Assembly: GCA_023014335.1 (NCBI GenBank)
Contig: JAECYW010000001.1
Coordinates: 62,001-126,000, forward strand
Source: Galerina marginata
Taxonomy: Eukaryota; Basidiomycota; Agaricomycetes; Agaricales; Galerinaceae
DNA: 64,000 nucleotides
Reading direction: 5' to 3'
Each line of letters opens with the position of its first letter. Within the stretch, counting starts at the first letter, position 1. The notes beneath the pieces are model-generated. The model did no database searches and was not told where the DNA came from. It worked only from the letters and a program-made list of their open reading frames with translations. The translations under genes were made by a program, and so were the position numbers. Shown here piece by piece: positions 1 through 64,000 of this stretch.

Positions 1-325
1 CAAGACAGCGACAACTTCAACCTGCAAGCTGACTTCTGCCTCCCACAAGCTGCCCCCACCTGCAATTGCCCTGGCAACCCCCAGCGACCCCTTGATTGAG
101 GCTGGTTGCCGTCCACAGGCATCCGCGAGCCCTCGCAAGGCTGGCGTCTTAGGCCGCTACAGCCCACCTGCACCTATCCACACAAACCTGCGAGCCCTGT
201 GTCCGGTCACCAGGCATCCACACCAGCACAACTATCACCCAGTGTCCCCAACTGCCTTTCATCCACCTCTCTGTTGAATGCTGTCACCATCGCTGTCGAC
301 AATTGAAGAAGCTTGCGAGCCCCGT
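1..325. other. Left-edge sequence without a supported gene
   Basis: Pyrimidine-rich sequence with short open frames but no recognisable protein. It runs directly into the LTR element at 326, so it is the left flank of that insertion; the matching right flank starts after 2663. It could be the interior of an older repeat, but nothing in it proves that. Confidence 0.4.
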
Positions 326-470
326 TGGAAAGGTAGGATCTGTCCCGAGCACGTCGCTAGCTCAAGGGAATGGCGTGGTATTGTGGTGAGGACCTTGTCT
401 GGCTACGGCTGTCTACACTAAACTAGGCGGTCATGTGCTGATCTGCTCCGGACCTGATCCCACTGTTCCA
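326..470 (-). repeat. 145-bp LTR, downstream (3') copy in element orientation
   Basis: Matches 2515-2659 at 143 of 145 positions. Both differences are CG in one copy versus TG in the other. It starts TGGAA and ends TTCCA and is preceded by CCGT. Confidence 0.85.
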
Positions 471-475
471 TCCGG

Positions 476-487
476 CCCCTTCCTTTT
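476..487 (-). other. Polypurine tract of the small LTR element
   Basis: On the minus strand this reads AAAAGGAAGGGG and lies 5 bases from the 3' LTR, the usual place for the plus-strand primer of an LTR retroelement. It supports the minus orientation of the element. Confidence 0.6.
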
Positions 488-941
488 GACGACGTCCTCG
501 TCGTCAGTACACGAAACGAGTAGTCTAAGAAAAACAAGTATGTAAAAACAAAAGCAAAAAGCATGAAAATGTAACTGTTTTCAAGAGCAGCAATGAGTCT
601 TGAGATAACAATGCAAGAAGGAAAATAAAAGTGGGAGCAACCAGAAATTACGAAGGAAGAATCCATCCCAAGGCTTTGAGAGCTTGGCTGAGGTTTGAGA
701 GCCGAGGATCAGATTCCCAGTTGAGATGAGGTGTCTTCTCCTGAGCGAGCTCCAAGGCTGAGTCCATAGGTTTACAATGAGGCTGTGTGAAACAAGGTGG
801 GTGTTCACGGCGATATTGGGTAGGTGGGTGAGGGAAATCAGCATGGAAAGCATTGCGATGACGGCGAGATTGACGAGGACGATGAGTATTTGAACGCTTA
901 ACGCGCTGTTGAAGTGAAGAGAATGGATTAGGGGATGATGA

Positions 942-2279
942 TCAAAGAACAGAGAGATTGCGCGGTTGATAAGACGGAGGTGGCAAAGACAATAAAATAG
1001 GTAATGATTCTGCATCTTCTGCCCAATCAAGACGTGTTGGGCTCGGGTGTATGTCCTCATAATGATTTAAAGGCAGAGGGGGCGTGGCGGTTTGAATCAG
1101 AACATCAGTATGAGAAGTGGTGACTGTCTGCGTTGAAGTGTCTGCGTAATGATTATTACATGGCTTGCATTGTGTTCCGGCTTCGTACGCGCGCTGCCAC
1201 ACAAGACCCAGAGGCGTGCTAGAGGGAGCAACGGAAGAGAGAGCACATAATAAATCAACGGACTCAGAGTTATTGAGAGGGTCGAAATCGGCTGATGTTT
1301 GGACAGAGGTATCAGTAGTCAATGTCTGAACAGTTTGAACTTCGGCAGCGACATTGGTTTGAGTGGGGATCGAGGAACTGGAGATAACACAGCTTTTGGT
1401 ATGGCCGGCAGCTTCCCATTGCTTGCGTTCTTGAATAATCCCATGAAATTGACCCTTTTCAAATCCGGTCTTCAGTATGTCAGAAAGCTGCAACCCGTCG
1501 ACAATTCGGGAACCTTCATCTTGTCCTTTTTTGAATGCACGACTCCAAATAGCTCCGAGGGCGGTGTCAGATGAGGCAGTAGTGGCGCGAGAGCATAGAC
1601 TGTCGATATTGTCAGTGCTTATAGGTGATTCAAAGTCAACAGCAATAACGGATTCGGTTTGGATCGCAAAGTCGATATGAGCAGTGGTGTGAGAAGTAGG
1701 GGATGGGGTTTGGATAGCAAGCGGTTGTGACTCGGTTTCATTTTGGATGCTTTCGTCAGAGAGATTTGTGGTTAGTGCAAGGCAGTGGGGTCCATGACCA
1801 AGAGAGGTCCATTCCGATCGCTCTTCAGCCCTTCCTTTCTCCATTCCGTGACAGTAAAAATCAATTTCTGCACGCTTAGCAGCTTCTTCAGCTTCCTCGA
1901 TACCCTTGGCCTTCCCTTTGAAATACATTTCCTTTCGGTCCTCATCACCATGTATATGCTCTTCAATTCGCCCTTTGTCACGACCTTCTTTGAATGCACG
2001 ATCCCAGAAAAGTTTCAAATTTTGCCCTTCTTGCGTAGAGGCTACGCCGTCGCAAAACCGAATAATGTCGTCTACATCGGCGAGTTCGAGGAATGTTTCG
2101 AAATCGATTAAATTGCTTGAGGAGTGCATTGGCGGTACCATTGTCGTGTCTGGTAACAATGACTGTAGATTGATTGTGGGTAGTGGTGCTATGGCTGGGG
2201 TTGGCTGGGGCATATTACTCGAGCTCGCAGTTGGCTTTTTCGGTTTTGCTTTGCCTGATTTCTTGTTGGATGGCGCCAT
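942..2279 (-). CDS. Modular repeat protein carried by the LTR element, function unknown
   Basis: An ORF of 445 codons from ATG 2277-2279, with no intron evident. After a Lys/Pro/Ser-rich N-terminus the protein has about three divergent copies of one module: a short hydrophobic stretch, a W-x-R-A-[FY] motif followed by a Gly-Lys pattern (FWDRAFKEGRDKG, IWSRAFKKGQDEG, VWQRAYEAG), then in copies one and two an ER-x-W-x3-GH segment with a nearby Cys, and a Thr/Gln-rich linker with repeated QT. The regular Gly spacing loosely recalls Yae1-type glycine-repeat helices; that is a weak inference. The in-frame TGA at 942-944 is odd: the same frame stays open to a TAA at 648-650, and the extra 98 codons end in a compact Trp/Leu-rich tail (NWESDPRLSNLSQALKALGW). 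CGA to TGA would explain the stop, so the gene is probably 3'-truncated or read through. It is the only gene in the element. Confidence 0.6.
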   Translation of the reverse strand: MAPSNKKSGKAKPKKPTASSSNMPQPTPAIAPLPTINLQSLLPDTTMVPPMHSSSNLIDFETFLELADVDDIIRFCDGVASTQEGQNLKLFWDRAFKEGRDKGRIEEHIHGDEDRKEMYFKGKAKGIEEAEEAAKRAEIDFYCHGMEKGRAEERSEWTSLGHGPHCLALTTNLSDESIQNETESQPLAIQTPSPTSHTTAHIDFAIQTESVIAVDFESPISTDNIDSLCSRATTASSDTALGAIWSRAFKKGQDEGSRIVDGLQLSDILKTGFEKGQFHGIIQERKQWEAAGHTKSCVISSSSIPTQTNVAAEVQTVQTLTTDTSVQTSADFDPLNNSESVDLLCALSSVAPSSTPLGLVWQRAYEAGTQCKPCNNHYADTSTQTVTTSHTDVLIQTATPPLPLNHYEDIHPSPTRLDWAEDAESLPILLSLPPPSYQPRNLSVL

Positions 2280-2487
2280 GTATTACTATGCGGGGTATGA
2301 AGTAGCTGCTGGGCTCGTAGTAGGCACTAGTGGGGTTAACCGGGGGCTCAAAGATGCGCAAAACGCAACCACATGGGCGCAAAGACTCGCAAGACACAAG
2401 ACTCAGACACAGAAAACTCGATAGGCACAAAAGCAGTTGATGAGCTGGCACGAAAATGAACTGGAAAGAAGCAACAGAGCGTGTTAA

Positions 2488-2512
2488 AGGTCGGATCACA
2501 CTCTCATCACCA
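2488..2512 (-). other. Candidate tRNA primer-binding site of the small LTR element
   Basis: Two bases inside the 5' LTR (element orientation) the minus strand reads TGGTGATGAGAG..., i.e. it starts with TGG, the complement of a tRNA CCA end. I could not match it to a specific tRNA. Confidence 0.4.
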
Positions 2513-2514
2513 GA

Positions 2515-2659
2515 TGGAAAGGTAGGATCTGTCCCGAGCACGTCGCTAGCTCAAGGGAATGGCGTGGTATTGTGGTGAGGACCTCGTCTGGCTACGGCTG
2601 TCTACACTAAACTAGGCGGTCACGTGCTGATCTGCTCCGGACCTGATCCCACTGTTCCA
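2515..2659 (-). repeat. 145-bp LTR, upstream (5') copy in element orientation
   Basis: Pairs with 326-470 and is followed by the CCGT target duplication at 2660-2663. This copy keeps CG at the two positions where the other copy has TG. Confidence 0.85.
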
Positions 2660-2691
2660 CCGTGCCACAGCTCCAGCTTACTTGAGCCAGC

Positions 2692-2874
2692 TGTAACACA
2701 TGCTTCCAGTCCCTGGCAGTCTCTCCTGCTGTCTACCAAATTTCCTTTCCATCTACTTTGTACTTTATATGGACTGTAAAGTATCCTTTATTACTTGCCA
2801 GTGAGAGTCACCCTATGTGACTCTCAGAGTAGATATAGTGTTATTTGTCACATTACTGAATTCATCTTCTTACA
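2692..2874. repeat. Possible 183-bp LTR remnant with a perfect hairpin
   Basis: The segment starts TGTAA and ends TTACA, as an LTR would, and contains a perfect 10-bp inverted repeat with a 5-base loop (2802-2811 and 2817-2826). No second copy occurs in the window and no target duplication is visible, so the LTR reading is a guess. The hairpin is certain. The rest of 2660-3009 shows no gene. Confidence 0.3.
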
Positions 2875-3009
2875 TTCATATCCAATAAGCCTAAGTTGCT
2901 TGCTAGCCCCTGCCAACCTAGTACTACCTGGGAGCAGAGGTGCACACATCAGGTGTAAGGTTTGAATACAGAACTTAGCCTTTCCAAGACATAGATCTTA
3001 GAGATCTAG

Positions 3010-3358
3010 TGTAAGGGGGAACTCCGCTTCCGATTTCCGAAGCTCCGATTTCCGGGTCCAACATTCCGGAGTTCCGCTCCGCTCCACCTGTCCGGACGTG
3101 ATTCCGAAGATTTCATTTTATTTATGGACTTTATTTTATTGTACCACTTTTATTATTTTGCATGTGACACTTGCCCTAAAGTGCCTTTTCTTATATATAC
3201 CACTCACCTAGCATTGGGTTCCCACTTTTCCCTCTTTGGTTCCCTGCTAGGTGCATTTAGATAGATTAGATTAGATCACCGCATTTAATATATTGACTTT
3301 GGTTCCCTGCTAGTTCTCCGATCCGTTTCCGGCATCCGGGACTTCAGTTGCCCTTACA
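3010..3358 (+). repeat. Solo LTR of the Ty3/gypsy family
   Basis: Closely matches the two LTRs of the complete element at 8473-14473, from TGTAAGGG to CCCTTACA, with one inserted G. It is flanked by perfect 5-bp repeats TCTAG (3005-3009 and 3359-3363), the signature of an insertion reduced to one LTR by recombination. Of its six substitutions against the 14126-14473 copy, five are CG to TG/CA. Confidence 0.9.
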
Positions 3359-3378
3359 TCTAGTTTGATCAAGTATGA

Positions 3379-5011
3379 CGGTATTTTCCGTTGGAAATTC
3401 CTATGTGCAAGTCCCAGGTCCTAGGTCCCTGTTCCCAGGGCTTGCATTATATAGGTGTGGTAGGGCCAAATATTAAATAAAATTAAATAAATTAAATAGG
3501 AAGAGAGGAGAGGAGAATAATTAATTAAGACCACCCACATTGAATTAAATCTCTAAGAATTTGAGAATCCCCTTGCAAGGTCTCGGGAATACAAGACACA
3601 AAATAGGACATTTTTTGCGGGTGCGCTTTGCCCGCAGAGACTGATAAACTTTGTCAGCATGGCAAAATGTATCAAATATGTACAATTTTTCTCTTGCGCT
3701 TTGTGCCTCTATCAATGTTTGTGCTTCCTTAAAATGTGTATCTTGTGCACTTCTGTTTCCCTGCTTTTAAAATTAAATATAAAGCCTTTGTTCTGATTTA
3801 AAAAAATTCTTGTCTCTGGTGAAATGGTCAAAACACGGGTATAACCTTTTTTTTTGGGGCGCGCTTCGCGTGCAGCTGCTCAGTTTAAGGAGTCTAGATG
3901 TCATATTCAGTACTCCCAAGTACTCTTGAAAAATTTCTCTTCTTAAATATCTGAGCTGTTGTTGACACATCAAGTGATAAATTAGGTGCACAAAATTCTC
4001 AGAAATTCTCTACTGGTGGCTCACAGATTCTTCCAAAAATTCCCATTTTTTTGTATACAGCAGTTAATTAGATTATCATTCATTTGGGTGATTAGAATTT
4101 TTGAATACTCGTGTCTTGCATTCGGGAATGCTCCAACACGATAGAATTGATGCAGAGGGATGGTCATGTGACTGCACCTCCATGTGAACTATATCAATTT
4201 CAAACTCAGTTAAGTCTTAGTTGGCCCACACCTATTGAATGTGAGCCCCATCCCAGGATCCCGGGTGATCTGGACCAAACAATGATCCTTATTCGGCACG
4301 AAAATACCAAAATTGGTCATTCGGCTGAACTTGCGGAGCGAGCTGAATGGGAAGGTGCGATTTGGGCCAAAACGGATCCCTCTGCCGTTGTCAAATCTTG
4401 ATTTAAGTTGAATGCAATTTTTATTATCTCTTACCTACAATGATACCCCTATGCACCGAATAATTTACTACTATTTCAGTCTCTGCTTACTTTTCCCAAT
4501 TGAATTTGAGCACACACTGGCATACAGTACTTATGTAAGTGCATGAATTGTATCGGAATTCCTGCGTGAAAATAATAAGCGAATCTACACGACTGAGGTC
4601 TAAAAAATTTGAGTGAATTACAATTGTCCTTAGATAAATATGAGTTCACAGTCATGGAGGATGGTGTCGCAGCTGGGACAAATTCTGGTCATGTCCAAAA
4701 AAAGATTGACAAAAATGGGACAGCAGAAGCACTACAGAGAGTACATAAATTTATTATATCAGAAAATCTCCAGAATACAAAGTAGAGAATATATATAGAT
4801 TATTTATGTCACCTTTTGTTGGGTCTTTTGTGAGAGGCAAGCAAATATGGGCTGAGGGATTGCCGGTAAGACCTGGGAACTAGGACCTGGGATCAAAAAC
4901 ATACGCACGTGACAGGTTCCTGGCTAATGAAGTTTGGAATCTTGCAATTTGAGAGGGAACTGGGACCTGGGACCACATAAAAAGTTGAGTCCCACAATTT
5001 CCAATGGAAAA
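3379..5011. repeat. Gene-free AT-rich stretch with divergent inverted arms
   Basis: The left arm (about 3379-3440) and the right arm (about 4865-5011) share, in opposite orientation, TATTTTCC[GA]TTGGAAATT and CCCAGGTCCTAG-type motifs. This could be a decayed DNA transposon of about 1.6 kb. Small GC hairpins occur at 3617-3635 and near 3857-3875. No transposase-like frame survives. The arms are too divergent to define exact ends. Confidence 0.3.
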
Positions 5012-5432
5012 TAAACTTATAATCAAGACTTGTCAGCGTGCTCAATCTCAGCTTACTCTTTGCTCTCGGACATAGGATTACTCCTAGGTCTAAACACCAA
5101 AGCCTGCCAGATCGTCTTAGGCATTAACACCCCACTTCTTGATGTAGCTCACCCTTGGTGTGTTACACCTTGCGCCTCATTTATATCCTGGTCATAATAA
5201 ATCTCACCTCTTGTAGTTCCTCATAACAATCTCATAGGTCTTGTTTTCTTATGTCACAATTCTAAGCTGCATATAATTACCTCAAAATCATTCCAGGCTC
5301 TCAGTAAGTCCTCATGAGAGTCACAGCCAAACTATAATCCCTTGAAATTCTCCTAGGCTGTTAGCAACTCGACCATATTTATGACTGTCAATTATATTTG
5401 GCTGCATGAGTTTGGAGTCCTTATATCTGGCT
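5012..5432. other. Gene-free region with degenerate ATATTTGGCT-type repeats
   Basis: AT-rich sequence without a supported gene. Variants of ATATTTGGCT recur around the MITE at 5434, on both sides of it (near 5391, 5423, 5751, 5792 and 5821), suggesting a decayed low-copy tandem repeat that served as the insertion site. Confidence 0.3.
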
Positions 5433-5433
5433 A

Positions 5434-5749
5434 GGCAATGGCAGGGGTTGGGGTAACCCTGGCAGATTGCAGGTTGGGGTACTGCACAGGTAGGGTACAG
5501 GTTACAATAGCCCTACCCACGAGCTTTCAAACAAGCCAAAAAACATATTTTTTGGACCATAACTGAGGGAGATACAGCTAATTTTGCAAAATTCATCAAA
5601 ATTGGCTGTATCTCCTTTATTTCTGGGCTGATTTGGACATTTTTGGGCTTGTTTTGACAGGTAAACCTGTGGGGTTGTGGGTAGGGTTACAACACAGGTA
5701 GGGTACGGGTTTCTGGTGCAATACCCGCAGGTTTACCCATGCCATTGCC
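5434..5749. mobile_element. 316-bp fold-back MITE with TA target duplication
   Basis: The ends are inverted repeats (GGCAATGGCA... and its complement ...TGCCATTGCC), flanked on both sides by TA (5432-5433 and 5750-5751). Complementarity continues inward: ACAGGTAGGGTA-type blocks, CAAGCC near 5531 versus GGCTTG near 5647, and a central GGAGATACAGC / GCTGTATCTCC pair. The whole element can therefore fold into one long imperfect hairpin. It has no ORF. TA duplications are typical of Tc1/mariner-type transposases, which would act in trans. Confidence 0.7.
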
Positions 5750-5874
5750 TATATTTGGCCTGTGTTTGTTGCAGCTCAAAGATATTCACTCACATTTGGC
5801 TGTCATAATTTCAGTCACTTGATATTTGCTGTCATCAATTATCCTAGTTGTGTACTTTTGCTGATGCAATCAAG

Positions 5875-8127
5875 CAGTGAGAGACCAGTGTGCTGAAGAG
5901 CAAGTGGCCCTCAAGGAGGCTATCTGTGCACAAAATCTACCAGGCGCGTGTCCTGAGTGTGCTTCCTGCATGCGCACTGACACTTGATGGTCCCTTGTTT
6001 GGACATCACCTTTGAGCAAGCCCCAAATCCGTCATCAAGATGCCGTGCTCCCCCCTCGAGGTGATGTCCGAACAAGGGACCATCAAGCGCCGGTGTTCTC
6101 CAAGGCTTGCGCAGGGTAACAGCTCATCAGGACCCTGTGCAAGCCTCAGAGAACACCGGCGCTTGATGGTCCCTTGTTCGGACATCACCTCCGAGCAAGC
6201 CCCAAATCCGTCATTGAGATGCTGCACTCCCCTCGAGGGCAGTTTCCCTCCTTTGAGAGCGCACTTTTGAGCCTCCAGTCCCTCCATCGCAGTGGAAGGA
6301 GGCGCGGGTCACACAGTGTGACGTGTTCCGATCATGCTGAGGCGCCGGTAAGATGGTTGCTGCGGGGTAGTTCTGAATACTAGCTAGACCACAATAGATA
6401 AACACTTCAATAATGAAATGAAAATCCCTACTATACGTCCCCAATGGTCTCAGTCAATATTCAAATCTAACACTCTTATTTGTCTAGCAGTAATCACCCA
6501 ATCAAATATTTGACTAGTCGTCTCTGGGAGGGACAGTAATTTTACAATACCCTGATCAAAGCTGATGATTCCCGTCAATCTCGTGAACTGAAGGGACACG
6601 TACACAAATATAAGTGCAACGACCCGGAGAAAGGTTGTAAATTGGGTTGAGAAATAGAATGATATTTTTGGTGTAGAGTCCCGTACTCTGTGTTAAAGTG
6701 AAAATGTCGACTGACGACGTATACTCAATAATCGGCGTGTTACCGAAACGCAAGTGCTCTTAGGTTACTGAAACCTATCAACTAAAATAACTCTTCAATG
6801 TCCTGGATAGTCTACAATTACTGAAATTGTCCCTATCACAGTCCAGGTCTTTGACAACACTGTACTACCAAAGTACCATTTAACGTGCTGCCAAATCGGA
6901 GGGCCACCGGAGCCTTATTCTAGTCAACAATATGATGGTGAACAAGATCTTCGTTTCAAGTCTTAGAACTCTTATCTAAAGTACTCTCACTCTGATCACA
7001 AAGGTGAAATTCTTTCAAGTCAAATACTATTCAAAAATTCCTCAAAAACAAGTCAACACGTCGAAGTCACTTAGGCAGCTTGTATGAACCGTCCAAATAT
7101 AATTTTGTGGGTGGTAAATTGCTTGTTATTGCGCTACAAACGTCTACTAACTTTATACTACGCGATACTAATTTTACATGTGTTATTTTGGAGCACTGTC
7201 CTTTTGCAAACCTCCGGTCCCATGCGAGTACTTGTATCTTACTAAGTCGTGAACCGGGTTTAACTGTGCAAAAGAGGAGTTATTGGTACGCGTCCCCGTT
7301 AGGTCTGAGTCCCATAACTCCTTTATGCAATAATACCATCCTTTGATAGAACCGTACCATGTGGAACAGTCCATATGCTCACTGGTTAACTTGTTTCATC
7401 AATATCTCCGGGTGCCTACAACCAAAAGGAGAAATATCTCCGTGGATTTAATAATTCCCATCCCCATTTGTAGAACTCCCCATTAATTCCTTATACCGTG
7501 TATCAATGTACGGTACGTTCAGCATGGTATTCCTGTCTGATGTTCTAAGTCTCCATGTGCTACACTCCTTGCTAAATATAGGTATGCCCTGTTGGTGAAG
7601 TCAGAGGTACCGTACATAGCTCAAATTGGACTTATCTCCGTTCTTTGGTTCTTTCAAGGGTTCTGCAAATCTCTTCAGTAAGCACGGGAATATCCGCGAC
7701 TTGTGTTCTGACTTCTCGGACCCGCTTCCCGTCTTATTCGGATTGTGCTGAGACGGCATGCAATAATAAGGCAATCACTGCATCGTTTTGGTTCATATTG
7801 AGCGCTAAAGACCCGCGCTTATCTGTAGTGGGTGCTCAGGTTGGCTTGCATTCATAGCACCATCCATTAATGTATTCACCGTACATTTTGTGGTACCATA
7901 GTTATGAATACTATTATTTTATCACAGTGTTCCATTGCATACAATAGTTTTCTTTAGTCTATGCTCTGCGTGTACTGTCCGGGACATTCAATATACTTCA
8001 TTTCTATCTAAGTTCGAGAGAGAAGAACTTGTAAAATCAAAAAAATTCAGGGCTGGACCAAGGGCCGTCCCTTCACCGGCAATCAGATTGGTAAGCAAAA
8101 TTGCCTTATCGGCTTAAATCATTCGAC
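5875..8127 (+). repeat. Dispersed repeat, copy A (interrupted)
   Basis: From CAGTGAGAG at about 5875 the sequence matches the repeat at 14854-15235. It includes the shared blocks CTTGATGGTCCCTTGTTTGG, TCACACAGTGTGACG and, after an interruption at 6349-8075, CAGATTGGTAAGCAAAATTG. Copy A also has an extra hairpin of 58-bp arms (6060-6117 and 6132-6189). No coding capacity is credible. The family is unknown to me. Confidence 0.6.
6349..8075. mobile_element. 1.7-kb insertion in dispersed repeat copy A, unclassified
   Basis: Copy B (14854-15235) runs straight through the point where copy A is split. The insertion is flanked by CCGG on both sides (6345-6348 and 8076-8079), which could be a 4-bp target duplication. 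The inserted DNA is AT-rich, has only short frames, and shows no clear terminal repeat or polymerase motif. Motifs such as GGTACCGTACAT recur inside it (7500-7900). Its class is undetermined. Confidence 0.45.
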
Positions 8128-8467
8128 CTAAGTCCTATTAATCACTATGATTTAGTAATCACCTTAAATCAATCACTGGATTTAATTAGCTCCACAGGTG
8201 TGACTCCTCAGGGTCAAGGCAAGAAACTGGGGGAATGCAAAGAATCCAGCACTGGGACATTAAGATAAATGGTGGATGAGGTTGGGATAAGCTCTGTAGG
8301 AACCAGAGTAGTGCAGAAAAAGACTTAATTTTGTTTTTACAATGGCCTAACCTGAGAGTAAAAAGCTTACTGAATGGCTCAAATTTCACAGTAAAAACGC
8401 AAAGATTCCAAGGGTAATTGCTATTAGATTCTCATGATGCATTGGCATTTAATAATTGTACAATCTA
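8128..8467. other. Short gene-free spacer left of the Ty3 element
   Basis: AT-rich sequence with several TTAAATCA motifs; no gene or structural repeat is supported. The last five bases before the element (8468-8472, CCTAC) are its target duplication. Confidence 0.3.
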
Positions 8468-8472
8468 CCTAC

Positions 8473-8820
8473 TGTAAGGGGAACTCTGCTTCTGATTTCC
8501 GAAGCTCCGATTTCCGGGTCCGACATTCCGGAGTTCCGCTCCGCTCCACCTGTCCGGACGTGATTCCGAAGATTTCATTTTATTTATGGACTTTATTTTA
8601 TCGTACCACTTTTATTATTTTGCATGCGACACTTGCCCTAAAGTGCCTTTTCTTATATATACCGCTCACCTAGCATTGGGTTCCCACTTTTCCCTCTTTG
8701 GTTCCCTGCTAGGTGCGTTTAGATAGATTAGATTAGATCACCGCATTTAATATATTGACTTTGGTTCCCTGCTAGTTCTCCGATCCGTTTCCGGCATCCT
8801 GGACTTCAGTTGCCCTTACA
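8473..8820 (+). repeat. 5' LTR of the Ty3/gypsy element
   Basis: 348 bp, TGTAAGGG...CCCTTACA. It differs from the 3' LTR at four sites; here T8487, T8493 and T8800 replace C of a CpG. It contains the promoter described separately. Confidence 0.93.
8654..8695 (+). promoter_or_regulatory. TATA box and predicted transcript start in the 5' LTR
   Basis: TATATATA at 8654-8661 lies about 30 bases upstream of CACTTTTCCCT (8685-8695). That 11-mer is the exact complement of bases 8823-8833 just after the LTR, so 8685 is the natural candidate for the RNA 5' end and the start of the R region. The start site is inferred, not measured. Confidence 0.55.
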
Positions 8821-8822
8821 GT

Positions 8823-8833
8823 AGGGAAAAGTG
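8823..8833 (+). other. Self-priming primer-binding site
   Basis: AGGGAAAAGTG begins two bases after the 5' LTR and is perfectly complementary to CACTTTTCCCT inside the LTR (8685-8695). There is no TGG-starting tRNA primer site here. The layout matches the self-priming known for the fission yeast element Tf1, where the first 11 bases of the mRNA fold back onto the primer site. Confidence 0.65.
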
Positions 8834-8978
8834 CCCTCGGAGGACCGATTCCGAAGCCCGAAATTGCATTCCGTCTTTCCGAAGCATTCCGCCTTTCCGG
8901 ACTTTTCAATTTCCGCTCCAAAATCCCTCCTCACCCCGGAAATTCCGCATTTCCGACGTTTTTGGCCATTTCATCAAC

Positions 8979-11900
8979 ATGTCTTCCGGAGATTGGATCG
9001 CCGCCCTTGAGAGTGCCTTAAACGCGCTGCGGAGTGAAGGGGAACACACCCAGACACTCCTACGACAATTCCTTTCCCATCTCAGATGTTCGGACCCCCC
9101 AGCCATTGTAACAACACCTGTAACACCATCCATTCCCCCTCCGCGTGTTTCCGAGTTTCCAGACGATTCCGCGTTTCCAAGCGCTGTTCTGGCTCCACAT
9201 GGCTCTGATTCCACATCCCTTCCGCCCCTGGGCATTCCCAAAGATTCAGAACTTTCTGAACTTCAGAAATCTGCTCTCCCCGCTCCCCACTCCCGAAATT
9301 TGGATTTTCCCGAATTCCGGAGTGCGTCTCAACCCGAGGCAGAGTGCCCAGGCTTCCGGTTCCCGGTTCCGAAATTTCGGAACTTTACTCCGCTTCGACC
9401 CGGAGTTCCGCCGGATTTCTACAGAGACCGCTCCTTAGGCAGATCCTTTCTTTTCACCTGCCGAACCTATATTCGTCTCGTTCCAACTGCTTTTCTGGAC
9501 GTGACTGTACAAATACTTTGGGTTCTTTCTTTTATGAAATCAGGACGCGCGTTCCGCTGGGCGGAGCGGAAACTAGCATTAGAACTAACGGAAGGATTTC
9601 CATGGACTAACTAGGCAGAATTCGAGAGCAATTTCCGGTACAACTTCACTCCAGCTCACGCTGCGGCGACCGCCATTAATATTCTGGAAGGGTCAGCATA
9701 CTTCCAGCAAGGTCGCTTGGTGGATGACTACCTGGATGAGTTCCTGGATCTTGTGCACGATCCGCAGTACACCGACCCCCGTACGATTGTGGTAAAATTC
9801 CGATGAGGGCTAGCTCAACGCATTTCTGTGGTTCTTAACGGAATTGTGAGCGGCAGGCCCTCCGACGTGGATCCTGATGGGTGGTACCAATTGGCCGCTC
9901 AACTTGACCAAAATCAACGGGCGGATGAGGCTTTCCTAGCTTCCTACTCTCCAGACCCACTCCCTGCTCCGACACCTGCTCTCCCGAGTCCCCTTCTCAG
10001 CCAACCATTGGCTGTTGAAAAACTTGAGGAGCAGAATTTTGATGTCCATCATATGAATCAGGTTGAGCTGCGGAAAGGTTTAGAGGATTGGTTGTCCAAG
10101 CTGAGCCGTATAGCGGAGGACAAGTCAAAGGAGCTGGAAGAAATTCCAGTGAAGCGGAAAATGGTGCGCGCCTTGCCGCGGGTGGTTCAGTCTTCCCCGC
10201 TGCCTTCCAAAAATCGCTATTCAGTCCTCGAGGTAGACTCAGTCCCAGAGCCTACCGAAGAACTGATAAGCATTGAGGATTTGCCACCGCCGCCTCCTAA
10301 AGCGACAACTCCTCCCAAGGCCCAGACTCCGCGACGTGCTAAATGGGAGAAACGGATGCATGACCGGTTGGTTATTAACTCGATGAGCCCTGGACCAACC
10401 TCCCTTATTCTTCCGGTGCACCTCAAAAGCACGGATACTATGGATGAGGTTGGAGCGGATGCTCTCGGTGACACTGGCGCCACTGGAGATTTCATTGACG
10501 AGGACTACGTCAAGGAATGTAACCTCCCCACTCGGAATCTATCACAGCCAATTCCCGTTTATAATGTGGATGGATCTCTGAATGAGGCTGGTTTAATCTC
10601 CAAGGTGGTAGATGTGCTCATGACCTATCAGACGCATTCCGAGCGTATCCTTCTTGCTGTCACCAAACTTGGGAAGCAAAAGGTTATCTTGGGTTACACT
10701 TGGTTTAAAAAGCACAACCCAGACATTGACTTCACAACGGGTACTGTGAAAATGACCAAGTGTTCCCCCAGGTGCTGCTCGGGCTGTTGGACTGAAATCC
10801 GGGAGGAACGCAAAGTCCAGAAGGCAATCATGCACCATATCAATGCTTGCAAAATGGGCAATCTCCCAGACTTGGTTGATGATCATGAGGATGATGAGGA
10901 AGATGATGACAAGCCAGTTCCGTCTTCTTCTCCCTCTCCAGAGGATCCTGCTCTTGAAGAAGGTGACCGCATCTTTGCTACTGGGCTTTTACCAGAAGCA
11001 GAGCACATCCGCGCTGGTTCAACTATTTCCCAGCGCCTTGCGGAAGCCTTCAAGAAGAACTCTGAGCCCACGGACTTTGATAAGCACGTTCCTGAGCACC
11101 TCAAGGACTTCCATTCGGTGTTTTCCAAAGAGTCGTTTGATAACCTTCCTGAGCACAAGCCCTGAGACCATGCAGTTGAACTTATAGCTGATGCCACACC
11201 ACGCAGCTGCAAGGTCTACCTGCTTGCGGTCTCAGAGCAGAAGGAACTCGACGCTTTCATCAAGGAAAACCTGGATTCGGGTTGCATCCGTCCTTCCAAG
11301 TCCCCCATGGCATCTCCCGTCTTCTTTATCAAGAAGAAGGATGGTTCTCTCCGCCTTGTCCAGGACTACCGCGCACTCAATGCTATGACGGTGAAAAATA
11401 AGTACCCACTCCCACTCATTTCAGAGTTGATCAATAAACTCTGAGGTGCAAAGTACTTCACCAAGCTTGATGTCCGCTGGGGTTTTAATAATGTCCGGAT
11501 GAAGGAAGGAGATGAGTGGAAGGCTGCTTTCCGGACCAACCGTGGATTGTTCAAACCGCTCGTCATGTTCTTTGGGCTCACCAATAGTCCTGCCACATTC
11601 CAGACAATGATGAACGACATCTTTGAGGATTTAATCTCAGAAGGTGTTGTAGTCGTGTACCTCGACGACATCCTCATCTTTACGGAAACGCTGGAAGAAC
11701 ACCGGAAGGTCACTTGAAGAGTACTTGAGCTCCTGGAAAAGCACAAGCTCTACCTCTGGCCGGATAAATGCGAGTTTGAACAGACCACAGTGGAGTACCT
11801 TGGAGTTATCATTTCCCATAACTCTGTGGCTATGGACCCAGTCAAGGTGGCAGGAGTTGCGGAATGGCCAGAACCCAAGAACAAGAAAGAAGTACAGTCC

Positions 11901-14216
11901 TTCCTGGGCTTTACCAATTTCTATCAAAGGTTCATCCGCGACTTCTCGGAGCATGCGCGCCCGCTCTTTGATCTTACAAAGAACAACGTGAAATGGTCTT
12001 GGGGAACGGATCAGCAGGCTGCCTTCGATAAGCTCAAGCAGTCTGTTACTTCTTCCCTGGTTCTCATGTCCCCTGACTCCACCCGTCCATTCCGCGTTGA
12101 GGCCGACAGCTCTGATTTTGCAACTGGAGCTGTACTGTCTCAGGTCTCCCCGGATGATGACAAGTGGCACCCTGTTGCGTTCTACTCCAAGTCCCTGTCC
12201 CCTGTCGAGTGGAACTATGAAATTCACAACAAGGAAATGCTTGCTATCATCTGCTCTTTACAAGAGTGGAGGCATTTCCTTGAAGGCGCAGAACACCAGT
12301 TCGAGATCTGGACGGATCATAAGAACTTGGAGTATTTCATGACCGCAAAACAACTCAACCGCTGTCAAGCTCGCTGGTCCCTGGTCCTTGCCCGGTTTGA
12401 CTTCCTTATGCACCACAAACCAGGCCGGACTATGGGAAAGCCGGATGCACTATCTCAAAGAGCAGATCATGGCACTGGATCAGAGGATAATTCCAATATC
12501 ACTCTTCTGACTCCAAAGCTCTTTGTGATTTGTGCTCTAGAGGCAGTTGAGGTTGTGGGCGCTGAGGTTGATATCCTCCGTGATATCCGCAAAGGTGTCA
12601 AAGGTCCTATTAAGGAGGAACCAGTGGCAAAGGCAGTTCAAGCGCTTAGGAAAACCTCCGCTTGCTCTATCCACTTTAGTGAATGGTCTGAGCGCGATGG
12701 TCTCCTATACTTCCGAGGCAAGATCTATGTTCCACTTAACTCAGATCTCCGCCGGTGCATTGTCTCCCTCTGCCATGATACTTGGATTGCTGGGCATGCT
12801 GGACGGTTTAAGACCTTGGAAATGGTTTCACGGAATTATTGGTGGCCAAACATGTCAAGATATGTTGGCCGGTATGTTGCTACCTGCGATATGTGCCTCC
12901 GAACCAAGGTCCAACACCGTCTACCATCTGGTGAACTTGTTCCTCTCCCAGTCCCCTCTGACCATTGGCACACTATTAGCATGGACTTCATTGTCGAGCT
13001 TCCGGACTCAGCAGGATACGACGCGATCATGGTTGTTGTGGACAGTGCTGGTAAGCGGGGTCACTTTGTTGAGACCACCACTACTATTACCGCTGCTGGA
13101 GCTGCCCAACTCTTCCTGAAGCATGTCTGGAAGCTCCACGGACTACCCTGGAAAGTTGTCTCCGACCGCGGCTCCCAGTTCATTGCCGAGTTCATGAAGG
13201 AGCTGTACCGCCTCTTAGGAATTCAGCTTGCTCCGTCAACTTCCTACCATCCGCAGACCGACGGCCAGACAGAGCGTGTCAACCAGGAATTGGAACAGTA
13301 CATCCGAGTCTTTGTCAGTGAACATCAAGATGACTGGCAAGGACTACTCCCACTTGCTGAGTTTGCATATAATAACCATGTGCACTCCTCAACTCAGCAT
13401 ACTCCATTCCTACTGGACACCGGACGGCATCCGCGGATGGGTTTTGAGCCTCATCAGCCTCTGTCTAAGCTGGAAGCAGTCAACGAGTTCACTCAGTGGA
13501 TGAAGGACACTTTGGAGGAAGCCAAGGCAGCTCTAACCAAGGCTAAAGACGATATGGCTAGATATTATAATCAGCGGCGAACACCAGCCCCGGTGTTCAA
13601 GGCTGGAGATAAGGTCTATTTGGATGCTAGCGACATTCAGACAACTCGCCCATCCAAGAAGTTTGCTCATTGCCGCCTAGGTCCTTACTTGGTTGAAAGG
13701 AGAATTGGACTTAACGCCTATCGACTTCGCCTTCCAGTCTCTCTTAAGCGCCTCCATCCAGTCTTCAACGTGATCAAGCTGACACCTGCCCCTGATGATC
13801 CTATCCCAGGAAGGAGAGCTGCACCACCACCACCGCCAGAGCTTATTGATGGGGAAGAACACTATGAAGTAGAGGAAATTCTCAACAGCCGCATGTTCTG
13901 CTGAAAGCTCCAGTACTTGATCAAATGGGAAGGCTATGGTCCAGAGGATAATTCTTGGGAGTATAAGGATAATATTAGTGCTCCTGAGCTTGTCACCAGA
14001 TTCCACCAGCAGAACCCAGGAGCACCGCAACAAATCTGTGCCTTAGCATTTGGCTCAATTCCTTTCCGACCTATCACCAGTCTTCCTATCGCATCGAGGC
14101 GATGCTCATTTGAGGGGGGGGTAATTGTAAGGGGAACTCCGCTTCCGATTTCCGAAGCTCCGATTTCCGGGTCCGACATTCCGGAGTTCCGCTCCGCTCC
14201 ACCTGTCCGGACGTGA
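8979..14216 (+). pseudogene. Gag-Pol polyprotein of the Ty3/gypsy chromovirus, six in-frame stops
   Basis: One frame runs from ATG 8979 to TGA 14214-14216, ending inside the 3' LTR (1,746 codons), interrupted by stops at 9612 (TAG), 9804, 11163, 11442, 11715 and 13902 (all TGA). No frameshift is needed. Gag occupies the first part; no CCHC zinc knuckle is visible. A protease with D-T-G (ALGDTGATG) lies near 10470. Reverse transcriptase has YLDD at 11658-11669. RNase H follows ([14 protein letters not shown] near 12100). Integrase has an HHCC zinc region (about 12775-12905) and core blocks MDFI, SDRGSQF and [10 protein letters not shown] chromodomain (YEVEEIL ... LIKWEGYG) is at 13864-14010, split by the last stop. 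In this family Gag-Pol is cleaved by its own protease; this copy cannot make it. Four stops (9804, 11442, 11715, 13902) stand where Arg CGA would fit. Confidence 0.92.
14112..14121 (+). other. Polypurine tract of the Ty3/gypsy element
   Basis: GAGGGGGGGG four bases before the 3' LTR, the usual position of the plus-strand DNA primer. Confidence 0.7.
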
Positions 14217-14473
14217 TTCCGAAGATTTCATTTTATTTATGGACTTTATTTTATCGTACCACTTTTATTATTTTGCATGCGACACTTGCCCTAAAGTGCC
14301 TTTTCTTATATATACCGCTCACCTAGCATTGGGTTCCCACTTTTCCCTCTTTGGTTCCCTGCTAGGTGCGTTTAGATAGATTAGATTAGATCACCACATT
14401 TAATATATTGACTTTGGTTCCCTGCTAGTTCTCCGATCCGTTTCCGGCATCCCGGACTTCAGTTGCCCTTACA
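14126..14473 (+). repeat. 3' LTR of the Ty3/gypsy element
   Basis: 348 bp, followed by CCTAC, the target duplication. A14396 replaces G of a CpG that is intact in the 5' LTR; the other three differences are C here and T in the 5' copy. Confidence 0.93.
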
Positions 14474-14478
14474 CCTAC

Positions 14479-14853
14479 TAACTACTGTTGAATAAAATAA
14501 ACAGTGCACGCTATGGTGTCCTGTATTCACTCGCACACTGCCCCACATCTCAAAATGTGCATGTGCCAAGAGTGAACCCCACACAGGGTCCGTGTTGGGA
14601 GCTGAGCAACAAAGGTGCACTGGTTTTCCGTAGCTGTTGTCCGTGTTCCGGGGACTGATCCACCTTAAATCATGATTAAATCAAATGGGATAACTACTTT
14701 ACCTGCCATTTCCTGCACTTTCCTGCACTTTCCTTAAATCAAACCCTCAGAACGTCAGTAGCAACAGTAAAACATTGAAAATTGGCCTTGGAGGCTTCAT
14801 AATTTGATAAAATACATTACTTTCTACCTAATTGTGCACTTAATACAATGGAA
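14479..14853. other. Gene-free spacer between Ty3 element and repeat copy B
   Basis: No supported gene. It contains TTAAATCA-type motifs and two adjacent CCTGCACTTT repeats near 14710. Confidence 0.3.
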
Positions 14854-15235
14854 CAGTGAGAAAGCTGTGTGCTGGAGAGTGAGCAACCCTCGAGGAGGCC
14901 ATCTGCGCATGAAATCCACCAGGCATGTGTCCCAAGCGCGCTTCCCAAATGCAGTGACAGCTTGTCGGGACCCTGTGTGAGCCACAGAGAACACCAACTC
15001 TTGATGGTCCCTTGTTTGGACATTACATCCGAGCAAGCTCAAATCCGTCATTGAGATGCCACGCTCCCCTCGAGGGTGGTTTTCCTCCTTTGAGAGCACA
15101 CTTTCAAGCCTCCAGTTCCTCCCATTGCAGCAGAAGGAGGCATGGGTCACACAGTGTGACGCATTCCGATCATGCCAAGGTGCCGGCGATCAGATTGGTA
15201 AGCAAAATTGCCTTATCGGCTTAAATCATTTGACA
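14854..15235 (+). repeat. Dispersed repeat, copy B (uninterrupted)
   Basis: The uninterrupted relative of copy A (5875-8127). It shares GGAGGCCATCTG-type sequence, CTTGATGGTCCCTTGTTTGG, TCACACAGTGTGACG and the right end CAGATTGGTAAGCAAAATTG...TTAAATCATT. It lacks the 130-bp hairpin and the 1.7-kb insertion of copy A. It has no coding capacity. The outer borders are approximate. Confidence 0.6.
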
Positions 15236-16470
15236 TAAGTGGTGTCAACACTGGTGGAATTTTTTACCATTCCAGATCAATAATAGAATGGACTCATTAC
15301 AAGGCCGACACTGAAGTTCCAGAGTTGGACCAGATCTTGATATCATGTGTCAAAGAGTTTCTAATTGTTCCTGTTATTGTTATTTGCAGTATAAACAAGT
15401 ATCAATAAGACCACAATAACAACAATGTTAAGTTCTTGCTTCTTCCTTTCAACCACCATCTAGGCCATGGTAACTCCAGCTCTAACTTACTCATAACAGC
15501 TTCTACAAGTCACATACCCAAAGTGAGTACACACAACCTATGTTTTCAATCTCTTATTCTGCTCTTGATGGCTGAATGCTGTCGATGGTGCTCCTGGTTA
15601 CAATATCTTGTGTACCAATTGCTGCTGCTCAATCTGCCTACCTGGCTGAAAAATATTGCCTTTCTCCTATTTGATTCCAAAATCTCCCTCATATGAGCGA
15701 ACTTGACTGTCTCAACAATGGGACAGTTGACAACTTGGCACTGGTGTCTTGAACAGTGTTTACTGGATATCTGGGACTGTTTCTGACTGGTACACATTGG
15801 AACCTTTGCCTTTCTCTGCATAGGTCTACTTGCCAGAACAAAATCATGCAGTTCTGGCAAACTGATAAAGAGTCAAACTCGCTCAAATTTGATAATTTTC
15901 ACAAAATTGGTTGCGCTATATTTTGATTCTCCACCAAAAATGTCTTCTTGAACAGTTGCAGCTATGCAGATCATTACCTGCATTTTTTTACTGTTATATC
16001 ATTGCCTGTGGTGTGTGTACAGTGTGGCTACCATGCCAGCCACTGGCAGCCATGCCACCTTGCCAGTTTGCCAAACCTGTGCAGCTCCCTGGATTTTATA
16101 AAAGGCCTTGATTTTCTATAATTCCTCTTTTCTGTGATTTATTCCAAAGCCCCTCTAAGCTTCTGGAACCCCATTGCTTCTCAGCATTTTTTAAAACCTC
16201 AATCTGTTCAAGGTTCCAGGCCAGCCAGCACTTGGGGTATTTTCTTCTCCAAAAAATCTACTGTCTGCTTTACCAATTTCCAGTTTCTAACAGTTTATTT
16301 GCAGCAAAGGTGTTTGCTCCTGGCAGTGTCGTCATTCAGTCAAAACCATTCAGCTTGAATGCAATCTGCAAAGTTGTCCCCATTACATCAAAATGGTGCA
16401 TTGTCCCCCAGTTGACTTCACTCAATAATTAATTAATATCTTCTTATTTCCAACAGATTTATTTTGCAGC
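15236..16470. other. Transition between repeat block and gene-dense part
   Basis: AT-rich, no supported complete gene. The first coding exon and promoter of the gene at 16471 should lie here, since the reading frame at 16471 follows a splice acceptor (TTTTGCAG), but I could not identify the upstream exon. Insertions in this stretch may have disturbed it. Confidence 0.35.
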
Positions 16471-19371
16471 CATTCTGCAGTGTCAACCTCTGAAGGACAC
16501 GAGGCGTCCACCAGCGTCCGGACGACATCCGACTTGCCGACATGGGTTCACCTTCCCGATATGGGTATAACTTCTAAAACGGGACCGGAGTCCGACGAAG
16601 AAGCCGAAGACGACGAACTTGCCTCAGACCACGATGGCGACCAAGTACTCCCAGCGAAAAGACCGAAAACCCTTTCTGCATCCACCAATAGGCGCGGCAA
16701 GAGGAAGCAGTCACCAAATCCATCATTGCTTCCTCTCGAGGCTTCTCCCAGCCACATTGCTCCTGGCTCAAACGACGGCACGTCACAACTGGCACTCGCG
16801 TTGAATGCGAGTTTTACAGCCGCGGGTCCTTCGATTATATCGGCAGTTCAGACCCCTCCTCCTGAAGTAGTTGCTTCCCGCCAGTTAGCTCCAGGAAAAG
16901 TGAAGCCTTCGACTCAAACGCAACTGCCTGGATCATGGATGAACGCCATCGCCGCCACCAATAGATCCAGCCAGTTTAATGTGCCCCCTGACAGAGAATC
17001 CAGTCTGCAATCTTCAGCACCCTCTAACCCTCCAGCGCTTTCTAGTCTCTCGCAGAAGCGGAAGATTCTTGTACCAGACACCAAACGACGCTCGAGGAAG
17101 AGAAACGAAGCCACCACCGCCTCTGAGATACCAAGCACTCGAGCACTCCCATTCGCGGAACCAATTTCTGCAACCACTTCTTCGTCCCGAGAACACCTTG
17201 TCGTCCAGACTTCTCGCTCTTACCTGGCCAGACACGCGAAAGCAACCGCCATTGCTCCAGCCAAATCTTCGGCCTATCAAGCAAACCAAGACGAGATAGA
17301 AGATTGGACAGAGGCTACCGTTGCTTCCCTCGTCTTTAGGAAACCACCATACTCGAGGCGTGCCGAAGCTGAGGTGCGGATGATGAATGCGGCGCACTTG
17401 AGGAGGATGATCGATGCGAGCCAGATGGTGCCCCCTACGGGAAATGAGACCACCATTGCTAATCGTCCTGTCAAACCAGTGGCGATACCCGCCATTTCTC
17501 TCTCTGCCCAGACCGAGGCTCTCATCGAGAGCATCTTTGGACCTGAAGACTCTACGGTCAGGTCGCAGGTCATTAAACCAGTAAGCTCGTTTTATGTTCA
17601 ACTTTTTCTTCTTTTACTCATACCATGAAACGCAGACTGCAAAAAACAAGCGACGGCTTTACAGCAAGAGTAGGGCTTCGTCGACCTCGGATGTGCTCAC
17701 CGCACACACATCTGAACTTCCTACCCCACCTGCCGAGTTTGCTCCAGATCCTATTCAAAACCATGTTATCGTTATCGATTCTCCTAGTCCACCTCTGCAG
17801 TCCTCGGCTCTTCCTACAATCGACTCTGATAGCAAACCTCAAGGGCCACAGTCACCCGTTATCGGCGTAACCGAAGCTTCAGACACCGAGCGCAAGAATT
17901 TAACCATCACTACCGATCCTTCAGCAGACGGCGCTCGTACCACCAATTCCCTTTCCCATCTCAATTGGACTTTTGATGTCTATGCCGAACCCCTCTATCC
18001 ACCGACGATCAGTCCTATATCGTCCCGTCATCCTTCACCGTTTTCTGGAGCAATTAGCCATACATCTACCAATCCCGCCACACCACCACAATTTCTACCA
18101 ATTCCCGAGTCCAGTGCGAGCGTGATTCGCTCTCGTTCTCGTGAAGCCCAGAGAGGTAGCCCGGATTCTCGACCTGCGGAGGATGTGGCTGCGCTTGTGA
18201 GCTCCAGTGTGTCTGGCACTGAGGAAGACCCTCGCACCTTCCAAAGTTTTCTTCCAACCAATGATTTTCATGCGCTTAAACCCAGGATCACAGAGAATGT
18301 GGTGAACGTGGTGAACCCTTCTGCGTCACTGGTCCAACAATCTTATGATGCAGAGCAAGTTCAAGGCAGAATGGACCAAGTGGCTGATTCAGACTCTGAC
18401 AATATGTACGTTGATGAACCCGAAATCCCAGCCGTCCTCCAACCCAAACGTCAACTATCTCATGGGATCGTTGCTCCTCTGCTCTCGGAATCTCAACATG
18501 GCTCTGCAAGCGACTCTGATCATCTTTCCAGTGAAGTCCAGCCCACTCCCGCGACCTTCTCACTTCACCACGCTGTGGAAAATATATCTCCGATTTTTAC
18601 TCCTCAGCATTCGCCTCCTGCAAACATTCGCCCCATTAGCTACCGTACATGGGAGGTAACGGAACAGCCAAGCCAACCTATCCCACTTCCCACCGTCTTC
18701 GACCCGGGATATCTCAAATCCCGTACCCAAGGGCAGGATGCATACCACCTCGGAGCTGAATTAGAGGCTGAGGCCGTTATCGGTGAAATAAACCCAATCG
18801 AAGACGGGGGCGCAGTGGATGGCATGGACACGGACGAAGATGAGGTCGACGAGCTTGACGACGATAATGACGACAGCATGGTCGTAGAGCGGCTGGGTGG
18901 ATCCATCTCGAATGGTCGGAAAGCCGAAGGTAGCCAGAACTCGGTTAGTGTCGGACCAAAAAACAACGATACATCAACCAGCGAGGGGGTGGAGGATATC
19001 GATCAACTGATTGACTCGCCAGAGGCTCTTGCGGCCGAAGTTGAGCAATGGAAGTCGGTGTTGCAAAGTTTGCTCAAGGGGAAGAAAAAATTTGGTGAAG
19101 AGGTAAGTTATCTTCAATTTTACTAATCGTTTACCGTTTACTGAGCATCTCGTGAATGTTATGATAGGACATGCAACATTTGAAAGACACCTTGCAAAGC
19201 ATCTATGCCCACAGGACGCTCATCGGGCCTACTTCAGCTCTCGCAGAGACTGTTTACGCCATTGCGAATTTGCGAGCGGAGGATATCCCAGACAAGGACC
19301 AAGTTGGCTTGAGAGTGCTGGCTAGGAAGTCGGTGCGTGCGTGGGGTATACGGAGGCAGGGGACTGCGTGA
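16471..19371 (+). CDS. Large disordered protein, function unknown; 5' exon not resolved
   Basis: Three exons are clear: about 16471-17580, 17636-19102 and 19168-19371, with introns of 55 and 65 nt (GTAAGC...GCAG and GTAAGT...ATAG) that keep phase 0. The frame has no ATG near its start and an upstream stop at 16426, so at least one earlier exon is missing from this model. The product, more than 925 residues, is rich in Ser, Pro and Thr with acidic patches (ESDEEAEDDE, DTDEDEVDELDDDNDD) and basic nuclear-type clusters (KRPKTL, RRGKRKQ, KRRSRKR). The last exons (AEVEQWKSVLQSLLKGKKKF and MQHLKDTLQSIYAHRTLIG) look helical and are probably the folded, conserved part. A nuclear role, perhaps chromatin-related, is inference from composition only. 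I do not recognise the family. Confidence 0.6.
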
Positions 19372-19737
19372 TAGCTATGTGGCTCGAGCTGGGGTTCGAG
19401 CTGTGGGCTAGGACTGTTTTCTTGAATAATTAATTATACTGATACGACTCGTACGAGATTCCACTCCTGTGTCTGGACTTAGAAATCCTTTTAATAGTTG
19501 CTTTCCTTTCGTTGTATATAGTTCTTTTGTTCGTATTGCATTATGCTTTCTTGAAGTCGTTGTGTCATAACTCAATCTTGTTGTTCGGAATTCCTTAGCT
19601 GAGGGCATCAGGTCCATATCGGTCAAAGTCGCTTCTTGGCTAAGTACCTCCACCATCATCTCTGCACACCAGGACTAAGCTCGGCCTCAGACTCGCCAGC
19701 ACACATATAAGCTCTGGATTGGAATCACCTAACCAAA
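19372..19737. other. Intergenic spacer
   Basis: 3' end of the upstream gene and promoter of the gene at 19738, both on the plus strand. No specific site is recognised. Confidence 0.4.
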
Positions 19738-21013
19738 ATGTCCAACTCTCGCACTTGTTTCCGGAGGACTGAACCTCTGGTCATCGTCGTCACCCTCGAC
19801 GACACTAAATCGCCGTCCTCGTCCAACTCCTCTGGCAACTCAAACTCAAACTCATCAACCCGCCAAGCTAAAACACCGTCTCTTAGGCTATATCAACCCC
19901 ATTCTATACCTTCAGCGTCGGATCCTAGTCCTGGGCCGTTCTCAAGTTCACGGCCTCCGGGGCCATCCAAACCTCAGCCTCAGTCGTATCGCATACTGCC
20001 CGAGGGGCTCCAGCGGATAACGCTGCTTGATGGTACGGATTTTGTCAAGGCGTGGTTGGAAACTGTTATAGGTGCGTACTCTGTGGATATGCTCAAACTC
20101 GGATGCACACGATGTCTTTGGACTTGGTGGCGATGAGGTCGCCGCCGCCGCCACAGCCTGCCTGCATGGATGGAGCCGGCAAATTGGATGGAATCGGCGG
20201 ATACGAGGCAGGCTCTGCTTCATGTAGTGCCCGTGGCTGGGTAGGGCCTCTAAGGTCCGACCCTTGGGCCTTCTCCTCACTTTACACGAATCAGACTCGA
20301 CTATAGTATCGTATATCACAACTCACAACTAACAACTTACGGCCCTCTTTCTCTTTCCCTTTCTCTTCCACCTCTTCCTCTTCCTCCTTCCCCACACAGC
20401 CCACGTTATACGGTACAACAACATGGGCCTATACGGCGACGTCGCTCTGCATCACCTCCTGCACCGCAAGGCCAAGTACTCACTCGCGATCAGTCTCGGG
20501 CCGTCGTATTCGCCTCCTTCTCCCCCTCCCTCTCCCCCTTCTCCTGCACCTCCTCCTCCTATGCCTCCCGCTTCCACTTCCACTTCCACTTCCTCCTCGT
20601 CCCCGTCCTCGTCCGACTCCACCCCCACCCCCACCCCCATTGACAGCCCAATAGCAGAAACCAAAGGCGTCCTCATAGACTACGACCTCGTCCCAGCCAT
20701 GTTCGTGCCCCCCGCGGCGTACGCGGTGTATGCGCAGATTTTTGGGTGCGATTTGGTGGGGTGGATGCAGCGCGATCGGAGTTTGAGCGAGAGCGAGAGG
20801 AAGAGGAAGAGCTCGAAACCAGGTGGTGGGATCGGGAGTTTGAAGATGATCAGGCGGAAGACAAGGTTTGAGGCTGTGGGTTTGGGGGAGCTTATGAGGG
20901 GAGTGAGACGGGAAGGCGAAGGTGGAGGTGGAGAGGAAGAGGAAGAGGGACTGGGCGGGTTCGAAGGGCTCGGGCTGGATGGGACGCTTCCACCTGCGCC
21001 TGAGCTCGACTGA
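19738..21013 (+). CDS. Hypothetical protein with Ser/Pro-rich linkers
   Basis: Exons 19738-20071 and 20400-21013 (315 aa). The 328-nt intron is long for this window, but its ends (GTGCGT ... CACACAG) join the frame cleanly across a split Ala codon. A Ser-rich N-terminus (SSSNSSGNSNSNSS) leads to a compact block formed by both exons (LPEGLQRITLLDGTDFVKAW, then GLYGDVALHHLLHRKAKYSL). A low-complexity Pro then Ser/Thr linker follows, then a second compact block (GVLIDYDLVPAMFVPPAAY, VYAQIFGCDLVGWMQRD) and a Glu/Gly-rich tail. The two ordered blocks are probably one domain interrupted by the linker. I do not recognise it. No signal peptide or membrane segment is seen. Confidence 0.6.
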
Positions 21014-21537
21014 GGTATCGATGTATTTGCTGTCGACCCGATGCTGTACTTTGAACGAACAAATGAATAAACAATAATTGGCATTTGGCATTACAACATT
21101 TTTCGAAAAAACTACAACTCCGAATGAGAGTCTACTTAAAAGACGACTAGGTACAGATGGATTGATCATGAGTTGGATTGGGTGGATTGTGTGGATTGTG
21201 TTTGATGCATTGCAAGTTATATAAAATACCATATCATACGTTATACTTATACGATAACACAGCCAAAGCTAGAGCATGATGATGCGTGGAATGCAAAGTT
21301 CAAAAGAAAGAAAAAAGGAGGAAGGAAAACGAGGGAAATGAGAAGGAAGAAAGGAAAGCGAGCAGAGACCGATGAATTGTACATACCTCAAAAAAATGGA
21401 TGAATGAAAGTCTTGAGTTGTTGTGTAAAGAAAGAAAGAAGAAGAAAAGTGGAAAGAAAGAAAAGAAAAAAATTAACACCCCTCCTCGGTCCTCCCGATG
21501 CCCTCACCCTCCCACCAAGTCTAATATTCCCTCAACA
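21014..21537. other. Convergent intergenic region with purine-rich tract
   Basis: Lies between two converging genes. It contains long A/G-rich runs on the plus strand (about 21298-21370 and 21428-21472). AATAAA-like signals occur near 21066. No gene. Confidence 0.4.
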
Positions 21538-23754
21538 CTAAGGACTCCGCATACCCACATCCTCCCCCCTCTCCCTCTCCCTCCCGCCATCTCTTCCGCC
21601 TCCGCCTCCCCCACCTCCATGCCCGCCATGCCCATGCCCAGCCTGCCCCTCATCCTCCGCATCCCCGTCCCCCCACACGCTCCCCCCAACAACAGTCCCA
21701 GGCGCCCTTATAGTAGGCTCGTCATCCGTGCTCGTCTCAGTACCCGCGTCGGTGGACGTGTCGTCGTTCTCATTCTCGTTGTCGTTTTCTTCGTCGGCAG
21801 AAGAGAATGAGGAGAATGAGGTGGAAGAAGAGGAGGGGTTGTGTTGGTGGAACTGGAATTGAGATTGGGAGGATTGAGATTGGGATTGAGATTGGGAGGG
21901 TTGAGATTGGGAGTGGGAGTGGGAGAGTGAGTGCCGGTTAGTCTGAACGCGTGGTATTGATTGTGATTGAGGGTGAGGATGAGATTGGAGATGAGACGCC
22001 GATGAGAACAGGGGGTACGACTGTGCTTGTGCTTGTCCTTGTGAATGTGAGTACGACGAGTGTGGCTGGGGCTGGGAGGAAAAGGACACGGCGTGCGGCG
22101 TGGTCTGCTGCATGTACGGCTGGTTTTGGTGGTGGTCATAATGCGACTGCATGTGTGAGTACGTCGGCTGGGAATGTGATTGGGACATATGCGAGTGCGC
22201 GTGTGGGTGTGGGTGCGAGAGGTGATTATGCTGGCTGTGCTGATGAGGATGGTGCACCTGTACATGCGGGAGGTGTGGGTGGTTAGGGTGGTTAGGGTGG
22301 TTCTGGTGGTGGTTCGGCGATGTTATAGGGTGGTGTACTGGTGCTGGTGCTGACACGACTGGGGCGGGTACTGGCACTGGTACGCCGCCGAGTGCGTCGA
22401 GCGGGCGGGCGGGGCTCGAGCTTGAGCTTGAGTTCGAGCTCGAGAATGAGTGTGGGTGTGAGTGTGAGTTTACGTGAGGATGAGAATTCGAATTCGGGCT
22501 GAGGCTCAAACGCGAGTTGGGCACCGAATGCGAAGAAAGTGAGTTTGGAATCGAGTGCGGGTCTGTGAATTTCGATAGTTGGGGTGTTGAGCTAGCGGCG
22601 GCGTTTGTGATTGTCTGGGTTGAGGAGCTTGATGAGCTCGAGTTGGAGTTTGAGTTTGAGTTTAGGGAGGATGAGGAGGAAGGCATTGATGGGGGTTGTG
22701 GATGGGCGTGGTGGTGGTGGTGGTGGCTCGATCCCTGCCCCTGTCCCTGTCCCTGCGCCAACCCCGTCTCTAGTCCCGTCGAATGCCCATGTGCATGCCC
22801 GTTTGGCGGCGCCGACAGCTGGATCGGTCCACTACCTGAAGCGGCGGATTTGGAAAAGAGGATGAGCTGCTCCGCGTAGTGCTGCATCTCTGTGGTGGAG
22901 ATGACGAGGCGAAAGTCGTTGAGGAGGAGGAATTGGAGCTCGAGCTGGTTGAGCTCTGGGAGAGGGAGACCTCCGACCTGGGGTAGGTTGGGTTAGCATG
23001 GAGTTAATCCGCGACACCACGAACGAACCTTTGCATATCTCGAGTTGGTATAAAACACATCGCTAAAGAACTTGCTCGCTACAGTGACGCCCGCGATGAC
23101 CAATCTGTGGATATTGTACGAGTCGATGACGAACGCCCGGCCGACTGCGTCCTCGCTCAGCTTGGACATGCGGTCAAAGTAGACGAGCAGGGACAAAAAG
23201 ACATGGTTCGTCGTCGGACAGTACTTGAGTATGCGCAGGAGGTACGCCTCGAGGGATATGGTGGGCACATTGCGCGCATGGAAGGTCAGCGTCGCTGCTG
23301 GAGTGGACACGGCGTTCCGGGAGGCGGTGGTGAGGGTGTGCCATATCGGCGGAGCGTCTGCGGGGTCGAAGGGCAGCTGTTGGCCGTGCGAGGACGATGA
23401 TGTGGACGCGGCGCTGCCGGTGGGCGAGAGGTGGTCGTTGGTGGTGGCGATGTGGGTCAGAAGCAGGGCGAGGAGCTTGAGCAGGTCAGGGGCCGGGTAC
23501 GAGTGGATGTCGAACGGGGCGGGGATCTCAGACTGGGGCTGGAGCACTGGGGACGGCGGCGACGGAGGCTTTGGCGGCGGTGTCGGAGTGGGGCGGAGAG
23601 TGGAGGGCGGGGCAGTCTGGTGTCGCTGGAGCGACGGGGGGTGGGTGGGTGCCAGATTTGTGGAAGCTGATCGGGACGAGGATCGCGTCGGGCGGTGCGA
23701 AACATCAGGCGACGATGAATATACAGCGAGCATAGCATAAGATAAAAACGACAA
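21538..23754 (-). CDS. Pho80/Pcl-type cyclin with very long His/Ser/Gln-rich tail
   Basis: Two exons, 23754-23029 and 22977-21538, with a 51-nt intron; 721 aa. The cyclin fold spans roughly residues 155-275: NVPTISLEAYLLRILKYCP, VFLSLLVYFDRM, NIHRLVIAGVTVASKFFSDV, then GGLPLPELNQLELQFLLLND and an AEQL helix. These blocks identify the fungal PHO80-like (Pcl) cyclins, which bind and direct a Pho85/Cdk5-type kinase in phosphate, glycogen or cell-cycle control; the exact partner and target cannot be read from sequence. The N-terminus is Pro/Ser-rich. About 430 residues after the cyclin fold are low complexity: HHHHHH, repeated HP/HS/QS pairs, poly-Ser, an acidic run (DEENDNENENDD) and a Gly-rich end. 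Such a tail is far longer than the roughly 250-400 aa of typical Pcl proteins and may be a flexible or phase-separating region, or a phosphorylation platform. Confidence 0.85.
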
Positions 23755-25942
23755 ACAACTGAAAGATCCACTTCATAAACACATCACGTGTTATATCTCT
23801 TTCATTCTCCTCTTCACGTTCCTCTCCTCCTCACCCTTGGCTAGTTCTCTATACTCTGTTCTGCCTAATACCGAGGCACGTGCGTCTCGTCCATCACACG
23901 TTCTATTCATCGCCTACCCAGCGCTCGTCGGCCAACTTTTCTTTCTCAGTAACGCGGATGATATTGTGGATGGCAATTTGCGGTCCTACACGTTGTGGCT
24001 CGGCACGTCATCTCTCGTTTAAACAGCCAGGGTAACCCATGCCTGACGTCAACGTATCGCGGATACAACGCAATGCACCCACCGTGTCCGACTCCGAGTC
24101 GCTCACCAATCTTTTTTCCTCTGCGATTTTTGCAGAAATGCCAACATCTCCATCATAAAAATTTCCACATCGCAGAAAGCCGAGACGAACGCATCGTCCA
24201 ATATCCTAGTATATTTAGCAAATCAAGCTTCCGAGGACCAAAATGCGACACTAATAGAGCAAGCCTGTCCTCGTTCGTGCGATGACACGGTCGATGGGTA
24301 AGTGTTCGTCCCCCTCCCATTCGTTCTGGATTCTAAAAATATTCCGCCACAGTACCCACCTGGAATAGTCCCGGACACCCAGGCTTTTATAGCTAGCCCG
24401 GTACTCCTTCCTGTCTCAAAACCGGATTCGCAGCTCCAGAGCCCCATCACTTCAACGAATGCCTGTCGTGGCTAACCCTCCTGGTCTAGTCTGGTCTCGC
24501 TGCCCGTTATCGTTGTTCTTATCTCCAAGCTTCAAGCCCAAGCATCAACCCGAATGTCGAACTTTGAAGCCCCCGTCACGGCGGCCCGTTGCGCATCGGT
24601 ATCCGTGAATACCTCCATCCATTAATAAGTGTTCATCACCCATCCACCCATCCATCATCATCATTATCAGTGTCATAAATACCCCCAATCACTTCCCTTC
24701 ACCATAGCGGGCACTGGTGCTGCCAGTCTATTACAGTCGGTGACACGGACAGGACGGGAAAGGACAGGACAGGACGGCTCGTAAATCTCCGAAATTGCAT
24801 AGCGTCATTCCCATCTCCTCCAACTCTGCGCAAACGTCCGCCGGTGGGATTCACAAGCAAGCCTCTTGAGTCTCTTCCCAAATCCCCTTCTGTCATCATC
24901 AAGGCTCTCCTTCCTCCTCTCGGCCTCTCAGCGGAACGAAACGGATTGGATTAGACTGGTCCCAGGAATAACCCACTCGCGAAGTTCATGACATTGACTA
25001 TGTCAATCGAAGACCCGGAAAACGTGCTAGAACGTGCTACTCCCACTGCTTCTGTGCTCATAAAGTTAAGAGCCGTGGTCAAGTCCGAGTCTAACCAAAC
25101 AGGAGCCCCTTCCAGCTCCCACCTCCCACCTCGAGATGGCGATGGCGTCATATGCAAATCCACATCGACGAGCGTCGATCGCGCTATCCGTCCGGACTTG
25201 GGCTTACTTACGAGAAGGAACCCCTCACGTCGCTCCGAGTGGTTGGCCAGGATCCGGACTCGGACTCCGGACCAGCTCTGTCGGGGCTAGAGTATACGCA
25301 TACGCGGAGACACTTGGAGATAAGAGTACCGTAGAGTATGCTGTACTCAGAATGGCCTATTTGCGTATGCAATACAAGCTTCTTTCTTTTCTTCAGCTGC
25401 AGGCTCCTTCCCGGCTCTCCTCTCTACTGTATGCTTCGTTCGGGGATTCCGGCTTGGAGTACGTAGAGGCAAGTGAGAAGCGCACGAACCTCAGTGAAAT
25501 TGATGCACCGCGGTGACTGACACTGGAAGGCAAATCCGAGCGTTTAGAGAACTTTAAACGCGCGCTTAACTACTAATCAGTACATCCATTCCATCTCAAC
25601 GCGAATACGCATCTCCGCATACTACAGTGAAATTTGAAAGATCTCATCAGCCCTTATCCTCCAGAGTTAATATAGACTGCTTGGAATTAGATTCTGAATA
25701 CCCCTCTCTGAAAATTCTGTTCCCAAGGAGAGCCACAAAATCGTTTTTCGGAAGGGTGATTCCCGCCATTCTCGACCTTCCAAAATACCTGGATTGTTGA
25801 TATCGGCTCTTATTCGAGTACTATGCACTTAATAGCGTCCAGATTTCTGGTATCAAAGTAGGTTCCTCAATAAGAATAAGTATATCCGATGTTCAAACCT
25901 CAGGCCAAAACAGCTCCTACATAATACGGTCATGAACCATGA
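23755..25942. other. Long intergenic region upstream of the cyclin gene
   Basis: Over 2 kb with only short, unconvincing frames. It holds the cyclin promoter and the 3' region of the RING gene. A short GGACAGGAC repeat occurs near 24747-24777 and CATC repeats near 24645-24665. I see no conserved protein or RNA gene. Such length is unusual beside the tightly packed genes elsewhere. Confidence 0.35.
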
Positions 25943-27012
25943 TCACGAATACATCCCAGAAAACTCCCGCCGATCTTCCTCTTCGTTCTCCTCTCGCCTC
26001 GAACCAGCGCCGCCCGTCCCGAGCCCAGGAAAACTCCCGCCAAACTGCTCGAACAACAAGCCCTCCGGAATCGTCTCGCCATTCCCATCCGCGCTCATCG
26101 CTCGCTGTAACTCCCTCATGCCGCGCGCGAAGTCGGCGTATGCACGGGCGTGTTGCGCGGCGGCGGCGGCGGCGGCGTCTGGTGGTGTTGGCTCTTGGGC
26201 TTGGGCTTGGGCTTGGGCTTGGGGCGTCTGGTCGTGGGCGGGGGCGTCGGCGTCGGCGTCGGGCTGGGCTTCTAGGAGGGGCCGTCGACACATCGGACAC
26301 GAGTCGTGCTGTATTTTTTTGCGATTACTTAGTCCCATGCCTTTGAGTTTGAATACAGGAGACAGGACTTACGCCACTGCCTATCCATTTAGAAATGCTA
26401 TTCAAAAAATAAACGCGTTTGGTGAGCTCGTCGTACAATCACTCATCCAGAACAACAAGCCAAAAAAAATAAAAACAACTCACTCGCGCCGACAAAACAT
26501 ATGTCCGCACTGCCATGTCTTATCAAGCTTCGTCACGCCGAGCTCCTCGACGGGGTGGGCGGGCGTGTCCATGACCAAAGCCATTTCTTCCTCGGTTAGG
26601 ATTGTGAGGTAGGGGTTGAAGCAGATCGGGCAGGAGGGGTCTTGATTAAATAAGAATGTTATCAGTATCAGTATCAGTTTCAGGCGGGGCTCTTTAGAGG
26701 CCAAAACTTGAAGCCACGCACCTTTCTCTCCTAGCGTTATGAGCTGCTTCTCTTCTATCCTCGGTAGATCTTCGAGGAGCTTCGTTATTTGCCTGCACAA
26801 AGGTGAAAGTAGGTTCCGTAGGTCAGCATCCAGCAATGCACTCGAACCAACAGAAAAACGCGTCGAGACTCGAACTTGAAGGCGGGACGGAGTACGTACG
26901 ACTGTGACAGACGCCCGGGTGGTATGTCCAGCTGCAAGGCATCTACCATCCGTCTGAGGTGTTCGGCGAGGGATCCTTGTGTTAGTAGGCTTTCGAGGGA
27001 GGGAGTGTCCAT
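25943..27012 (-). CDS. RING-finger protein, probable E3 ubiquitin ligase
   Basis: Five exons: 27012-26900, 26792-26722, 26640-26484, 26397-26373 and 26308-25943; 243 aa. Exon 4 is only 25 nt, and all phases close. The RING ligands are C65-x2-C68, C106-x-H108-x2-C111 and C126-x2-C129. The sixth position, expected Cys, is Asp114 (CGHMFCRRD), a variant tolerated in some RING proteins. A 37-residue loop separates the first two ligand pairs. The N-terminus is helical (LEHLRR-type and LLEDLPRIEEK); the C-terminus has an Ala/Gln/Pro repeat (QAQAQAQAQ, AAAAAAA) and an acidic end. By family it would transfer ubiquitin from an E2 to a substrate; the substrate is unknown. No membrane segment is seen. 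Confidence 0.8.
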
Positions 27013-27969
27013 AATGCCTGTCGAGGGAAGTGGAATACTCAAGTTAGAGGTCGAAGTAGACTGACGCGTCCTACTAATGGGTGTGGGAAAATAATCCCGG
27101 CCTTGGCGTTTTCGTTGGGTTCCTCTTGACCTTTGAATTTTGGTTAGATATTTTACTTTATCTCCTCTCGTGACGGCTTGTATTTTTTTTGAATAGAAGT
27201 GATGTTCTTTTTGGGTTATAGCACGCTTTCTGGCCTGATAACATGACAAAAAGGCAATCATCATATATTGGAGTATATATATGATGATTTTATTCAACAT
27301 AAATGACGATTGATTTTATAGGCAAATGCTCAGGACTTGAAATAAACGAAAAGCGTGTCGGGAGTAGCTAGATGAATCTAGAAAGAACTTTGATGCGTTC
27401 CGAAGACTGTTCTCCTCATCTGCTAAGCCTCCTCAACCCCGGCTCTCCCCAGCCCATACAGGCAGCTCCCTTCCAACACCGTATACAAGCGACATCTAAA
27501 TATGAGTAGCACCAGAACCACTCGTTTTACTCTTGGTTTATTGCGTTGTAAGCGTAGAGCGATCCCGACATGAAAGAATTCTGTCGTTCGGACATTTCTA
27601 CAATGAAAAGGTCGATGTTGCGATCACTTTATGTCGAGCTCAGCGAGAATCCAGACCCCTCAGCGGCCGTGATTCCGCTTACATCTTCGAGGTATTATCT
27701 GGGTCTTCCTGCATCTCTTCGGATTTCCAACTTGTTTCGCCTCCGAATTTGGTTTCCATCGACCGGCCAACCTACACCGTCAGCCAGGCGCTATTTGTGA
27801 GTTGGACTGAACCATCGAATCTTTAGTGGTCGAGCATAATCCTCGCTTCAGTGATACCCAAAGCGGTTGCTACCTGAAACCAGAAACAATACAAATGAGT
27901 TACAATCTTGCCGATACAATATATTTTTTCCAAGCGAACAACCTACTCGAAATATGGCAGTCCAGCCTT
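27013..27969. other. Intergenic region between kinase and RING genes
   Basis: Both neighbours are on the minus strand; this holds the kinase 3' end and the RING promoter. Short frames only, no supported gene. A TATATATATGATGAT stretch lies near 27273-27286. Confidence 0.35.
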
Positions 27970-29526
27970 CTAATCAACTCCATCAAACCATGGATCTGCA
28001 AGCAATTCTTTTGCACTAGCTCGATCTGTAGGATCAAGGCGCAAACACCGTCTCATGAGCGCCGCAGTGGATAGGATGTCAGATTCTTGAATGACGTTAT
28101 AAACTCTGATAGATAACTCGAATGGATAGTTGATGAGATCTGGATCAGCCCTCAGGTTGCCTGAACGATACGACAGTGTTTAACGGCCTGTGGTTGGGAT
28201 GAGGACATAAAACAACTGACAGGTCGAATCAAAGTATTTTCCAGCTAACCGACCAGCGGAGAGTTGTTCTTCACTAAAATCTTCGCCCGTATAGCATATC
28301 ATTTGGAATAGAATATTTTCAGTCTCGTCAAGTTTCAGTTTGGGCCCTGGTTCATATTTGAAAAGCCCTCGGCTAGTAACGAGTTCAAAAATCTAAGACG
28401 CGCAAGGTTATGAAACGGTTCGAGAGATAACAAGCGCTTACCAGGCATCCGAATGTCCATATGTCCACCTTTTCGTTCCAGGGTCCACCGATGAAAACTT
28501 CAGGCGGACGGAGTGGATATGCAGTGATTTCGTCGATTTGATGATTGGTGATTGGCTGGGCTGCAAGTAAGGTTATTGGTTTGTGACACTTAGCAATCAG
28601 TTAGAAAACTACCGCTTCCAAAGTCGGCAACAACATATGTGCGCTTCATGGCTTCCGCCAAAGTGGGAACTGGAAGTGGTTGTGACACTGCAGCTTGAAC
28701 GATACCATCCTGAGAGACTTCGGGAGGATGACGACAAGCGGGTTCAGAAGCGAGAAGCTTGTCAATTTCGGTGGTAGACATCCCAGTATCAAAGAAGATA
28801 TTGTCATGTTTAAGATCAGTATGGACAACACCGCATCGATGAGCGTGAGCTATCCCACGAAGCACATGAAGGAGAATCTTCTTCGCAAGTCGAAGAGGGA
28901 AGACTTTGCCGTTTTGCCGTTCATGGAGAGACCTGACGTCTCCGCCAAGGAGTTGAGTGACCAAGCATAGATGTTCACCGGCACTGCCTTTCCCAGGTTC
29001 GGTGAAGCTGGAGAGGAGCTTTAAGCAATAGGGTGACGTGTTGGATGATCTAGACAGAAGTTTGAGAGCTTCAGGCTCCCAAACCAGACCTCGGTGAATA
29101 AGATCAGTGGTATAGCCAGTGAGCCCTTTGACGGCTACAAATTCGTCTTTTCTAAAATGGTGAGTGAGATAACTTGAAAAAAACCTAGAGGCAGTACTTT
29201 TGATCGCGGGCCAGCCAAGTGCTCGAGCTCATCCCCCATCCAAGCTTCCGGACAATGATATATCGTTTATCGGGTCCGATAGCCTCGCCAAACTCGAACT
29301 GCGGCCAACCATACCCATCCGAAGCTGGCAAGCCCAACGGTTCCTGGACGAACGTCAAGTCAACACAGACCTTCCCGTCTGCCCCGATAGAAATATGTTG
29401 GTTAGTGGGTCCGCCAGAGATTCCAGCGTCTGCAAACGTCTTGAGGTTCCTGAAGAATGCCGTAGAGGATGAAGGACCTCGAGGGAAGGGAAATCGAAGG
29501 AGACGCAATGTCGTCGAACAAAGCAT
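27970..29526 (-). CDS. SRPK-type serine/threonine protein kinase
   Basis: Five exons: 29526-29198, 29151-28613, 28560-28442, 28392-28221 and 28160-27970; 449 aa, all phases consistent. Kinase features appear in order: Gly-rich loop LGWGMSSSTW, catalytic Lys in VAVK, catalytic loop HTDLKHDN, DFG as DFGSG, PPEVF(I)GG of the activation segment, and a C-lobe ending CLRLDPTDRASAKELLADPWF. HTDLK in place of HRDLK and a spacer between HTDLK and DFG are marks of the SRPK family, which phosphorylates Ser/Arg-rich splicing factors; many agaricomycetes have large sets of divergent copies whose targets are not known. The N-terminus (MLCSTTLRLLRFPFPRG, then SSSTAFFRNLKTF) is basic and hydroxylated like a mitochondrial presequence, which would be unusual for the family; this is inference. 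Confidence 0.87.
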
Positions 29527-30718
29527 AGATAGCCCAAATTTAGGCCGCGAACAGTCGCGGACCCAAAATTTCTTCGTCAAGTTTTCGTCGTCGCCGTCTT
29601 GCTGCTCGGTGTTCGCCTTCGCTGCAGATTTTGAAGGCTGAGGAGCTGAAATTCTTGACAAAAAGTTACCCACATAGGCAAATGGATGACGATAAACGAG
29701 AATTAAAATAAAAACCTTCAACTTTATGTAAGAGGTTGTTTGAAAGGAAGAGGAAGAAACTTGGCAAAAGACGGGAAAGAACAAAAGGTAAAGATACAAA
29801 ACCAAGCACCGTTTGCCTGCTTCCACTCGGCTTCTCTCTCTCCTGCTTCCGCCGTTGTTCCGCCGTACACCCAGGCTGGTAAAGGAAAATCCAGAGTGCA
29901 GGCAGAGTCGGAAAAATCATGAGTAGCTCGAGGTTCCCTCCGTTGGAAAAAGTGGCCATGGACGGGAGCTTCCCATTTGGACCCTATGTGATGGACCCAA
30001 TTCCAACAGTTAATTTTGACCCGGAAATCTTCCTACCTCCCAGTCGGCTTTTCAGTGGATTCAGGTTGAAATGAAGGCTGTTTAAACTTCTACGTCCAAT
30101 GCTGGGGAAGGGGGTCATCGCGATTCGTGATCATAAAATGTGCCAAGTTACAATAAAAAAGAGAATTATCCTATTGTAGTACAGGTACAAATACACAAAG
30201 CAAAGCTTGAATTCGACCGGTCGCGCGGGTATGTCTGTACTTACTATGGGTGAAGAGGAGACGAAGAGAATGAGAAAATGAGAGAGGATGATGAATCTAC
30301 GATGGGAAGGGAATTCCGTGAAAGAAAGTGGGCAAGTTCAAGGAGAGTGAAAAGGACAGCCGGAGGAGGGAACGGATACGCGTGGATAAAGTATCGTAGC
30401 TCGCAGAAACAACCTGGGCCACAGATAAAGCAGCCTATTAAAAGGTAGTAGTCGGCCTCAAGAATCACAAAAGACCAGAAAAGGACTGTCTAACTAATAT
30501 GCCATGCCGAAAGGGTTTCTTGTAGTAGTTGTTGGATGATGATGGGTGAACGAAAATGAATGGATGGCTGAAGGAACGAGGGGCTGATTAACAGCTATCC
30601 GTATCTGACTTGCTCCGATGCATACTGTATGGTGGTATGGTGTCGATGGCGGTATTATGCAATGCGATGGAATAAAAATTAGACGCCGGCTGGGGCCTGA
30701 AGCAGAGAAGAAAGGAAA
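29527..30718. other. Intergenic region between pac1 and the kinase gene
   Basis: Promoter of the kinase and 3' region of pac1. No supported gene or RNA. Confidence 0.35.
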
Positions 30719-32577
30719 CTACGGTCTCCAGATCTTGACTAGCTATAGGGCGGAAAACGTCAAGTTAGAAGAGGTACGGAGCTTATAGGGGCTATCGACC
30801 AGAGGTACCTTGTCCGTCCCGCCTGTCGCAACAACATTCACAATCCGATCCGTCTCGTCGCTACCTTCTGTCACAGGTGTTGGACCCCATGCGACACATT
30901 GGACGAAAGGACTATGTGCTTCAACTAGATAGAGCATTAGAACTGGATCGGGGGGAAAGGCATCGGCATACTCTTCTTTAGGCATCGACCAGTTTTCAGA
31001 TCCCATATACGCAACGTATGATCGTCAGCAGCGGACAACAAGAATTTGCCACAGGGATGGAATGCGAGGGCTTGCACCCAACCATCGTGACCAACCTATC
31101 GTCTCGAGTTCAAAAAGTGGTTGCAAAGCATCGCTACGGAGAACTTACAAAGGTCCATAAACACTGGCCCCGCAACGCATCCCAAAGCTTAATCGTCTTA
31201 TCTCTTGATCCAGTCAAGACGAATGATATTCCTAAGGAATCCACCTTTGCTGATTGGACATTCGCGGGCTGAGAAAGTCACGAAGAAAAGGCTTAGCAAA
31301 ATGACGTAGATGGACACTAGGGGTTGGCATTACCAGAGCAACCAGCTCTCTAACAGCTGGAATGCATGCTTGAGGGACAAACACGGCACATTCGATTCGA
31401 TTGTCGTGTCCTCGCATCTCCGTTTTCAGAGCGGCGCTTTCCATGTCGGTGATTCGGGCAGTCTTAATTGTTTCCCGTTGGCTTGTGGTCCAATGAGAAT
31501 GAAAAATCGACGTACATGATCGTCTGAGCACGTTAAGAGCAACCGCCCATCGGCGCTCGGCAACGCTGAACGAATCCACTCTGTATGGGGCTTCAACACT
31601 TTTACACAGTGACTGCAGAAGTTCAGGAGTCAATCAATATCCAACTACGCCTATAGTAGGGCACAACACACCTTGTATGTACATCCCAGACTCGTACTGT
31701 GTTGTCTCTACTCGCAGATATCAGCTGGTTGTCTCCTGGAAGAAAATTCACGCTTGATATGGAGTGTTCGTGACCGCGTAGTGTTGCATAATTCTTGTAA
31801 TCGTCAGGGACATTCCATAGCTTGATGAAAAGGTCGTCAGAGCAAGTCGCTATATTCATTAGTAAAACCAACGTCGAATAGAGATAGCATGGATTGACAC
31901 GAACCTAAAACCTTGCCTGTTGAATCATATTGACAATCGGAAACAGCTTTCGTATGGCTCTTCAACGTCCGCTCGCATTCGCCCGTATCCCAGTCCCAAA
32001 CTTTGACCGTTGCATCTACAGACGCGGAGGCCAGCACGGAATATAGGGGATGAAAGCTGACTGCGTTTATTTTGTCGCGATGGCCGATGAGCGTGTGCTT
32101 GGGTGTCGAAGTGGGTATCCATTCTTTATTGACGCGTTTTGAGCTGTCCGACGCGGTAGGTCCGGCGTTCGCCAACTCTTCGTGTGCTTGCGCCAACCGT
32201 GCTTCGAGGTCCATGACCTTGGGTCGGTCAGATTTGTCAAATAAGGGGTAGGTTGGTGATCATGCCATACCTTCCTCTGCATTCGGATAATACTCGTCCA
32301 TTTTTTCACCAATAACCCACTCGCCGGGGATGTAGGATCTGGCGTAAATTCCGCCTTATCAATAAGTCAGTCAAAGCTTAGATACGAGAGAACCACGCCT
32401 AACGTACGAGTTCAGGAGCTTCTGAACGAAATTCGTTGAATGTTTTCGTAAAACCGGCATTGTAGAGGTAATCTAACATCGATTTGTGCCTAGTTTAGTC
32501 GATGTTAGACATTCATTTATGGGATTGTTCCAAAGCGCGTACAGATCCAGTTGTTGCCGGCTTGATAGCTGCGCCAT
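30719..32577 (-). CDS. pac1: Nuclear distribution protein Pac1/LIS1
   Basis: Eleven exons (32577-32543, 32489-32408, 32354-32271, 32217-31905, 31849-31672, 31612-31516, 31462-31334, 31268-31149, 31095-30972, 30924-30809, 30742-30719), introns 47-66 nt, all phases consistent; 433 aa, the normal length for LIS1 orthologs. A LisH dimerisation motif ([20 protein letters not shown]) is followed by a coiled coil ([16 protein letters not shown]) and seven WD40 repeats (for example [20 protein letters not shown]) ending VKIWRP. LIS1/Pac1 binds cytoplasmic dynein with Nde1/NudE and is needed for dynein-driven nuclear migration along microtubules, important in hyphal and dikaryotic growth. Nothing is truncated or missing. 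Confidence 0.95.
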
Positions 32578-32899
32578 TGTAAGTTTTTGTCCAAGGAGCA
32601 ACAATGATCGTTTCTGTTCAAGTTTCCTCGGTATCGGCTTAGTCAGTCAAATCCAAACATAGGCATCATGATCACCGTTGCCGTTCCCCTTTCTTGATCT
32701 TTCTCCTCATTGGTCAGAAACTGTCTAAAATGACTATTTCTCTGGAACAAAATCTTCTCCACAGACAGTCTGTGTTTAGAATAAGTTGAGATCTACACAA
32801 CATTCAAATGATCTGACGACGGCCGTCGCTTGAATTTTCCTTCTGACAGTCATCAACCCATTACTCGCAGCCCGCACGACACCTCACTTTCCACTCAGC
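32578..32899. other. Divergent promoter of pac1 and an F-box gene
   Basis: 322 bp shared by two genes reading outward. No obvious TATA box or known site. Confidence 0.4.
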
Positions 32900-34406
32900 A
32901 TGAAATCTTTAGATCTGAATGAGGACAACCTTCAGCTTCCGCAGGAATTGATAGACGACATTATCGACATCCTCAGTGCGCAGGAGAGTTGGCAGGCTGT
33001 AGCACAATGTCTCCTTGTCGGGCGATCGTTCGTCGTCCGCGCCAGGCGCCACCTCTTTTCCAAAATCAGCACCCGAGAATATGCATTTCCTTCTCCAGGC
33101 CTTGGAGATGCAGAGAAAATTGACGGTCTACTGGAAATCCTTCAGGAGGATCCGCTGCGCGACTCTGACCCCTTGGCTCTGCAAGTGCGCAGTCTAAGGC
33201 TGTCGATGTTTCCCGCCTCAGAGACATACTCTGGCCCAGTTACACGCAAACCCGAGGAGTGGAATGCTCAACGGCAGAATTTGCGCTATGTCCTCGAGAG
33301 ACTCCCTAATCTTCACACCTTTGGCCTTGAATTTACCGGCCTTATGGACTGGAATTCCATTCAGACAAGGATGTATGTTGGTATAGCCAAGGTGGCCGAA
33401 TCTTCCCAGCTGACCACACTCCAACTCACCAACATCTACCACTTCTCCCCCGAACATGTTCTCGCTCGCTGCGTAAATCTCCGTGATTTGCGTTTGGACA
33501 ACATTTGGAATGTGGCACCGTCTGCATTTTCAACCATAAACTTTGGATCAGGTGCAGATCCTATCAGGCAACATCATGATCACCCGAAGTGGCATCCCAA
33601 AAGCCTGCAAAGTTTGCAGCATATTGAGACCAAATGTGCTGGTGATGTATTCGTTGGCATCATGTTAGCAAAGCGTGACAAACTCCTTGTATCGCCTCTA
33701 TCCCAAATGAGATCCTTTACGCTCACCGTCTCTCGTGATCGATCTGTGCCCGAGTGGGAGGCAATGAAGTGCGCGGCATCGTCCTTGAAACGTTTAGCAG
33801 TTTCTGGCCTCGTATCCTCGGACAGTAAGTTTGTCGCCTTCTGCCAGTGAAATTGCTATTTCTTAACGGCTGTTGGCACTCCTAGCGACAAGCACATTTC
33901 CAGGCCCAATATGTTTTTCGGTTTTCACCTCCCTCCATACCCTCGTCCTCACCATCAATGTTGAATGTCAAGTTCCCCTCTACAACCTCGCATTCACTCT
34001 GCGAAGTATATCAGAACCGACAACGATAGAAAATGTCATAGTCAATATCCAGGCCACATACTATTTCACCCTGGACACAGAAGATGAATTTTACTCTGTG
34101 TATAGGTCAACAACCTGGCCAACCATAGACAACGCGCTCACTGGGCCTTCATTCTCGGCCCTTGAGAAAGTACATTTTGATTTCAAATGGCAGTATTGGA
34201 GGAACAAATTCTCGGTTGACGACGACGACGATAACCAGCAAGGTAGCTCCTCGACAAGTGCAGAGCAATCGGATAGAGAACGTTGCAAACGGTCTCAGAA
34301 GCAGAAGGACGAGATATTGGCAAGGCTGACTAGGAAAACCGAGGCTGCCCTCCCGAAGCTTGCCCACAGCCACCGCATCGAATGTACTTATAACAACCAA
34401 AGCTGA
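32900..34406 (+). CDS. F-box domain protein
   Basis: Exons 32900-33824 and 33886-34406, joined by a 61-nt intron (GTAAGT ... CCTAG); 481 aa. The N-terminal LPQELIDDIIDIL followed by CLLVGRSFVVRARRHLFSKI is the F-box fold typical of agaricomycete F-box families. Irregular leucine-rich segments follow (LQVRSLRL, LPNLHTFGLEF, LTTLQLTNIYHFSPEHVLARCVNLRDLRLDNI). F-box proteins connect substrates to the Skp1-Cul1 ubiquitin ligase; the substrate here is unknown. Residues near the C-terminus form an acidic then Ser-rich linker (DDDDDNQQGSSSTS) before a basic helix. It is one of several family members within 17 kb. Confidence 0.8.
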
Positions 34407-34973
34407 GTTTGCCTCGAGGTTTCCTTTCTCCTCATTCAACAAACATGTTCTGTTCACCTCGTTACAGCCCTTTCGAACCCCTTTTCCTAGAATGATCTCC
34501 CAGAAAATTCCTACAATTAGAAGCGAATAAAAAATGTTGGAACCTGCAGAACCCTGAGTTATCGTGCCTATCATCTATTCGAAACCTGAATTGTCACTGG
34601 GCAACTTACTTTATCAAACATTTAGCACCATCTTTATGGTCACCTCCGAGAGAGTTTGTTTGTTCACTTTTTCCGCTCAACGAAAATGCCTCCAACAGGA
34701 CAAAGTAACGGCTGCGAGGACCAACATCGCCCTTTCCGGCAGTTTTCCGTCAGCGGTGGGATGTCCGAAATTGATACTCCTGAGCATTCATGAATGCGAT
34801 TGGGGCTTATTAGCCCGCCTCAAACCATACTACTGTTCATAATATCTTCTCAAAATCTCAGTACCCTGGTAATATTTATTTAAATTCGGCATGTCTGGTT
34901 TTTGTTGCTTATTTAAAGTAATTTTGATTTGTTAAACAAATTCTGTTACTCTGAAACTATCAGTCCTCGTAAA
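34407..34973. other. Convergent intergenic region
   Basis: 3' ends of the F-box gene and the membrane-protein gene. Only AT-rich, frame-poor sequence. Confidence 0.4.
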
Positions 34974-37900
34974 TTAATTAGTAGCATAGTAAAACTTCAT
35001 GTCCCCGGCATATTCAACGACTTCTTTCAGCTCCATGTGTCTATCCAGGCTACCAGGCTTCTCTGCCACCAGCTCTTTTGCATAAAATGCTGAAAACCAC
35101 GAGTACAGATCAAATCCGCGTTGAGGCAAGTCTAGGGGTAGGCGCGGAACAAAAAGTGCTGATATCGCACCCATTGAGCAGACAAAGAGTATAATGACTG
35201 CAATCTGAACGTTGGCAATCTTCGTGTTTGTCACAACCTGGTCAGGATACCGTCGTGCTACGCTCAGGCTCGAGCCCACGAAATATGGAAGGAAGTTAGT
35301 AGCATCAGCAAGGGCCCGTGCCTTTGCATAATATACTTCGGAGAGCTCTGTGTATCCATATGGTCCGTCACCACTGGTAAAAGATATCAACTATATGATA
35401 GTAACATTCAGAGCAAGTACTCAGTCCTGAAAATATAAATGGTACCGTCGGTGAGGGAACATAGTTTGAATCGCGTCCGTTATCCTTCAAGATCTGATTT
35501 ACGCTATTTTCGTGGCCAACGATGTAGCTAAAAGAATGATGAAACAGTCAATAGCGGGATGGATATGGCCGATAACAAAACTTACACTGGGCTTAAATTC
35601 GTCGAAGTCAAGTTGCGTTTTACAAGCGGATCAGATATCTTGGAGCCTTTCAACTGCTCAGTTGAGAACTGATTGTTCATATCCGTGATCGTTGCTGATT
35701 TGTCCACTATGCGCAAGGAACTTGGTAAGCTCACGGAGCCGTTGTATACTTCAAGTATCCAAGGCTCATACAGCTCAAGGCAGACGGCTGCGTCGTAGCC
35801 AATAAAAGTCAAGAACCCGTCTTGGTCAGGAATAGAGAGATTTCCTTTTACGCCGAATTTCCCTTGAGGGGCGAATGAATCATTCAACCTGACAAGGATG
35901 TGTTCCAGTGTGATGAAACCGTCGCCGTTTGCGCCTACACATTGGATGAGCTTGACTTAAGGACGCACCGACTGGATAGAAAACCAGGGTCGTACTTACC
36001 CAAACTCAAGGGTGTGCTTTTCATGCTATGCGCGACACCGTTGTCCAAGAACCTTGCTGTGCTACAGTTAACATCGAGTGCAAGGGCGCTCAGCAAGGGA
36101 GGGAGCTTACCTCCCATGGCAATGCTTGAAGTATTTATTCCTGCGGGAAGCGTATCATTCAAATAGAGCATGCTCGAAAAGTTGAATGATTGCTCGTAAT
36201 CTTGCGGCAGGAGGAGGTTGAAGTGCTGGAAGAGCGGTCGTAATGTGTCACGAGGTGTGAAAAGATAGGTAAAATTGTGTTCTGAGAGGGGGACGCTGCG
36301 AGATAATATCATGAGGGTAGACCCATTAGACAGAGGAGGAAAAGCTGACAGATTATGGGGTATGTCTGGTATCTTAACACATTCAATCCTGATCCCCCAC
36401 CGAGGAAACCTGGAAATACCGATAGAATCATTTATTGATGCTCAATTTCATGGACAGGATAACAAATTGCTTACCTCAAAACAGCGCCAGGGTCTACGCC
36501 AACAGAAGGGTCCTTCTCAATCACTTGAGGGTCTATATCGAGTGACGGGGAAGTAGTATCGGACTGGAAGGTCCCAAATCCACTGCCTCCAGGTACCAGT
36601 TGAGAAAGGCTGACTTCTGAAAAATACACTGTGTCGTTATCCCATGCGAAAGAGACGGCTGCGGGTAGACTGCCATGCGTTGAAAAGGGGGCTAAGGTCC
36701 AGGTGAATGTGAAGTTCTGAAAAAAAAAATTAAGAAAATTGAATGTGCTTCTGAATCAAAATCGAACTAACCTCAAAAGCGGATAAAAGCCCTTTCGCTC
36801 GGTTGATATCTCGATCAGAGACATCCGCAACAACTGCCACTTCTTGGTATTCCTGACTTTGGTGCTGAAACATTAACTTCAGAACCACGTACCGCATGTT
36901 ACCGCCGTAGCCGGAAATTAAAAACGCACTATAACATGGACGCTAATATCTACCACCCGTCCCAAGAGGAAAGACAATGCCCCCGAAAGCAAGACGTTGA
37001 GCAAAAAGAACAAAATCCAGAGGCTCCATGGCCGTTTACTGACGAGGAACGGTCATTAATATTGCCAGAATTCTATCATACGATGGGAAATGTACGTACT
37101 CGTAAAACTTACGATATTCTCTATCAGCACCTTGATAAGAGTGGCGGTCCCAAAGCAACCACAGCGCGCCGAGCGAGCCTAGCGGATTATTGGAATGTGT
37201 TGCCAGATCCTTCAATCTGACTCCAGGAACATTTGGTATCCGAGATTGGTGGATTACAGTAGCCCAAGCTGACAGGAAATCAGCCTCAGCCAGATTTGCT
37301 AGGAAGTGCGAAAAAGCACGCACTAGCAGCTTCCAATATCCCCCTTGCCAAATTCATCAAACTCAAACCCAGCATAAAGCCCAGCAGCCCGCATCCTGCG
37401 CCGACCAAGAACCGCGCCCAGAAAAGGCTCTTACCTGTCGACGCAATAACGAATACCAGAAGGATCGGATACGCTAGTGCACAGAGGCCAATGTGAAGGA
37501 TGAGCTGCCTCCACTGTGGCGCCTCGTAGCCATCCGCGAATGGGTGTCGCTTCTTTGGTCTGTAAAAGCGGTGGGTGAGAGGCGGGGTGTCGAGGAACTT
37601 GGAGGAGGAAGGCGAAGGTGTCATCGTGTACGGGGCAACATCAGACAATTGGTAGGGGAGTCGTGACTGTGCCTTCTCTAATGGCATAAGACGCGGAACG
37701 GGGTCGATGGTCACCATTTTTTCTGCGCCTGCGCCAGTTGTCTGTCTAAGAGGTAACCGCAAGGCCACCATCGGGGAGCTTGATAATGCTGGTAAGAGCG
37801 GAGCGTTTATTTCTTGATCTTCCTCTTCTTCCCGGGTCACAAACGGCGACTTGTAGTCGACCGAAGGAGTCAGACTGTGAGTTCTACTCCTGCTGGAAGA

Positions 37901-38068
37901 GGCGGTCGATACGACTCGGGGCCGCGGGTTGACGTTGTGGCGTTCTGTAATACGCGAATTGAGCAGAAGTCCTTGCTGAATATCTACATCTTCGTTGCCC
38001 ATGTCGAAAATGACTTCCTGCGAGAGCCTGGACAAACCAGGGGGCGTGCGCGGCGGTAAGTGTGTCAT
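34974..38068 (-). CDS. Large multi-exon membrane glycoprotein, function unknown
   Basis: Nine exons: 38068-37324, 37268-37100, 37038-36936, 36864-36772, 36716-36475, 36409-36000, 35934-35586, 35527-35446 and 35390-34974; 869 aa, all phases consistent. The N-terminal ~185 residues are cytosolic-like, Ser/Pro-rich and acidic (EEEEDQE). Membrane segments appear at about residues 189-211, 219-241 and 310-330 (LWILFFLLNVLLSGALSFLLG). A long region of about 450 residues with many N-x-S/T sites (NFT, NFS, NDT, NTS, NCS, NGS) follows, probably luminal or extracellular. A last membrane segment near 792-814 (VQIAVIILFVCSMGAISALF) precedes a short tail. Family not recognised; the layout resembles basidiomycete-specific surface or secretory-pathway proteins. 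The donor of the third intron (GTTATA) is weak, so that boundary is less sure. Confidence 0.72.
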
Positions 38069-40227
38069 GTCGGAGCCAAAGCAAAGAGCGGGTCAAATTT
38101 TGTCGAGCGTAATGCAACCAGTGGTTTGCAGAGGAACAGGCAGGAAAACAGAATGTCAACCACGGTATTGGGCCTGGCTATCATTTAAGAACACCAAAAC
38201 GCCTCAAGTCAGATCGATGGATCCAGCCCACCAGATGCCTAGAAGGGTGGGCAACGGACATTTCAGTGGCACTGCTGGTACGCAGGGCATGCCTAACCAG
38301 AGGCAATAAGGTAGTAAGTGGGCTGTTTCCTTGTTTCGTAATGTACGATTGTTTCTTGACGTGTGCCAAAAGCTAAGTCGAGTCGAGCACACCTAGGGCG
38401 CTTCTGGCCGGTTGAGTAAAGCAGGTAAAGTCGCAGATGGCGTCGATAAACTCGCCCATTCACCCAAGTGCCTCAGTACCTATCAAAGAACAAGGACGCA
38501 TAAGCAGCGAGGTATTCGGAGATGTGCAGCGGATTGGTTGCAGAATGAACAATTTTGAAGAGCGGAATGAATAGGTGTATCGTCAGCGGCTTACGCGCTG
38601 AGATGTCGTGTTAGAAACATGGCATGACGTGACGAAGCCAAGCACAAGTAATCAGTACCTCAGCTTATATAATTATGCATTGCGTCCAAATTGCGTCTGC
38701 TTGGGAAAATCTGATCTATCCCAATGTCCAAAGGTGAGCAAAATTCGCTAACGCTCTCCACTGAAAATAGCTTGCTAACCTGCGAGGTCGGCAGTGAATT
38801 CAGTGAGAAGGGTGGAAGGACTTCACTGGCACAGGGTCTCCGGATTGTGTTCCGACCTAAGTCCGTCGGCCCGACTCTCAAACACCTGACTCACCAAACC
38901 GGCGCCTAAGTACTTATAAATAGATGCAGGCGCTTGAATAAAGACTCGGATTTGATCGATAAGACTCTCTCAGCTACACTGGGCAGGGTAGACATGACTC
39001 GTGGCCACAACCTGGGTCCGTCGATAGCTTGACACTTCACACCAGTCAACGGTAATGAACCAACCGTGGCACCCATTCTGATCTTCGGTTCTCTGATTTC
39101 TGTCTGTTCCATTTCTCCGTTGTTTATCAGTGTCCGTCAAGTGGAGAGAGTTTTTGACTGCAAATATCAAAACGCTGCACAAACTGATCGAGCTATGCAA
39201 AGATCACAGTCCTTGATATCGATAGACTGTCTCTGCAAACTGTTATGTAAACCTTTCAAGCCACAACTGCCAGCCAGGCTGACATGAAGAATGGGGTGAT
39301 GAAGCCGATATCGGAGTTCGCCTAGCATAAGAGGGTCCTGTCCAGAGGGTTGTGGTATTCCCAATTGGCCAAACCCTCTCAGAATAATAAACAATGGTCG
39401 ACTTGTTGCTTTTTCTTTGTGCCTACTTCTGCGGATGGAACCCAGCGAAGCCAGGCTTACATGGACCCTGGTGACTTTATCACAGGTGCTTGGGGTGAGA
39501 AAAATATTCATCTCGATACTGGAATTCCGCTAGTTTGTCCCCTCGAAGGCCAAGCGAACCTATACCGTACTTAGTCTACTTCGATGCTTTGCAGACGTCC
39601 CTAATCCATTTTTTTTTTCGATCTTATTTCTATCCCTCACTTATTTGTTCCTTCTTATTTAAAGTTGACTTCAACAAGTCAAACTGTTGACCGTTCTCCT
39701 CTTTGTGTCTGGTCCTAGAATCCAAGCGCTATTTCACGCCTGCAGGCACTGGTCTCCTGTTTAATATCAAACATGGCAGCTGTTCTGTTATGCAGCTGTA
39801 TCGGTAGTACTTAAGCATCGTTTTACATTTTACTTGCATTTTACACCCAACACAGATTCCAGGAATTTTATAGATTGAGTGTGCTGTAAATTACAGTTTT
39901 CTATTTAGAATTTCACCTTTCCTCAACGTTGATCGCATCACAGCATTCATATTACAGTCCACCTTTGGCGTTCAGGCAGTGATGTAACCGATGAGTGTTT
40001 CTTACTCAGTGAAGGCGATATTTAAGGTTCCAAGCTTTCAGTGAGGTACAAATGGATCATAGGCTTAGAAAGGGGCCATATTTTCGGGTCGACAAGTGCC
40101 TAGAGAACAGAACACTCGTACGTATGCATGTATGTATGTCGTGTAAGGAGGACATAAGAAAGGAAAGGCGAGGACCAAGCACCCCGACAGATGAAGAAAG
40201 GGTAGCCAGAAACAACGTGGATTACGC
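38069..40227. other. Intergenic region between membrane protein and uL2 genes
   Basis: About 2.1 kb without a supported gene. It contains the membrane-protein promoter and the 3' region of the ribosomal gene. I looked for box C/D snoRNA and tRNA features and found none that held up. Confidence 0.35.
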
Positions 40228-41226
40228 TTAAACCTCCTTGACTTTGACTGTGCCACGTAACAGACCAGTCTTAAAAGAACACAGTGAACAAAGGACAAGA
40301 TAGTGGGAAGGGAGAAAACACATACCCGACGGGCGGCGATGAGACCGACTTTCTGTCCAGGAACAGCCGAGCGAGCAATAGTGGAGGCTTTTCCGATATG
40401 TTGGTGGTTACCACCTCCGTGAGGATGGTCAACAGGATTCATAGCAACACCACGAGTACGAGGCCAGCTAAGATAAACGAAAACATGAGTGTATAGCATA
40501 AATGAGCCAACGAGCAACGCACTTGTAACGCTTGGCTTTGTACTTGTGATAAGCCCTTCCAGCCTTCAGCAACGGCTTGTCGATCCTTCCACCACCAGCA
40601 ACAATACCAATTGTAGCCCGCGCATCGCCAGACACCGTCTTCTTCGAGCCACTGGGCAGACGAATGCGTGTCTTGTTGTCGTCGGGTGAGTGTCCAATGA
40701 CGGTGGCATAATTTCCACTCGTGCGGGCAAGAGCACCACGGTCGCCAACCTTCTCCTCGACATTGCAAACAATGGTACCTTCAGGACACTGGGCGATGGG
40801 AAGCACGTTACCGACAGCCAAGGTAGCCTTTTTGCCGCAGTAGACGAATGCGCCGGTATGAAGACCTTCCGTGGCGATGAACGTTTCCTTGCGAAGTTTG
40901 TAGCGGTATGGGTCACGGAAGACGACGCGGGCGAGGGGTGCACCACTAGAGTCAGAAGTCAGTCTTTCAGGTTCCGTTTCTGACAGGTTGAAATGGTTTG
41001 AACGCACCGACCCGCGTCGTGGATGATATCCTTCACGATTCCGCGGATGTAACCATTGCGCTCTGCGAAATCGAGGTTACGCAGACGAGCGGGGGCCTTG
41101 TTGTGGTGGATATGTGCTTTGAACTAGGGCATGAGTAAAGAATCAGGATCTGGACGTTTGGGCAAGGTTGGAAAGTAAACATACGATAGTGTGCGAGCGC
41201 CTTTGTGCGCGGATAACCCGACCCAT
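40228..41226 (-). CDS. rpl2: 60S ribosomal protein uL2 (RPL2/RPL8)
   Basis: Five exons: 41226-41185, 41123-41008, 40945-40523, 40467-40326 and 40269-40228; 254 aa, the standard size. The start MGRVIRAQR, middle [16 protein letters not shown] and [19 protein letters not shown], the invariant block [17 protein letters not shown], and the end [13 protein letters not shown] identify uL2. This protein sits at the peptidyl transferase centre of the large subunit, and the His in the PHGGG-type block is near universal. Introns are 55-62 nt. The gene is complete and ordinary. Confidence 0.97.
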
Positions 41227-41645
41227 TGCGTATTCTGAGAAAGACAAGAAAAGTGATCAGCAATGTATCCTTCAGAGTATTCACCAACACCAAATCGAGG
41301 GTCAATTCATCCATCCGACCACATCTCATGCAATCCATCCAAAGTCATCCGTTTTTGCCGCCGTTTTCTCTATTTCCTCAACCAAAACGTCCATATGGTC
41401 CTTTGGGGGGGTATATCTGAGGGTGGGGTAGCGTACTTACATCGTTGAGTGCCTTGAGGGGTCGTTTTGGTGTACTTAGGCCTGTAGCCAGGGGAAGTTT
41501 TGTGATGGCCAATCACGGACAAATTGTTACGTAATGTAATTATTTGGTTCTCCGACGGCTTGTCGGCTAAACCACAAAGTATCCTAAGGTTTGCTTTCAC
41601 ACCTGTCTCTGACGTGCAATACCTACCAATGTAAGTACATTCTCA
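41227..41645. other. Divergent promoter of uL2 and an F-box gene
   Basis: About 400 bp between outward-reading genes. It contains T-rich runs on the plus strand and a GGGGGGG run near 41405. An intron-like GTAAGT...TTAG segment (41631-41677) overlaps the F-box start. Confidence 0.4.
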
Positions 41646-43166
41646 ATGCAATTTTCACGAAGTAAATATTCTCTTAGGGATGGCTTATTGCCTCAAGAAA
41701 TAATCGACGATATTATCGATGAAGTCGCACTTGCAACCCAAGAAACCGATCGGCTGGGGGAATTACCCTCGACCGAGTCCCTCAAAGCCTGTTCTCTTGT
41801 TTCTAAAGCATTTCTTCACCGATCCCGCATGTATTTCCTCTCACATATCCGCCTTGTCGCAGACACTGAACCTGGTGAGAAAACTGCGGGAAGACTTGTC
41901 AAACTGTTACGACATAAAGCCAATAGTGGCCTATTGGCCCATGACATCCGCTCTCTGACATTCGTCGTAGAAGTTCCCTGTCTCCACTTACCACGTTCAC
42001 GTTCAACAATAAGTGCCATTTCACGGCAGAAGGTGTCTAACTTGCTCAAGGCTCTTGACTCGTCTAAAAGCAGTTCGTTTGAAGCCCTCGGTATGTTAAC
42101 CGAAGCGCATATACAGGATTTTAGTCTTGGGGCCCAAAACGGCTTTCTCAAGTGGAACACACACCACCAAAACATCCATCCCATTTTCCTCCGATTTTGC
42201 TCTGGTCAGTCTCTCACCTCCTTGTGCCTTTTCAACCTCTCGTATGTCCCCGAAGGAATATTGGTCAACGCATTCTGCGCTCCCAACTTAAAGCATTTGA
42301 AACTTCACAACATCTCCATCGCGTGCGTTGAGGAAGAGGACTCAGGTCAAGTTCTAACCCGCTCCAGGCCTACCGTTTCAAAATTGGAAATTCTGGAAAT
42401 TAGTCGCCTGTCATATACAGCCGTCCTCCAAGCCTTGCGTATCTGCCTCCTTCCTTCGGCATCCCTATCCTCTTATTTCTCCCATTTGCGGGTACTGGTC
42501 GTCTCTATTCCCAGCTCTCTTAGAGAGATGGATGTTCTATGGAAATTTATGCTTGGCGTTGCCAATGGTTTGGAATCACTCGATCTGCAATATGATATAT
42601 GGCCAGGTAATTTTCTTTGCTGTTTGCTCTTGCAAAATCTGAAAAAACCTGTAGGCGCAGCCATCACAAGGAATGGGCCAATTCGTCTTAATCAAATGAC
42701 CGCTCTGCGACACTTGAAGTTCAGTTCAAATGCTGAGATCACACCTCATGAACTAGAACCAAAGCTAATGTCTCTAACTTGCCTTCTCGCGTCTGCGGAC
42801 TCACCAAGCGGATTGGAATCGATCAAGGCCGACCTTTATATATCATCAAACCTGCATCTCAGGAAGCAGGCTGTGCATATTACTCGGTCACTGGAGATCT
42901 TCTCCAATCCTGGATGGGCAGCAGTTGACGTAGCACTGACTGGAGGCTTTTTCACCAACCTGAAGATTGTCGCTTTTGACGTAAATTTGTTCCATTATGA
43001 TCCAAGTATTCAACGGGGCTATGCAATACTAGATGATCGAATTACCATTCCATCACTCTTCAGACTCACCAGGACTCGAGCCCATTTCACACAGGTGCAG
43101 ATAAATTTGAACTCGGTATTTAGTCCACATATATCTTTGTCATCTTATTTACACCAGTTTGAATGA
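41646..43166 (+). CDS. F-box domain protein, start codon ambiguous
   Basis: An uninterrupted frame of 506 aa. The F-box is GLLPQEIIDDIIDEV ... SLKACSLVSKAFLHRSRMYFLSHI; leucine-rich irregular repeats follow (LTSLCLFNLSYVPEGILVNAFCAPNLKHLKLHNI). As for the family, it should act as a substrate adaptor of an SCF ubiquitin ligase. The start is uncertain: ATG 41646 is open, but a perfect GTAAGT at 41631 and TTAG at 41674-41677 would remove 47 nt and create an ATG across the junction (41629-41630 plus 41678), in the same frame, giving MDGLLPQE, a start much like other F-box relatives. It is followed directly by a broken F-box fragment. Confidence 0.75.
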   Translation: MQFSRSKYSLRDGLLPQEIIDDIIDEVALATQETDRLGELPSTESLKACSLVSKAFLHRSRMYFLSHIRLVADTEPGEKTAGRLVKLLRHKANSGLLAHDIRSLTFVVEVPCLHLPRSRSTISAISRQKVSNLLKALDSSKSSSFEALGMLTEAHIQDFSLGAQNGFLKWNTHHQNIHPIFLRFCSGQSLTSLCLFNLSYVPEGILVNAFCAPNLKHLKLHNISIACVEEEDSGQVLTRSRPTVSKLEILEISRLSYTAVLQALRICLLPSASLSSYFSHLRVLVVSIPSSLREMDVLWKFMLGVANGLESLDLQYDIWPGNFLCCLLLQNLKKPVGAAITRNGPIRLNQMTALRHLKFSSNAEITPHELEPKLMSLTCLLASADSPSGLESIKADLYISSNLHLRKQAVHITRSLEIFSNPGWAAVDVALTGGFFTNLKIVAFDVNLFHYDPSIQRGYAILDDRITIPSLFRLTRTRAHFTQVQINLNSVFSPHISLSSYLHQFE

Positions 43167-43921
43167 CACGAACTCCTATCAACGCCAACCTCCTTCTAAA
43201 TCTACGTTCCAATCCACACCTTCAAATGTTCCATCTTCCCGCACCAAAGGCCTCATACTCGGTCTAACCTATGCGTCGGATGATCTTGTCTCAATTTGGA
43301 ACCTTATGACGAAGGGGAGAGAAACCATCCAGTACCTTTATATAAGAATTTTGTGTAGGAGATTCCCAACGATTGCCTATTTTTTCAGCATGCTCACCGG
43401 ATTGAAGTGGCCACATTTCCTTCAAGGCATCAGAAAAATTCAACCTGAGCCGTATGATAGCTATAAAAGACCTCAACTCTAAAGCAGATGCATATTCAGT
43501 CCAGTATCTCGGCCAAGGTTGTTATTGATAAACAACGTCCTCAAGTCGGCGACTTCGCCTACTACAATCAGGTCGTTCAAACTTGAATTTTCCCCTTGTT
43601 TTACCAACCCAGAGATGGTAACGACCGTAATACTTACTCCGGAAATCAGGCAGCCATGGATAAATCTCGACGAAGTGTTAAGCAGCTTCAGGTTCCCAGA
43701 GTTAGTTTGTCAAGGTTGGTCATGCGGAGGTATTGTACGAGTACAGTGGTCAGGTCATGATTTGGATCCATAAGGTTTCCCGGGGTTTCTCATTTCCCAT
43801 TGCAAACCCTGGGCCTACGCTTTTCCTGCAATTTTATCGCGACAGGTTGAGTTTGAAGGTTATCGTTGACAAGAGCAGCATAAGCCTTTCTTGCCCGGAT
43901 GTCAGTGTTGAGGCAAGTCGA
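43167..43921 (+). pseudogene. Broken C-terminal fragment of an F-box-type gene
   Basis: Three short frames in different phases resemble the C-terminal half of the neighbouring F-box proteins: NANLLLNLRSNPHLQMFHLP (43178-43238), then TTIRSFKLEFSPCF and WINLDEVLSSFRFPELV (about 43571-43710), which parallels SIHTLIFDIEW and WLSIDTALSSGRFAFLKTV of the minus-strand gene next to it. Stops and frameshifts separate them and no F-box start is present. It is probably a decayed tandem copy; it might instead be the 3' region of the gene ending at 43166. Confidence 0.4.
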
Positions 43922-45447
43922 TCAGTCTAGGGAGAGCCGAAGCCACGAAGGCGACACACTCGTGAGACCGGATGACTTGATAGTAATAGCAGTCTGGATG
44001 GACAGGCACTTGGAGATGGAAGGAAACAGCTGGGTGATGTTTAGGTTTAGCTTGTCCGATATTACCTGTTGCAGCTGATCTGCAGGAACACCTATAGTAA
44101 AATCGGGCACAAATGTGAGGTGCAGCCGTAGGCAGACGGTCTTCAAGAAGGCGAATCTACCACTGGACAGTGCAGTATCAATACTCAACCACCCGCCGTC
44201 AGGAACAAAAATATTGTCTTCGTCGCCTTTTTGACAGCCGACCCACTCAATATCGAATATGAGAGTATGGATAGAGGCGGATTTGGCCAGATTTGACTTT
44301 GTGCTGAAGGTTGTCCAGTGATGAAAAGTGCGCAGGCCCCGATCCTGAGCTCCGAAGACACCCTGAAGTTCTAGAATCTCAATGTGTTTCAAAATTCCGA
44401 AGTCTACTGCACCAGGGAAATTCACTATTTGAGAAACTATATAAGGATGTTAGCTTCAAAATTCATTGCCAATCACATAAAAAAACTGTACTCACCCTCG
44501 CATCGTATGTCTGAAATCCGCAGATATTGCAAGGACGGTTCGGACATAGTTTGAATCAGTGTCCAATCAGATAATCCATCCAAGCAAAACGAAGAGACAT
44601 CCATTTTCGACACAGAGGCCATGAAAGGCGGCGGACGTAACTTGAATTCAGTGTACTGATGTATTTCTGATAATAGTGTCGCCATCTCTCCTGAGAATTT
44701 TATTGATAACGTTTCTAAAGAAGGCGTCCACGGTTGTAATCCTGCAGAAGAGGTGGACCATGATGCTGGCAGATCACGACAGGGACTTTCGACGCAATCA
44801 AGGGAGAGAAACTTGAGATTGGGACAGTCGGTGAACAGATTGGGGGGCAATCTTTTTATGTGAGAGATATTCATAGCAATAATGCTGGGTGACTTGCAAA
44901 ATTTCAGTAAGGCAGACTTCTTGAAGTCATTGACAAGGTCCCAAGAACATGAGATAAAGCGGTTGTCGAAAGTATATCGTATAGTCTTCAGACTAACTTT
45001 CTCGACGTTTGTGAGTAGAGGAAGAATGTTACAAATAATAGACGTCGCTTCCTGAGCTGGGAGGATTATATCGGGGACGCGGTCGAGGTGGATGGTCAAA
45101 AACCGGATGTGTGCGGTCAATGGAGGAAGGTACGGATACGAACGTGCAGGATCCTGTTGAAGAATTTGGGCAAAATCGCGCAGCTTGGCAGTAGCCTGAT
45201 CTTTGTTTGCTCTTTTTGTATTTTCGAGGAGAGTAACCTCAGAGAAAAGAAGCTTCCTTGAAGGGATGCAGAGTGACCAAGAGGCCAATGAGCAGGCTTG
45301 AAGCGCCGCTTTGAAAACTTTGGCATCTGTGTCCTTGTCAGCACCAAGGCAATCAATGATGTGGTCTATGAGTTCTTGAGGAAGCATTTTTGGCGTAGCT
45401 AAGTAGTGGTCCGAGTCTCGATTGCTGTTCGACGTTGAAGTATTCAA
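43922..45447 (-). CDS. F-box domain protein
   Basis: Exons 45447-44496 and 44436-43922 with a 59-nt intron; 488 aa. KMLPQELIDHIIDCL followed by ACSLASWSLCIPSRKLLFSEV is the F-box; hydrophobic LRR-like segments follow (PNLKFLSLDCVESP, PSLETLSIKF, PSLQYLRISDI, ILKHIEILELQGVFG). It should recruit an unknown substrate to an SCF ubiquitin ligase. Its C-terminus converges on the broken plus-strand fragment, which shares its architecture, so the pair may derive from an inverted duplication. Confidence 0.8.
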
Positions 45448-45781
45448 CGAACTCAGCCTCTGGGTGTCGACAGGACCTCTTTACATAATCTTTCGTATGA
45501 GCTGGTTCTCGCCCTCTGACGTGAAATCAACCGTGACGACAAACTGGATCAATATCAGTAATAGGCATCCTATAACATCTTACAGTGTCTAACTCTGTCG
45601 AGCGTCGAGTTCTGTCCCTCGAATCAGGATGAAAAAGCATGTCCAATCACGAAATAGCACACATCCACACACGTGTCTCCAGGAATCACCTCATTTGCTC
45701 GACATTTTGGTCGTGCAATGATGCATACAGCCGACTCAAGTTCCAATAACAGGAAGAACCTCCGTCATTGAAAGCGCGAAA
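45448..45781. other. Divergent promoter of an F-box gene and the chromate transporter
   Basis: 334 bp between outward-reading genes. No site I can name. Confidence 0.4.
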
Positions 45782-47459
45782 ATGTCCTTCGACGCGCTTG
45801 TGCACTATACCCTACGTCGTGTTACCCCTGCCTTCAACAACGACCACTCGGATGGCACTCCGTACCAGGCGAACACATCCAAGCTGACGACAAGGCTCTT
45901 AGATGTCTTCTTGCGAACTTTTGATTTAGGTTTCACCGCGTTTGGAGGTCCACCCGTTCATTTCCAGATTTTTCATCGGATGTTCGTCGATGGACTTGGT
46001 AAAACCCCCTGGATCAGCGAACAGACTGTGAGCAGCCTTTCTGTATGCTTGTATCCATCGGATTCTCACTGGGATTTCTTGTTCACAGTATCAGGAGCTT
46101 TTCGCTGTCTCTCAGGCCCTCCCAGGTCCAGCATCCACGAAAATGCTTTTTAACATTGCACAGATCCATGCTGGAATTGTACCTGCACTCCTCGTTTTTT
46201 TCCTTTGGTCTTTTCCAGGCGCGGTAGCAATGTACGGACTCTCGTTAGGCGTCCAACGCATCGGTGAAACCCTCCCTGACCCGGTATACGGGATGCTTTC
46301 AGGCCTCAACGCGGCCGTCGTCGGACTAATCGCCCTTTCAGGCGTTCAACTTGCTAGAAAGGCCATAACAGATCCGCTGACCAGGATATTGGTCGCATTG
46401 GGTGGTTGTGCAGGAATGTGCTACAATGCCTTGTGGTACTTCCCAGTGCTGCTCCTTATTGGAGGCTTTTCAACCCTTATTTGGGACTTCGTTGGTCAAT
46501 CATTGATCAGAAAGTTGAAGAACAGGAGACAGGCTAGAAGACATTTTCCCGGTTCCCAACTACCGGAGGCCGGGCCTGAAATCAGCGACATTATTTCTAT
46601 GGAGGATATCAAGGAAGTGACACGCAATGGATCTACCTCGGAACCCCACCGACGGCAAACGACTGCAACCGTTGGCGAGGATGCTCGAGAGACCCAGGCC
46701 CTTGAGACCAATATTCTTCCATCTATCCTACCTCATTCTGGCATCGAAAGTTCAGGACATGCTATCCCACTCAAGACAGGTTTAGCCATCATTGTAGTTT
46801 TTTTCGTCACATTCATTATTTTCATGTCGCTACGTGGTGCACTTCACCCCGCGCCTCTCCTACTTGCACTGTTCAATAACATGCTTCTGGCCGGAACAAT
46901 CATATTTGGTGGTGGCCCCGTCGTCATCCCCCTGCTGCGAGACTATGTGGTGGATCCCGGATGGGTGTCGCCGCGTGACTTCCTCCTTGGTCTTGCTGTC
47001 ATACAAGCCATGCCTGGACCCAACTTCAATTTTGCGATCTACCTTGGTGCGCTAGTAGTCTCCGGATCAGCATCCCCAAAATCTGTACCAAGTATCGTTG
47101 GCGCTATGCTCGCATTTATAGGCATTTTTGCACCCGGCCTTTGGCTATCGATTGGGTTCCAGAGTATATGGCAATCTTTGAGAAAGCGAAGAGAAGTCGC
47201 GAGCATTTTACGGGGCGTGAATGCCACTGCCGTCGGCCTCGTTTTCACTGCTGTATACCGACTGTGGGGGATTGGCTATCTCACGGCAACGTCGACCCAG
47301 GGAATTAGTCTAGGCCAGGAACCTTGGTGGCTAGTGGTTGCTACTACTACCTTCACTTCTGTTGAATGGTTTGCGGTTCCTCCTTTCGTCGCCATTCTTG
47401 CAGGCGGGACTGCGGGTTTGGGGTGGTGGGGTGCTGTCGGACGCCATCAGGCGCTGTAG
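45782..47459 (+). CDS. Chromate ion transporter (CHR family)
   Basis: Exons 45782-46027 and 46089-47459 joined by a 61-nt intron; 538 aa. Two homologous halves are visible: FLRTFDLGFTAFGGPPVHF with ELFAVSQALPGPASTKM in the first, and NNMLLAGTIIFGGGPVVIPLLRDYVV with LAVIQAMPGPNFNFAIYLGA in the second. The paired FGGP and Q-A-x-PGP motifs define the long-chain CHR family. Each half has several hydrophobic segments; the polar linker between them is at about residues 220-310. Known members export or take up chromate, with sulfate-related transport suggested; in fungi the physiological substrate is less sure. The gene lies within the F-box cluster but has no evident functional link to it. Confidence 0.9.
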
Positions 47460-47903
47460 TTTGGTTGTAGTTTGGTTGTCAAATAAGCTGGCAATTGTTT
47501 AAATTTGGTTGGGACGTTCGTATTATCAGCATTGATACTTAGATGGGCGATGTTCGAATCGACGGAGGCTGATTGGACCATGTTATGTAAGTTTAGAGTA
47601 CTTAATTGGAAATACTTACCTCTTGCGGAGTCAAATGCGGACCTTGCCGAGTGAGGTTGAGTCATCACACCGAGTGGCATCACACCCATCAACTTTCCTG
47701 TACATAACGACGATGTCAACTCGAAGTAGAGCCATCCTTCTTCCAGGTTCTCTCTCACTGTTGTTGTCAAAGGCACCAATATCTCTGGCAAGTTTCATGC
47801 AGTCTGCCCATCCCAAGGTCGTGTTTTATTACTTACGGATGTTTATTAGATCCAGAGGAGATCCACTTCTTGCTTATTATCTCGGAAAGTTGAAAATTGA
47901 AAT
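47460..47903. other. Intergenic spacer
   Basis: 3' end of the transporter and promoter of the next F-box-like gene. No gene supported. Confidence 0.4.
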
Positions 47904-49553
47904 ATGGCGATGACACCTAAGCTGGACTCTATCCAGAACCGTCGTCTTTACAACTCTACTAGGCCCATTTTAAAGCTCAACGATGACATTCTGTCCCAGA
48001 TATTCATGATCAATAGTCAGTTGGACTTCGACCATCCCCATGTTCCTAGTGTCACAGTCAGGCGGTCATCGCAGGTCATCGAGAAATGGAGAGATTTATT
48101 ACTCGGATATCCCGGAATTTGGGCAGCCTCGTTGGACTTTGCAGATTCTGTACCATGGATTCACGAAGTTCTTGCTCGGGCCGGCACAAGTCCTATAAAC
48201 TTGACATACCCTCCGATAACTAACGGCGCCATGGCCGACAAGACCTTAAAATCATCATGGCGAATCTCAAGACCTTCCCTCCTCTCTCTCCTTAAGAAGT
48301 GGAGGTCTCCTAGTACCGACGAGAAGTTCCACCTGGCATTATCACTCACTCCCAGGGCTCGACAGATTACTACAGCCATCCCCTTCGGAGATATGAACCC
48401 CACAAGATGGAATTACTTTCTACGATATATAACCCGACCGTCACCGAATATACGTACCCTTTCCCTCTTGGTGGAACCTTCTTTTACCTTTTTCACTCAA
48501 AGCTGCACATTACCTACAAATATTTTTGACAATCAGGCCCCAAACCTCAGGACGCTCAACCTAAACAAATGCAGTTGCGATTTCCGATCTCCCCTTTTCC
48601 GAAATCTTACGACGCTGTCTGTGATTGATTTATTTGGCTCTCAAGGCCATACGGTGACGGAATGGCTCCAGATACTTGGTCAGATGGCCGATCTCATAAC
48701 GCTGAAATTGGAAAGATGTCTTCGCAAAGATGCCATCGAAGAGGGAAAATCTACCACCAATATATTTCCCGTTCCGTCCAGACTCCAGTCAGTGACCCTA
48801 AAGGATGATTTTATCCCATGTAGTCTGATATTCGCGCATCTTCACCTCCCACCGTCTTGTGAAATGATCATTGAATATTATGGCACACAAGACGGTGAGC
48901 TCTATCAGACCACAATAGCTGACGTTCAGCGGAAACTCAAAACCTCGAGTGATGTTCGCCAAGGACAAGGTCTCTCCGTTTCACTTCGAGCGGGCGATCT
49001 TGGATTTTCGAACTTCCACCATGCACTCGAAGATAAGATCATCTCCTTCCATTGGTCTACAACTTTCGATAGCAATTTCAATAGGATGTTACCCCCCTTT
49101 TTTACTATCCTCGAAACTGCATACTCTCATGTCACTGACCTCCACCTGGAAATGTCGAATGTCGAAGAATCTCATATTGCCGAATCTCTACTTCTCTTCA
49201 ACAAAGTCGAGAATCTTCGTATCACGAGCAATCCTTCATTCCGACAGATCTTCGACGTCCTCAACAAGTTCGATTCCTCTGACAGCAAAGACACCGACAT
49301 TCGTCTCTTATCTGGCTTAACTAAGCTTTCTTTTTACAGCCTAAATTTCGTAGAGGAGTCCACTTTTCAGAGTGTGCTCTATTTCCTCTACCGTCGCTTC
49401 GATATGGATTTGCCCATTGACATCATCAGATTTAGTTCTTGTTTCGGAGCAAGAAGGAGGTTCAGTGAACTCGAAATACTTGGCGTTGGTGTTGAATGGG
49501 ATGGTGTTGACGAAGCAGAGTCTGTTAGGAGAGAGGGAGAACCAGACATTTAG
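47904..49553 (+). CDS. Divergent F-box-like protein
   Basis: A single exon, 549 aa. The start region LKLNDDILSQIFMINSQL followed by SSQVIEKWRDLLLGYPGIWAA matches the second agaricomycete F-box style (LPxDIL..IF ... CRxWRDL...P.LW), though the usual Cys of the second helix is absent. Leucine-rich segments follow (PNLRTLNLNKCSCDF, LTTLSVIDLFGSQG, MADLITLKLERCL, VENLRITSNPSFRQIF). It is most likely an SCF adaptor of unknown target. A degenerate F-box may have lost Skp1 binding. The gene converges tail to tail with erg27, 78 bp apart. Confidence 0.7.
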   Translation: MAMTPKLDSIQNRRLYNSTRPILKLNDDILSQIFMINSQLDFDHPHVPSVTVRRSSQVIEKWRDLLLGYPGIWAASLDFADSVPWIHEVLARAGTSPINLTYPPITNGAMADKTLKSSWRISRPSLLSLLKKWRSPSTDEKFHLALSLTPRARQITTAIPFGDMNPTRWNYFLRYITRPSPNIRTLSLLVEPSFTFFTQSCTLPTNIFDNQAPNLRTLNLNKCSCDFRSPLFRNLTTLSVIDLFGSQGHTVTEWLQILGQMADLITLKLERCLRKDAIEEGKSTTNIFPVPSRLQSVTLKDDFIPCSLIFAHLHLPPSCEMIIEYYGTQDGELYQTTIADVQRKLKTSSDVRQGQGLSVSLRAGDLGFSNFHHALEDKIISFHWSTTFDSNFNRMLPPFFTILETAYSHVTDLHLEMSNVEESHIAESLLLFNKVENLRITSNPSFRQIFDVLNKFDSSDSKDTDIRLLSGLTKLSFYSLNFVEESTFQSVLYFLYRRFDMDLPIDIIRFSSCFGARRRFSELEILGVGVEWDGVDEAESVRREGEPDI

Positions 49554-49631
49554 TAGAATACTGATTAAAGGACAGCCGCTGAGCTCCATTCAGATTTACG
49601 CAGGTGGTGTAAACAGATATATTTATAAAGC

Positions 49632-51104
49632 CTACATATGTTCGCTTGCCGTCTGAGACTCACAGGGGGAGCTCTCATCACGCTTGAAAGACTGATATAG
49701 GTCGTCACACTTCTTGATCAACTGTGCGCCTTCTTCCTTGTGAGTGTCCCATTCTTTCACCACAGTCAGTCCAACATACTCGTGGCCCCATCGCCCCGTC
49801 TGTGCTCCATAACGAACAGGCTTACTGGAATCATTATCCAAGAAGAGGGGTAACAGGATAAGTGGGGCAAGAACAAGGTGGACAGAGGCAACCGCAGCTT
49901 TCCAAGGATCTATTGTATGATGAGGCGAACCGCACAGTCGGCCCTATTCAGAAACATCTTTAGACAGTTTACAATTGGATAGAGGTAAGGCAAGCAACTA
50001 ACGATGTAGAAAAGAATGACTTTCAAACTGTCAAGGAAAGGCCCAACCAATGCTTGGCTTATCGTTGTCGAACAGACTCCCGGTTCTGAGACGAAGTGCC
50101 TTATCCGTTTTCCACTTGGCGACGAAGACTGGAGGGACAAGCGGTTCAAATTGTGCGCAATGATATCGATTTGGTACTTTGTACTCTCGTATGAATGGGC
50201 CGTCTTCTTCAGTTGCCAGTCATCCGAGTCATAAAATTTGGGTGACGCTTCTAACGAAGAACACCAAACGACTCTTGCGCTTTCGAAAGGCGACTTTGCT
50301 AGCACATCCTCAAGCTCGTTGAACTGGAAGATAATAAGTGAAGAAACAATCCATGATTGGTGAAGCTGACCCACCAACACGAAATGACCAAACACGTTCG
50401 ATTGCCATACCCACCCAAGATTATCCGCACTGATTTCGCCTGAGTGTTGTGCATAGAAGGTAGGTGCGGTGATGGCGGCCATTGGACTGACCGCCAATTG
50501 CTTGAAGCACGCGATCCAGTCGATACATTTGAAGCTAGCAACGCCAGCATTACAGAGCAGATGGGAAACATAAGGGTATCTGATAGTCATAGAAATGAGC
50601 TAAGGTTTTTGGAGTGAGTCATCGAATCTTACTTGGCACGAATCGTAGCAGAGAATGTGAAGACACTGCTCACGGAAGCCAAGTCCAATTCGTGGATTTC
50701 CACGTTACAATGAGCGAGAAAAGTGGTGACATATTCCTCGTCATAATTTGGAAGTCTTCGCAACATGCTGAGCTGCTTGTCGAACCAACGAAGAAGTTTT
50801 GTGCGTGCTGCCACTGCACGCTTCATGTTCCGGCAGGCCATGATCAATGTTACGCCTTTGTAACCTGCTGGAGCTTTCTCATTGAATTTTACATTCGAAA
50901 CAAAAGGCTGTGGCAGTCCATCGGGGGCGCTTAATTGGCACAGTTGGAAGAGTAGGCGTTGGCAAATGCCAAACCCAACACCACTGAAAACAGGGGTTAA
51001 AATACCTTCCCATGCGTCGAGTGAACGCGACAAGTGAACGCGACATACCCATTTGCACCTGTTACAATCACGACGGGCGGAGGGGCAAGAGAACTTTTGG
51101 ACAT
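49632..51104 (-). CDS. erg27: 3-keto sterol reductase Erg27 (short-chain dehydrogenase)
   Basis: Five exons: 51104-51049, 50983-50633, 50579-50375, 50323-50003 and 49943-49632; 414 aa, all phases consistent. The nucleotide-binding motif TGANGGVG is at residues 15-22, CNAG follows, and the catalytic Y249-x3-K253 (YESTK) has SS at 226-227 as the Ser partner. The long insert after the first Rossmann strands (FDKQLSMLRRLPNYDEE...) and the C-terminal helix plus RYGAQTGRWG...VKEWD block are typical of Erg27 rather than generic dehydrogenases. The enzyme reduces the 3-ketone during C4 demethylation in ergosterol synthesis, with NADPH, in the endoplasmic reticulum and on lipid droplets. The C-terminal hydrophobic stretch (VHLVLAPLILLPLF) may anchor it to the membrane. 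Confidence 0.88.
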
Positions 51105-51488
51105 TTGCACCGCTTGGACGTCTGTGGTAGAGAACACAACGAGCAGTCGCGACGCAGTGACATTTATTCGGAAGAGTTGTCGTACGAGGCACGTCGAGAT
51201 GAAATTTGGTCCCACGCATCAAATTAGACGCAGGTCGTTCCTGATTGGGACCCCCGGTAATACATTCCTTCCTTCCTTCCTCACAGCCATTTAAGAACGT
51301 AGTTCATCTTCTTCAGGCGCGGTAATGTATACCACCTGGCACCAGGACGTCGAGCATGTTTAGAAGAATGAGAGTGTACATATGCCAGATGGCAGAAAGC
51401 GGCACGTAAAAAATTATATGCAGTAACATCGACAAGCAAAAGAAAGATGGTAAAGTAATCCAATTCCACACTCGAAGAAAGAATGAGG
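51105..51488. other. Short intergenic region
   Basis: Between two minus-strand genes; the erg27 promoter must overlap the 3' region of nop58 here. A TTCCTTCC repeat lies near 51267-51279. Confidence 0.4.
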
Positions 51489-53675
51489 TTATGCCTCGGA
51501 TTTCTTCTTCTTTTTCTTGGGCGATTCAGACCCATTGGCAGCAGCAGCAGCAGCAGCTTTGGCCTCCTTCTTGGCCTTTTTCCTCGCTTTCCTTTCCTCT
51601 TCAGTTTCCTCCTGGTAAAAAAAAGTCAGCAGGAAGACGGAATGAAATAAAGTAAAATCAGACCTTCGGTTGTGGGACTTCATCTTCGTCCATTGGTCCA
51701 GCACCATTCATCTCACTCTCTCTTCGTTTCCGCTTCTTATCCTTCTTCTCCTTCTTGGGCTCTCCGTCCACCTCCATTTCGTCATCCTCCTCCTCTAGCT
51801 CCACTGTCGTGCTCTTCTCCTTCTCTGCTCTCTTCTTCGCTCGTCTCTCCTCCTTCGCCCGACGCTTCTCCTCTTTGACATCGAGTACAACTTTCACTGC
51901 AGCCTCCATAGGGTCATCCCGTTGTGTCGAAACCAAATCGACCTGGTCCGCCTTTATGTTATACGTCTTCGTCTCGCCGGTCATCTCAAATCGCTGTTGC
52001 TTCTTGCCGTTATCGGCGAAGCGGCGAACAGTACCGCCCTCGCTCTGGTGCTCGAGAGCACGGAGGCGCGATTCGAGTTTAGTGCGGTTTTCGAGGCCGA
52101 TTGAAGAAGCTGCTTCCTCTGATTTGCCATCTGCATCAGTGAGAGCATCGACACGGATTGACAAAGCTGCTTTAGTCGCGACCATACGAGCCATCTTCGA
52201 GAAAAATGATCAGATCTGAGGTCCACCTTTTGGAGAAGAAGATAATCACCTTTCCCTTCAGTTTAGGAGGGGCTTGGCCAATAAGCGACGCCTATTTAAA
52301 ACACTATTAGTGAAGTAATAGAACGATTTTTAGATAAAATCTTACATGGTAAATGAGACCGTATTTGGGTGTGTCGTGTTTTGTCTTCAAAGCACGGAAA
52401 AGAGCCTTCTCAGCACCCAGAATCTGGATTGTACTAGCTGGGTGTTTGGCCAGACTTAGCAAGCTGCCGGCATGACTTATAAGACGAGCGCCAACAAGCT
52501 CGCCTACAAGCGCTGTCAAGTTTGGTGCAATGGCGCTCATACGATTTCGTAGATATTCCGCGAGCTGTGTCCGGTACTGTGAAATAGAGATAACTTGATC
52601 ACACAGAGAGTGGATGTGCGTAATGTCAGAATCTGAAATTTCGGTACCCATGGAGATTTCGGCAGCGGCTTTGAGGATGGCCTCGAGGTCTTCTGGAAGG
52701 ATTGCAGCGAAGTCTGTCGTTGCAGCATTTGTTCGGAAACCTACAGAGAGGTTAAGACAGGCTCAAGCTGAAAGCAGACTTTAGTCAAGACACACCCATC
52801 AGGCGAATGGTTTTGGCATAAGCAACATTGTCCGTAATGATTTTGGCCATCTCAGGGAAATGCCAGCCGTACCACTCCTGTAAAATAGTGACATAATTAG
52901 AAGTGCAACAAACATTTTCATTCTGGCGATACTACCTTTACTCTCATCGCGTAGATGTTAATTTCCTTGTCGAGATCGTCGAGGAGTGCAATGGCTTGAA
53001 CAACCATGGTGTCAACCTTGTCCGGTGAGAACTTGAGTTTAAATCTTGGTGAGATTCAGTTAACTTCGCAATGTATGAGGAATCAAGGGACATACCGTGC
53101 TAATGAATGACTGAGGCCCAAGCTCATTGTAGCCAAATCCTTGGGGTCCAACCCATCGAGGAGGGCCGTAATCTGGCCCCGGATTCCACGCCAAAGATCG
53201 CCATAAGAGCCTTCAGCCTTAGGATCAATCTTGATGCTCAATTTTTTGGTAATTGAGCGAGCTGTCATTGTAGTTGTGAATTTAGAATCTGAGCAGCGAT
53301 TCACAACGCAGAAAGCGAACCAAGATGTGGGTCCGTCACGATAAGTGACTCCTTCCCTTTGCCCTTCTCCAGTACCTCGGTCGTCAAGAATTGCTTTAGA
53401 CCTTTTCCGAGCTTTCCAGTTTGTAGGGCTGTGATATCCTCAACAGCAGTTGCCGTCGATGTAAAACGGTGGAGAGCCTTCAGTTTTAGTCTTCACGAAG
53501 AAAACACGAGGACATATCAATCCCTTTTCTGGGACTGGAGAGACGAGGTAACGCACAGTTTGCTAGCCTGCTCTGGCGTCTTGAACTCTTTCCACAGGTC
53601 GGCACTCTCCAGTTTCGCAGAGTCTGTAACTTTGAATAGACAGTAACCCATCGCGGTCTCGTATAGCACGAGCAT
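51489..53675 (-). CDS. nop58: Nucleolar box C/D snoRNP core protein Nop58
   Basis: Nine exons: 53675-53557, 53490-53321, 53261-53096, 53044-52936, 52877-52796, 52740-52346, 52291-52250, 52194-51664 and 51611-51489; 578 aa, all phases consistent. The start [16 protein letters not shown] is the NOP5 N-terminal domain; SHSLAR and [10 protein letters not shown] belong to the coiled-coil region; the Nop domain ([20 protein letters not shown] ... KYGLIYH) follows. The long Lys/Glu-rich C-terminus ends KKKKKKSEA and carries the KKE/D repeats of nucleolar proteins. Nop58 assembles with fibrillarin, Nop56 and Snu13 on box C/D snoRNAs to guide rRNA 2'-O-methylation. It is complete. None of its introns (51-66 nt) is long enough to host a snoRNA. 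Confidence 0.95.
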
Positions 53676-54016
53676 TTTGGAGATGGAAGTGAATGGAAAA
53701 GACCTATGGTTTTTTATACAGAGACAGGAGACAAGAATGAAAGAATGGACAGTCGGGAACGGCAACGACGACGAGCAAGGCCTCTTGGACGATGGCCGCA
53801 CTTTTCTGTGGATGAAGAAATTTCTTGCAAAGTTCCCACAGATATCGTGCGAATATATTTCCGTCTTCAACGCGGTCACGTTGAGCAAGCATATTTTTAG
53901 ATCTTGACTTCGTTTTCCACAAGGTGAAGAACTCACGATAAGGCGAAAACTTGCCCTAATGCTATTCTCCTAAGTCCTGTGGGAAGTTCAATGAGCTGCA
54001 CTTGCCAAGAACTGCC
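53676..54016. promoter_or_regulatory. Divergent promoter of nop58 and carboxypeptidase
   Basis: 341 bp between two outward-reading genes, so it must carry both promoters. No TATA box is obvious. Confidence 0.4.
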
Positions 54017-56980
54017 ATGTTCTCTCGAATTTTTGGCAGTGTTTTCGCCTTGCTCTGCGTCTCTGTATCTTTGGCTACCGCCTACAATTATGGCTCTGGA
54101 CCGCAAGCACGGTTTATGGTACCAGCAACATCCACGCCTGCCATTGCTTCGAGTACTTTCAATACCTCCGAAGCTCGCCCTCTCCATTTGTCGACCATTG
54201 GCTCAGGAGAATTTACCACCCTCTCCCACCCGCGCTTCCCAACTCACCGCGTTCGCGTGAAGAAGAGCCACTTCTGCGACCCCACTGTCAAGTGAGTGAA
54301 CCTGGTGTTCTGCGAGAGGGCTTATGTCTCTCTCAGGCGCACGCTCCCTTAATTCATTGCCATCGTAACTTCTCCCCGTTACTTCATTTAGCGTCTATAC
54401 AGGATACCTTGATGTCGATGCCGGTGCCAAACATATGTTCTTCTATTTCTTCGAAAGCCGCCGGGATCCTGAGAAAGGTGCCTTTTGCAGTTTCTTGTGG
54501 CTAGCAACGATATGAGCAGAGAGCTAATCCCACAAAAATTTCATTGTCTTGTATTTCCACACGCAGATGATGTTATGATGTGGATCAACGGAGGTTCGTT
54601 TTCTTCGTAGTCAAGACAGGAACCTTGAAGCTTTTTTTGACCTCAAATCGATATCCGCAGGCCCGGGATGCTCCTCTTCTATGGGCCTTCTCATGGAACT
54701 CGGTGAGCTCTAAGGTTTGGACTAAGCCCAAGGGTTAATAGTCTTACCTGCCGTCATTCTACTAGGGCCATGCAGCATTGACATGCAGAATCTTTCATCA
54801 AACGGCACCGTCTGGAACCCGTATTCATGGAATGCAGAAGCCAATATCTTTTTCCTGGACCAGCCGTGAGTTTATTTATCGCCGCTTCTACCTCCACCTG
54901 GGATCTATCATCTTTATAAGATAGGGAGCGTCAGGTACCAGCACCTTTACATAATCAGCTTAGTAAGCGCCAAGAGTGGCAAAATCTTGCCTTCGAGGAA
55001 AAAAAAATTTTATCAAACGGTTCATTGGCCACAAAAACCAGTTTGGCATCTTCAGATTTTTTTGGACATTTTGATTATTTTCTGAGAGTCATTAATATTG
55101 AAAATGAGCTCTGATTTATCCATAAACATGTCGTTTTGAGAGCAGAGGAAATGGTATTGAGAATGTCGGCTTGAACTTACCAAACCCCGGACTGTCGGCT
55201 AGACATGACCGGACGGACCGATCATTCCGCCTTACTATATATAGTAAGCTTACATAATAACCTTAACCCTAAGAGGTGGCAAAATCTTCGGGTCAAAAAT
55301 TGGAAAAGCGTCAGAACGATCTGAAACCCACGAAAAAACACTTTAAAAAAAATTCGGTTTTTTTCAAAGATTGCCTAATAAGTCCCTCAAAAATGGATAT
55401 TTTTTGAATCTACTTCCTACAAGTTGTTTGTATCACTAAATCCTTCAAATCTGTGGTTTTAGAAATGTGGGAAAGTATCTTGTGGGCGAGCAATATTGAG
55501 CTCGCTGTCTGCTTACATAAGGGTGCTGGTACCTGACGCTCCCTATCTTATTCACACTGAATCACAGTGTTGGCGTCGGGTTTTCCTATGCAGACCATGG
55601 AGAAACGGTCGAGACAACAGAAGATGCAGCCAAGAACGTCCATGCCTTTATTTCCATATTTTTCGACACGTTCACGCAGTTTTCTGGAAGGGCCTTGCAT
55701 CTTTCTGGAGAATCTTATGGTGTACGTACTCCTATTTTCCGGTTTCCATGGCCTTTATTCGTGGCTCGGTTATTTACAAACTTTTCTCTGACTGAAGGGT
55801 CGGTACCTTCCAGTATTCGCCAGCGAGATATACGACCAAAACCAGGCCGCTTTACGAGAGGGCCGAACAACCATCAACCTGCAGAGCGTTCTCATTGGGA
55901 ACGGTATCACGGATATCTCAACGTCCGTCAAATTCAATTTGTGAAATAGACGCTGAATTGAACCACTCCCACGCAAAGGTTATACGCCGGTCGGTACGAA
56001 GTTGAATGCAGCACTGCGTCCCTCGACGTCCCGTTTCAGTCCATATCCAACTGTGTTCGGATGAAAACCGCGGTAATTCTCTAATGCTATTTCCTTGACA
56101 AGTCCAGACTACTGACTAAATGCCCACTTCTTCCAATCAATCTCAACGGAACCATCGTCATGCACCTATTTCTGACTTGTTCATCGAAAATTGTTTGGAA
56201 CAAATCCGTCCATCCTCCTTCCCATTCCGGATCAACAGCTGCCACGGTGTCAAAAGGCCATGCGGGAAGCCTGTGTAGACCAGTTTGACTCCATGAACTG
56301 TCGCGCAGCTGTCAACTTTTGTGATAGCGAACTCTCCACGGGGATGTGGGCAACAGGTAACTGATCGGCATGTTTTCTTCGGTCTTCCCTTTCGTTAATT
56401 CTCTATGAATTAGGAAGAAACGTGTATGACATTTCAAAGGTAATGTGACCTTTGCTAGTGCTTTCCTCGAAAACGTTTACGGATACACGTTCTGCTTGTT
56501 TCGGCACTTTTCTCTGTTGGTTAATAGCCGTGCGAAGGTGACCTTTGCTACAAGGAAAACGACGTCATAAAGGCGTACCTTGATCTGCCAGAAACACGCG
56601 AATTGTTGGGAGTTGAGACGCCGTACAACTTTTCCGCCTGTTCGTCGGCTGTGGGGAGGGGTTTCAACGCGCACATGGACAAATGGGCTGTCCATACTCA
56701 GGACTATGTCGCGAATCTCCTAGATCGCGGAGTGCGCGTTCTCATCTACGCAGGGACATACGACTGGCAATGTAATTACGTTGCGAACAAATTGTGGGTA
56801 GACAAGCTCGAATGGAGCGGCCAAGCGTCCTACGCCGCTGAAGCCTGGCGCAACTGGACTCTGGATGGAGAGACGCCAGTAGGCGAGGTGAAAGAGACGC
56901 CGCTGCTCACTTTCGCCACCATCAGAGGGGCTGGACATATGATGAGTGCTTTTGATATCTGGAGGGTGCTGAAATGCTGA
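54017..56980 (+). CDS. Serine carboxypeptidase, carboxypeptidase Y type (S10 family)
   Basis: Eleven exons: 54017-54291, 54392-54477, 54567-54593, 54661-54702, 54766-54865, 55568-55721, 55798-55922, 55979-56072, 56239-56356, 56414-56439 and 56528-56980; 499 aa, all phases consistent. A signal peptide (MFSRIFGSVFALLCVSVSLATA) and a pro-region precede the mature enzyme. Family blocks: MMWINGGPGCSS, FFLDQPVGVGFSY, and the nucleophile Ser226 in GESYGG; Asp428 (YDWQCN) and His486 (GAGHMM) complete the triad. Paired Cys residues and N-glycosylation sites fit a vacuolar or secreted protease that removes C-terminal residues. Exons 3 (27 nt) and 10 (26 nt) are tiny. Intron 5 is 702 nt because a 620-bp MITE sits in it; without it the intron would be 80 nt. 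The coding sequence is intact, so the insertion is tolerated if spliced. Confidence 0.9.
54924..55543. mobile_element. 620-bp MITE inside intron 5 of the carboxypeptidase gene
   Basis: The ends are inverted repeats of about 26 bp starting GGGAGCGTCAGGTACCAGCA, with one mismatch, flanked by TA on both sides (54922-54923, 55544-55545). The interior is AT-rich with runs of A and T, a repeated GGCAAAATCTT motif (54977 and 55277) and no ORF. TA duplication fits a Tc1/mariner-type source. It lies wholly between splice donor 54866 and acceptor 55567. It differs in sequence from the MITE at 5434. Confidence 0.85.
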
Positions 56981-58427
56981 CGACCGTTTGTTTTCTGGGT
57001 TCTCTACGTCCCGCACGATAAACCCGCAGAGTCTTTGGCGATGGTGTCGCGATGGTTAGCTCAGGTGCATCTTTGATTTCTGCTGCGAATAACTCTCCAA
57101 TCATGATTCTGTTTAATGGCTGATGGTGTGGAAATTTATGTACCTCTTACCATTGGTGAGAAAATTACGCGATCTAATGGTCTCAAACGCTTTATGGAAC
57201 TGAGTACAATGGTTCAGATGGATGGGTGAGTGGATGTGATGTAGTATAATCGGAATGTTACAATTTAGGGTAGGTGTACAGTAGGGCAGGTTTTGAACGG
57301 ATTTGAGTGTCTCTATGTAAACTCACGTAACGAAATGATATAGTACCCAAGTTACTTTAGAGTAAAAAAGCTATCTGCATCTAAGGTATGTATCTCGATA
57401 CACAACGGCAAGAGGATTTCAAGTCACAAGGAAATGCTTTTAAGTTTTGAGGGTGTCTGGGACCAACAGAACGGATCAGGGATATGGCTATGACAACGGG
57501 TTGCGGAGTAGTGATCACGGATGGCCGAATTTTGTCTAGACCTCGACAAAGGGGTCTTCCGGCATAACCTCAGTAAGGTGGCAGCATCCACGGGCACATC
57601 AATGAACCAGAATCGCCCTTTGTGACTGGGGTCCGCAACAAGTATGAAACTTGACCACAATCACTGTGATAGGACCATGATAGGTGTTGTAATTTTGGGG
57701 GCATGGATCCTGTCTTCCCGATTCCACAAAAACGAGGATTGTCTGGTGACTTGGACTTGTACTCTAGGTAAACCTCCTTCCTTAGAAAACAACCCTGCCT
57801 GGCCAAGAAAAATGGTGTTCACCATACAGCCGATCACCAGCGCCAACCACTAAATTCCGATCGAAAGCGGAAAATTTAAAACCTGAGTTTCGGCATTTCT
57901 ATGAGATGTACTATGTTAAGCCAATATTTTCGAACTAAAGATGAACAATAAGCGAATCACCAAAAAAAAAAATACGGCGGACGAGTTGAGGAACACTCAA
58001 CAGCCCCCGTCGAGCTCAACTCTGCTCAACTTACCAGCTAGACAAGTGTGTGTACGGAATTGACGAACAACAGATATCTCATCGCCATAGAGATGAAAGT
58101 TATCCATAACCGCTTTGACCGAAGCCAATCAGATCGCACGATTGCGAACCAGTGTGCCGGGTCGACCTAAGTTTGGAACAGTACAAATACTCTGATCTCG
58201 TCGCCATCATTCCATTTGCCACCTCTTCGTTTTTCTCTTCTTCCTCCCCGTGCCCTAAGTAAGCCTCATTTTCCTATCCCACTCTCCTCTAACCTTCTCT
58301 TTCCAGTTGTTCTTTTTGGGCTTGCCCGGCTGCATCCCCTGGTTTTTTGGCTTGCCCACTTTTCGGTCCTTTCAACACGTTCATTTAAGCAGGCTTTTCT
58401 CCGGCAGCAAACTTTCAAATAATAAAA
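56981..58427. other. Intergenic region upstream of the ferritin-like gene
   Basis: 1.4 kb with short unconvincing frames only. The last 200 bp (pyrimidine-rich, CTTTTC / TTCTTC) look like a strong fungal promoter with a CT-rich start region. Confidence 0.4.
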
Positions 58428-59877
58428 ATGCATTTCCCATCATCCCTTGTTGCTCTTATCGCAGCGACCCCTCTTTTGGTTTCGGCCGCTCCTACGAGGT
58501 TTTCGAAGAGAACGGTCTCGGCGACAGACATGCTGGTCTTCAGTGAGTGCAGGCTCAACTTCGCCTAGGATACCTACTGAACGGCCTTCCAGAGTTCGCA
58601 GATGTCCTCGAACAACTAGAGTCGACATTCTACTCGCAAGCTCTTGCTAAGTTCCAGAGCAGCGACTTCACATCGGCTGGTTTCTCGTCAACTCAGATCC
58701 CCATCGAGCAGTTCACAACGATTCAGCAGGATGAGGCTACACACTCTACTGTGCTCCAGGTACGTAATGTTTGCCTTGGGAATAGGAATTGCCCTTTATT
58801 TTTCTTTATTTTTCCCAGGCCGCTATCAAATCGTTTGGCGCTCAACCGATCACAAGTTGCAAGTTCAACTTCAACTCCGTTCTCTCGGATGTTGCAACAA
58901 TGGCCGCCACTGCTCGAGTAGTAGAGGCTGTTGGTGTTGGTGCTTATCTCGGTGGAGCGACTCTCCTTGATGATCCCGTCCTCCTTGACTCCGCTGCGTC
59001 CATCTTGACCGTTGAGGCCCGCCACCAAACGATCCTCAACGTCCTGTCAAGCAGTGGAACTGCTATTCCTTCTGCATTCGACATTGCTCTCACCCCGAGT
59101 GAAGTCCTTGCCCTGGCCGGTCCATTCTTCGATGGCCCTTGTGATGTTGGTCTCCCATGTGAGTTGAATCGAGACAAGTCTGCGTCTATCTTTTTCCTGA
59201 CAGGTTTAATTGACTATAGCCAACCCCGCTCTTTCCCTCACAAACACCGGAAGCGTCGGCCCAGGAACTCAGCTCTCGTTCTCCAGCCCAGCTATCACCA
59301 GCTCTAACGACACCTCGGTGAGAATCTTCACGAAGATGAGTAATTATTAACAAATTCTGACAATTCAATCCAAATGCAGAAACTCTTCTGCCAAATGATG
59401 CTCGGTGGCCAGCCCTTCTCTATTCCGTTGCCATTCAACAGCTGCGTTGTTCCCGCAGGCATCAACGGCCCGGTTGCGATCTTCATCACCTCTGACGGTC
59501 AGCCCTTGGTTAACAACGTCCGTGATCGTGCTACCACGCAACTCGTCGCCGGCCCCGCTATGGCTTTCATCGACACGCAACCCCAGATGCTCGGCCAGCT
59601 CGCTCGTCTCGGCTCAAGTAACGCAGGAGTTAGCACCACCACAGCGACGATCTCCCCCGCTGAGGCCTCAGCTATCGTAGCATCCGCCAGCCCTGCGGCT
59701 TCAGCTTCACCTGACGCAGCCGTTGTCGCATCGCCTGTAGCTTCGTCTGACCCTGCTGCACCGACGGCCGCCCCGTCTAGCTCCAGCTCGACCCCAGCAA
59801 CACCTGGCACCCCCAACACCTTCACCGGCACATCCCCTGACGGGTCCATCACCGTCAATGGCTGGACCGGTATTTAA
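58428..59877 (+). CDS. Secreted ferritin-like protein, Rds1 type
   Basis: Five exons: 58428-58542, 58593-58759, 58819-59158, 59220-59317 and 59380-59877; 405 aa, all phases consistent. A signal peptide (MHFPSSLVALIAATPLLVSA) and a Lys-Arg site (FSKR) come first. The ferritin-like helical domain follows: DVLEQLESTFYSQALAKF, then a helix with DEATHSTVLQ, then SILTVEARHQTILN. The Glu and E-x2-H residues are the usual di-iron ligands of this fold. A beta-rich segment (NPALSLTNTG ... KLFCQMMLGG) and a Ser/Ala/Pro/Thr-rich tail ending TVNGWTGI follow. Relatives are called stress-response protein Rds1; their reaction is not established. The tail suggests O-glycosylation or wall association. The promoter region is CT-rich, fitting high expression. 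Confidence 0.85.
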
Positions 59878-61138
59878 ACCCACCCCCTGATCCAACCGCG
59901 CGTACCTTCCTTATCCATACCAAAAACAATCTAATGAAAGGACCCTCTCACACGTCCTTTCGACTCTGCGCAACTAGATTTAATGCCAACATGTACGTTA
60001 TGGATTTCCAGCAATGTCTCGCACCTGGGGGCGGGATCAATTAGAACTTCTTGGGGCACAGGGAGTTTCTCTCCGTTTTCGTTCTCTGTAAGTAGTATAA
60101 ACCTTCATTTTGGACTCTCGATACCACCATGGACTCTCTGCCTTGCAACTTCACATTTACGGATGGATGAAAGTCATCTGCATTTTTTGTTATTTTTCTG
60201 TTCTCTGCCTTTCCCTGGTGGGGAGCTGACACCGTTGCCAACCTTTCTTCTGGTGTATTTCTTCCTTCCTAGCGAATCCTTTTTTTTCTTTCTTGCTTCG
60301 TTCATTAGTTCATCCTTTTTTTCTTTCCACCAGTCCACCAATTTCAGTTTCGGCACATCAACCTGGGGAGGTTACTTGCTTTTTTTCAATCGTATCTATT
60401 TGCATCACTGTTTTTTTTCTGCAGCTTACTGTAGAGTATGATTGAAATAGCAATCCTGGTTCCGACAAAGGAAAAAATTAGTTCGCAAGTTCTGCCAGTG
60501 GCACTGGGTATGTTTCCCTCACTCGCTTAGTCGCTCCGACCTGCCCACCATTTTCCTTGGGAACAGTATCGAGTGGGAGAACAGGGTTGACTACATATCA
60601 TCTCATCCTCCTTCGCGTTCAAATTCTGTCCAGCAACTGATTAATGCGACCACGCGCCACGGTGAAGGTATATAAATATAATGTGATATATTCTGCCATT
60701 ATCGCCCTACCGTCGTACTGCCCACTCTACCAATTCCTCCCCGCCTCTGCACATGACCTACGCAAAGCAGGCCGCCGGCGCACGCACGGACAGGGAGGTA
60801 GGGGTATGGATAATGTAATACAGACGGAGTGCTAAACAATGCGTTTAGGGAGGTAGATATGTAGCCGCGGCAGCCAGCTGAAATAATAGTTCCGTTCTCT
60901 TTCCATAAATATAGCTGAATGAAAGTTGCAATCGCAATCGCAAGAGATGGCCGAACCCTAGCTGTCGGGAATAGGAATATTGCATGCGTGGATGCAGGAG
61001 GTTTTTGGCTTCAGCACATAGTAGTCTGGTATGATCGGGCACATTCTACATTATTGTCCGGGCTTCGTCGTCGTCGCCTTCGCCCTGAATCGATTCCATG
61101 CCCGGATGGCGACGTATGTGGCAGGCGACGATCGCTGT
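59878..61138. other. Convergent intergenic region
   Basis: 3' regions of the Rds1-type gene and the EAF-type gene. Long T-rich runs occur at about 60170-60420. No gene supported. Confidence 0.4.
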
Positions 61139-62921
61139 CTACTCCTCGTCGCTCTCGTCGCTGCTTGAGTACTCGTCATCAGAATCACCCACAGCACCAC
61201 CACCAGACGCCAAACGATTTAGCGAAATCGGCTGCCTCGCCTGCTCGGGCTCGGGAGAAACGGCCGCAGCCAAGAAGTCGTCTTCGACGTCCCCTTCAGA
61301 TTCCTCCATCTGTTGGTCTAGCTCCATCGCAAACGCGTTCTCGTCAATCTCTTCCCCGTCGCCATCTCCGTATCGATCCCGGTCTGCATCGGGCTCAGCA
61401 TCGCCGAACCCATCGCCGAAAATGTCCTCCTCGAGCTCCTCCTCGAGGCTGAGGTCGAAGCCCGTGCTACCATTGCCGTCTTGGGACATGACTGTAGAAG
61501 CAGTCGGCACTTGCTCCCAGTCCTCTTCGTCCTCGGACGTGTCGGCTTGCGGGGCAAGCACAGGCGAGGCAGGCGCAGGGGCTGCCTGCAATGCAGAAGC
61601 GGCACCACGCGAGGACGAAGCCGCAGATGGCCTGGAAGAAGCTGGAGCTGGCGGCGGGGCGAACGACGTCGACCCACCAGGCAATGACAGGACCACTGGC
61701 GATCGTGGGGCGGGTGCTGGTTTCGGCGGTGGGTGCTGGGGTGTTGAGGGGCGCGCTCGTTTTGGAGGTTTCCCGAATTCCATCTCTTCACCTGCATATG
61801 ACGCCGATGGCGCGGGTATAGAGGCGGAGATAGGTGTTGCGGGCTTTGCCTTCTTCGGTTTAGGTTGTGCTTTTGCTTTTGATGGTGCTGGCGCCATAGC
61901 AGGTGGGGGAGCAGCGGCAGCAGGAGGCGCCGGAGGTGGTACTTTTACCTTGGGTGGTTGAGAAGGAGCCGCTGCCGGCGCCTTAGCTTCTACTCTGCTC
62001 GGCAGAGGTTTTACAGCTCGGGCGGGCTTCTGGGGTGGAGGCTGGGGTTTGGGTTGAATCACTTGGACTAGTGGCACCTCGATCTCTTCTCCTTCCTCTT
62101 CTTCCTCCTCTTCAAATTTGACTGGAGCAGAGGATGAGACGACTTCCTCGAAGTCATCCTCTCCTTCAGCATCCTCGTCCAAGCCCGACATCGTCTGATC
62201 TAAATCGTAATCCTCCTGTTTGACTTTGCCTTTATTAGGAGATACCGAAGGGGCAGGGGCAGCTATATCACAGTTGTTGAACAACAGTAAGGGATGCACA
62301 CCAAACGAAATCTTACGAGACGTTGGCCGTGGAGATACCGCCTTCTTTCCTTCCGACTTGAGAACCACGAAGGAATCAAGTTTCTCAAGGGTAAATGTCT
62401 AGATATATTGTCTTAAGTTCAATTTCCAGCCTGTTAGTTAGTCCGCCACGAACCCCGGTTTCCTCGTCGAATATCAAGATACAGTCAACCTCCTTCGCAG
62501 GTTGTTCAGAACCACTGAAGAGCTGCACTTCTCCGGGCTACAATCAAGTCAATGACTGTAGCTGAAATAAGGATAGATGCACGAACTTGGGTACTTGGGT
62601 ATTGTGCCACAACCCGACTATTCTCTGCTCCCTTTTTGATTTCTATCGTGGCTGGTTTCGCGGTATCAATCGATGACGCCTTGAAATTGACTTGGCAGAA
62701 CAGCAAAGATGTCAGTAATGCGTTGAGAACACTAGAATACACCAACACATACACTTGAAAGAATAGAAATCGCGGTCAGGTTTAGTCGATCGCTTGGTGG
62801 TGGGTGCTGGCGAGCCCTTGAGCTTCCTGTTCTTGATGACCTTGCCCAATGACGAGCCAATAAGAACAGGGTGTCTACCCTTGGCGGGCAACCAGGAGCT
62901 AGATGAACTCGAGTTGGCCAT
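61139..62921 (-). CDS. EAF-domain protein, putative transcription elongation factor
   Basis: Exons 62921-62753, 62690-62587, 62537-62454, then 62398-61139 in which 62316-62263 is probably a further intron. The predicted length is 520 aa, or 538 aa if the last intron is kept, because it is 54 nt, in frame and stop-free. The first ~135 residues match the ELL-associated factor (EAF) N-terminal domain: HPVLIGSSLGKVI, FNFKASSIDTAKPATIEIKK, VQLFSGSEQPAKEVDCILIFDEETG, TFTLEKL. EAF proteins bind ELL and stimulate RNA polymerase II elongation as part of a super-elongation-type complex; fungal versions are less studied. The rest is disordered: Pro/Ala/Lys-rich with acidic blocks (EEEEEEEGEE, DSDDEYSSSDESDEE), a typical activator-like tail. 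Confidence 0.8.
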
Positions 62922-63565
62922 GATAGTCGGAGAACAAGAAAGAAGGAACAAAGCCGCCTATAGGCTAGCAGTGACAGTCGGTGGTGGTCCGAAGCGACCA
63001 CACCTGACACTTTTCCACAAGCGCCAATCTCCGTAGAGCTTGCGCTGACCTAAGCCGTCCACTCGGAGCCTCCTGGGAAACAATTAATTATAGCGACTTC
63101 CCCAGAACCTTCCTGGACCAATCCATACGGGCGCATCTAATTGTCCTGAAAATCTCAATGGCTATGCATTCCACAATAAGTGCGACAAAATAACAAGGAT
63201 TATGGGTCCATCCGGCCAACATCCGGCGATTAAACCGGGCCGCTGCTCCTGAGCGTTGATGAGCGGCAATTTCGATCGTGCAGGGATCCCAAGTACCCTG
63301 GGACCTGCTGTTCATTGCATTCGGCCTTCGATATATTTGAAGGATGTCTGGAATTTATCGTATAACAAAATCTGACTGTATTTAGGGTAGGCACCGTCAA
63401 TGTGGCTGAATATGATCAGCACCAACTTCCATTAAGTCCCATAAGAGTTCCATTAATACTGACATCTGTAAACTGATACCCATTGGACTCCCAGAGAAAC
63501 ATACTCGGGCACCCTCGATCTAAAATCAACCTAGATCATCGCAATGGTTGCCCATCACCATAACT
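62922..63565. other. Intergenic region at the right side
   Basis: Promoter of the EAF-type gene and 3' region of the edge gene. No gene supported. Confidence 0.35.
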
Positions 63566-64000
63566 CTAGTTCTTGCCAACCTCTGCTTCTAGTCGCCGAA
63601 TCTCCCGCAACAAGAGTTCTAACTTCATCTTGTTCAGCGTGACGTCCAACACCACACTCTTATCTCCCAGACGCCCAGAGATATACACCGCATTTGTAAA
63701 CATCACACCCGTCGGAGTTGCCTGATATCGATAGCTACATATCGTGCGTTTCGAGCCCACAGCGCTCCAATCGGACTCCAGAATGCGGCTTGCTGAGACG
63801 TTAGAAACCGTCATGGTCTCATCGGCGTTCGGGGGGTTCGGGAAGCAAGGATTTTGAAGCAATTTTCTTGCTGCTACGACGTGACCCAGGGATAATGATG
63901 CTCTTGAGGCCGCGAATAATTCCGTTAGAGCAGTTAATGACATTGCTTTAACTTCGGCAACTGGGAGGACTGGGTAGGCTAGAGGCACGAAAGCATTGTG
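63566..64000 (-). CDS. Partial gene at the right edge, unknown product
   Basis: The frame is open from the window edge (64000) to a TAG at 63566-63568, 144 codons. It contains no credible start, so the beginning lies outside. The visible C-terminal part has a helical start (ALTELFAASRASLSLGHVVAARKLL), a possibly beta-rich middle (TICSYRYQATPTGVMFTNAVYISGRLGDKSVVLDV), and an amphipathic last helix (LNKMKLELLLREIRRLEAE). I do not recognise it. Confidence 0.55.
   Translation of the reverse strand, partial: HNAFVPLAYPVLPVAEVKAMSLTALTELFAASRASLSLGHVVAARKLLQNPCFPNPPNADETMTVSNVSASRILESDWSAVGSKRTICSYRYQATPTGVMFTNAVYISGRLGDKSVVLDVTLNKMKLELLLREIRRLEAEVGKN

What the first reader, a model, noticed from the sequence alone, without database searches (positions are those of the whole stretch)
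326..2659. A small LTR element whose only gene is a modular protein of unknown function
Direct evidence: 145-bp repeats 98.6% identical, TG...CA with TGGAA/TTCCA ends, 4-bp CCGT duplication, purine tract next to one LTR and a TGG-starting primer-like site next to the other, all in one orientation. There is no polymerase gene. LTR elements of this size normally carry no gene; here the interior is filled by one long ORF. This suggests a mobilised host gene or a new class of gene-carrying non-autonomous retroelement.
Basis: partly seen in the sequence, partly recalled or inferred. Interest (0 to 1): 0.85.

Follow-up and report, generated by a model that had tools for sequence, protein, structure and literature searches.

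The report
Small retrotransposons carrying one shared gene
In what looks like a mushroom genome, a small jumping element that cannot copy itself carries one conserved gene, and relatives of that gene sit in several other recently moved small elements, which suggests that these passengers of larger retrotransposons make their own helper protein.

Summary
326-2659 is a complete LTR element on the minus strand, with 145-bp LTRs (143/145), a CCGT duplication, a purine tract, a primer site matching tRNA-Leu and one sense ORF. It belongs to a mobile family: a second full copy, a decayed copy and two solo LTRs; all four complete sites have 4-bp duplications. Two Ty3/gypsy elements on contig C33 share its LTR ends, primer site and hairpin/purine tract and are the likely trans-acting partner. 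A captured host gene is unlikely: no copy outside LTR elements was found among the loci examined. Relatives with the same conserved C-terminus lie in a second LTR family. Nine of its elements were read whole; all nine have identical LTR pairs (0 differences in 1992 bp) and 4-bp duplications, and seven have the ORF in one frame. dN/dS is 0.2-0.3. At least four of these ORFs start with a Gag capsid lobe; the window family shows none. The window copy is slightly decayed (early in-frame stop). Best reading: a lineage of non-autonomous, TR-GAG-like elements encoding their own modular adaptor protein. A dynein-light-chain (LC8) binding role is suggested by QT motifs but unproven.

The parts
2660..2663 (.). 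target-site duplication CCGT, copy at the element's 5' side (minus-strand sense)
2515..2659 (-). 5' LTR, 145 bp
2490..2512 (-). primer-binding site; 14 nt exact and 20 of 23 complementary to a tRNA-Leu 3' end plus CCA
942..2279 (-). ORF, 445 aa, uninterrupted: basic N-terminus, DFETF/NLKLFW module, Gx3-rich helix, eight [TSVI]QT motifs; ended early by an in-frame stop compared with the C10 copy
660..941 (-). stretch corresponding to the conserved C-terminal part of the sister protein, downstream of the stop; not translated as it stands
488..505 (-). hairpin with AGGA loop upstream of the polypurine tract; a hairpin of the same kind stands at this place in 9 of 9 second-family elements read whole
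476..487 (-). polypurine tract AAAAGGAAGGGG, followed by CCGGA and the 3' LTR
326..470 (-). 3' LTR, 145 bp
322..325 (.). target-site duplication CCGT, copy at the element's 3' side

Best explanation
The feature is a 2334-bp non-autonomous LTR retrotransposon of a wider lineage of small LTR elements that encode one protein of their own. SHOWN: element anatomy; dispersed copies with 4-bp duplications; a Ty3/gypsy family sharing the cis signals; LTR-borne relatives of the ORF; identical LTRs in 10 of the 11 coding copies read whole; purifying selection on the ORF; a Gag capsid lobe at the N-terminus of some members. INFERRED: the RNA is made from the LTR, primed by tRNA-Leu, and copied and integrated in trans by the C33-type partner. 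The ORF product is an element-specific, Gag-related adaptor that raises the chance that its own RNA enters the partner's particles or reaches the nucleus. Its QT motifs probably bind the host dynein light chain LC8, which would dimerise or link it. The window lineage lost, or never had, the capsid lobe; the window copy itself is slightly decayed.
Confidence: 0.78

Rival explanations
1. A host gene was captured once by an LTR element (transduction, as in maize Bs1) and is simply a passenger.
For: The window ORF is no recognised Gag or polymerase; homologues in named fungi are annotated as ordinary hypothetical proteins.
Against: (E <= 0.01) finds only element copies. Of nine further loci, six were fetched and six of six lie between identical LTRs; two more have the LTR/PBS junction at a fitting distance; one weak hit with a stop (C28, E 0.05) was not examined. 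Frames are uninterrupted and under purifying selection. The genome searches score only the best candidates, so a distant host copy could be missed.
Confidence: 0.07
2. The protein is the element's own but acts on expression or silencing (nuclear regulator or anti-silencing factor) rather than on packaging or transport.
For: Basic N-termini and long low-confidence, probably disordered regions; some plant retrotransposon extra ORFs give nuclear proteins (PMC7264820, passages).
Against: Some members carry a Gag capsid lobe, which fits particles better.
Confidence: 0.25
3. The protein is a capsid-fragment restriction factor that limits the autonomous partner, as yeast Ty1 p22 does.
For: A single capsid lobe in the second family; Ty1 p22 structures are among the fold matches. 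The C33 partner has only two copies.
Against: The window family lacks the lobe; restricting its only partner would harm the element; nine of nine second-family elements read whole are recent insertions.
Confidence: 0.1
4. The repeats are a tandem or satellite duplication and the ORF is chance or decaying.
For: Low copy number of the window family.
Against: Different flanks with separate 4-bp duplications at 4 of 4 complete sites, PBS and PPT, 28 homologues at 36-64% identity with E at most 6.7e-23, dN/dS 0.30.
Confidence: 0.01

Closest known systems
TR-GAG elements (plant non-autonomous LTR elements with a single Gag ORF; PMC8704663, passages seen)
   Same: LTRs, one ORF, an autonomous relative; at least four second-family ORFs here carry a Gag capsid lobe
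   Different: The ORF has a conserved C-terminus without a match in the partners' Gag and Pol, N-terminal modules vary, the window family has no detectable Gag domain, and Pfam reported no zinc knuckle in the ORFs tested
Bs1 and other gene-transducing LTR elements (PMC7264820, passages seen)
   Same: a gene that does not look retroviral between LTRs
   Different: ORF family spread over two LTR families and, at protein level, several fungal genera; under purifying selection; no host copy found
TRIM elements, including fungal Helenus (PMC10886601, passages seen)
   Same: small non-autonomous LTR elements with PBS and PPT, reported in some Agaricomycetes
   Different: TRIMs have a short internal domain; Helenus has tRNA-like LTRs and 5-bp duplications in fungi
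LARDs (reported in Laccaria bicolor, PMC3411680, passages seen)
   Same: LTR-element derivatives in an agaric
   Different: LARDs are long and non-coding (recalled definition); this element is 2.3 kb and coding
Sirevirus Gag and foamy virus Gag, reported to interact with LC8 (PMC2829016 and PMC3705263, passages seen)
   Same: a retroelement protein linked to dynein light chain 8, proposed for transport
   Different: those are Gag proteins of autonomous elements; here there are motifs only, no binding data
Yae1 N-terminal (PF09811) proteins
   Same: Gx3-rich helix; 7 of 45 homologues carry the PF09811 label
   Different: the window ORF has no Pfam match and the two members that match score below the cut-off; resemblance is probably convergent

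Membership tests
LTR retrotransposon (non-autonomous) | direct LTRs with TG...CA ends and a fixed-length target duplication | tested here: met
   145-bp LTRs; 4-bp duplication at 4 of 4 complete sites of this family
LTR retrotransposon (non-autonomous) | PBS complementary to a tRNA 3' end and polypurine tract, in one orientation | tested here: met
   14 nt exact, 20 of 23; AAAAGGAAGGGG at 476-487
LTR retrotransposon (non-autonomous) | no own polymerase, but an autonomous relative with matching cis signals | tested here: met
   no Pfam polymerase in the ORF; C33 elements share ends, PBS, PPT. Mobilisation in trans itself could not be tested
TRIM | short internal domain without coding capacity (partly recalled) | tested here: not met
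   2334 bp with a 445-aa ORF under selection
LARD | long (over about 4 kb, recalled) non-coding interior | tested here: not met
TR-GAG | single ORF with a Gag domain: window family | tested here: inconclusive
   no match to the partner Gags; fold search uninformative
TR-GAG | single ORF with a Gag domain: second LTR family in the same genome | tested here: met
   capsid lobe in the C3, C39, C10b and C43 ORFs; not seen in C25, C2 and C10c by the pattern used; Pfam itself gives no hit
Bs1-type gene transduction | recognisable host source gene outside the element | tested here: not met
   one weak hit not examined
LC8 clients | multiple QT anchors in disordered regions | tested here: met
   window ORF: 8 motifs, 0 of 500 shuffles reach it; most lie in low-confidence parts of the model. 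Weak in the second family
LC8 clients | measured binding to LC8 | not testable with these tools
   host LC8-type gene present, no binding data
Yae1 family | PF09811 match above the cut-off | tested here: not met
   no match for the window ORF; two homologues match below the cut-off

The most novel reading that the evidence does not exclude
Mushrooms host a lineage of satellite-like LTR retroelements that encode their own Gag-derived, LC8-binding adaptor protein. The lineage exchanges N-terminal modules and LTR/primer signals so as to travel in the particles of different Ty3/gypsy elements, as satellite viruses do with helper viruses.
Probability: 0.35. Interest if true: 0.87.

Novelty: new variant of a known kind. 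Interest (0 to 1): 0.72.

Why it matters
Small non-autonomous LTR elements are usually described as carrying no protein of their own. Here a selected, modular protein recurs in two LTR families with very recent insertions, and for one of them full-length partners with the same ends and primer site are at hand. This makes testable how a passenger element gains from encoding a protein. It also suggests that some mushroom genes annotated as hypothetical or Yae1-like are retroelement ORFs.

Full report
OBSERVATION. The 145-bp repeats at 326-470 and 2515-2659 differ at 2 of 145 positions and have TGGAA...TTCCA ends with CCGT on both flanks. Everything is oriented on the minus strand: 5' LTR 2515-2659, two bases, a TGG-starting site (2490-2512), leader, ORF 942-2279, hairpin 488-505, purine tract 476-487, 3' LTR 326-470. 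The TGG site matches the complement of the 3' end plus CCA of four tRNA genes. A tRNA-end pattern had 7 hits in the genome (reversed control 1); four share the identical end, and three of these four are in the Rfam tRNA list. The match is 14 nt exact and 20 of 23 in all. Read by eye, these are intron-bearing tRNA-Leu(AAG) genes.

FAMILY. The closest named homologues of the second-family ORF are from Galerina marginata (74-82% identity), so it is probably an agaric (inference). The LTR has 7 matches: the window pair, a pair on C10, two single LTRs on C40 and a decayed copy on C22. The four complete insertion sites have 4-bp duplications: CCGT, ATGC, ATAT and GTAG. The C10 copy has identical LTRs (145/145) and a 529-aa ORF. 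The window ORF (445 aa) ends at an in-frame stop where the C10 frame goes on for 84 codons. The C10 leader also holds a 175-bp segment that looks like a small CACTA-type transposon with a TTT duplication (my reading). Outside gaps, the two copies are identical at 2180 of 2291 aligned bases.

PARTNER. A pattern for the LTR/PBS junction (up to 3 mismatches) hits five places, three of this family and two on C33; the reversed control hits none. The C33 places are 6174- and 6159-bp elements with 124-bp LTRs identical within each and duplications CCCG and CCCT. Gag (tested in copy A) has a CCHC knuckle; the Pol frame (tested in copy B, 1427 aa) has reverse transcriptase, RNase H and integrase domains. 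They share with the window element the LTR start (42 bp, 86%), the LTR end with PBS (53 bp, 94%) and the hairpin, purine tract and U3 start (77 bp, 86%), but not the LTR middle. Their LTR has four matches in the genome, the four of these two copies. The purine-tract/LTR junction occurs at four places: window, C10 and the two C33 elements. Mobilisation in trans is inferred from this.

THE PROTEIN IS ELEMENT-BORNE. The window protein finds only its own three copies in the genome at E <= 0.01. Database searches returned 81 homologues in all (79 at E below 0.01), most without an organism name. Named ones are from Hebeloma, Galerina, Flammula, Mycena and Hericium. A divergent homologue (P0028) found nine further loci beside the window and C10 copies. 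Six were fetched with flanks, and six of six lie between LTR pairs. Two more have the LTR/PBS junction nearby; one weak hit (C28, E 0.05) was not examined. A junction pattern for this second LTR family gives 15 places, reversed control 0. Ten of the 15 were fetched. Nine are complete elements of about 1.98-2.50 kb with LTR pairs of 206-235 bp, 0 mismatches in 1992 bp, and 4-bp duplications: CCGC, CCGT, ACGT three times, TCAC, ATGT, ACGG, CCGG (one LTR end was corrected by a base). The tenth, C11, was read only in part and its frame is interrupted by repeats. Of the nine, seven have the ORF in one long frame; in C1 and C15 it is split between two overlapping frames. A Gag-type frame on C7 (34% identical to the C33 Gags; Pfam Retrotrans_gag E 5e-4, below the cut-off) follows a primer site with 2 mismatches to this family's. 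Its LTR does not align to theirs and its Pol was not read, so it is only a candidate partner.

SELECTION. NG86 dN/dS is 0.30 for window vs C10 (0.50 by YN00, 0.27 by LWL85), 0.20-0.26 for six pairs of capsid-type ORFs, and 0.25-0.28 for three more distant pairs with saturated dS. In a simulation that keeps the substitution types, 4 of 2000 runs had as few amino-acid changes as seen between window and C10.

QT MOTIFS. The window ORF has eight [TSVI]QT triplets, against a mean of 0.58 in 500 shuffles, none of which reaches eight. LC8 ligands are most often anchored by TQT or variants, but many TQT peptides do not bind (PMC6607443 and PMC5963919, passages). With a wider pattern (the added GIQVD-like class is recalled), the 81 homologues together have 194 motifs against 29.4 expected. 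In 46 of 81 at most 25 of 500 shuffles reach the observed number, and 18 have no motif. Second-family ORFs here have 1-3. Controls: partner Gag A has 2 (67 of 500 shuffles reach it), C7 Gag and Pol have none. The genome has one dynein-light-chain match. Sirevirus and foamy virus Gag proteins are reported to interact with LC8 (PMC2829016, PMC3705263, passages). Binding here is an inference.

MECHANISM. Most likely the element RNA is copied and integrated by the C33-type partner, while the ORF product acts as an element-specific adaptor related to Gag. The dispersed copies, the partner's shared signals and the selection on the ORF are shown; mobilisation in trans, packaging, transport and LC8 binding are inferred. 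Alternatives are given with their weights.

NOVELTY. The nearest known kind is the plant TR-GAG element, reported to transpose in Arabidopsis (PMC8704663, passages). Here the ORF family is different, modular and shared between LTR families, and in the window lineage has no detectable Gag part. The searches named under Tried and rejected showed no report of it; they cover open-licence papers only. I file it as a new variant of a known kind.

Noticed in passing
window 8473-14477, with a related single repeat at 3006-3362: Direct repeats of about 350 bp (98.9% identical) flank long frames at 9807-11162 and 11718-13901, the second reverse-transcriptase-like by eye: another LTR retrotransposon, plus a lone LTR next to the element studied.
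   Followed up: no
window 488-505; C10, C33 and nine second-family elements: Hairpin just upstream of the purine tract: GACGACG-AGGA-CGTCGTC here, ATGCAACG-AGGA-CGTTGCAT in the second family (C25 and C2 differ by a base). Stem sequence differs, shape and loop are kept; possibly a packaging or priming signal. In partner copy A the predicted stem is shorter and in copy B the lowest-energy fold does not show it.
   Followed up: partly
L055 about 3499-3673 (leader of the C10 copy): 175-bp segment absent from the window and C22 copies, with CACTG...CAGTG ends and a TTT repeat: looks like a CACTA-type miniature transposon nested in the retroelement.
   Followed up: partly
insertion sites of the elements examined: Eight of 15 four-base targets have the form xCGx (ACGT three times, CCGT twice, CCGC, ACGG, CCGG); may reflect an integrase preference.
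   Followed up: no
homologues P0064, P0070, P0074, P0076-P0079, P0081: Mycena and Hericium proteins with a Yae1 N-terminal label match the element ORF; those whose sequence I saw (P0064, P0070, P0074, P0078) have its C-terminal motifs and may be mis-annotated retroelement genes.
   Followed up: partly
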